Shown: piece after piece, positions 1 through 35,023 of the stretch
Layout of the letters: every line of letters starts with the position of its first letter
Position numbering within the stretch: the stretch's first letter is position 1
Assembly (NCBI GenBank): GCA_913050185.1
Contig: CAJXBA010000011.1
Span: 1 to 35,023 of the forward strand
Reading direction: 5' to 3'
DNA length: 35,023 bases
Source: an uncultured Pelagibacteraceae bacterium
GTDB taxonomy: Bacteria > Pseudomonadota > Alphaproteobacteria > Pelagibacterales > Pelagibacteraceae
Made by a program: the position numbers and the translations under genes
The notes under the pieces: generated by a model
Told to the model about the DNA's origin: nothing
The model's database searches: none
Seen by the model: the letters and a program-made list of their open reading frames with translations, nothing else

Positions 1-571
1 CATCAGCACCACCAGCAAATTTAACCATCCAATTATCGCTAAGTCCTAAAGCTTCTAAACGCTGAGGCATTAAATCTTGGTGCCACGTTTGTGGCCCTTC
101 TAACCAACGACCTTTTCCACCAGAGTCTGGAGTTACGAAATTTTTCCAGCACGCTTCAGCCTTCAAAGCTTCCCAATCTGGTAAACCTGGACATAAACCT
201 TTTTCAGCTACCCAGTTTGGATAACCCATATCTTCCAAAGATCTAGCTACATGGTCGCCCCAATCAAGCAAACCACCTGCATCACGTGCTGCATCAAATG
301 ATTTACCAAAAGCAGATTGCCAAACTTCGTGTGATATATCGACATCACCGATACGAATTGATTCGTATACCTTTTGAGAGTCTGCTGGGACATATTCTGC
401 ACTGCCACCCATGTCTTCCAAAATTCCACCGATCACATAGGCCATTACCACTTGGCTTGACCAATTGTGAATTGGAATTCTAGTTGGCTTTTTGCTGTCA
501 GCTGCATAAGCGGCAAAACCGAATGCCGAAATGATTACTGCAACAATCAACCCTTTTATTGTTTTAATCAT
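1..571 (-). CDS. tmoX: TMAO/betaine-type periplasmic substrate-binding protein, partial (runs off the left edge)
   Basis: About 190 N-terminal residues are visible on the minus strand; the stop lies beyond base 1. The first 24 or so residues form a Sec signal peptide (basic MIKTIKG, hydrophobic core, AYA-A cleavage region). The mature part begins with an OpuAC/ProX-like block (IPIHNWSSQVVMAYVIGGIL, then SAEYVPADSQKVYESIRIGDVDI cut here for brevity by position 35-75), typical of quaternary-amine binding proteins of ABC importers. The start ATG at 571-569 has a GGGGGA ribosome site just upstream. The gene diverges from tdm, and tmoX-type genes are known next to tdm in marine bacteria, so TMAO is the likely ligand. 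Binding-pocket tryptophans are present, but betaine or choline specificity cannot be excluded from sequence alone. Confidence 0.75.
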   Translation of the reverse strand, partial: MIKTIKGLIVAVIISAFGFAAYAADSKKPTRIPIHNWSSQVVMAYVIGGILEDMGGSAEYVPADSQKVYESIRIGDVDISHEVWQSAFGKSFDAARDAGGLLDWGDHVARSLEDMGYPNWVAEKGLCPGLPDWEALKAEACWKNFVTPDSGGKGRWLEGPQTWHQDLMPQRLEALGLSDNWMVKFAGGAD

Positions 572-586
572 GTTTCCCCCGTTTTA

Positions 587-615
587 AACATTAACTAATG
601 CTAACATTAATTAAT
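587..615. repeat. Tandem 13-bp direct repeat, 16-bp period, in the tmoX leader
   Basis: AACATTAACTAAT at 587-599 recurs as AACATTAATTAAT at 603-615, with one mismatch and a 3-bp spacer. It lies between the predicted tmoX -10 box and the tmoX start codon, so it falls in the leader of that gene. The spacing of about 1.5 helical turns is compatible with a pair of protein-binding half sites, but the AT-rich context makes a chance repeat possible. Confidence 0.35.
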
Positions 616-618
616 TAA

Positions 619-647
619 ATTCTATGGCGTCACATTTCGTGAGTCAA
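619..647 (-). promoter_or_regulatory. Sigma70-type promoter for the tmoX-like gene
   Basis: Read on the minus strand, TTGACT (647-642) and TAGAAT (624-619) are separated by 17 bp. This is close to the consensus TTGACA-17-TATAAT. Transcription would start near 612, giving a leader of about 40 nt before the ATG at 571. The match in both boxes and the spacing make this one of the better promoters in the window. Confidence 0.6.
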
Positions 648-656
648 TGTACATTG
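645..656. promoter_or_regulatory. 12-bp palindrome between divergent tmoX and tdm
   Basis: CAATGTACATTG is a perfect inverted repeat. It overlaps the -35 box of the tmoX promoter and sits at the -35 position of the likely tdm promoter, so one bound regulator could control both directions. No regulator gene is present nearby to name a protein. The assignment as an operator is inferred from symmetry and position only. Confidence 0.4.
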
Positions 657-680
657 CATCAAAAATGATCACTATATAAT
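653..680 (+). promoter_or_regulatory. Probable promoter for tdm
   Basis: A perfect TATAAT lies at 675-680, with a weak -35 (ATTGCA, 653-658) 16 bp upstream. Transcription would start near 687, only about 13 nt before the tdm ATG at 700, so the mRNA would be nearly leaderless. This fits the absence of a purine-rich ribosome site before that ATG. Confidence 0.45.
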
Positions 681-699
681 ATATTATCGATCTATTTAT

Positions 700-3045
700 A
701 TGGATAAAAATTTAACCAGCATGGATATTAGAGATCCTGGTCTTAGATCGTTACTACCGGGGGTTGAAAGATATTTGGTTAAAGGTGGTGGTCTTTCTGT
801 AATCTCTTTAGATCCTGACGATAAAATTGAAATAATCGATACCGAAGGAAAACAAAAATGCGAAATAATTGTTTTTAATAAAGACGGAAAACCTGACTGT
901 AGTTTATTAGGACTCAAAGAAAAAGACGATCCAAAAAACATAAAGAAAATTTTATCTGATAAAAATGAAAGCGCTTTTCAGGCTGCAAGCGTATTGAAGA
1001 AAAGAAATTTAGACGTTGGAAAAGCAAAAGCATCAATTTTATTTAGCGAAGATTCTGAAGCTGGAGAAAAAGTAAATTTAGTTTCTAAAGATAAATGTAC
1101 TTGTATATTTTCTGCTCCAGGTAATGCTATAAAAATAGACGAACTAAATCCTCCGACAGATTTGCTTTTAATGATTAAGCGTTCAAAACCAGATAAATAT
1201 AAAGATAAACCAAATATTCCTGAACCTCTTGTAGATCCGCTTAATGAAATATTTGTTGAGCGTAGAACAGCTTCTGAATACCAAGTTAAAAAAGGAGATT
1301 ACATTCAAGTTATAAATTTGTTTGGAAGACAATGTTCAGACTTTTTAGCTTTTGATACAGCTAAATTGGAAAAAGGAATAGAAAGAGGATTAGATCCGAC
1401 AACAACAAGAACTTTTATGGGAGCTCTCTATCCAGGTCCTGGTTTGTTTTCAAAATTTTTTAATATAGATCACGATCCAATGATTGAGGTAGTAAGAGAT
1501 ACAGTTGGAAGGCATGATACATTTAATCTTGCGTGTACTGCAAAATATTATGAAGATGCAGGATATTTTGGCCACCCTAACTGTTCAGATAATTTAAGCA
1601 ACGTAATGGAAAAATATGGAATAGAAAAAAGAAAAGGCTGGCCCGCTATAAATCTTTTCTTTAATACCGTTGCTAATACGCAAAATGCTGTAATTGGTGG
1701 CGAGTCTTGGGCTAGGCCAGGAGATTATGTATTGTTTCGAGCTTTAAAAGACTTAACTTGTGGAACCACTGCATGCCCAAGTGATATTGATGATTGTAAT
1801 GGCTGGGATCCAACTGATATTTTTGTTAGAGTTTATGATAAGAAAAAAAAATTTTCAAAAGCAGTAGCTTTCAGAATGAAAACAGATTCAGAACCAAAAT
1901 TGACTCAAGAAACGGGATTTCACATAAGAACCTCCAAACTTACTAGAAATTTTATTGACTATAATGGTTATTGGTTAGCAAATAATTATACAAATTATGG
2001 AACTATTAAAGAATACACCGCATGTAGAGAAAAAGCTATTGCTATTGATTTATCTCCCTTAAGAAAATTTGAAATACTTGGGCCCGATTCCGAAAGCTTA
2101 ATGCAATATGCACTCACACGAAATGTAAAAAAACTTTCAATAGGACAAGTTAGTTATTCAGCCATGTGTTACGAACATGGAGGTATGGTAGATGATGGAA
2201 CAATTTATCGCCTCGGGAAAGAAACATTTAGATGGATTGGGGGTCAGGAATATGGAGGTGCTTGGCTTAGAGAATTAGCGAAGAAAAAAAATTACAAGGC
2301 TTGGGTAAAATCTTCTACAAATCAAATTCATAATATTTCTGTTCAAGGACCAAATAGTAGAAAAATTCTTGAAAAATTTGTCTGGACTCCACCTATTCAG
2401 CCAACAATAAATGAACTTCAATGGTTTAGATTTGCTATTGGAAGAATTGGTGATCATTTAGGAACTCCAATAATGGTGTCTAGAACAGGATATACTGGAG
2501 AACTAGGATTTGAAATATGGTGTCATCCAAAAGATGCTCCTCAAGTTTGGGATAAAGTTTGGGAGTATGGAAGAGATCTTGGTATAGCTCCAATGGGTCT
2601 TGAAGGTTTAGATATGGTAAGAATTGAAGCTGGATTAATTTTTGGTGGTTTTGAGTTTAGTGATCAAACTGATCCATTTGAAGCAGGTATTGGTTTTTCT
2701 GTCGCGCTAAAAACTAAAGAAGATGATTTTGTTGGAAAAGATGCATTAATAAAAAGAAAAACATCTCCACAAAAAAAACTTGTCGGTTTAGAATTAATCG
2801 GCAAGGAACAAGCGGTTAATGGAGATGGTGTACACGTAGGAAGAGCTGCGGTTGGTACAATAACTAGTGGAATGATATCCCCTAAACTAAACAAAAACAT
2901 TGCTCTTTGTAGAATGGATATTAAATATTCTAGTGTAGGAACAGAAGTTGAAGTGGGTAAGATTGATGGACACCAAAAGAGAATTGGAGCAAAAGTCGTT
3001 AAATTTCCTTTTTATGATCCAGAAAAATTAAGAGTAAAATCATAA
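700..3045 (+). CDS. tdm: Trimethylamine N-oxide demethylase (DUF1989 + GcvT-like THF domain)
   Basis: The 781-residue protein has two recognisable parts. Residues about 180-400 carry the DUF1989/urea-carboxylase-associated signature: GRQCSDFLAFD near 209-219, GRHDTFNLAC near 270-279, GHPNCSDNL near 291-299 and the cysteine-rich CGTTACPSDIDDCNGWD near 354-370, which would supply metal ligands. Residues about 410-770 form a GcvT/aminomethyltransferase fold with GGMVDDG (494-500), SRTGYTGELGFEIW (594-607) and a GLDMVRIEAG block, expected to bind tetrahydrofolate. Tdm converts TMAO to dimethylamine and formaldehyde, and the GcvT part can channel formaldehyde to THF. The length matches characterised Tdm (about 770-780). 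The start at 700 is chosen from the promoter spacing; an in-frame ATG at 721 is possible. The gene is followed after 1 bp by the oxidoreductase. The N-terminal 170 residues have no motif I know. Confidence 0.85.
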   Translation: MDKNLTSMDIRDPGLRSLLPGVERYLVKGGGLSVISLDPDDKIEIIDTEGKQKCEIIVFNKDGKPDCSLLGLKEKDDPKNIKKILSDKNESAFQAASVLKKRNLDVGKAKASILFSEDSEAGEKVNLVSKDKCTCIFSAPGNAIKIDELNPPTDLLLMIKRSKPDKYKDKPNIPEPLVDPLNEIFVERRTASEYQVKKGDYIQVINLFGRQCSDFLAFDTAKLEKGIERGLDPTTTRTFMGALYPGPGLFSKFFNIDHDPMIEVVRDTVGRHDTFNLACTAKYYEDAGYFGHPNCSDNLSNVMEKYGIEKRKGWPAINLFFNTVANTQNAVIGGESWARPGDYVLFRALKDLTCGTTACPSDIDDCNGWDPTDIFVRVYDKKKKFSKAVAFRMKTDSEPKLTQETGFHIRTSKLTRNFIDYNGYWLANNYTNYGTIKEYTACREKAIAIDLSPLRKFEILGPDSESLMQYALTRNVKKLSIGQVSYSAMCYEHGGMVDDGTIYRLGKETFRWIGGQEYGGAWLRELAKKKNYKAWVKSSTNQIHNISVQGPNSRKILEKFVWTPPIQPTINELQWFRFAIGRIGDHLGTPIMVSRTGYTGELGFEIWCHPKDAPQVWDKVWEYGRDLGIAPMGLEGLDMVRIEAGLIFGGFEFSDQTDPFEAGIGFSVALKTKEDDFVGKDALIKRKTSPQKKLVGLELIGKEQAVNGDGVHVGRAAVGTITSGMISPKLNKNIALCRMDIKYSSVGTEVEVGKIDGHQKRIGAKVVKFPFYDPEKLRVKS

Positions 3046-3046
3046 T

Positions 3047-4393
3047 ATGGCATTCCCAAAAAAAGCAAGATTTGTTGTTATCGGAGCTGGAATTCATGGT
3101 TTAAGTACCGCTTGGCATTTAGCTAAAAAACTTAAGAAAAAGAATGGAAACGCTGCTAACAACAATATTGTAGTTATCGACAAGGGAGGAATTGCTTCAG
3201 GCGCAAGTGGTATCGCTTGCGGAGTAGTACGAAATAATTACTTCCAATCTGCTATGAGAGAGCTCTTGATGCACAGCATAAAAGTTTGGGAAAGTGATCC
3301 AAAAAATTTTAGCTATCATCCTGTTGGTTACATGCAAATAAGTCCCGAAAGCATGAGAAAAAATGTTTCGAGTATCTATGAACAACAAAAAGTTATTGGT
3401 TATGAATCTGAATTTATTGAAGGAAAAGAAGATTCTATGAAATATATGAAAAATATATTTCATGATTGGCAGGCTAAAGGAATAACTTCTGTTTTGCATG
3501 AAAAAAGAGGTGGATATGCAAATAATACCGCTTCTATTTATGGATTAGCTAATAAAGCAGAAAGTTTTGGTGTAAGAATTTTAACAGGCACAAAAGTTAC
3601 AGGATTTAAGAGGGGTAGTAACAGCAAATCGGTAACCGGTGTAGTAACTTCAAAGGGTACTATCGACTGTGAACAAGTTATTTTGGGAGTTGGCCCATGG
3701 ATTAAAGGTTTATGGGACAAACTTGAACTGCCAAAAAAAATTTTAATCAAAGATGAAAAAGGTAAAACACACAAAGATTACCCAATGTGGATATATTGGA
3801 TGTTAACAGAAGGTGTCCTTGGCGTTGATCCTAGTTTTCAAAAAACAGATGATGGTAAAATGCCTCCGGTCATTCATGTGGACAGTGATGCGCATTTATT
3901 TTCAGATGTTGACGGTTCTTTAATAACAGACAAAATGTGGGGCATCTATTACAAACCAGATTTTAATTTCAACGGAGTTCAAGGAGGAACTATGCCTTAT
4001 AAAATAAACAAACCCGCGGACGATGTAAAGGTGGACCCTTACGGGGCAGATTCTCAAGATTATCAAACGGGTGATGAATTTGCACATATGTGGTGTTCAG
4101 CTTTGGCGCATTGCCAAAAAAGATTTAAGGGAAAAATTAAAGTTTACAAAAAAGGTCCTTCAGGTGGAATAGGGTGTTTCACTCCAGATTCATTTCCTAT
4201 TTTTGATCGATTTTGCGAAAATGTTTATATTATTGCAGACTCCAACCATGGTTATAAAATGATTGGAGTTGGAGATCTTGTTTCAAACGAAATTTTAGGT
4301 AAAGAAAGTTCTCTGCTTAAACCATTTAGATTCAATCGATACGCGAGAGGTGAATTACACCCTGTATCTAATAGTCCATTTCCTTGGAGCTAA
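3047..4393 (+). CDS. FAD-dependent oxidoreductase of the DAO/sarcosine-dehydrogenase class
   Basis: This 448-residue protein opens with an ADP-binding fold (VVIGAGIHGLSTAWHLAKK, GxGxxG at about 13-18). A segment like SoxB/dimethylglycine dehydrogenases follows (ASGIACGVVRNNYFQSAMREL), and near the C-terminus SGGIGCFTPDSFPIFD and IIADSNHGYKMIGVGD, the usual flavin-side DAO motif. A segment of roughly 100 residues (about 240-345, rich in Asp, Trp and Tyr) sits between the two FAD-contacting parts. The gene starts 1 bp after tdm, so it is cotranscribed and probably acts on a product of that pathway. Oxidation of dimethylamine or of an N-methylated amino acid is a reasonable guess. It lacks the partner subunits of heterotetrameric N-methylglutamate dehydrogenase or sarcosine oxidase. 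The exact substrate is unknown. Confidence 0.75.
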   Translation: MAFPKKARFVVIGAGIHGLSTAWHLAKKLKKKNGNAANNNIVVIDKGGIASGASGIACGVVRNNYFQSAMRELLMHSIKVWESDPKNFSYHPVGYMQISPESMRKNVSSIYEQQKVIGYESEFIEGKEDSMKYMKNIFHDWQAKGITSVLHEKRGGYANNTASIYGLANKAESFGVRILTGTKVTGFKRGSNSKSVTGVVTSKGTIDCEQVILGVGPWIKGLWDKLELPKKILIKDEKGKTHKDYPMWIYWMLTEGVLGVDPSFQKTDDGKMPPVIHVDSDAHLFSDVDGSLITDKMWGIYYKPDFNFNGVQGGTMPYKINKPADDVKVDPYGADSQDYQTGDEFAHMWCSALAHCQKRFKGKIKVYKKGPSGGIGCFTPDSFPIFDRFCENVYIIADSNHGYKMIGVGDLVSNEILGKESSLLKPFRFNRYARGELHPVSNSPFPWS

Positions 4394-4474
4394 ATCTAGA
4401 CGAGTATTTGTTTTTCAGCTAACATATTTGCTAATAATAAGTTCAATATATTAATCTTTTGGGGGATTGGTTAT

Positions 4475-5947
4475 ATGACAGATCTAGAAAAACACGTTAA
4501 TAGACCCGGACGTGCAAAATTAGTGAAAGAAGTAAGAGAAAAGATAAACGAATTAGGAATTACATATATTTATTTTCAATTCATATCCGTTACAGGACGT
4601 ATAGTTGGCAAAGGAATTCCTGCGGCACATTGGGAACGGACCGCGGAAAAAGGATTTCAGTTAGTTTATGGATCTACTGCTAATTTATTTGTTGACCGTC
4701 ACAAAAATTATATTGGTTATGGTCCGGAAGCGCATGAATTAGTAGGAATTCCAGATCCAGAAACTTTTGCACAAATACCATGGGATAAAAGAGTTGGAAG
4801 AGTTTATTGCACTTGTTTCAGGAACAGAGAAGAAAGAAATAATCCAGCTGGTCATTTAACTTCTGATTGTCGAGGTAATTTAAGAATCATACACGAAGAA
4901 TTTCAAAAAAAATACAAAGGTTTGCATTTAAGAATTGGAACCGAACCCGAGATGATGTGGCTAACCAGAAATGATGATGGAACACCAACTGGAAAAGGTT
5001 TTTCAAAACCTTTCTGTTATCACATAGATCAATTCGAATCTTTAAGACCTGTCTTTATGAAAGTTATTGAATATTCTACAGCAATGGGCTTGGATATGAT
5101 TCAAGGAGATCACGAAGATGCTCCAGGCCAATTGGAATTAAACTGGACATTCGACGATGTAATGAGAAACGCCGATAGACTATCTACCTATAGACAAATT
5201 TGTGCACAGGTAGCTAGAGAACACAATTTAATTGCATGTTTTATGACGAAACCATTTATGGGTGTATCAGCAAGCGGTTGTCACACCAATATGTCTCTTT
5301 GGAAAGGCGGATCTACCAAAGTAAACAAATTAGGTTTTAAGAAATTGGCTGGTCATGAAGGAAATTTTACGTATTTGTCTGGTGGAGAAAATACTTTTAT
5401 GCCGGATACAAAAGATAGGCAACTACCTGGTAAAATTGGATTAAAAGCAATTGGAGGAGTAATGAAACATTTACCTGCTCTGACAGCTATTGGTTCATCT
5501 ACAGTAAATTCGTATAGACGTTTATGGGATCAAGGTTTTTGGGCACCAGTATACGCTGACTGGGGATATCAAAATAGAACTTGTGGACTTCGAGTGTCTG
5601 CTCCAGGAAGATTTGAATATCGTTCAGTAGACTCTATGCACAATCCCTATTTAATGGGAGCTGCTTTGCTTAAAGCCTTTGATGATGGAATATCAAATAA
5701 TTTAGATCCGGGAAAACCTGAATCTAGAAATATTTATGAAGCACAAAAAGCAGGTAAAGAAGTTAAAAAACTTCCATTAAGTCTTGGTGAAGCATTGGAC
5801 CGTTTATCGGAAGATGAGGTTATTAAATCTGCTCTTCCTGATGAAATGTATAAAGTTTTTCATTGGTATAAGAGAGACGAATGGGAAAAATTCCTGGGAG
5901 CTACAACTCAATGGGATATTGATACTTATTTGGATTGCTTACCATAG
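4475..5947 (+). CDS. Glutamine-synthetase-family ligase (GS-like, not the gmaS type)
   Basis: The 490-residue protein has the glutamine synthetase catalytic core: RIGTEPEMMWL (first metal glutamates), QGDHEDAPGQLELNW, FMTKPFMGVSASGCHTNMSLW (glutamate/ATP site), VNSYRRLWD and GRFEYRSVDSMHNPYL. It is about 50 residues longer than the GmaS-like protein encoded at 11491 and clearly divergent from it, so the window has two GS-family enzymes. The start at 4475 has a GGGGGATTGG ribosome site. The gene follows the FAD oxidoreductase after 81 bp and precedes mgsA, which ties it to methylated-amine use. It could make a gamma-glutamyl amide of an amine such as dimethylamine, or plain glutamine to feed the amidotransferase subunit MgsA. 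I cannot decide between these from the sequence. Confidence 0.75.
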   Translation: MTDLEKHVNRPGRAKLVKEVREKINELGITYIYFQFISVTGRIVGKGIPAAHWERTAEKGFQLVYGSTANLFVDRHKNYIGYGPEAHELVGIPDPETFAQIPWDKRVGRVYCTCFRNREERNNPAGHLTSDCRGNLRIIHEEFQKKYKGLHLRIGTEPEMMWLTRNDDGTPTGKGFSKPFCYHIDQFESLRPVFMKVIEYSTAMGLDMIQGDHEDAPGQLELNWTFDDVMRNADRLSTYRQICAQVAREHNLIACFMTKPFMGVSASGCHTNMSLWKGGSTKVNKLGFKKLAGHEGNFTYLSGGENTFMPDTKDRQLPGKIGLKAIGGVMKHLPALTAIGSSTVNSYRRLWDQGFWAPVYADWGYQNRTCGLRVSAPGRFEYRSVDSMHNPYLMGAALLKAFDDGISNNLDPGKPESRNIYEAQKAGKEVKKLPLSLGEALDRLSEDEVIKSALPDEMYKVFHWYKRDEWEKFLGATTQWDIDTYLDCLP

Positions 5948-5964
5948 AAAGGATTATAATTTAT

Positions 5965-6906
5965 ATGTGTGGAATAGCAGGATTAATTCACAAAGGAAAA
6001 ACTGTAAATATCGGAAAAGAGCTCCAAGACATGTTGCAAGCCCTTAAGCATAGAGGGCCTGATTCAACAGGTTACGCATTGTATGGTGAAGGTAATAGAG
6101 ACAATTATATCATGCGTTTTAAAGTTGGTGAAAATGTCAAAGAAGGAAGTTCGGCTGTTAATGAAGACAAATCCGTTTACGATTCAAGAAAAAAACAAGT
6201 AGATAAACACATAAGAGATCTTGGTGCTGATATATTAAAAGATGAACAACTAACACCCTATTCGTTCAGATATATCGTTAAGTATGACAAAGATCTTATG
6301 GAATTTTCAAAAAAAGTTGAAAGCGTAAAAATGACAGAAATACTATCTCTTGGAAAAAGTTTAGAGTTAGTAAAGGATATTGGGGATGCTAACACAGTTT
6401 CAAAGCAATATGGTTTAGATAAAATAAAAGGCACTCATGCTATCGGACATTCAAGGATGGCTACGGAAACAGGTGTTGATATACGTTCAGCTCATCCTTT
6501 TTGGGGTTATCCTTTCAGCGACGTATCAGTAGTACACAACGGACAATTAACAAATTACTGGAATAATAGAAGAGCACTTGAAAATAAAGGAATGCGTTTT
6601 ATGTCTGAATGTGACTCAGAACTTATTGCGGTTTATATAGCTTCAAAAATGAGAAGCGGGGCATCATTAAAAGATGGGATGCAAGACTCGCTTAAGGAAT
6701 TAGATGGAGTTTTTACATATTTAGTTGCCACAAAAGATTCTCTAGGTATGGCAAAAGATACAATGGCGGCAAAACCAATGGTTCTATATGAATCAGATGA
6801 CTTAGTTGCTATGGGATCAGAAGAAATAGCAATCAGAACACTATTGCCTCAAGAGATAGATACTCACGATCCTTATGATGGGGAAGTTAAAGTATGGCAA
6901 ATCTAA
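5965..6906 (+). CDS. mgsA: N-methylglutamate synthase subunit A (class II glutamine amidotransferase-like)
   Basis: The translated product begins MCGIAGLIHKGK, so after methionine removal Cys2 becomes the N-terminal nucleophile of a class II (Ntn) amidotransferase. This fixes the start at 5965 rather than the upstream in-frame ATG at 5935, and an AAAGG ribosome site lies at 5948-5952. Other family marks are LKHRGPDSTGYAL, GHSRMATETGVDIRSAHPF (the GHTRWATHG position), VHNGQLTNY and SECDSELIAVY. An insertion of about 90 residues separates the first and second motifs, as in GlxB/MgsA proteins. In the N-methylglutamate pathway MgsABC makes N-methylglutamate from gamma-glutamylmethylamide or methylamine and glutamate. 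The end overlaps mgsB by 13 bp. Confidence 0.82.
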   Translation: MCGIAGLIHKGKTVNIGKELQDMLQALKHRGPDSTGYALYGEGNRDNYIMRFKVGENVKEGSSAVNEDKSVYDSRKKQVDKHIRDLGADILKDEQLTPYSFRYIVKYDKDLMEFSKKVESVKMTEILSLGKSLELVKDIGDANTVSKQYGLDKIKGTHAIGHSRMATETGVDIRSAHPFWGYPFSDVSVVHNGQLTNYWNNRRALENKGMRFMSECDSELIAVYIASKMRSGASLKDGMQDSLKELDGVFTYLVATKDSLGMAKDTMAAKPMVLYESDDLVAMGSEEIAIRTLLPQEIDTHDPYDGEVKVWQI

Positions 6907-7745
6907 AACAGGTCAAAGATTCGAAGGCCAAGTCAATGGGACTTCATAAAGAAGTCCTGAGGGGTCGAACACAACAAGTTTTTTTTAATCCGGAAGAGGC
7001 CGAAAATTTTTTTTATTATGGTTCCCATAACGTTGACTTTAATAAAAGAACTGAAGTTGATGCAAAAGATTTAACATGTAAGGAACTTAACGATAAAATT
7101 AATTCTTTGATGAAGGACGGCTATGGAACTGTAGTTGTAAAAAATCCTCAAGGAAAACATAGCTTAGGAGTAGGCATATTAAATAAATTAAATTTAATTT
7201 TTGAGGGATCTCTTGGTTATTTTGGTGTTGGTTCTATTGATGGTCCAGTAGTAAGAATTACTGGAAGAGTTGGTTGGTCTTGTGCGGAAAATATGATGGC
7301 TGGAAAAGTAGTAATTGAGAAAAATGCTGGTTCATGTTTTGGAGCTGCTATCCGGGGAGGAGATTTGATTTGTAAAGGAAGCGTCGGGGCAAGGACAGGC
7401 ATTGATATGAAAGGCGGGACAATCATAGTTGGAGGTGATGCTGGTGCATTTACAGGTTTTATGATGCAAAGAGGAAGGATTATCATTTTAGGAAATACAG
7501 GAATTAATTTAGGTGACTCAATGTACGATGGCACAATATTTGTTGGTGGAAAAATAAAATCTCTAGGTAGCGATGCAATTAAATCTAAACTTACATCTCA
7601 AGATGTCGATTGGTTAAAACGAAAACTTAAAGTTGCTGAAATTGGATCTAATATTAATGTTTCAAAAATAACAAAAATTGTAGCGGGTAAAAAACTTTGG
7701 AATTATGACCAATTAGAGCCTACGGAAAAAAAAGGGGCTATTTAA
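6894..7745 (+). CDS. mgsB: N-methylglutamate synthase subunit B (GXGXG domain of glutamate synthase)
   Basis: The protein of 283 residues is a right-handed parallel beta-helix of the glutamate-synthase C-terminal (GXGXG) type. Repeated glycine-rich turns are visible from about residue 105 on: GYFGVGSIDGPVVRITGRVGW, then KNAGSCFGAAIRGGD, GARTGIDMKGG, GDAGAFTGFMMQRGR and GDSMYDGTIFVGG. The ATG lies inside the end of mgsA (13-bp overlap), implying translational coupling. The N-terminal 100 residues, with an FFYYGSHN stretch, have no diagnostic motif but are usual for the GlxC/MgsB group. It would form the structural subunit that links MgsA to the FMN-binding MgsC. Confidence 0.82.
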   Translation: MANLKQVKDSKAKSMGLHKEVLRGRTQQVFFNPEEAENFFYYGSHNVDFNKRTEVDAKDLTCKELNDKINSLMKDGYGTVVVKNPQGKHSLGVGILNKLNLIFEGSLGYFGVGSIDGPVVRITGRVGWSCAENMMAGKVVIEKNAGSCFGAAIRGGDLICKGSVGARTGIDMKGGTIIVGGDAGAFTGFMMQRGRIIILGNTGINLGDSMYDGTIFVGGKIKSLGSDAIKSKLTSQDVDWLKRKLKVAEIGSNINVSKITKIVAGKKLWNYDQLEPTEKKGAI

Positions 7746-7748
7746 CTT

Positions 7749-9107
7749 ATGGTAAAAAAAAATAAAGTAAATTCTGATGAAAGAAATAAGAGTTTATTAG
7801 GAAAAAACACAATTTTTACACCAGAAGTTATAGACGATATTCATATAAAATCTCAACTAGGCCGATACCGAATGCGTGGCATGGCCTTAATGAAAAAAAT
7901 TCCAACCTTCGATGATTTAGTATTTTTACCAGGAACACTTACTCGTTTTGTAATTGAAGGTTATAGAGAAAAATGTGAAACAAAGACAATCATCGGACCG
8001 AGATGTAAAAATCCAATTGAACTAGATATACCTGTTTATATTACTGGCATGAGTTTTGGTGCGCTCTCTTATGAAGCCAAAACAGCTTTAGCTAGAGGAG
8101 CCACTATGGCTGGAAGCGCAACGTGTTCAGGCGAAGGTGGAATGATACCTGATGAAAGGCGTTACTCTGAAAAATGGTTTTATCAATGCATTCAATCACG
8201 TTATGGATTTAATCCACATCACGCTCAATTAGCTGATGGTATAGAAGTATTTATTGGACAAGGCCAAAAGGTTGGTATGGGCGGACACTTGATGGGACAA
8301 AAGGTTACAGATCAGGTTGCAGAAATGCGTTCTTTGCCATCAGGAATAGATCAACGTTCACCGGCAAGACATCCGGATTGGTTAGGCCCTGATGATCTTG
8401 CTTTAAAGGTTCAAGAGTTAAGAGAACTCACAAATAACCAAGTGCCTATACAATTAAAATTAGGCGCGGCAAAAGTTTATGATGATGTGCGTATGGCTGC
8501 AAAATGTGATCCTGATTCAATATATTTAGATGGAATGGAAGGATCCACAGGAGCTGGCCCACACATAGCAGCTGCAAATACAGGAATTCCTGGTATCGCT
8601 GCAATTCGTGAAGCGAGAAGAGCGTTAGATGATATAGGTCAAACGGGAAAAGTAACATTAATTTATGCAGGTGGAGTAAGAGATGGAGCTGATCTTGCAA
8701 AATGTTTAGCCCTAGGTGCTGACGCAATTGCAATCGGAACGGGATCAATGATTGCATTAAATTGTAATAAAGAAATTCCAGAATCCAATTTTGAAAAGGA
8801 AATGGGAGTCAAAGCTGGTTATTGTTATCATTGTCATACGGGACGTTGCCCAGTTGGCGTTGCTACACAGGATCCAAAATTGAGAAAAAGATTAAATCCG
8901 GATGATGCGGCACTAAGAGTTTACAACTATCTCCATTCGATGGCTTTAGAATTGCAATTGTTAGCACGTGCGTGCGGAAAAACAAATGTTCACTCTTTAG
9001 AACCTGAAGATTTGGCAGCATTGACAATGGAATCATCCGCCTTAGCAAAAGTTCCTTTAAGCGGAACAAATTATACTGTCGGTGTTGATAATTTCCACAA
9101 AATATAA
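7749..9107 (+). CDS. mgsC: N-methylglutamate synthase subunit C (FMN/Fe-S glutamate synthase domain)
   Basis: The 452-residue protein is a glutamate-synthase TIM barrel. Seen are MSFGALSYEAKTALARGATM, SGEGGMIPDER, VPIQLKLGAAKVYDDVRMAAKC, the substrate loop DGMEGSTGAGP, LIYAGGVRDGADLAKCLALGADA (FMN phosphate site) and a cysteine cluster CYHCHTGRCPVGVATQDP. The last is at the position of the glutamate synthase 3Fe-4S ligands. It begins 3 bp after mgsB. The three mgs genes are split versions of domains that are fused in GltB. The amide transfer from MgsA would be received here and reduced to N-methylglutamate. Confidence 0.85.
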   Translation: MVKKNKVNSDERNKSLLGKNTIFTPEVIDDIHIKSQLGRYRMRGMALMKKIPTFDDLVFLPGTLTRFVIEGYREKCETKTIIGPRCKNPIELDIPVYITGMSFGALSYEAKTALARGATMAGSATCSGEGGMIPDERRYSEKWFYQCIQSRYGFNPHHAQLADGIEVFIGQGQKVGMGGHLMGQKVTDQVAEMRSLPSGIDQRSPARHPDWLGPDDLALKVQELRELTNNQVPIQLKLGAAKVYDDVRMAAKCDPDSIYLDGMEGSTGAGPHIAAANTGIPGIAAIREARRALDDIGQTGKVTLIYAGGVRDGADLAKCLALGADAIAIGTGSMIALNCNKEIPESNFEKEMGVKAGYCYHCHTGRCPVGVATQDPKLRKRLNPDDAALRVYNYLHSMALELQLLARACGKTNVHSLEPEDLAALTMESSALAKVPLSGTNYTVGVDNFHKI

Positions 9108-9114
9108 ATAATTT

Positions 9115-9510
9115 ATGGCAAAGAAAAAAAAGATAAAAATAAAAAAAAGTTCTAGAGCAAAAGAAAAAGAAAGCGCTAGAGAAAAAATGATCGGACAACA
9201 CATTGGGTACCGATATGATGTAAATTTGGTACCAGATTACAAAAAAATAACTCCTTTTCTAAAAAAATACATAGAGTGTATGGGTTGGGACGATCTAAAT
9301 TGGTTAGAAGATATTCATATGGGTTATGAAGAAAATCGACCCGCTGTCTTTGATAGAAATGCAAATGGTTGGGTTACTATTCCGAAAAAAATTAAATTAC
9401 CAGACAACCAACAAGACAGAGATATGATCGCTCGGGAATTATTAGTTAAGTTTCAAATGTCTCCAAATCATCCTTTAGTCGATCTTAAAAAAGCATATAA
9501 AAAAGTTTAA
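9115..9510 (+). CDS. Conserved-looking small protein of unknown function in the mgs operon
   Basis: I do not recognise this 131-residue protein. The first 25 or so residues are almost all Lys, Ser, Arg and Glu (KKKKIKIKKSSRAKEKE), a disordered basic tail. The rest is a compact acidic/aromatic domain with MGWDDLNWLEDIHMGYEENRP and IARELLVKFQMSPNHPLVDLKKAY. There is no signal peptide or membrane segment. It starts 7 bp after mgsC and ends 118 bp before the transporter, so it is probably cotranscribed with mgsABC. The context suggests an accessory role in amine metabolism, but no mechanism can be read from the sequence. Confidence 0.65.
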   Translation: MAKKKKIKIKKSSRAKEKESAREKMIGQHIGYRYDVNLVPDYKKITPFLKKYIECMGWDDLNWLEDIHMGYEENRPAVFDRNANGWVTIPKKIKLPDNQQDRDMIARELLVKFQMSPNHPLVDLKKAYKKV

Positions 9511-9571
9511 TATATACACTCGATGGTTGTGTAATATTCAATAAACCCTAATAAATAACATTTCTAGATCG

Positions 9572-9599
9572 TTGTACAACTCGCTACACCGCATAGAAT
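9572..9599 (+). promoter_or_regulatory. Probable promoter of the ammonium-type transporter gene, with overlapping palindrome
   Basis: TTGTAC (9572-9577) and TAGAAT (9594-9599) are 16 bp apart, giving a start near 9606 and a short leader ending in a strong AAGGGAGG ribosome site. The -35 box lies inside the perfect palindrome GTTGTACAAC (9571-9580), a possible regulator site. This would allow separate nitrogen-linked control of the transporter inside the larger operon. Confidence 0.4.
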
Positions 9600-9628
9600 A
9601 ATCCTCAATTATTTTAAGGGAGGTAAAT

Positions 9629-11029
9629 ATGGATAATGAGTTAACTGCTCTAACGACCATATTCACAGAATTTTACTACTGGATGACAGTAGTACTCATG
9701 TTTTTGATTCACGTGGGATTCTGTATGTATGAAGTTGGAGCATCCCGTTATAAACATCATCAACATACGTTGATGAAGAATACTATGTTAATCCCGTTAG
9801 TCACAATTACATGGTTCTTTTTTGGTTGGTGGATATATTGGGCATTCCCAACTGGACCGGGTCTCGCACCATCTATAATGACTGAAAATTCAAATCTAAT
9901 TTTGGGTGGAGGATTTGGCGCAAATGATCTTGCGAATGCAACAAATCCTTTGATGGCGATTAACCTTGGCGACCATATCATGGGAGTGTTCTGGGCTGCG
10001 TTCTTACTATTTTCTTGGACAGCAGCTTCTATCGTTTCAGGAGCAGTCATCGAGAGAATCACAACGTTTGCATTTGGTATATTGGCCATCGCAATTGGTT
10101 CTGTATTTTGGTCAATTGACGCTGCTTGGGGCTGGCATTTCGATGGTTGGATGCTTAAAATTCTTGGTTATCATGACGCGTATGCTTCTGGCGTAATTCA
10201 CGCAATTTGCGGTGGGTTTGCTTTAGGTGTGCTTGCTGTATTGGGTCCACGAATTGGAAAGTTTTCATCTAGTGGAGAACCGAGAAATATTGGACCAAGA
10301 AACCCTTGGCTAGTTTGTATAGGACTGTTTTTAATTTATACAGGCTTCTGGGGATTCTATGCAGCGTGTAATATTCCAATATTTGACTTGGGACCTGAAT
10401 ATGGAATGGAAGGCGTAACATACTTTACAGCGACTAACATCTATGTAACACCAACAACACTAAGCGGTATTACAATGAACTTCTTGCTATCTTTAGCTGG
10501 AGGATTGTTAGCGGGGTACTGGATATCTAAAGGCGATCCATTCTGGACTTACTCAGGAGGACTAGCTGGTATCATTGCAGCTTCGGCTGGTAACGATTTA
10601 TATCACCCACTACAATCGCTGATTATTGCAGCTATTGGTACAGTATGTGCATATAAATTACATTACTGGGTTGAACGAAAATATAAAATCGACGATGCAG
10701 TTGGTGCAGTTGCCGTACATGGTTATGCGGGAGTTGTCGGACTTGTAATTTGCGGTTTTGTTTTATGGGGATATCCTTCATCTGGATACGGTGTAGGATC
10801 AATGTGGGTTGGTACAGATTATGCACCAATCAATCCTCTTGGAATGATTATCGGAGCAATTATTATGTTCGGAGTTCTTGGTTTCTTACCAGGCTGGATA
10901 CTTGCTAAAATACTTCATGGCGCAGGTAAATTACGTATACCACGTGATGTTGAGTTAGCTGGTCTAGACTACAACATAATGGAGGCAGCTAGTAAAGATG
11001 AAAAAACAGTTGCTTCATCAAGTAGGTAA
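9629..11029 (+). CDS. amt: Amt-family ammonium/methylammonium transporter
   Basis: The protein of 466 residues has about eleven hydrophobic membrane segments and the Amt conducting-site residues: Asp183 with His191 in DAYASGVIHAICGG, and His364 in AVAVHGYAGVVG, matching the Asp-x7-His and twin-histidine pattern. The signature around the first histidine (ASGVIHAICG) differs from the usual GGxVVHxxSG, so this is a divergent Amt. A short hydrophilic C-terminal tail follows LRIPRDVELAGLDYNIME. It sits between the mgs genes and gmaS, which suggests uptake or recapture of methylammonium as well as ammonium. It has an AAGGGAGGTAAAT ribosome region and its own likely promoter. Confidence 0.85.
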   Translation: MDNELTALTTIFTEFYYWMTVVLMFLIHVGFCMYEVGASRYKHHQHTLMKNTMLIPLVTITWFFFGWWIYWAFPTGPGLAPSIMTENSNLILGGGFGANDLANATNPLMAINLGDHIMGVFWAAFLLFSWTAASIVSGAVIERITTFAFGILAIAIGSVFWSIDAAWGWHFDGWMLKILGYHDAYASGVIHAICGGFALGVLAVLGPRIGKFSSSGEPRNIGPRNPWLVCIGLFLIYTGFWGFYAACNIPIFDLGPEYGMEGVTYFTATNIYVTPTTLSGITMNFLLSLAGGLLAGYWISKGDPFWTYSGGLAGIIAASAGNDLYHPLQSLIIAAIGTVCAYKLHYWVERKYKIDDAVGAVAVHGYAGVVGLVICGFVLWGYPSSGYGVGSMWVGTDYAPINPLGMIIGAIIMFGVLGFLPGWILAKILHGAGKLRIPRDVELAGLDYNIMEAASKDEKTVASSSR

Positions 11030-11040
11030 AGGAGAAACAT

Positions 11041-11262
11041 ATGGCTACAGTAACAAATTGGATTGATCATCTGTCCGCGAGTGAAGTGGCAGGTCAAGTC
11101 TATCCTTACGTTGGAACCGAATGGCTTTGGTTGACAATTGCTATCGTCTTCTGGATCTGGTGGCATATTTCTACAGGCACAGGAGAAACCGAAGAGCAAG
11201 CAAAGTTAGGTAGAAAAAAACATGGTCCAAACGACTATAAAAAAAATATACCTGATTGGTAA
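11041..11262 (+). CDS. Small single-pass membrane protein linked to amt, unknown function
   Basis: The 73-residue protein has one hydrophobic span, rich in tryptophan (WLWLTIAIVFWIWWHIST, about residues 30-47), then a polar tail EEQAKLGRKKHGPNDYKKNIPDW. There is no signal peptidase site. The start lies 11 bp after the amt stop and has a strong AAAGGAG ribosome site at 11029-11035, so the two are cotranscribed and translated at high level. A terminator begins 19 bp after its stop. I do not know a named family. A transporter-associated peptide is possible by context alone. Confidence 0.65.
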   Translation: MATVTNWIDHLSASEVAGQVYPYVGTEWLWLTIAIVFWIWWHISTGTGETEEQAKLGRKKHGPNDYKKNIPDW

Positions 11263-11281
11263 TTTAAAAAAATGAAAAATT

Positions 11282-11312
11282 AGGGCGCTGCTTTTGTCAG
11301 CGCCCTTTTTTT
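11282..11312 (+). terminator. Rho-independent terminator after the amt operon
   Basis: AGGGCGCTG (11282-11290) pairs perfectly with CAGCGCCCT (11298-11306) around a 7-nt loop, followed by seven T residues (11306-11312). This is a textbook intrinsic terminator and the clearest one on the plus strand. It separates amt and its small partner from the 47-residue peptide gene and gmaS, which must use read-through or a separate promoter. Confidence 0.9.
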
Positions 11313-11334
11313 ATGGTACGTTTCAACAATTATT

Positions 11335-11478
11335 ATGTCCGATGAAGATCAAAAAAAACCAGAAATACCACATCGAATGAGTCGAATTGCTTGGCCAAGT
11401 GCTAAGTATGGACTTTATTTGGCAATTATTATTATTATTGGTTTTTTATTGATACTTTATAAAGATTTAATTTTTTAA
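11335..11478 (+). CDS. 47-residue single-span membrane peptide upstream of gmaS
   Basis: An ORF too short for usual gene cut-offs reads MSDEDQKKPEIPHRMSRIAW, then a hydrophobic helix (LYLAIIIIIGFLLILY) and ends KDLIF. The polar N-terminus, single helix and position 12 bp before gmaS look like a real tail-anchored or single-pass peptide. No clear ribosome site precedes the ATG. The ATT repeat coding the isoleucine run is also what AT-rich noncoding sequence could give, so confidence is moderate. Confidence 0.5.
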   Translation: MSDEDQKKPEIPHRMSRIAWPSAKYGLYLAIIIIIGFLLILYKDLIF

Positions 11479-11490
11479 ATAATTTTTTTT

Positions 11491-12816
11491 ATGCCAAAGG
11501 ATCTATCAAAAATAGCAAAACAAAAAAAAATAAATTATTTTTTAATTAGTTTTGTTGATCTATTTGGGGTCTTAAGATCAAAATTAGTTCCGTCTCAAGC
11601 CATAAAAGAAATGCAAAAAAATGGAGCTGGTTTTGCCGGTTTTGCAACTTGGTTGGATATGACACCTGCTGATGCTGACATGTTTGCTATTCCAGATCCT
11701 GATAGTTTAGTTCAACTTCCGTGGAAAAAAGAAGTTGGTTGGTTGGCTTCTGATTTATGGATGAATGGCAAGCCCGTAGAGGCTTCTCCTCGAGTCATGT
11801 TGAAAAAACAAATTTCACAACTGGCCAAAAATAATATGACTTTAAAGTCAGGAGTTGAGTGTGAATATTTTTTAATTAATCCTGAGGGCACCGCTATTGC
11901 CGACAGCAAGGATATTCAATCTAAACCTTGTTATGACCAGTCAGCTCTTATGCGTCAGTATGATTTGATAAAAGAAATTTGCAACTCCATGATTACTTTA
12001 GGTTGGGATCCATATCAAAACGATCACGAAGATGCTAACGGGCAATTTGAAATGAATTGGAATTATACCGATAGCCTGGGTACTGCTGATCGTCATGTTT
12101 TTTTTAAATTTATGGTTAAATCTATAGCCGAAAAACATGGCTTGAGAGCAACTTTTATGCCAAAACCTTTCGAAAATTTAACCGGAAATGGATGCCACGC
12201 GCATATATCATTATGGAGTGGAAAAAATAATTTGTTCTTAGACAGAGGAGATAAACTAGGTCTATCAAAGCTAGCTTATAATTTTTTGGGAGGAATCTTA
12301 AATTCTGCTGAAGCTTTAAGTGCATTTTTTAATCCTTCAATTAATAGTTATCGAAGAATTGATGCTCCCGTTACTGCATCCGGGGCTACGTGGTCACCAA
12401 GTAAAATATCATATACAGGAAACAATAGAACCCACATGATAAGAGTGCCTGACCCAGGAAGGTTCGAGCTAAGATTAATGGATGGTTCTGCCAATCCATA
12501 TTTACTTCAGGCAGGGATAATCGCTGCTGGAATTGATGGTATTAATAACAAGCGTGACCCGGGCCAACCTTTGTTCATAAATATGTATACTGATGGTGAT
12601 AATTACCCAAATATAAAAAAACTTCCACCAGATTTAGAAAGTGCACTGGAACATTTGGGTAAAAACGATGTTCTGATAAATTCCTTTGGAGAAAAAAATA
12701 TTAATAGTTATTTGAAATTAAAAGAACAAGAACTAAAAGATTTTAATTCAAAAGAAAATTTTTCAAAAAAAGATCCGATAACCGATTGGGAAAAGTCAAA
12801 TACTCTTGATTGTTAA
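11491..12816 (+). CDS. gmaS: Gamma-glutamylmethylamide synthetase (GS family)
   Basis: The 441-residue enzyme has the GmaS-like N-terminus YFLISFVDLFGVLRSKLVPS and then AGFAGFATWLDMTPADADMF. The GS catalytic motifs follow: SGVECEYFL, NDHEDANGQFEMNW, FMPKPFENLTGNGCHAHISLW, NSYRR and GRFELRLMDGSANPYL. GmaS ligates methylamine to the gamma-carboxyl of glutamate using ATP, the entry step of the N-methylglutamate pathway, and it supplies the MgsABC substrate. It lies after the amt terminator and the small membrane peptide and is convergent with the next gene, 4 bp away. The C-terminal 50 residues are lysine-rich and probably loosely ordered. GmaS, not plain glutamine synthetase, is favoured by the N-terminal block and by context. 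Confidence 0.82.
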   Translation: MPKDLSKIAKQKKINYFLISFVDLFGVLRSKLVPSQAIKEMQKNGAGFAGFATWLDMTPADADMFAIPDPDSLVQLPWKKEVGWLASDLWMNGKPVEASPRVMLKKQISQLAKNNMTLKSGVECEYFLINPEGTAIADSKDIQSKPCYDQSALMRQYDLIKEICNSMITLGWDPYQNDHEDANGQFEMNWNYTDSLGTADRHVFFKFMVKSIAEKHGLRATFMPKPFENLTGNGCHAHISLWSGKNNLFLDRGDKLGLSKLAYNFLGGILNSAEALSAFFNPSINSYRRIDAPVTASGATWSPSKISYTGNNRTHMIRVPDPGRFELRLMDGSANPYLLQAGIIAAGIDGINNKRDPGQPLFINMYTDGDNYPNIKKLPPDLESALEHLGKNDVLINSFGEKNINSYLKLKEQELKDFNSKENFSKKDPITDWEKSNTLDC

Positions 12817-12820
12817 ATGG

Positions 12821-13705
12821 TTAAACGACTGTCTTAAAAGCTGTTGCCTTTTTCCCTTTCAAATTTATCTTAGTTTTAAATAAACTGCCTGATAAGGGAT
12901 ATTTTGTTATTTCTTTTAGATTCATTCCCTTTCGCGCAGTTGAAATGAAAATTTCATTATTTTCAGAACCTCCGAAAGTACAATTTGTGACATTCTTAGC
13001 TGGAATATTTATTTTGTGAATTTTGTTACCTTTTAAATCATAAACAGATATGCATGCTCCACGATAATGACAAACCCACAAATTATTTTTTGCGTCGGTG
13101 GTCATTCCATCTGGAGAACCATCTTTTTCATTAAATTTTAAAAATATAATTTTTTTTTGAATCTTTAATTTGTCATTTATTTTAATTTTATAAATTGTTC
13201 TTTTTCTGCTATCTGTGTAGTAAAAATTATTCTTATTCAAAAAAGCTGGTCCGTTTGTTATGAAGTAATTGCTATCAACTCTGTGTAATTTCAAACGACC
13301 ATCTAAACAATATAATGACCCTGTCCTTTTTTTTTCTAAATTGTCCATTGTTCCAAACCATAAACGTCCTGCCGGATCGACTTTTCCATCATTTATTCTA
13401 TTATAGGGTTTTTTTAATTCAATTATGATTGAAGAAATGGTTTTCATATTTTGAAAATTCACAATTCTAAGTTCAGATTTTAATCCAAGTATGAAAATGT
13501 TTTTCTTAACATGGGAAATAAACCCTATTTCTTTATTTACTTTTATGATTTTTTTCTTATTTGTTTTATTGTTTAAAATTAATATTTTTTTCTTTTTTAT
13601 GTCTACAAAAAATATCGAGTTTAACTTTGGCACCCACAATGTTCCCTCTCCCAACAATAACTTGTCTTTCCAAATACATTCTAGTTTTGAATTTTTTATT
13701 AACAA
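12821..13705 (-). CDS. SMP-30/gluconolactonase-family hydrolase
   Basis: This 294-residue protein is a six-bladed beta-propeller of the SMP-30/regucalcin type. The metal-binding residues are visible: Glu in LGEGTLWV (about residue 20), Asn in NRINDGKVDPAGRLWFGTMD (about 104), Asn in FITNGPAF (about 150) and Asp in DGSPDGMTTDAKNNLWV (about 197). Such enzymes hydrolyse sugar lactones to aldonic acids. It is the last gene of a minus-strand operon with an FAH hydrolase, a ROK kinase and a sugar ABC transporter, 2 bp after the FAH gene. The protein is very lysine-rich (KKKKILILNNKTNKKKIIK). The exact lactone is not known. Confidence 0.8.
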   Translation of the reverse strand: MLIKNSKLECIWKDKLLLGEGTLWVPKLNSIFFVDIKKKKILILNNKTNKKKIIKVNKEIGFISHVKKNIFILGLKSELRIVNFQNMKTISSIIIELKKPYNRINDGKVDPAGRLWFGTMDNLEKKRTGSLYCLDGRLKLHRVDSNYFITNGPAFLNKNNFYYTDSRKRTIYKIKINDKLKIQKKIIFLKFNEKDGSPDGMTTDAKNNLWVCHYRGACISVYDLKGNKIHKINIPAKNVTNCTFGGSENNEIFISTARKGMNLKEITKYPLSGSLFKTKINLKGKKATAFKTVV

Positions 13706-13707
13706 TT

Positions 13708-14544
13708 TTACTTAACTCTTTGATGTTGGTGTCCCAAATAATCTATGGTTAATCGCATTTCATCACCTGGTTTTAGATAAAATGGTGGTTTCTTGCCCAA
13801 ACCTACACCTGGAGGCGTTCCGGTTGTAACAATATCTCCTGGTTGTAAAGACATAAAATTGCTTAGATAAGATAGAATAAAATTTATACCAAATATCATT
13901 TTGCTTGTGTTGCCCGTTTGCATTCTTTGATTATTTAAATCAAGACTTAGATTTAATTTTTGAACATCAGGAATCTCATCTTTTGTTACAAGATAAGGGC
14001 CTATTGGTCCAAAGGTATCTGCAGATTTACCTTTTACCCATTGTCCCATTTTCTCTATTTGCCATTCTCGTTCACTAATATCGTTTACTATACAATAACC
14101 AAAAATGTGACTGGGAGCATCTTCTTCTCTGATATATTTTGTCTCTTTACCAATCACAAAGGCTATTTCTACTTCCCAATCTGTTTTCTTTGAGTTGTTA
14201 GGAATAAGAACATCATCATTTGGTCCAATAACGCAATTGGTTGTTTTTGTAAAAACAATTGGTTCTGATGGTGGTTTAGCTCCAGTTTCCGCTGCATGAT
14301 CGGAATAATTCAGACCAATACCAATAAACTTTCCTGGTTTACTAATGCATGGACCAATTCTAGATGTGTTTGAAACTTCGGGTAAAGATTTGAGATCTAT
14401 TTTTTGTAATTTTGCTAAAGTTTCAAAGTTAAGATTTTCAGAATTAAAATCTTCTATATGAAAAGAAAGATCTCTAATTTTTCCATCTTTATCCAATGCA
14501 GCTGGTTTTTCCCTACCTTTATTTCCATATCTTAGCAATTTCAT
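13708..14544 (-). CDS. Fumarylacetoacetate hydrolase (FAH)-family enzyme
   Basis: The 278 residues match the FAH fold. GKFIGIGLNYSDHAAETG and EPIVFTKTTNCVIGPND lead to the metal site DWEVEIAFVIG plus FGYCIVNDISEREWQ, and later GDIVTTGTPPGVGLGKKP. Members cleave or hydrolyse acylpyruvates, diketo-deoxy sugar acids, or decarboxylate/isomerise related keto acids. In a sugar operon with a lactonase, a 2,4-diketo-3-deoxy acid hydrolase is a sensible reading, but the family is too broad to name the substrate. It sits 2 bp from the SMP-30 gene and 13 bp from the ROK gene, so it is cotranscribed with both. Confidence 0.82.
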   Translation of the reverse strand: MKLLRYGNKGREKPAALDKDGKIRDLSFHIEDFNSENLNFETLAKLQKIDLKSLPEVSNTSRIGPCISKPGKFIGIGLNYSDHAAETGAKPPSEPIVFTKTTNCVIGPNDDVLIPNNSKKTDWEVEIAFVIGKETKYIREEDAPSHIFGYCIVNDISEREWQIEKMGQWVKGKSADTFGPIGPYLVTKDEIPDVQKLNLSLDLNNQRMQTGNTSKMIFGINFILSYLSNFMSLQPGDIVTTGTPPGVGLGKKPPFYLKPGDEMRLTIDYLGHQHQRVK

Positions 14545-14557
14545 CTTTGTTAATTAT

Positions 14558-15466
14558 TTAGTATATCAGTTTTCTGCCTAACCAAGCAGCTCCTCTTACG
14601 CCGCTGGCATCTCCATACTTTGGTTTAAGAAAAACTGTATTTATTTCTTTTTCATTTAACCATTTTTCTGTGCGTTTTTTTATCTCATCTAAAAATACAA
14701 TTTCGTTAGAAACACCTCCTCCAAAAACTATAGCGTCCGGATCAACTGTATTAATTAATAAAGCTAAACTCCTTGATAACCTATTTTTAAATCTTTCAAT
14801 AAATTCTATATATTTTTTATCCTTCTTGTTAATTGCATTATTAAATATTTCTTTTGCTGAAATTTTAGCATTATATGTTTCGAAGAATAATCTTTCTAAA
14901 CCTGACCCCGATAGGTAATTTTCAATACTTGTTTTATATTTATCGTACGAATTGATCTTTTCGTCTTCCAATGTTCCAAGAAAAGGTAAAAAATTATGCC
15001 CCCACTCTCCTGCCATATTGTTTGAGCCTACTACTATTTTTTTATTAATAATCAGTCCCCCGCCACAGCCTGATCCTAATATTATACCAAAAACTATTTT
15101 ATAATGCTGGGCTGAACCATCAACTGCTTCGGAAAGAGCAAAACAATTAGCATCATTTTCACACAAAACATTTTTATTTAATTTTTTTGAAATATCTAGA
15201 TTGAAACTTTTGTCGTTGAGCCAGGGTGAGTTGTGGGCATTTTTGATAAAACCATCTTCTGTAGAAGATGATCCTGGATGGCAAACACCAACATTAAATT
15301 CCTTGCCAAATTTTTTTTCTATTTTTTTGACAATCAGATTGACCGAATTTAAAGTTTCTTGATAATCATGTGGTGATTCTTCTCTTTCGCGATGTAACTC
15401 TTCTCCATTATCACCCAAAACAACAGATTCAATTTTAGTTGCCCCTAAATCTATACCTATTTGCAT
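14558..15466 (-). CDS. ROK-family sugar kinase lacking the zinc cysteines
   Basis: The 302-residue protein has the ROK kinase core: DLGATKIE (6-13, phosphate loop), VCHPGSSSTEDG, CENDANCFALSEA with the catalytic Asp105, GIILGSGCGGGLIINKKIVVG, GEWGH with His157, and VFGGGVSNE near the C-terminus. The zinc site normally reading CxCGxxGCxE is replaced without a gap by SYDKYKTSIE (173-182), so all three cysteines are lost while His157 and the following ENYLSGSGL remain. ROK kinases phosphorylate hexoses such as glucose, fructose, mannose or N-acetyl sugars. Being 3 bp from the ABC ATPase gene, it probably acts on the imported sugar or a product of it. Confidence 0.8.
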   Translation of the reverse strand: MQIGIDLGATKIESVVLGDNGEELHREREESPHDYQETLNSVNLIVKKIEKKFGKEFNVGVCHPGSSSTEDGFIKNAHNSPWLNDKSFNLDISKKLNKNVLCENDANCFALSEAVDGSAQHYKIVFGIILGSGCGGGLIINKKIVVGSNNMAGEWGHNFLPFLGTLEDEKINSYDKYKTSIENYLSGSGLERLFFETYNAKISAKEIFNNAINKKDKKYIEFIERFKNRLSRSLALLINTVDPDAIVFGGGVSNEIVFLDEIKKRTEKWLNEKEINTVFLKPKYGDASGVRGAAWLGRKLIY

Positions 15467-15469
15467 TTA

Positions 15470-16273
15470 TCAATTATTAAATTTTGAAATTCTATCCATT
15501 TCTTTTAATTCGACCTCTAACTTATCTAGCTCCTCTCCTCCTGCCATCATGCTCAATAATTTTTCACGAGATAGATCTTTTTTAGGGTAAGTTCCCATAC
15601 TTTTTCCTCTATTTAAAATTGTAAAGCGATCCCCAACGGGATATGCATGATGAACATTATGTGTAATTAAAATTACACCCAAGCCTTCTGAAGCTGCTTT
15701 TACTATGTATTTAAGTACCACTGAAGCTTGATGTACTCCTAATGCAGAGGTTGGTTCATCGAGAATTAAAACTTTTGCCCCAAAATAAATTGCCCTTGAT
15801 ATTGCCAAACATTGCCTTTCACCACCTGACATAGTTCCAACCGCTTGAGATGGATCTCTGACATCAATTCCAATTTGACCCATTCTTTCTGCAGCAACAG
15901 CATTTGCTTTCTCAATATCAAAAACTTTAAAAAGACCAAAACCCTTCATTGGTTCTCTTCCCATAAAAAAATTTCTAGTAACGCTCATTAATGAAACTAG
16001 AGCAAGATCCTGATAAACTGTTGCAATACCCAAATCCAAAGCATCTCTGGGAGAGTCGAATGTTGTTTTTTTTCCTTCAACAATAATTTCTCCTTCGTTG
16101 GGTTTGTGAACACCTGATAAAGTTTTTATTAATGTAGATTTGCCTGCACCATTATCGCCGAGGAGACACATGATTTCTCCTTTTTTAACATGCATCGTCA
16201 CATTTTTTAGAGCAATCACTGAACCAAAAAATTTACTGATATTGTTGAATTCTACAATTGTGTCTGTGTTCAT
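15470..16273 (-). CDS. ABC transporter ATP-binding protein, sugar (CUT2) type, single ATPase domain
   Basis: A 267-residue ATPase shows Walker [11 protein letters not shown]-loop TVYQDLALV, signature MSGGERQ, Walker [11 protein letters not shown] and the switch histidine [12 protein letters not shown]2 ATPases such as RbsA usually carry two ATPase domains in about 500 residues. This one has a single domain, as in FrcA-type fructose systems, so it would work as a homodimer. It overlaps the permease gene by 1 bp (stop-start TAATG). The C-terminal segment [16 protein letters not shown] is short and charged. It energises uptake of a sugar or cyclitol. Confidence 0.88.
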
Positions 16274-17391
16274 TATTTATTTTCCGTTACTCTTCTTCTT
16301 ACAAAATTATTAAAAATAACTGCAATTAACATCATCGCTCCTAAAAATACTTTAAACCAATCAGTATCCACATCAGTATAATAAATTCCCATAGAAACCG
16401 TTCCAAAAATTAGAGCTCCAAACGCAGCACCAATAGCTGATCCATAACCTCCTGTTAATAAACATCCTCCAACAACAGCAGCAACTATTGCTTCTAGTTC
16501 TTTTAAAAATCCTCTCATTGTATCCGCAGACCCTGCGTCAAGAACCTGAACACATGCATAAATGGTTGCGCATACTGCCGTTCCAATAAATAAACTGATT
16601 TTCACTCTTGCAACTGGGACTCCAACATTCCTCGCTCCTAATTTGTCGCCACCTGAAGCAAAAATCCAATTTCCGTATCTTGTTTTCATTAAGATCCAAG
16701 TTGCAAAAATGGTAAGGCCAATCCACCAAATAACTGAAGTTGGAACTCCGGTTGCCAAGGGAGTTCCGTCTTGTCTTAAAGCAATTAATCCTAATGAGCC
16801 CAACCAAACAAACAGCCCGGAAAATACATCAGCTGAAAATATCCATGCTATAGGATCGTTTTCGATTAAAACTCTTAATCCCGGAACTTGTGTTCTTCCG
16901 GTAATTAATCTCGTTAATGCCAAAGTAGCTCCTCTTAAAATAAAAAGCATAGCTAGAGTAACTATAAAAGAAGGTAATCCAGTTCTAACCACCAAAATTC
17001 CATTTGCATAACCAATTAAAACAGCCATAGAAAAAGCAAAAAGTATGCTAGACCATAATGGCCACCCCCAATAAATTGCGGGTATTGCTATGCATATTCC
17101 CGCAAAGCCAATCATGGATCCTACTGATAAATCAAATTCTCCTCCTATCATTAACATGGCCGCTCCTATTGCGATAATTCCAAGGTTAGATGATACTTCT
17201 AAAAAGTTAAGTGTACCGTAGGCACTAAACATACCGCTATCGCCAGCAATAATTCCAAAAAAAATGAAGACTAATATGGATCCACCCAACGCTCCAAGTT
17301 CTGGTCTATTTAATAATTTTTTTAATTTGGAAACTCTTCTAAGTCTTTCGTCTTGGGACTTTCTGTCAATACTTTGAGATTTTGTAGACAC
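16273..17391 (-). CDS. ABC transporter permease, sugar (RbsC/FrcC/IatP-like)
   Basis: The protein of 372 residues has a polar N-terminus and about nine to ten hydrophobic segments typical of CUT2 permeases. Recognisable stretches are [20 protein letters not shown] (first half), [33 protein letters not shown] and [20 protein letters not shown]. The GEFDLSVGS motif is a hallmark of this family. Together with the ATPase downstream and the binding protein upstream it forms one importer. An intrinsic terminator lies between the binding-protein gene and this one, so it should be expressed below the binding protein. Confidence 0.88.
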
Positions 17392-17412
17392 CGTTTTTAT
17401 TATAGCTTAATT

Positions 17413-17446
17413 AAAAAAAAAGGCCCGCAATAAAATGCGGGCCTTT
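17413..17446 (-). terminator. Intrinsic terminator/attenuator between binding-protein and permease genes
   Basis: On the minus strand an 11-bp perfect stem (446-436 with 429-419, offset 17000; arms AAAGGCCCGCA and TGCGGGCCTTT) encloses a 6-nt loop and runs into a U-rich tract (complement of the A run 17413-17421). It lies 12 nt past the binding-protein stop and 28 nt before the permease start. Partial read-through here would give the usual excess of binding protein over permease and ATPase. Confidence 0.88.
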
Positions 17447-17458
17447 AAATACTATATT

Positions 17459-18379
17459 TTATCTATAACCTTGTGCTGCCCACTTAATTACTTTGCTAGC
17501 ATTATCAGGAGTTACGAAACCTGGGCCAGTCATTACGACTCCAGCAGGCATTGTTCCCCATCTAATATACTGAGCAAAAATAGCTATTGGTAAGTAACCT
17601 TGAAGATATTGTTGTTGATCAATCAAGAACTCTACTTTTCCAGCAGCTGCAGCTTTAAGCATATCAGGTGACATGTCGAATGTACCTAATCTTATTTTTC
17701 CAACTTTACCAGCTGCTTCTAAAGCTTTAAGAGCTGCTTCACCAGAAAGACCAGCGCCTAAAGTTAAGATGGTATCAACACCACCTAATTTTGCAGCAAC
17801 TGCTTTTTCTATTTCAGTTACATCATTTGAAGTTCCAAGTATTTCTACTGGACCACCAAAACCTTTTTTGAAACCAGCGCATCTACGGTCCAAAGCAACG
17901 TTACCAACTTCATGGTTAACGCAAAGAGCTTTTTTTCCGCCAGCAGCTTTCATTTTTTGTCCGCCACCAACTCCAGCTTCAAATTCTGTTTGACCTACGT
18001 GCGCACTTATACCTAAAGAAGCAAAATCGTCTGAACCAGAGTTCATGGAAATTACTGGTATTCCCGCAGCGATAGCTGCTTTTACTGACTTACCTAATGC
18101 AGCAGCATCAGGAAGTGTAATTACAATGCCTTTTGGTTTTTGTGATACAGCATTGTCAATTAACTTAGCCATTTCAACCATGTCGAAAGTGCCAGGAGCA
18201 GTATACTTGCAAGATATTTTCATATCTTTACATGCTGAATCTACTCCGTTCTTTGCAACAGACCAGAAAGGGTCATTAGCTTGTCCGTGTGAAACAACGA
18301 TCACATCAATAGCAAATGCTGCCACCGACATCATTGTCCAACTTACAATAGCCAATATGGATAAATATATTTTTCTCAT
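17459..18379 (-). CDS. Periplasmic sugar/cyclitol-binding protein (RbsB-like)
   Basis: The 306-residue protein starts with a Sec signal peptide (MRKIYLSILA, hydrophobic to about residue 20, cleavage near AAFA-ID) and belongs to the periplasmic-binding type I/peripla_BP_4 family. Typical marks are VVSHGQANDPFWSVAKNGVD, AKLIDNAVSQKPKGIVITLP, GIPVISMNSGSDD, GTFDMSPDMLKA and FLIDQQQYLQGYLPI, which contacts sugar. A clear GAGGGAA ribosome site precedes the ATG. It is the first gene of the transporter operon and lies next to iolG, so myo-inositol is a candidate ligand (as for IbpA of Caulobacter). Fructose or ribose cannot be ruled out. Confidence 0.85.
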   Translation of the reverse strand: MRKIYLSILAIVSWTMMSVAAFAIDVIVVSHGQANDPFWSVAKNGVDSACKDMKISCKYTAPGTFDMVEMAKLIDNAVSQKPKGIVITLPDAAALGKSVKAAIAAGIPVISMNSGSDDFASLGISAHVGQTEFEAGVGGGQKMKAAGGKKALCVNHEVGNVALDRRCAGFKKGFGGPVEILGTSNDVTEIEKAVAAKLGGVDTILTLGAGLSGEAALKALEAAGKVGKIRLGTFDMSPDMLKAAAAGKVEFLIDQQQYLQGYLPIAIFAQYIRWGTMPAGVVMTGPGFVTPDNASKVIKWAAQGYR

Positions 18380-18397
18380 ATTTTCCCTCTTATATTG

Positions 18398-18417
18398 TTA
18401 ATTTAACGTTAAATTAA
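18398..18417. promoter_or_regulatory. 20-bp perfect palindrome with LacI-type AACGTT centre
   Basis: TTAATTTAACGTTAAATTAA is perfectly symmetric about a central CG, the arrangement of LacI/GalR-family operators. It lies between the predicted transcription start (near 18419) and the start codon of the binding-protein gene (18379), so a bound repressor would block the transporter operon. No LacI-family gene is in the window. The AT-rich arms could arise partly by chance, but 20 bp of perfect symmetry is unlikely. Confidence 0.6.
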
Positions 18418-18425
18418 TATGGCAT

Positions 18426-18454
18426 ATTAGAAACAAAAATTTCAAAATAGTCAA
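18426..18454 (-). promoter_or_regulatory. Promoter of the sugar/inositol transporter operon
   Basis: On the minus strand TTGACT (454-449, offset 18000) and TCTAAT (431-426) are separated by 17 bp, each matching the sigma70 consensus at five of six positions. The predicted start near 18419 lies just upstream of the palindrome at 18398-18417. Confidence 0.5.
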
Positions 18455-18498
18455 AGGTTGAATAAATAATAATACAACTCAAGGTTTATAAGTTTCAT

Positions 18499-19500
18499 TT
18501 AGAAACTGATCTTGATCAATTTTTTTAAATGTAAAGATTTGTATGCGGCGTTTGCAATAATAATTGCTCGTCTTCCATCCTCAAATATTGCACGAGGCGT
18601 TTTTTTTCTTTCAATATAGTTAATCAGATCATTTAACTGTAATTTATAAGCTTCATCATATCTATCTATAAAAAAATTTAACAAAGGTCTCTTAATTGAA
18701 GTTTTGGATCCTAAAAATTTTTCGGAGTTATTATCTCTTTTGTTACCAGAGATCATCATGCCCTTGCTCCCAAAAATCTCTACTCTTTGATCATAACCAT
18801 AAGAGCAATGTCTTGAGTTATTAATTGCACAAATAACACCTTTCTTTGACTTTAGTAAACACATTGCAAGTTCATAATCTTTTATTTTTTTAAATTTTGC
18901 ATCAGGTAAATTAACAGCAGATGTAAATATTTCTTTAATTTCGTCTTTGATCAAATAAAATCTCAGTAAATCAAAATCATGTATCATCATATCTTTAAAG
19001 ATGCCTCCGGAAGTTTTTAAATAAGGCAACGAAGGTGGAGCTGGATCTCTGCTGGTTATTATAATTTTCTCTAGTTTTCCAATTTCACCATTTTCTATAG
19101 ATTTTTTTAGCGAGTAGTGACCTGGATCATATCTTCTATTAAAACCAAGTTGAATTTTTGGTTTATATTTTTTTATTATTTTTTTGCATTTATTGATTTT
19201 ATCAATATTTAAATCTAAAGGTTTTTCACAAAAAACAGTTTTTCCATGTTTTGTTGATTCAATTATATAATTGATATGAGATGAGGCAGGGGTTGAAATA
19301 AAAATCACATCGATGTTTTTATCATTATATGCAATGTTTGTTTTGTTAATTGGAAAAGATTTAAATTTTTTTGCAATTTTTATAGTTAAATTTGGATCAA
19401 TATCAAAAACATATTTTAGTGAACATCTATTATTTAATAATATATTTTTTGCGTGCATTTCGCCAATTCTACCCAGACCAAAAAGTGCTATATTTATCAT
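18499..19500 (-). CDS. iolG: Inositol 2-dehydrogenase-like Gfo/Idh/MocA oxidoreductase
   Basis: The 333-residue protein has an N-terminal Rossmann fold (ALFGLGRIGEMHAKNI) and the family dinucleotide motif CEKPLDLN. IolG-like marks follow: QLGFNRRYDPGHYSLKKSI, the catalytic region GGIFKDMMIHDFDLLRFYL (Lys of CEKP plus Asp and His here), and YGYDQRVEIFGSKGMM. It would oxidise myo-inositol to 2-keto-myo-inositol (scyllo-inosose). It diverges from iolE across 72 bp and lies upstream of the transporter operon on the same strand, separated from it by the operator-bearing gap. Lysine and isoleucine richness reflects AT-rich coding. Confidence 0.75.
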   Translation of the reverse strand: MINIALFGLGRIGEMHAKNILLNNRCSLKYVFDIDPNLTIKIAKKFKSFPINKTNIAYNDKNIDVIFISTPASSHINYIIESTKHGKTVFCEKPLDLNIDKINKCKKIIKKYKPKIQLGFNRRYDPGHYSLKKSIENGEIGKLEKIIITSRDPAPPSLPYLKTSGGIFKDMMIHDFDLLRFYLIKDEIKEIFTSAVNLPDAKFKKIKDYELAMCLLKSKKGVICAINNSRHCSYGYDQRVEIFGSKGMMISGNKRDNNSEKFLGSKTSIKRPLLNFFIDRYDEAYKLQLNDLINYIERKKTPRAIFEDGRRAIIIANAAYKSLHLKKLIKISF

Positions 19501-19572
19501 TTGTATTTTGTTTCTTTTTTATTACTTGAAGATATTTTCTAATCAATTAATATCCTAACAAAAAAAAACAAA

Positions 19573-20472
19573 ATGTCAGTAAAATTAGGTGTGGCCCCTA
19601 TAGCTTGGAGCAATGATGATATGACAGAGCTAGGAGGTAATACATCATTAGAACAATGTATGGCTGAAGCTAGCCAAGCAGGATATATAGGAATAGAGCA
19701 TGGTGGTAAATTTCCTAAAAAATCATCAGAATTACTGCCAAAATTAAATGAATTCAATTTACAGTTATGTTCAGGCTGGTATGGGGCAAATCTAAGAAAA
19801 AATTCAGTAGAAGAAGAAAAACAAGCAATTCAAGAACAACTTAAATTATTTAAAGATTGTAAAGCTCCTTGTTTTGTTTTTGCTGAAGTTTCAGATTCAA
19901 TTCAAGGTGATTCAAATAGAAAATTATCTACAAGACCACAAATGCAAAATGACGAATGGAAAAATTATTGCTCAAAAATATCTGAACTAGGAAAATATTT
20001 AGAAGATCAAGGAATGCCTCTTGGTTATCATCATCATATGGGAACTGTTATTGAGTCCCAAAAAGATACTGAGAGATTATTGGATAATACTAACGATTGT
20101 GTAAAATTAACTTTGGATACAGGTCATATGTTGTTTGCTCAAGGAGACTCAAAAAATATTTTGAGTGATTATAGTGAAAGATTAATTCATATGCATTGTA
20201 AAGATATTAGAAAAAATGTGCTTGAAAACTCTCTTAAACAAGATTTAAGTTTTAGAGGAGCTTTCTTAGAAGGAGTATTTACTGTTCCGGGAGATGGTTG
20301 CATAGACTACAAGTCATTATTTGATATTTTAAAACAAAAAAATTATTCTGGCTGGTTGGTAGTTGAAGCAGAGCAAGATCCAAAAAAATCAAATCCTTTT
20401 GAATATGCAAAAAAAGGATATAAATATCTTAGCGAAACCTTATTATCTTGTAACGTTGATATTATAAGGTAA
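19573..20472 (+). CDS. iolE: Inosose dehydratase (2-keto-myo-inositol dehydratase)
   Basis: The 299-residue protein is a xylose-isomerase-like TIM barrel with the IolE N-terminus LGVAPIAWSNDDMTELGGNT and later GYIGIEHGGKFP, GYHHHMGTVIES, LTLDTGHMLFAQGD, LIHMHCKDIR, FTVPGDGCIDY and WLVVEAEQDP. The His, Asp and Glu residues in these blocks make up the metal site. IolE dehydrates scyllo-inosose to the trihydroxycyclohexane-dione that IolD hydrolyses, so it links the neighbouring iolG to iolD. The gene stands alone on the plus strand between two minus-strand operons, with its own upstream region of 72 bp shared with iolG. Confidence 0.88.
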   Translation: MSVKLGVAPIAWSNDDMTELGGNTSLEQCMAEASQAGYIGIEHGGKFPKKSSELLPKLNEFNLQLCSGWYGANLRKNSVEEEKQAIQEQLKLFKDCKAPCFVFAEVSDSIQGDSNRKLSTRPQMQNDEWKNYCSKISELGKYLEDQGMPLGYHHHMGTVIESQKDTERLLDNTNDCVKLTLDTGHMLFAQGDSKNILSDYSERLIHMHCKDIRKNVLENSLKQDLSFRGAFLEGVFTVPGDGCIDYKSLFDILKQKNYSGWLVVEAEQDPKKSNPFEYAKKGYKYLSETLLSCNVDIIR

Positions 20473-20475
20473 AGC

Positions 20476-20988
20476 TTATCTGTAAATAGAAGTTAGTTCA
20501 TTGTTTCCTGCCGCAACACAGGGCGATTTAAAACAAGTTCCAACTAACCATTCTGAACCTGGTTCAGACAAAAAATTTGAGGCTGTAACAAAGATAACAC
20601 CCATTTCAGTTGATTGACCTGCTTGCCCTTCTGCCTGCAATCTTGGATCGGATGTCGATTTGATTGATGGTGAATTTATTGAGTACGGATTTTTTAAATT
20701 TAAATTTTTTATTACATAATTAATTACATTCGTAGTAATCCATTCACCTTTACAAGGATCTCCCCATTTAGTATTTGAATTTTCTTCTGCCTTATCACAA
20801 TTATTAATTTCAGAATTAATTAATTCAATAACTTGCTTGTGATTATTACGAACGGCCTCAACTTTTTCTTCCACACCAGATCTACTAGATAAAGTCCAAA
20901 GTAACATAAATATTACATATACTGTGGACAGTACCACCAGTAATTCAAGTAAACCAAAATTTTTAAATCTTAACAAAATTCCATTCAT
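20476..20988 (-). CDS. Pilin-like/pseudopilin-like secreted-domain protein in a catabolic operon
   Basis: The 170 residues begin with a short polar leader (MNGILLRFKN), then FGLLELLVVLSTVYVIFMLL (11-30), which resembles the type IV pilin N-terminal helix: Phe at +1 and Glu15 at +5. The residue before the cut is Asn10, not the Gly, Ala or Ser that prepilin peptidases need. The C-terminal 130 residues are soluble with four cysteines (NNCDKAEE, GDPCKGEWITT, GTCFKSPCVAAG) that could form two disulfides in the periplasm. The start overlaps the stop of the hydroxyacid dehydrogenase gene by 4 bp (ATGA), so it is translationally coupled to a sugar-catabolic operon. Function unknown. Confidence 0.6.
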   Translation of the reverse strand: MNGILLRFKNFGLLELLVVLSTVYVIFMLLWTLSSRSGVEEKVEAVRNNHKQVIELINSEINNCDKAEENSNTKWGDPCKGEWITTNVINYVIKNLNLKNPYSINSPSIKSTSDPRLQAEGQAGQSTEMGVIFVTASNFLSEPGSEWLVGTCFKSPCVAAGNNELTSIYR

Positions 20989-21944
20989 AATTTTACAATC
21001 ATTGATTTGTCCAATTTTCCATCAAAAAAATCAATTATATTTTGTATTGTATCTACTCCCATTCTCTCTGTACATTCTTCTGTAAATGTTGATGTGTGAG
21101 GACTTAAAAATACTTTTTTATTTTTTAAAAGTGGATTATTAGAATCCGGAGGCTCTTTCGCAAAAACATCTAAACCTGCTCCCAAAATCATATTTTTGTT
21201 TAGTGCTTCATTCAAATCTAATTCATTAATAACCGTGCCTCGTGATGTATTAATTAATATCGCGCTTTTTTTCATGGAACTCAAAACTTTAAGATTTATT
21301 AAATTTTTTGTTTCATCGGTTGATGGTAAATGAAATGAAAGATAATCCATATCTCTAACATTTTTTGAAAAATCGTTAATTTTTTTTCCACCAAACCTTG
21401 TGATTGTTTCTTCATCTACATAAGGATCATATACAAAAACATTCATGTCAAAACCTTTACACTTTTTTATTAGATTTTTACCAATCCTTCCAAATCCTGC
21501 TATAAGTATATTTTTATTCCACAGTTCTTTAGTTAGTTGTAAATCATTTCTTTTTGAAAAATTTCCATCTCTTACACATTTGTCATACATTCCAACACCT
21601 CTTGAAATGCTCAACATCATAAAAAACACATGTTCTGCAACTGAGACGGCATTTGCTTTTGCTGTAATGGCAAGGGTAATATTTTTTTCCTTAGTGGTTT
21701 TAAGATCAACATTATCGTAGCCAACGCCATGTCTTGAAATTATTTTTAGTTTCTCAGCTGATTCAATCAATTCTTTATCGAGTTTAAAAACTCTAAGTGA
21801 AACTGCATCACAATCTTTTAATTTATTTTTTAAAAAATTGACCTCAAGATTCTCTACGATTTCATAGGTAAAATCTTGCCTTTTTTTCAAAAGTTCAATA
21901 CCAGAATTATGAATTTTTTCGATTATTAAAACTTTTTTCATCAA
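20985..21944 (-). CDS. D-isomer-specific 2-hydroxyacid dehydrogenase
   Basis: The 319-residue enzyme shows the NAD(P) Rossmann motif ILIAGFGRIGKNLIKKCKGF, then VYDPY. The catalytic set is Arg in LINTSRGTVINELDL, Glu in GLDVFAKEPPDSNNPLL and His in VFLSPHTSTFTEEC. Such enzymes interconvert 2-keto acids and D-2-hydroxyacids (glyoxylate/hydroxypyruvate reductases, phosphoglycerate dehydrogenase). The length is that of hydroxypyruvate-reductase-like members without an ACT domain. It lies in a minus-strand operon with an aldolase and an aldehyde dehydrogenase, 12 bp from the aldolase. The specific acid is unknown. Confidence 0.85.
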   Translation of the reverse strand: MMKKVLIIEKIHNSGIELLKKRQDFTYEIVENLEVNFLKNKLKDCDAVSLRVFKLDKELIESAEKLKIISRHGVGYDNVDLKTTKEKNITLAITAKANAVSVAEHVFFMMLSISRGVGMYDKCVRDGNFSKRNDLQLTKELWNKNILIAGFGRIGKNLIKKCKGFDMNVFVYDPYVDEETITRFGGKKINDFSKNVRDMDYLSFHLPSTDETKNLINLKVLSSMKKSAILINTSRGTVINELDLNEALNKNMILGAGLDVFAKEPPDSNNPLLKNKKVFLSPHTSTFTEECTERMGVDTIQNIIDFFDGKLDKSMIVKL

Positions 21945-21956
21945 TTGCTTCTAAAA

Positions 21957-22748
21957 CTAATATGCTTTTGACTCTTCTCTACTTTTAATTTTTTTGAGTT
22001 TTTCTACGACTGATTTTGCTCCTACTGATATGTATCTTTGATCGGAGCCAACAGTAACCATTCGAAAACCCATTTCAATCATTTTCATTGCATACTCCGG
22101 CGTAGCGTTATGTATGCCGGCGAGAATTTTGTTTTTCTTTGCATGTTTTAATATATTTTCAATTGCAGAAAATGTTGGAGAACTTTTCTCTTTATCAAAA
22201 CCGGGGTCGGTTCCAACCGCTAGGCTTAAATCTGCTGGTCCTATATAAATGCCGTCTAAACCCGGAGTACTCATTATTTTGTCCAAATTATTTAATGCCT
22301 CACTAGTTTCTATCATTGCCCATTTTAATATTTCGTTATCTGCGTGCTTAGCGTAATCTGGTCCGCCGTATAATAATCCTCTTATTGGACCAAAACTTCT
22401 ATATCCCTTTGGTGGATACAAACAAGCTTGAACAAATTTTTCAGCTTGCTCTCTATTATTTATCATGGGACAAATGACTCCGTAGCTACCCGCGTCCAAA
22501 ATTTTCATTATTTGGCCTGGATCATTCCAATTAACCCTTACCATAGGGACAACTTCTGTTGTGGAAATTGCCTGGAGCATTTGCAAAGCGTTTGGGTAAT
22601 CAATGACACCATGCTGCATATCTATAGTTAAAGAATCCCAGCCTTGGTGTGCCATAACTTCTGCGGAAAAGGAACTTGGAATTTGCAGCCATCCATTAAT
22701 AATGGTTTGTCCGTCAGAAAAAATTTTTTTTAATCTATTCTTTCTCAT
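21957..22748 (-). CDS. HpcH/HpaI-family 2-keto-acid aldolase
   Basis: The 263-residue protein is a class II pyruvate aldolase-like TIM barrel. Visible are LTIDMQHGVIDYP (the DxxHG base region), VPMVRVNWNDPGQIMKILDAGSYGVICPMI, KWAMIETSEALNNLD (metal Glu), GIYIGPADLSLAVG (metal Asp) and VTVGSDQRYI. Relatives cleave 4-hydroxy-2-oxoheptanedioate, 2-keto-3-deoxy-rhamnonate or 5-keto-4-deoxy-glucarate, giving pyruvate and an aldehyde. The aldehyde dehydrogenase upstream and dehydrogenase downstream would handle the products. Substrate not assignable. Confidence 0.85.
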   Translation of the reverse strand: MRKNRLKKIFSDGQTIINGWLQIPSSFSAEVMAHQGWDSLTIDMQHGVIDYPNALQMLQAISTTEVVPMVRVNWNDPGQIMKILDAGSYGVICPMINNREQAEKFVQACLYPPKGYRSFGPIRGLLYGGPDYAKHADNEILKWAMIETSEALNNLDKIMSTPGLDGIYIGPADLSLAVGTDPGFDKEKSSPTFSAIENILKHAKKNKILAGIHNATPEYAMKMIEMGFRMVTVGSDQRYISVGAKSVVEKLKKIKSREESKAY

Positions 22749-22755
22749 TTAGAAA

Positions 22756-24198
22756 TTAACTAGTAATTCCTAAGTGAGTATATTTGATATTAAGGTAATC
22801 TTTAATACCCATTGTACCACCTTCTCTACCATAACCAGTTTGTTTAATTCCTCCAAATGGAGCTTCAGCTACTGCCACTACAGGCGTGTTAACGGCTACA
22901 ACTCCTGTTTCCATTAACTCGGAAGTTTTGTGTGCTTTCTCCATTGAATTTGTATATATGTAGCTAGCTAAACCAAGTTCATGTTTATTGGATCTTTCTA
23001 TTACTTCGTCAAAATCTTTAAATGTAGTTATTGGAACTAACGGTCCGAAAGGTTCCTGTTTCATTATTGTAAAATCATCTGTTACATTATCGAAGACTGT
23101 AGGTTCGTAAAAATATCCTTTGTTAAAATCTGCCGGTTTTTTTCCTCCACATAATACTTTCGCTCCTTCCTTTTTTGTTTTTTCAACAAGTTCTTCAATT
23201 TCATTTAATCTTTTTTTTGTAGTCATTGGTCCAAGTTGAACATTCTCATCTAGTCCATTGCCAATTTTTAATTTTATAGTTTTTTCTACAAATAATTTTG
23301 TAAAAGCATCTTTTTTATTTTCATGAATATAAAATCTACTTGGAGATATGCAGACTTGGCCACTATTCCTAAATTTTGCAGTAATAGCCATATCGACAAC
23401 CTTTTTAATGTCCACATCATCAAAAACTATAAAAGGTGAATGACCGCTCAATTCCATAGTAACTCTTTGAACTTTGTCAGCAGCCTGTTTTAAAATTAGC
23501 TTACCAACTCTTGTTGATCCAGTGATCGAAACTTTTTTTACTATATCAGATGAGATTAATTGAGATGAAATTGCTGCTGGATCTCCCGAAAGTAAGTTTA
23601 CAACTCCAGGCGGAACGCCAGCTTCTTTAATTATGTCCATCATTTCCATCACACATCCCGGTGTAATTACATCAGGTTTACAAATAACTGAACATCCTGC
23701 TGCTAGAGCAGTTGAAATTTTCCTTGAGGCCAAAACAATTGGAAAATTCCACGGCACTAACGCAGCAACAACACCGACGGGTTGGTAATAAACATGAACT
23801 CTTGTGTTTTCAAATCTACTTTCAACAGTTTGTCCGTAAATTCTTTTTGTTTCTTCAGCGTTCCATTCAAAAATATCAGCCGCACCACTTATTTCACCGC
23901 GTGCTTCTGCCAAGGGTTTGCCAACTTCTAGAGTGAGCCACTTGGCTAAAACTTCACTTTTTTTTCTCATTAAATCTGCGATTTTTCTAATTACATATGA
24001 TCTTTGCCAGGGAGGTGTATTCCTCCAAACTGCAAAACCTTTTTCAGCAGATTTCAGTGCTTTTTCAACATCTGCTGGTGTTGCCTTAGATGCCTTTCCT
24101 ATCACTTCTTCTGTTGCCGGGTTAATCACCTCGTAAGTTTCTCTTTTTTCTGAAGGCTGCCATTTACCATCAATGAATTGACCAAATTTACTGTACAT
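22756..24198 (-). CDS. NAD(P)-dependent aldehyde dehydrogenase
   Basis: The 480-residue enzyme is a full-length ALDH. Motifs are PWNFPIVLASRKISTALAAG (NAD site), VSITGSTRVGK, the general base Glu in VTMELSGHSPFIVFDD and the nucleophile Cys in FRNSGQVCISPSRFYIH, followed by KQEPFGPLVPITTF and EAPFGGIKQTGYGREGG. The pattern is closest to succinate- or ketoglutarate-semialdehyde-type dehydrogenases; it lacks the features of CoA-dependent methylmalonate-semialdehyde dehydrogenase (IolA) that I would look for. First gene of the minus-strand operon, divergent from iolD across 64 bp. It has no obvious ribosome site. Confidence 0.87.
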   Translation of the reverse strand: MYSKFGQFIDGKWQPSEKRETYEVINPATEEVIGKASKATPADVEKALKSAEKGFAVWRNTPPWQRSYVIRKIADLMRKKSEVLAKWLTLEVGKPLAEARGEISGAADIFEWNAEETKRIYGQTVESRFENTRVHVYYQPVGVVAALVPWNFPIVLASRKISTALAAGCSVICKPDVITPGCVMEMMDIIKEAGVPPGVVNLLSGDPAAISSQLISSDIVKKVSITGSTRVGKLILKQAADKVQRVTMELSGHSPFIVFDDVDIKKVVDMAITAKFRNSGQVCISPSRFYIHENKKDAFTKLFVEKTIKLKIGNGLDENVQLGPMTTKKRLNEIEELVEKTKKEGAKVLCGGKKPADFNKGYFYEPTVFDNVTDDFTIMKQEPFGPLVPITTFKDFDEVIERSNKHELGLASYIYTNSMEKAHKTSELMETGVVAVNTPVVAVAEAPFGGIKQTGYGREGGTMGIKDYLNIKYTHLGITS

Positions 24199-24262
24199 TT
24201 TTAATATTTAATGTTGATATAAAGAATATTTTTTTTTAATTTTTTAGAATTATAACTGAAAG

Positions 24263-26107
24263 ATGAAGAAAATAAAGCTAACTTGCGCTTATGCAATCGT
24301 AAAACACTTAATATCTCAAAAGATATTAATAGATGGCAAAAAAGAAGCCTTATTTGCTGGAGCCTTTGGTATTTTTGGACATGGAAATGTTGCTTGTCTT
24401 GGTCAGGCTCTACAAGAAAATCAAAAGGAACTACCAACCTGGAGAGGTCATCATGAACAAAACATGGCCTTAACAGGTATAGCTTACGCAAGGGCAAAAA
24501 GAAGAAAACAAATTTTCGTTGCAACGAGCTCTGTTGGACCAGGATCAACAAATATGGTTACAGCAGCTGCCGTAGCAATGAGCAACAGACTACCGATATT
24601 ATTTTTACCTGGAGATACATATGCAAATAGAATGCCCGACCCAGTATTACAACAAGTGGAACACTTTAATAATCCAGGAATTACCCAAAATGATGCTTTT
24701 AAAGCTGTTACAAAATATTTCGACAGAATAACAAGACCGGAACAGATTCTTCAAACACTTCCTCAGGCGATTCAAATTATGTTAGATCCAGCTGATTGTG
24801 GTCCTGTTTGTCTTTCCTTGTCCCAAGATGTACAGGGAGAAGTTTTTGATTATCCTGAAGAATTTTTTAAAGAGAAAAATCATGCAATAAGAAGACCAAG
24901 ACCTGATGATCACCAAATTAAACTTGCGGCAGAAAAAATTAAAAGAACAAAATGCCCAATTATTATATCTGGTGGTGGAGTTTTTTATTCAGATGCTATG
25001 GATGAGCTTGGTAATTTTGCTACAAAACATAATATTCCTGTTACGCAAACAGTAATGGGATATTCAACAATGAAAAAAGATCATCCTTATTTTGTAGGCC
25101 CTATAGGAGGATTAGGAGGAAAAGCGGCTAATAATTTAGCCAAACAAACTGACATGGCTATCGCGGTAGGAACAAAATTAGGTGATTTCACAACAGGATC
25201 TTGGGCCAATTTTGAAAATTCAACCTTCCAATTAGTTTCTATTAACGTTGCAAGATTTGATGCAAATAAACATTTGGCACAATCGGTTATTGGAGATGCA
25301 AAAGTTTCTCTGAAAGAATTGTCTTTAGCATTGGGAAATTGGAAAGCTCCTGATAACTGGTATAAAAAATCTCGGACTGAATTAAAAGCATGGAATGAAT
25401 ATATCGATAAAGAAAGTGGTCCAACAAATCAAAAATTGCCAAGTTACGCACATACTGTTGGTGCAATTTATAGAAAGGCAAGCCCTCATGATATTGCCGT
25501 TACTGCTGCAGGAGGTCTGGTTGGAGAAAGCGTACAAATTTGGAGACCAAAAGAATTAAACACTTATGAAACTGAATGGGGTTTTAGTTGCATGGGTTAT
25601 GAAATTTCTGGAGCATTAGGAATAAAGATGGCAAATCCAGATAAAGAGGTAATTTCTTTTGTAGGTGACGGTTCTTATCTTTTACAAAATTCTGATATTT
25701 ACAGTTCTGTTATAACTGACCACAAATTAATAATTATTGTCTGTGATAATGGTGGACATGCTGTGATTAATAGGCTGCAATTATTTAAAGGTGGAAAAGA
25801 ATTTAATTGTCAATTTAACAGTTCAAAAAATACAAAATTAGTTAATGTAAATTTTGCAAAACATGCTGAAAGTTTGGGTGCTACTGGTGAAGAGGTAGAC
25901 TCAATTGCTGATTTAGAAAAAGCTTTTGAAAGAGCAAAAAAATCAAAAAAAACTTACGTTATTTCAATTAAAACACATGCCTATCAATGGTTAGAAGGAT
26001 CGGCCTACTGGGAAAGTCCAACCCTAGAACTGCCCACTACAAAAGAAAACAAAAAAGCTTTAGAAGAACACCGTGTTGGCAAATCCAAGCAAAGACAGGG
26101 CGTATAA
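24263..26107 (+). CDS. iolD: 3D-(3,5/4)-trihydroxycyclohexane-1,2-dione hydrolase
   Basis: The 614-residue thiamine-diphosphate enzyme carries the IolD blocks LFAGAFGIFGHGNVACLGQAL, WRGHHEQNMALTGIAYA (cofactor-activating Glu), FVATSSVGPGSTNMVTAAAVA and PGDTYANRMPDPVLQQVEHF. The C-terminal TPP-binding stretch is FVGDGSYLLQNSDIYSSVI followed by CDNGGHAVINRLQ. IolD opens the inositol-derived ring to 5-deoxy-D-glucuronate. It begins the plus-strand operon that continues into a dehydrogenase, a PfkB kinase and an inositol-phosphate-type transferase. Start at 24263 is the first ATG, with a GAAAG ribosome site. IolB, the next enzyme of the pathway, is not in the window. Confidence 0.93.
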   Translation: MKKIKLTCAYAIVKHLISQKILIDGKKEALFAGAFGIFGHGNVACLGQALQENQKELPTWRGHHEQNMALTGIAYARAKRRKQIFVATSSVGPGSTNMVTAAAVAMSNRLPILFLPGDTYANRMPDPVLQQVEHFNNPGITQNDAFKAVTKYFDRITRPEQILQTLPQAIQIMLDPADCGPVCLSLSQDVQGEVFDYPEEFFKEKNHAIRRPRPDDHQIKLAAEKIKRTKCPIIISGGGVFYSDAMDELGNFATKHNIPVTQTVMGYSTMKKDHPYFVGPIGGLGGKAANNLAKQTDMAIAVGTKLGDFTTGSWANFENSTFQLVSINVARFDANKHLAQSVIGDAKVSLKELSLALGNWKAPDNWYKKSRTELKAWNEYIDKESGPTNQKLPSYAHTVGAIYRKASPHDIAVTAAGGLVGESVQIWRPKELNTYETEWGFSCMGYEISGALGIKMANPDKEVISFVGDGSYLLQNSDIYSSVITDHKLIIIVCDNGGHAVINRLQLFKGGKEFNCQFNSSKNTKLVNVNFAKHAESLGATGEEVDSIADLEKAFERAKKSKKTYVISIKTHAYQWLEGSAYWESPTLELPTTKENKKALEEHRVGKSKQRQGV

Positions 26108-26116
26108 AAATTCTAC

Positions 26117-27289
26117 ATGAACAAAGTTTATAAAGTTGGTCTCATAGGTTGTGGACATATAAATGAAACATACTTTAGAGCTCATGAATATTTTAATAAT
26201 TTTAAAATTATAAAATGTGCTGATGTCAAAGAAAGCGCTGCTAAGAACTGTGCAAATGTTTACAATATTGAATCTGTTTCGGTTGATGATTTGCTAGTTG
26301 ATAATCAAATTGAAGTTGTTTTAAACCTTACTACTCCTCAATCACACTATGAAGTAACAAAAAAGGCGTTGCTCGCAGGTAAACATTCCTACTGTGAAAA
26401 ACCTCTGGCTACAAAATTTGAAAATGGACAAGAGTTGGTAAATCTTGCAAAAGAAAAGAATCTTTATTTAGGCAATGCTCCTGATACTTTTTTAGGAGCT
26501 GGAAACCAAAAATCACGACAATTAATTGATTCTGGATTGGTAGGAGATATAAAACTTGGTAACGCCATTTTTGCTTTTCCTGGAGTGCAGTCTTATCATC
26601 CAGATCCAGAACCCTGGTTTCAAAAAGATGGAGGAGGTCCAGTATTTGACATGGGACCTTATTATTTGACCGCTTTGGTAAATCTTCTCGGTCCAGCAAA
26701 GCACGTTCAGGGAAGAGAACTAACAATTTCTGAATTTAGAGAAATTGGAATTGGACCTAAAAAAGGAAAAAAAATTAAAGTTGAATCACCAACTACCTAT
26801 ATGGCAACAATTCAATTTCACAATAGTGCTATCATTCAAATTACCTTATCATTTGATGTAATTAATCATCAAAGAAATCACATAGAACTTTATGGGACAA
26901 AAGGCTCAATTATTGTACCAGATCCTAATATGTTTGGAGGATCAGTATTTATATCTGCTAATCCAGGACCAGAAGGTAAATGGGAAGAATATCAAACAGA
27001 AAATATGAAATTGGGAAAAATTAATATTAAAAATCCTAGTGTGCGATTAAATGAATCTCCCACCAACGCAAATTACAGAGGAATTGGTTTGTCAGAAATG
27101 CTTTATTGTATCGAAAATAAAAAAAAACATAGATGTAGCGGTGAATTATCTTTGCATGTTTTGGATATAATCGATTCTACTATGCAAGCGGCTATTTCTA
27201 AAACTCATAAAGAAATAAGAACAACTTGTAAAAAACCTGAATTTTTTCCAGAAGAGGAAATAAAAAAAATATTTTATTATGGAGATTAA
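26117..27289 (+). CDS. Gfo/Idh/MocA-family dehydrogenase
   Basis: The 390-residue protein has VGLIGCGHINETYFRAHEYF (NAD fold), TTPQSHYEVTKKALLAGKHS followed by YCEKPLA (catalytic Lys), then GNAPDTFLGAGNQKSRQLID and DGGGPVFDMGPYYLTALVNLLG at the substrate-side position, where Asp and Tyr replace the Asp/His pair of IolG. It is about 55 residues longer than the iolG product here and differs in the active-site block, so it is not a duplicate. It lies 9 bp after iolD and 12 bp before the kinase. It probably oxidises or reduces a cyclitol or sugar. Substrate unknown. Confidence 0.82.
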   Translation: MNKVYKVGLIGCGHINETYFRAHEYFNNFKIIKCADVKESAAKNCANVYNIESVSVDDLLVDNQIEVVLNLTTPQSHYEVTKKALLAGKHSYCEKPLATKFENGQELVNLAKEKNLYLGNAPDTFLGAGNQKSRQLIDSGLVGDIKLGNAIFAFPGVQSYHPDPEPWFQKDGGGPVFDMGPYYLTALVNLLGPAKHVQGRELTISEFREIGIGPKKGKKIKVESPTTYMATIQFHNSAIIQITLSFDVINHQRNHIELYGTKGSIIVPDPNMFGGSVFISANPGPEGKWEEYQTENMKLGKINIKNPSVRLNESPTNANYRGIGLSEMLYCIENKKKHRCSGELSLHVLDIIDSTMQAAISKTHKEIRTTCKKPEFFPEEEIKKIFYYGD

Positions 27290-27301
27290 GATTGTTAGAT
27301 T

Positions 27302-28201
27302 ATGAATTCTTTTGATGTATGTGTTGTAGGTCAAATTGTTAAAGATTATAACTTTCTTCCATTAAAAAAAGAGAAGGGGTTTGTAAAATCACCTGGAGGA
27401 ACAGCATTCTATTCTACTCATGCTTATCATTTGCTTGGTTTAAAAACAGCCGTTCTTACAAGTTTTAATAATAATGATATTTTCAGTTTAACTCCAGACT
27501 TTGGAAATGGAAAAATATCAATTTTTAACAATGTAAATGCCACCACAACAGAATTTAGAAACTTCTATAGAAAAAATAAATTAAATTTTCGATTTCAAGA
27601 AGCAATTTTCAACAACAGGCCTGTGAGTGGTAAGCTAGTAAAAGCAAAAATTTATCATTTCGGACCTCTAATTTTAAACGACATAGACGTCAAACTCTAT
27701 CAAGCAGTTAAAAAACTAAATGGATTAAAAGTCTTAGATATTCAAGGATTGAATAGAAGTATTAGAAAAAAAAAGATTATTGAAAAAAGAAATACTAAAA
27801 TAAAAAAATTCTTGAAAAATTTTAATATTTTAAAATGTGATGCCAAAGAATTGCACTTAATTAAAAATGCTAAAGATAAATATAGAATAATTAATTACCT
27901 CTTTGATTTAGGTTTATCTGAAGTAATTGTAACTAAGGGCTTTTTTGGTTCAACAATTTATTCTAAATCAGAAGGGAAAATTAATATTCCGTCATTCATA
28001 CCAACTAAAATTATTGATTCGACCGGTTGTGGTGATACTTATACTGCAATCTACAGTTATGCTAGATTAAAAAAATATTCCGTCTATCATTCAGGATTAT
28101 TAGCTAGTGCAGGATCAGGTATGAAAACAGAGAAGACCGGACCTTTATATAACTCTTTTAAAATGATTAAAAAAAGAGTTGAAACTATATGTAAAATTTA
28201 A
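27302..28201 (+). CDS. PfkB-family carbohydrate/cyclitol kinase
   Basis: The 299 residues show PfkB features: VCVVGQIVKDYNFLP, the substrate-side SPGGTAFYSTHAYHLLGLK (di-Gly hinge) and the C-terminal anion-hole motif IDSTGCGDTYTAIYSYAR with the catalytic Asp. The position is between a dehydrogenase and an enzyme built like inositol-1-phosphate cytidylyltransferase. The PfkB family includes archaeal myo-inositol kinases making 1D-myo-inositol 3-phosphate, so inositol kinase is the reading I prefer. A 5-dehydro-2-deoxygluconokinase (IolC) role, given iolD upstream, is the alternative. The high lysine and asparagine content is unusual even here. Confidence 0.72.
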   Translation: MNSFDVCVVGQIVKDYNFLPLKKEKGFVKSPGGTAFYSTHAYHLLGLKTAVLTSFNNNDIFSLTPDFGNGKISIFNNVNATTTEFRNFYRKNKLNFRFQEAIFNNRPVSGKLVKAKIYHFGPLILNDIDVKLYQAVKKLNGLKVLDIQGLNRSIRKKKIIEKRNTKIKKFLKNFNILKCDAKELHLIKNAKDKYRIINYLFDLGLSEVIVTKGFFGSTIYSKSEGKINIPSFIPTKIIDSTGCGDTYTAIYSYARLKKYSVYHSGLLASAGSGMKTEKTGPLYNSFKMIKKRVETICKI

Positions 28202-28206
28202 AAAAA

Positions 28207-29544
28207 ATGAAAAATAAAAATGTAGACACTGCAGTTATTTTAGCTGCTGGAAGAGGCGAAAGAATATCAAATACTGCCGGGTTTGTTGCAAAACCATTAA
28301 TTAAAATTTTTGATGTAAGCTTGATTGAAAGATCAATTAAAAATTTAATTAATAATTTAAATATAAAAAAAATATATATTGTTACCGGGTTTAATCATGA
28401 GGAAATAAACAATCATTTAGCTAAATTAATAAATAAACTTTCTATAAATATAGAGGTTGTGTTTGCAAAAGATTGGGAGAAAGGTAATGGTGCAAGTTTT
28501 TTAACCATTTTGGACAAAATTAACAATCAACAATTTTACTTGTTGATGGCAGATCACCTATTCAATGATGAATTTTATAAAACTATCTTAAAATATAAAA
28601 TTAATAATAAATCCTACTTAATTATATCCAGAACTTTATCCTCCTCAAACGATTTTAATGATGCCACTAAAGTTAAAGTTGTCGAGGACAAAATAAGTGA
28701 CATTGGAAAATCTATAAAAGACAGTAATGGTTTTGACACAGGTCTTTTCATATTAAGTTCCAATGAATTTAATAATGTTAATAAATTATCAGTTAGAAAA
28801 AAACTTTCTTTAACTGAGGTTATTCAAGAATTAGTTCAACAGAATAAATTATATTTTATTGAAGTTCCAGAAGATAGTTGGTTCGATATTGATACAAATG
28901 AGGATTTGTCCAACGCAAAAAATTATTTATTAATTAATTCAAGTTCAAAAATTAACGATGGTCCTATATCTAAGTATATAAATCGACCAATATCTAAATG
29001 GATAACATCTAAAATAACAGATTATCCATTAACACCTAATCAAATTTCCATTGCTGTATTTTTTATCTCTGTTTTTTCAGGTTTAATAATTTCAATAGAA
29101 GGTTATTTTTTTCTGTTGTTGGGTGCTTTGTTGGCGCAATTATCCTCTATACTGGATGGTTGCGATGGTGAGATTGCAAGACTGAAGCTTTTAGAAAGCA
29201 AGTTCGGTGGATGGTTTGATCGGGTCCTAGACCGCTATAGTGATTTATTTATATTTACAGGGTTAACATTTCACACATATTTTATTCATAAAACATTAAC
29301 TGTATTTTTGATTGGTTTTATTGCGGTTGGTGGAAAAATAATTTTAAGCTACACTGCTTATGTATATGATTCTATAGCCTCTACTCGTAACAGTATACGC
29401 ATTGGGAGAGATTTAATAATATTTATTATATTGATAGGTGCGGTGCTCAATATTCCATATATTACATTGGTGGTTTTAGCATTTATTATGAACGCAGAGG
29501 TCTGCAAGAGATTATGGATACTAAAAAATAAACTAGATTATTAA
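28207..29544 (+). CDS. Fused nucleotidyltransferase/CDP-alcohol phosphatidyltransferase (IPCT/DIPPS-like)
   Basis: Residues about 1-240 form a sugar-nucleotidyltransferase-like domain: AVILAAGRGERIS (8-20), KPLIKIFD (29-36), LLMADHLFND (112-121, metal Asp116) and SWFDIDTNEDL (224-234). Residues about 255-445 are a membrane CDP-alcohol phosphotransferase with D317xxD320G321xxA324R325 x8 G334xxxD338xxxD342, complete for the family, plus several hydrophobic helices. The two-domain order is that of the bifunctional inositol-1-phosphate cytidylyltransferase/di-myo-inositol-phosphate-phosphate synthase known in hyperthermophiles. In context with a PfkB kinase and iol genes, CDP-inositol formation followed by transfer to an alcohol acceptor is likely. 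The acceptor (inositol phosphate or a lipid) is not known. Starts 5 bp after the kinase gene; its end overlaps the next gene tail to tail by 4 bp. Confidence 0.78.
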   Translation: MKNKNVDTAVILAAGRGERISNTAGFVAKPLIKIFDVSLIERSIKNLINNLNIKKIYIVTGFNHEEINNHLAKLINKLSINIEVVFAKDWEKGNGASFLTILDKINNQQFYLLMADHLFNDEFYKTILKYKINNKSYLIISRTLSSSNDFNDATKVKVVEDKISDIGKSIKDSNGFDTGLFILSSNEFNNVNKLSVRKKLSLTEVIQELVQQNKLYFIEVPEDSWFDIDTNEDLSNAKNYLLINSSSKINDGPISKYINRPISKWITSKITDYPLTPNQISIAVFFISVFSGLIISIEGYFFLLLGALLAQLSSILDGCDGEIARLKLLESKFGGWFDRVLDRYSDLFIFTGLTFHTYFIHKTLTVFLIGFIAVGGKIILSYTAYVYDSIASTRNSIRIGRDLIIFIILIGAVLNIPYITLVVLAFIMNAEVCKRLWILKNKLDY

Positions 29545-30377
29545 TTTTTATTTTCAGTATTCATTTCCATCCATAATGGCCAATGGTCAGATGCAGTAAT
29601 ATTTCTATCTATATAGGTTCTTTTAATTTTAGGTAAAAGATTTTTTGATACAAAACAGTGATCAATGCTGTCACCATCAACATTGGTGCCTCTATCTTCA
29701 TCGTTCGATTTCCAAGCATCATAAAAATCTTCTGAATCTACCATTTCCTTATATTCTTTGCTGTCTAATTTAAAATTCATATCTCCCATCAAAATGAACT
29801 GCTGAGGCATGGGAGGTTTCTCACCCTCTGTCCAACCTGCATCAGTATGTTCTCCTGACCAGGCGCCTTGTTCGTGAGGAGCTTGATTAATCCTTCTCAT
29901 CATTAATTGTATTTGTGGAAAACGACTTTTGGGATTTCTGTGGCTAAGGTGTGTTGAATAAACTCTTGTATAACCCAAACCTGGAATATTTATAACTGCC
30001 TCCAACAAAGCTCTTTGAATTGAATGCTCTGGATCTGGACCAGTTCCCTGTTTTGGTAAAGGAAAATTTCTTGTAGATATAATTGGATATCTAGACAAAA
30101 TCATATTACCAAATTGTCTACGTCGATTTGAAATTTGTCCATATTCATTTTTAAGGCTGGCATCCATATCGAGAGCTGGTCCATAGACCGAATAAAATAT
30201 CGGTAAAAATTCAGACAATATTTGTGCTTGATCTACAAAGCCCGAGCGTTGCCAAAACTTTTCAATCTCTTGAATACAAGCAACATCAGTTTCTTTGATT
30301 GCTTCTGCTACACGATAAAGATTATGCTTGCCTTTCTGGTCTCTTCCGTACTGAATATTATAACTTAAAAATTTCAT
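29541..30377 (-). CDS. Endonuclease/exonuclease/phosphatase (EEP)-family hydrolase
   Basis: The 278-residue protein has the EEP metal and catalytic set: SYNIQYGRD (Asn), ACIQEIEKFW (Glu), YSTHLSHRN (His), ILMGDMNFKLDS (Asp-x-Asn) and SDHWPLWMEM (Asp-His). No signal peptide is visible. Family members cleave nucleic acids or phosphate/phosphodiester bonds in lipids and inositol phosphates. It ends tail to tail with the CDP-alcohol transferase gene, so a phosphoinositide-type substrate is an attractive but unsupported thought. Typical length for the family. Confidence 0.8.
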   Translation of the reverse strand: MKFLSYNIQYGRDQKGKHNLYRVAEAIKETDVACIQEIEKFWQRSGFVDQAQILSEFLPIFYSVYGPALDMDASLKNEYGQISNRRRQFGNMILSRYPIISTRNFPLPKQGTGPDPEHSIQRALLEAVINIPGLGYTRVYSTHLSHRNPKSRFPQIQLMMRRINQAPHEQGAWSGEHTDAGWTEGEKPPMPQQFILMGDMNFKLDSKEYKEMVDSEDFYDAWKSNDEDRGTNVDGDSIDHCFVSKNLLPKIKRTYIDRNITASDHWPLWMEMNTENKN

Positions 30378-30497
30378 TAAATAATTGATAATTATATTAA
30401 TATTTTTTTATGGTCAAATTTGCAATTTAAAATATTGCTAAATTTTCACATAAATTTTAATAAAACTACACCAAAAAAATAGTCAATCATGAACGGA

Positions 30498-30917
30498 TTA
30501 ATTTCCGACTAGATGATGAGACAATGTTCTGCTGTGTTGTTCTAGTCGATGCTCAAATAAATACAATCCCTGCCAAGTACCAATCATCAACTGTTTGTTT
30601 TTTACGCTTAATGTAAGCTGATTATTGGTAAGTGCTGACTTAATGTGTGCCGGCATGTCATCTTTACCCTCGATAGTGTGTTTATAGAGTTTATTATCCA
30701 TAGGAACCAATTTATCAAAGAAATTCTTGAGATCATGCAAAACATCAGGATCAGCATTTTCCTGTATAACCAAAGATGCACTAGTATGCAAAATATTGAT
30801 ATTTAATATTCCGTTATTAATTTTTTGATCTTTTAGCCAATTAAGTGTTTGTTCAGTAAAATTATATAAACCTGACCCTTTAGTTTTGATTATTATTTTG
30901 TGAAATATTTGCTGCAT
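30498..30917 (-). CDS. YjbQ/UPF0047-family protein
   Basis: The 139-residue protein carries the UPF0047 signature: NILHTSASLVIQENADPDVL, GKDDMPAHIKSAL, and LMIGTWQGLYLFEHR. Conserved His, Glu, Asp and Trp residues in these blocks form the usual site; E. coli YjbQ has weak thiamine-phosphate synthase activity, but the physiological role is unsettled. It lies 3 bp from the J-domain gene and is probably cotranscribed with it. A 120-bp AT-rich gap follows, with no obvious signal. Confidence 0.85.
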   Translation of the reverse strand: MQQIFHKIIIKTKGSGLYNFTEQTLNWLKDQKINNGILNINILHTSASLVIQENADPDVLHDLKNFFDKLVPMDNKLYKHTIEGKDDMPAHIKSALTNNQLTLSVKNKQLMIGTWQGLYLFEHRLEQHSRTLSHHLVGN

Positions 30918-30920
30918 ATT

Positions 30921-31643
30921 TTAAGATTTAATTTTTTCAATTTTATCATACGCAGAATTAATTGCTGCCAATTTTTTTTCACTTTCTGTTATCAATTCTT
31001 TTGGTAATCCCTTGCTCATTAAAACGTCTGGATGATGTTCCTTAGAAAGTTTAAGATATTTTTTTCTAATAGTTTGAAGATCGTCGCTGAGCTGACATCC
31101 TAAAATAACATAGGGATTCTGTTTGTGTGACCCTACTCTCGTTTCACGTATACTTTCGAATTGATTAGAATTAAGACCAAAGATCGTGGAAACGTTTTTA
31201 ATATAATTGATTTCAGAATCTGATACTGTGCCATCTGCTTCTGCAATATAAAATAAAATATTTACAACTTCGTCAAGCACAGATGGATTTCTTCTATATA
31301 TTTGTGCTATTTGTTGTGCATAAGGCTCATAGCCTAAACTGTCCTCTTTTGCTTTGTTAAAAATTTTTCCTACTTGTTCGATTTCATGTTCTGGAATTTT
31401 TAGTTTTTCTTTTACGGCTATCAGTTCTTCTTTGGAAACATGTCCATCAACTTTAGCAAGCTTTGCAGTAAGAATAATCAATGAGATTACAAAAAGTTGT
31501 TGTTGTTGAACGAAGCCTTGCTGAAAACCACCACGTCTTGAAGAAGAAAGTTTTCCTCCTATCATCGAACCAATCAAGGCTCCTATGGGTCCTCCAAATG
31601 AAAATCCCACCATTCCACCAATTAAACTTCCCCATATAGACAT
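30921..31643 (-). CDS. DjlA-like co-chaperone: glycine-rich membrane segment, TerB-like domain and J domain
   Basis: The 240 residues have a glycine-rich hydrophobic N-terminus (GGMVGFSFGGPIGALIGSMIGG, cut here; about 8-30) that probably inserts in the membrane. A helical TerB-like acidic domain follows (KVDGHVSKEELIAV and EADGTVSDSEINYI, about 60-150). The C-terminal J domain has the HPD motif (LSKEHHPDVLMSKG, about 195-208). This domain order is that of DjlA-type DnaK co-chaperones, so a membrane-anchored role is likely. It lies in a small-gene cluster with YjbQ and CutA, not with dnaK. Confidence 0.82.
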   Translation of the reverse strand: MSIWGSLIGGMVGFSFGGPIGALIGSMIGGKLSSSRRGGFQQGFVQQQQLFVISLIILTAKLAKVDGHVSKEELIAVKEKLKIPEHEIEQVGKIFNKAKEDSLGYEPYAQQIAQIYRRNPSVLDEVVNILFYIAEADGTVSDSEINYIKNVSTIFGLNSNQFESIRETRVGSHKQNPYVILGCQLSDDLQTIRKKYLKLSKEHHPDVLMSKGLPKELITESEKKLAAINSAYDKIEKIKS

Positions 31644-31652
31644 AATAATTTT

Positions 31653-31982
31653 TTATTTGTTACGTTTAGTTGTTGTTTGTTCGTTAACCCATCGCTGAAA
31701 ATCTATGTGTCCAGATTCTATTGGAAATGCTGAAACAGCTGGACAATCATAACTATGTTTATTTATAATAAATCTTATTGCTTCTTTTGCTTTGCTTTTA
31801 GAAGTTTTGACTATCATTGAGCATTCTTCATCAGTCATGGTTTTTTCTTTCCAAACATAAGTTGAATAAATTTTTGGAATGATATTTGTACAAGCGGCTA
31901 ACTTTCTTTTAACCAATTGCCCTCCCATCTTCTTTGCATCTTTTAAATTACCAAATGTTACGTATATAAAATAAATTTTCAT
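31653..31982 (-). CDS. cutA: CutA1-family divalent cation tolerance protein
   Basis: The 109-residue protein matches CutA1 throughout: an IYFIYVTFGNLKDAKKMG N-terminus, LVKRKLAACTNIIPKIYSTY with the conserved AACxN, then WKEKTMTDEECSMIVKTS and HSYDCPAVSAFPIESG. CutA1 forms a very stable trimer; a part in copper tolerance has been proposed but its actual function is not clear. It lies 9 bp from the J-domain gene and 36 bp from the SMR transporter gene. Confidence 0.9.
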   Translation of the reverse strand: MKIYFIYVTFGNLKDAKKMGGQLVKRKLAACTNIIPKIYSTYVWKEKTMTDEECSMIVKTSKSKAKEAIRFIINKHSYDCPAVSAFPIESGHIDFQRWVNEQTTTKRNK

Positions 31983-32018
31983 AAATTGTCCTAATAATAT
32001 TATTACTATTGTAATCGT

Positions 32019-32360
32019 TTATTGTACTCTGATATCATTCATTGTATTTACAATAACAACACCAATAATAATTAGAACCAGACCAATAATTGTAGGAATA
32101 TTTGGTATCTGATTATATTTAAAAATACCTATGATTGTTATAGCTGCAATTCCCAATCCTGACCAAGTTGCGTATGTTATCCCTACCGGAATAAAACCGA
32201 CCACATGTGACATTAAATAGTATGAAAAACATATGGTGCCTAAACAAATTATTGATGGAATCCACTTTGTAAAACCCGCTGTATCTTTAACAAAACTAGT
32301 GCCAGTAATTTCTAGAACTATAGCTAAAGCAAGAAATATATATGCGTGACTAAAATTCAT
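32019..32360 (-). CDS. Small multidrug resistance (SMR/EmrE-family) transporter
   Basis: The 113-residue protein has four hydrophobic helices. The key glutamate lies in helix 1 (ALAIVLEITGTSFVK, Glu17, equal to EmrE Glu14) and the conserved helix-3 block is ITYATWSGLGIAAITIIG. Helix 4 (IIGLVLIIIGVVIVNTM) is the dimerising one. SMR proteins export cationic drugs, guanidinium or polyamines with proton exchange. Since a single gene is present, a homodimer is expected. Substrate unknown. Confidence 0.88.
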   Translation of the reverse strand: MNFSHAYIFLALAIVLEITGTSFVKDTAGFTKWIPSIICLGTICFSYYLMSHVVGFIPVGITYATWSGLGIAAITIIGIFKYNQIPNIPTIIGLVLIIIGVVIVNTMNDIRVQ

Positions 32361-32532
32361 AACATTTATATAAGATTAATATTTAAAATATATCAATAAG
32401 CCTTCATATGTTCGTGTTTTCATTCCATCGATTAAAACGTTAATAATCAGCGAAAAAAGGCCATTTCTACTATGTTTTTAGCATCAATTATTACCTAGAA
32501 ACCTACATATAGTATGATAATAATAAACATGC

Positions 32533-32573
32533 ACTACTGAGCGATGATTCGGTAGTACTTGTTTAAACAAGTA
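32533..32573 (+). promoter_or_regulatory. Structured leader: 8-bp hairpin followed by an 18-bp palindrome, upstream of a small membrane protein
   Basis: ACTACTGA (32533-32540) pairs with TCGGTAGT (32549-32556) with one T-G pair and an 8-nt loop. Directly after it, TACTTGTTTAAACAAGTA (32556-32573) is a perfect 18-bp palindrome. The ribosome site AAGGGAGGTG (32577-32586) begins three bases later. A weak -10 box (TATGAT, 32513-32518) would start the RNA near 32525, so both elements would lie in the leader, where they could control translation or stability. The palindrome could instead be a DNA operator. Confidence 0.5.
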
Positions 32574-32592
32574 ACCAAGGGAGGTGTTGAGT

Positions 32593-32808
32593 ATGAAAAT
32601 GCTTGCAGGATTTACGGGTACGGTAAAGAGTTTAACCCATGTTGTTATTGCACTGCTAGGCCTAGGTATCGTTGTGTCACTTCTTGGAGGAAATGTTCCA
32701 TTTGTTAGTGGTATAGCTGATAATATTATTGGGCTAGTCCAAAATTTAGGTGATGCAGGAATAGTCGGCTTAATAGCAGCTCTTATTATATTAGGTTTTT
32801 ATAAATAG
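32593..32808 (+). CDS. Small two-helix membrane protein, first of a paralogous pair
   Basis: The 71-residue protein (start MKMLAGFTG) has two hydrophobic segments (about 14-32 and 52-68) joined by a short loop with GGNVPFVSGIADNI, and ends VQNLGDAGIVGLIAALIILGFYK. The start at 32593 is preferred over an in-frame GTG at 32584 because the very strong AAGGGAGGTG ribosome site lies 8 nt before it. It shares the (N/T)LGD(A/S)GI pattern and overall layout with the next gene. No family is known to me. The strong ribosome site suggests high expression. Confidence 0.68.
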   Translation: MKMLAGFTGTVKSLTHVVIALLGLGIVVSLLGGNVPFVSGIADNIIGLVQNLGDAGIVGLIAALIILGFYK

Positions 32809-32821
32809 GTATTTTAATACC

Positions 32822-32863
32822 CATTAGTATTTTTTCCCTCTTACATAATAATTAATACTAATG
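32822..32863. repeat. 10-bp perfect inverted repeat downstream of the first small membrane protein
   Basis: CATTAGTATT (32822-32831) and AATACTAATG (32854-32863) are perfect inverted copies around a 22-nt AT-rich loop. It starts 13 bp after the stop of the first small gene and lies before the GC hairpin. It could be part of a 3-prime structure that separates the two small genes. There is no clear U tract after it. Confidence 0.4.
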
Positions 32864-32881
32864 ATTAAAAATCTTAAATTG

Positions 32882-32909
32882 CCCGGGCCATAAGTGTTAA
32901 GGGCCCGGG
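32882..32909 (+). promoter_or_regulatory. All-GC hairpin in the leader of the second small membrane protein
   Basis: CCCGGGCC (32882-32889) pairs perfectly with GGCCCGGG (32902-32909) around a 12-nt loop, with a flanking G-T pair possible. Eight consecutive G-C pairs are striking in such AT-rich DNA. No T run follows (TATGAGG), so it is not a normal terminator. The stem ends 28 nt before the ATG at 32938. An RNA processing, stabilising or regulatory role is inferred. Confidence 0.6.
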
Positions 32910-32937
32910 TATGAGGTCTTAAAACGAAAGGAATTTG

Positions 32938-33174
32938 ATGAAAGCTTGGATTGTAACAATTAAATACTACTTGAAACAATTTATTGAGTTGGGTGTCTTG
33001 TTATTGGGAGTTTCTGTTTTTGCTGAAATATTATTTGGTCCTGATGTTGCTTTTTTTGGATCACAGGTCACTGAAAATTTGGTGGCTTTATTAAAAACTC
33101 TTGGTGACTCAGGCATTGCCGCTCTGATTGTAATATTTGCTTTAATGATCACTTATCGAAGATTGTTAAAGTAG
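32938..33174 (+). CDS. Small two-helix membrane protein, second of a paralogous pair
   Basis: The 78-residue protein (start MKAWIVTIK) has two hydrophobic segments (about 16-34 and 55-73) and a loop with FGPDVAFFGSQVTENL. Its second half, LVALLKTLGDSGIAALIVIFAL, aligns with IIGLVQNLGDAGIVGLIAAL of the upstream small protein, so the pair arose by duplication. The ATG at 32938 follows GAAAGGAA; a TTG one codon earlier is less likely. The tail YRRLLK is basic. Function unknown; the pair could form a membrane complex. Confidence 0.66.
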   Translation: MKAWIVTIKYYLKQFIELGVLLLGVSVFAEILFGPDVAFFGSQVTENLVALLKTLGDSGIAALIVIFALMITYRRLLK

Positions 33175-33308
33175 ATAATCATTTGGTCGCATAAACTAAG
33201 CCCAACCAAGGATTTACTTCAAAAAATAAATCGATTAAGCTAAGTCCATGGATGTGGGCCTGCTATCAGGAGCTCTAAGGAGATTGTCCAAATTAACAAT
33301 TTTCAATA

Positions 33309-34895
33309 ATGCAGTTTGATTACATTATCATCGGAGCTGGATCTGCCGGTTGCGTTTTAGCAAATCGTCTAACTGAAAGTTCTAAAAATACGGTTGGTTT
33401 ATTTGAGGTCGGAAAATCAAGTGATATGTGGAAAGTCAAAATGCCTCTTGCATTACTCTATACAATGCATGACCCGAAATATAATTGGAAATACTATTCT
33501 GAACCAGAACCTTATTTGAATAATAGAAAACTGTTTTGTCCTAGGGGCAAAATGATAGGTGGATGCTCGGCTCATAATGGAATGGTTTTTGTAAGAGGTA
33601 ACCGAAATGACTATGAAAGATGGAAAAACTTTGGGTTAAAATCCTGGTCGTACGAAAAAATTCTTCCTTATTTTAAAAAAATCGAAACTTGGTCTGGAGG
33701 AGAAGATCAATATAGAGGCTCTCTTGGATTGCTTCCTGTTAACCAATCAAAAAATGATAACCCTTTATTTAAAGCTTTTTTAGGTGCAGCATCCGATGCT
33801 GGACATAAAATTAATCCGGATATGAATGGAGAGTATCAAGAAGGATTTGGAATGTTTGACACTACAATTCATAATGGTGAAAGAGCAAGTGTATCTAAGT
33901 ATTATTTAAACCCAGCAAAAAAAAGAAAAAATTTAAGTATTTTTTCCAATTCATTTGTAGAAAAAATTATTTTTGATGGAAAAAAAGCCATAGGTATTGA
34001 AGTAAATATTAAAAATAAAATAGAAAAATTTTATGCTGAAAAGGAATTAATATTAAGTGCTGGTTCAATTAATTCACCACAATTGTTAATGCTTTCAGGA
34101 ATTGGAAATGAAAATCATTTAAAAGAAAGGGGAATCAATGTTGTTCATGATTTAAAAGGTGTTGGAAAAAATCTTCAAGATCACTTAGAAACTTATATTC
34201 AACAGGAATGTAAAACCCCAGATACTCTTTATACATATACTAAATTAGTTCCAAAAGTACTTGCTGGTATTCAATGGTTTTTATCTAAATCAGGACCTTG
34301 TTCTCAATCGTATTTAGAGGCCGGAGGATTTACAAAATCTTCTCCTGAACGAGAAATGCCCAATATACAGTTTCATTTTTTTCCATCATTTGTTATCGAT
34401 CATGGTTTAGTTAATCCAAGCTCGCACGGCTATCAACTACATGCCAGTCCTAACCATCCGAAAAGCAGAGGATCGGTTACACTAAATTCCTCAAATCCGT
34501 ATGATTATCCTAAAATATTATTTAATTACTTAGAAGATGAAGATGATTTAAAACAAACAAGAGAGTGCATTCACGTTGCAAGAAAAATCTTATCGCAACC
34601 CTCTTTAGCAAAACATGCTGGAAAAGAAGTGGCTCCTGGATCTGACAAACAAAGTGATGATGAATTGAACGAATATATTAGATCTAATGCAGAAACTGCC
34701 TACCATCCATGTGGAACTTGTAAAATGGGCGTGGATAAAATGGCTGTAGTTGATGAAAATTTAAAAGTTAAAGGAATTCAAAATTTAAGAGTAGTAGATG
34801 CTTCTGTAATACCTGAAATTCCTAGCGCGAACTTAAATGCCCCTACTCTTATGATCGCCGAAAAAGCTTCTGAGCTTATATTAGAAAATATATAA
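33309..34895 (+). CDS. GMC-family FAD oxidoreductase (choline/alcohol dehydrogenase-like)
   Basis: The 528 residues have the GMC N-terminal FAD fold (DYIIIGAGSAGCVLANRLTE), the first signature region PRGKMIGGCSAHNGMVFVRG with DYERW, the second signature SAGSINSPQLLMLSGIG, and the C-terminal active site YHPCGTCKMG (catalytic His) and VDASVIPEIPSANLNAPTLMIAEKA (Asn/His partner position). The usual GGSS motif reads GGCS here. Candidate substrates are choline or other primary alcohols. No ribosome site is evident before the ATG. It follows the second small membrane gene after 134 bp with no clear terminator. Betaine-aldehyde dehydrogenase is not beside it. Confidence 0.85.
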   Translation: MQFDYIIIGAGSAGCVLANRLTESSKNTVGLFEVGKSSDMWKVKMPLALLYTMHDPKYNWKYYSEPEPYLNNRKLFCPRGKMIGGCSAHNGMVFVRGNRNDYERWKNFGLKSWSYEKILPYFKKIETWSGGEDQYRGSLGLLPVNQSKNDNPLFKAFLGAASDAGHKINPDMNGEYQEGFGMFDTTIHNGERASVSKYYLNPAKKRKNLSIFSNSFVEKIIFDGKKAIGIEVNIKNKIEKFYAEKELILSAGSINSPQLLMLSGIGNENHLKERGINVVHDLKGVGKNLQDHLETYIQQECKTPDTLYTYTKLVPKVLAGIQWFLSKSGPCSQSYLEAGGFTKSSPEREMPNIQFHFFPSFVIDHGLVNPSSHGYQLHASPNHPKSRGSVTLNSSNPYDYPKILFNYLEDEDDLKQTRECIHVARKILSQPSLAKHAGKEVAPGSDKQSDDELNEYIRSNAETAYHPCGTCKMGVDKMAVVDENLKVKGIQNLRVVDASVIPEIPSANLNAPTLMIAEKASELILENI

Positions 34896-34908
34896 ACTAT
34901 ATGTAACT

Positions 34909-35023
34909 ATGAACGAAACAATTGTCAGCAAAACTTCTGAATACTTTAAGAAAAAAGGTATAGTTTTGCCTAAAATTTCTGAGCTGTGTAATCCTCATAC
35001 AGTAGATAAAAACATAATAAATA
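34909..35023 (+). CDS. Start of an unidentified gene, cut by the right edge
   Basis: An open frame of 38 codons begins MNETIVSKTSEYFKKKGIVL and continues PKISELCNPHTVDKNIIN to the edge. The ATG lies 13 bp after the GMC gene stop, so it is probably cotranscribed. The wording loosely recalls the N-termini of some PLP-dependent threonine-synthase-like enzymes, but too little is present to claim a family. Confidence 0.5.
   Translation, partial: MNETIVSKTSEYFKKKGIVLPKISELCNPHTVDKNIIN

Follow-up and report, generated by a model that had tools for sequence, protein, structure and literature searches.

The locus analyzed in the present study raises the question of why a member of the Pelagibacteraceae (SAR11) carries a PfkB-family kinase and a fused enzyme of the IPCT/DIPPS type at the 3' end of a catabolic operon that begins with iolD. 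Inositol phosphodiester chemistry has been described chiefly from hyperthermophiles, where it protects against heat. SAR11 is one of the most abundant groups of marine bacteria and is often phosphorus-poor. We consider the two genes to represent, with a probability of approximately 60%, an inositol-salvage branch that would yield CDP-inositol and then a phosphodiester with a soluble acceptor. The following features lie in the window, i.e., the whole 35,023-nucleotide stretch of DNA that was analyzed.

15470..18379, minus strand: sugar-type ABC transporter (ATPase, permease, and binding protein), a probable inositol importer (binding protein of the rhizopine (inosamine) family type, 313 bits, cut-off 420)
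18499..19500, minus strand: probable iolG, inositol 2-dehydrogenase (350.2 bits, cut-off 355)
19573..20472, plus strand: iolE, myo-inosose-2 dehydratase (TIGR04379, 397.4 bits, cut-off 290)
22756..24198, minus strand: aldehyde dehydrogenase (ALDH), landmark of the syntenic site (its counterpart at this position in AG-464-P07 is 86% identical)
24263..26107, plus strand: iolD, first gene of the operon (TIGR04377, 787.6 bits, cut-off 715)
26117..27289, plus strand: Gfo/Idh/MocA oxidoreductase, probably catabolic (weak similarity to IolG, 61.7 bits, cut-off 355)
27302..28201, plus strand: PfkB-family kinase, probable myo-inositol kinase (TM0415 as the top PDB hit, E = 5e-10; residue mapping)
28207..29544, plus strand: fused CTP:inositol-phosphate cytidylyltransferase/CDP-inositol phosphotransferase of the IPCT/DIPPS type, 445 aa (NF041135, 4mnd, and signature)
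28228..28926, plus strand: nucleotidyltransferase (IPCT-like) domain of the fused enzyme, residues ~8-240 (Pfam PF00483; 2xme)
28957..29526, plus strand: CDP-alcohol phosphotransferase membrane domain of the fused enzyme, residues ~251-440 (signature)

The intergenic gaps between iolD, the Gfo/Idh oxidoreductase, the kinase, and the fused enzyme are 9, 12, and 5 bp. The preliminary description had correctly located the open reading frames, with the kinase ending 5 bp upstream of the fused gene and iolD in the same operon; its assignment of the feature start at 26117 to the kinase needs to be amended because the reading frame there is the Gfo/Idh dehydrogenase, which has the same position in the SAR11 bin G003.

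The identity of the fused protein was established over its whole length. Pfam places an NTP_transferase domain at residues 9-240 and a CDP-OH_P_transf domain at residues 276-419, and the IPCT/DIPPS model NF041135 matched residues 8-440 with 278.6 bits (E = 8.8e-83), which is far above chance and below the curated cut-off of 580 bits, a value that was set for Thermococcales and is also missed by other alphaproteobacterial relatives. The structure of the Archaeoglobus fulgidus IPCT-DIPPS (4mnd) matched with an E value of 5.6e-49. In the C-terminal domain, the signature D1xxD2GxxAR...GxxxD3xxxD4 is complete (D317, D320, D338, and D342), and the earlier reading of the gene as a nucleotidyltransferase joined to a full CDP-alcohol phosphotransferase motif thus agrees with Pfam, NF041135, and these four residues. 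Phosphocholine and sugar-phosphate enzymes had been named as competing assignments for the N-terminal domain; its nearest matches are IPCT structures (2xme, AfIPCT, 8e-21; 4jd0, 6e-17), the next sugar nucleotidyltransferase follows at ~1e-4, and the alignment shows the IPCT motifs LAAGxGxR, KPL, GNGxS, DH, DTG, and W-x-D-[IV]-DT. A choline, sugar, or phosphatidylinositol-phosphate synthase identity was rejected for the fused enzyme on scores. AlphaFold models of the two proteins, the kinase and the fused enzyme, were of low confidence (pLDDT values of 39 and 35, with few homologues in the input).

Regarding the kinase, all four inositol contacts of TM0415 (D11, N78, Q141, and R145) and its catalytic Asp (D234) are retained, as D15, N87, Q148, R152, and D245, and the inositol motif DxQGxxR of TM0415 is present in all three SAR11 kinases. 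The signature of PPi dependence (K171, R229, R232, F221, and M266) is broken, with R229 replaced by S, R232 by C, and M266 by T; the last three are the PPi residues reported for TM0415 (PMC5931981), and their replacement ruled out a PPi-dependent kinase. Given the absence of both PPi-binding arginines (R229 and R232) and of M266, the occluding residue, ATP is the likely phosphate donor. The preliminary description had named a grouping of the kinase with IolC (5-dehydro-2-deoxygluconokinase) as a result that would speak against its reading. The position of the gene within the iolD operon of a genome in which neither IolB nor a better IolC was found would suit the view that it supplies the IolC step otherwise lacking from inositol catabolism, standing beside the fused enzyme by accident. 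We regard this as very unlikely and reject the assignment on three grounds: the IolC model TIGR04382 gave 48.3 and 39.9 bits against a cut-off of 300, the kinase occurs with inositol-phosphate synthase (MIPS) and the fused enzyme in the single-cell genome AG-464-P07, in which no iolD was found, and the DxQGxxR motif points to inositol. Relatives of the kinase in G312, G497, and G524 have neighbors among which no inositol genes were recognizable by eye.

The source of inositol phosphate was addressed by comparing genomes. The absence of MIPS, previously noted for the window, extends to the whole genome assembly (94% complete, 3.5% contamination): no MIPS was found by family or protein searches, and ~96% of the genome was also read in stretches. 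The site at which G003 has MIPS is covered without a break by a contig of the window genome (C30), which holds no MIPS there. AG-464-P07 has MIPS, the kinase, and the fused enzyme consecutively at the corresponding site bounded by ALDH, and in the window genome, iolD and the Gfo/Idh dehydrogenase stand where AG-464-P07 has MIPS. The gene identities, the operon, the absence of MIPS, and this exchange are plain from sequence and context. Since the N-terminal domain is IPCT-like, the kinase is not IolC, and MIPS is absent from a contiguous site, salvage as far as CDP-inositol, in place of de novo synthesis, is supported by sequence and context for the window strain, as had been suggested; the ABC transporter with its inosamine-type binding protein, iolG, and iolE in the window also count for salvage. 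G003 shares the operon of the window and also contains MIPS contigs; therefore, some strains may keep both sources of inositol phosphate.

Among ~294-297 Pelagibacteraceae genomes, the fused enzyme was found in four, MIPS in four, and the kinase in three, and the fused enzyme and MIPS occurred together in three (hypergeometric probability 4e-6, ignoring the relatedness of the genomes). Besides AG-464-P07, two other SAR11 genomes (G022 and G020) have the two side by side, and in three other alphaproteobacteria (G665, G312, and G523), the fused enzyme is grouped with MIPS and an IMPase. This company of MIPS supports inositol as the predicted substrate. Genome contigs yielded no relative when scanned with one protein sequence alone, and three SAR11 relatives and distant ones when scanned with an alignment; no relative was found in the viral contigs scanned. 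One carrier, RIS_SAG_19, is, by its name, probably from under the Ross Ice Shelf.

Within the proposed pathway, confidence is lowest for the acceptor because its predicted pocket differs from that of every characterized relative. The preliminary description had left a compatible solute and an inositol lipid as alternative products, and the architecture favors the former. CDP-alcohol phosphotransferases (CDP-APs) with six helices take soluble acceptors, and in those with lipid acceptors, three to four additional helices usually follow at the C terminus (PMC4634129); the fused protein, of the six-helix architecture, has no such extension and stops at the same point as AF2299. In a single-sequence search, AfDIPPS (6e-49) and AF2299 (1e-34) preceded the lipid-making PIP synthases (7e-8 or weaker). 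Transfer of phosphoinositol to, for example, diacylglycerol is consequently improbable, even though the protein is a membrane enzyme of the CDP-alcohol phosphotransferase family that has lost positive charges from its acceptor site, and SAR11 is reported to alter its lipids under phosphate stress (PMC8231724).

The acceptor may differ from inositol phosphate. In the numbering of MtPIPS, the full inositol-phosphate site comprises R94, S132, R152, R155, R195, and a basic residue at R137. The equivalents of R155 and R137 are I404 and V386 in the window enzyme, I or T and V in all four SAR11 fused enzymes, and basic in all relatives compared outside SAR11; R155 mutants of MtPIPS are severely impaired in activity (PMC4634129, PMC6506517). 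These losses, together with a lysine gained nearby (K377, four residues ahead of S381 and common to the four SAR11 proteins), are the grounds for a possible change of acceptor; with the two basic residues gone, the enzyme may not carry out the reaction that defines a DIPPS, in which inositol phosphate is the acceptor. A strict DIP pathway, as a specific version of the salvage branch, would nevertheless join CDP-inositol to another molecule of inositol phosphate; a general inositol monophosphatase would then remove the phosphate from the resulting phosphorylated DIP, with K377 rewiring the acceptor site for an unchanged substrate. Whole-length homology, the MIPS and IMPase neighbors in other alphaproteobacteria, the retained equivalents of R94, S132, R152, and R195, a lysine that could make up for the lost charge, and three IMPase-family genes in the window genome speak for this version, to which we give somewhat less than even odds in view of the lost arginines and the lack of a phosphatase gene in any SAR11 cassette. 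The three IMPase-family genes lie outside the operon and do not look orthologous to the operonic IMPase of the relatives. More tentatively, the SAR11 enzyme may have switched to a small acceptor that carries no phosphate, such as free myo-inositol or glycerol; CDP-inositol would then be turned into a phosphodiester solute in a single step that needs no phosphatase, here wholly from scavenged inositol.

The two missing acceptor-site residues, the rarity of the gene in Pelagibacteraceae, and a G003 contig that ends with the gene's first codons joined to its last codons might instead indicate a degraded, non-functional remnant. We consider this highly improbable because the reading frames are open, the catalytic motifs of both domains are intact in two lineages that are 68% identical, and all four proteins have the substitutions and K377 in common, as selection would predict.

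For the salvage branch, we infer the substrates, product, and physiological role of the cassette as follows. The PfkB kinase would phosphorylate imported myo-inositol, drawn from the same pool that iolG, iolE, and iolD degrade, with ATP as the probable donor; the N-terminal domain would convert inositol phosphate and CTP to CDP-inositol; and the membrane domain would transfer phosphoinositol to a soluble acceptor, giving a phosphodiester of the di-myo-inositol-phosphate type that is probably a compatible solute. MIPS would feed the fused enzyme de novo in related SAR11. If correct, this would tie inositol catabolism to solute synthesis, place a phosphorus-containing solute built by salvage in an often phosphorus-poor lineage, and extend a classic marker of hot habitats to a non-thermophilic group. 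The exchange of MIPS for a kinase plus catabolism at one site also provides a clean comparative test of substrate assignment in the family of the fused enzyme.

Compared with known systems, the kinase shares the PfkB (ribokinase) family with the myo-inositol kinase TM0415 of Thermotoga maritima (5ysp) and MI3K of Thermococcus kodakarensis, and with TM0415 it shares the inositol-contact and catalytic residues, but is distant in sequence and lacks R229, R232, and M266. The fused enzyme has the whole-length domain order, catalytic motifs, and CDP-AP signature of the IPCT/DIPPS of A. fulgidus and Thermococcales; unlike these, it comes from a non-thermophilic SAR11 bacterium without MIPS, shares a catabolic iol operon with a kinase, and differs in the replacement of two basic residues of the acceptor site and the acquisition of one lysine. 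The operons of G665, G312, and G523 encode a homologous enzyme (membrane domain 43-46% identical in the two that were compared), whereas they hold the complete de novo DIP set with a phosphatase and keep the equivalents of R155 and R137. The present genes are not the first of the DIP type in a non-thermophile, given earlier reports on SAR116 (PMC12262181) and on non-thermophilic Thaumarchaeota (PMC8397731, PMC7265257). The deep-sea and hadal Thaumarchaeota resemble the present case in that a fused ipct/dipps occurs in non-thermophilic marine microbes with DIP proposed as a stress solute; they differ in their archaeal origin and in the IMPase gene that lies close by in the hadal genome, and the available parts of these reports mention neither an inositol kinase nor an iol operon, the two elements with which the fused enzyme is combined in the window.

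Four genes of the window form a run, in which the intergenic gaps are 9, 12, and 5 bp, in that order:

24263-26107, + strand, iolD, first of the run
26117-27289, + strand, Gfo/Idh oxidoreductase, second of the run
27302-28201, + strand, PfkB kinase, third of the run
28207-29544, + strand, fused protein of 445 residues, fourth of the run

The preliminary description placed the kinase and fused enzyme at 26117-29544 and was otherwise accurate, but position 26117 is the start of the oxidoreductase and the kinase begins at 27302. The fused enzyme matched NF041135 (IPCT/DIPPS) with 278.6 bits over residues 8-440, and its best structural match was the IPCT-DIPPS of Archaeoglobus fulgidus (4mnd, 5.6e-49), followed by AF2299, AfIPCT 2xme, and 4jd0; sugar nucleotidyltransferases came next and were no better than about 1e-4. 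A profile of the membrane domain scored AF2299 at 288 bits, AfDIPPS at 236, and lipid-making phosphatidylinositol-phosphate synthases at just 43-46, a gap that is inflated because AF2299 and AfDIPPS are rows of this profile; a single-sequence search ranked them in the same order. In a tree of 11 fused enzymes, the root of which and the placement of AfDIPPS are unreliable due to long branches, the SAR11 proteins formed a single well-supported clade.

The best solved relative of the kinase was TM0415 (5e-10), a PPi-using myo-inositol kinase (PMC5931981). All four of its inositol-holding residues (D11, N78, Q141, and R145) are kept, as D15, N87, Q148, and R152, and catalytic D234 corresponds to D245. 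The PPi signature is missing (R229 to S, R232 to C, and M266 to T, TM0415 numbering), which suggests that ATP is a likelier phosphate donor than PPi. In the window, iolE matched TIGR04379 above the cut-off, iolG fell marginally below its own (350.2 vs 355), and the binding protein of the ABC transporter matched the rhizopine (inosamine) family. Judging from the protein families, inositol would be taken up, phosphorylated, and then activated. Inositol catabolism (18499-27289) appears to be non-canonical: iolG, iolE, and iolD were found, and searches of the window's genome for IolB and IolC found neither. An HpcH/HpaI aldolase, a 2-hydroxyacid dehydrogenase, an aldehyde dehydrogenase (ALDH), and a second Gfo/Idh enzyme lie beside iolD and may form an alternative lower route.

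The suggestion of salvage was based on the absence of inositol-phosphate synthase (MIPS) from the window, and this absence extends to the genome (1.24 Mb, 87 contigs, completeness 94%, contamination 3.5%), in which a search with the MIPS family model and one with a MIPS protein from SAR11 both found no match. Its contig C30 (L124) is unbroken from BKACE to the thioesterase gene, where contigs of another SAR11 bin, G003, carry MIPS. Since G003 (contamination 5%) holds the window's operon and MIPS contigs together, both sources are possibly present in some strains.

In the SAR11 single cell AG-464-P07, ALDH, MIPS, the kinase, and the fused enzyme are consecutive; the window order is ALDH, iolD, Gfo/Idh, kinase, and fused enzyme. 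At the DNA level the two loci share 90% identity over the kinase and fused gene, and their ALDH flanks align at 80%, so the sequences place iolD and Gfo/Idh where the relative has MIPS. The G+C content of iolD (35.6%) versus that of the kinase and fused gene (27-28%) within 24263-29544 agrees with separate origins of the operon halves. The ALDH-iolD-Gfo/Idh-kinase order is repeated in G003, an independent assembly. At the end of its contig C4 (L033 1-42), immediately after the kinase, MKNKN is joined to AEVCKRL (codons 1-5 and 430-436 of the fused gene); the gene there has either lost a long stretch in frame or been misassembled where the contig stops. In SAR11 genomes G022 and G020, MIPS follows the fused enzyme, without the kinase. 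MIPS of AG-464-P07 and G022 are 93% identical (L012 7077-10511, L013 483-3182), whereas the fused enzyme of G022 shares just about 68% identity with those of the window and AG-464-P07, which are 90% alike; this indicates different histories or very different rates for the two genes. Among about 294 Pelagibacteraceae genomes, the fused enzyme (4), MIPS (4), and kinase (3) are rare, yet their carriers overlap, with a statistic that ignores kinship and serves as a guide only. The nearest named relatives, all Pelagibacteraceae, are AG-464-P07, uncultured bin SRR3967558_bin.3, and RIS_SAG_19; by its isolate name, the latter is probably from the Ross Ice Shelf, a site at which dark water near -2 C has yielded sequenced single cells (PMC8748734).

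Regarding the acceptor site, work on M. tuberculosis phosphatidylinositol-phosphate (PIP) synthase located R155, R195, S132, and R94 at the phosphate group of the inositol phosphate that serves as acceptor, with R137 lining its pocket (PMC4634129, PMC6506517). In a comparison covering the 11 fused enzymes, AF2299, and a pair of PIP synthases, only the four SAR11 proteins lack Arg at the position of R155 (I, I, T, and T instead) and Lys or Arg at that of R137 (V instead). R94, R152, and R195 are conserved wherever aligned, as is S132 except in AF2299. This loss of charge points to a different acceptor in the SAR11 enzymes. Alternatively, the same acceptor could be held differently by a lysine that all four carry at position 377, roughly a helical turn away from S381; small residues occupy position 377 in the other sequences. 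Relevant to the former reading, a different acceptor, SAR11 cassettes are without the operonic phosphatase of other alphaproteobacteria, as expected for a product without an extra phosphate; genes of the inositol monophosphatase (IMPase) family are present elsewhere in the window's genome.

Three other alphaproteobacteria (G665, G312, and G523) carry together what looks, from gene content, like a complete pathway for di-myo-inositol-phosphate (DIP):

L048 4932-8328; L049 5716-9559; L050 7916-11274, sets of MIPS, IMPase-family phosphatase, and IPCT/DIPPS

G312 also has an inositol-kinase relative sharing the DxQGxxR motif on a separate contig (L189 5931-6866). In G722, MIPS adjoins the fused enzyme, and a further gene resembling CDP-alcohol phosphotransferase follows (L085 6728-7402). 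Of the solute or lipid initially proposed as the product, our best guess is a soluble phosphodiester, DIP for instance; CDP-alcohol phosphotransferases with lipid acceptors typically possess extra C-terminal helices (PMC4634129), which the window enzyme is without. Earlier work reported DIP, or the genes for it, in SAR116 (PMC12262181) and in non-thermophilic Thaumarchaeota of the deep sea (PMC8397731, PMC7265257), and one table gives the SAR11 entry for DIP synthesis as '+/-' (PMC6018831). New in the present study is that SAR11 has the fused enzyme, that this enzyme is paired with a putative inositol kinase in a catabolic operon, that MIPS has been lost, and that the acceptor site is altered.
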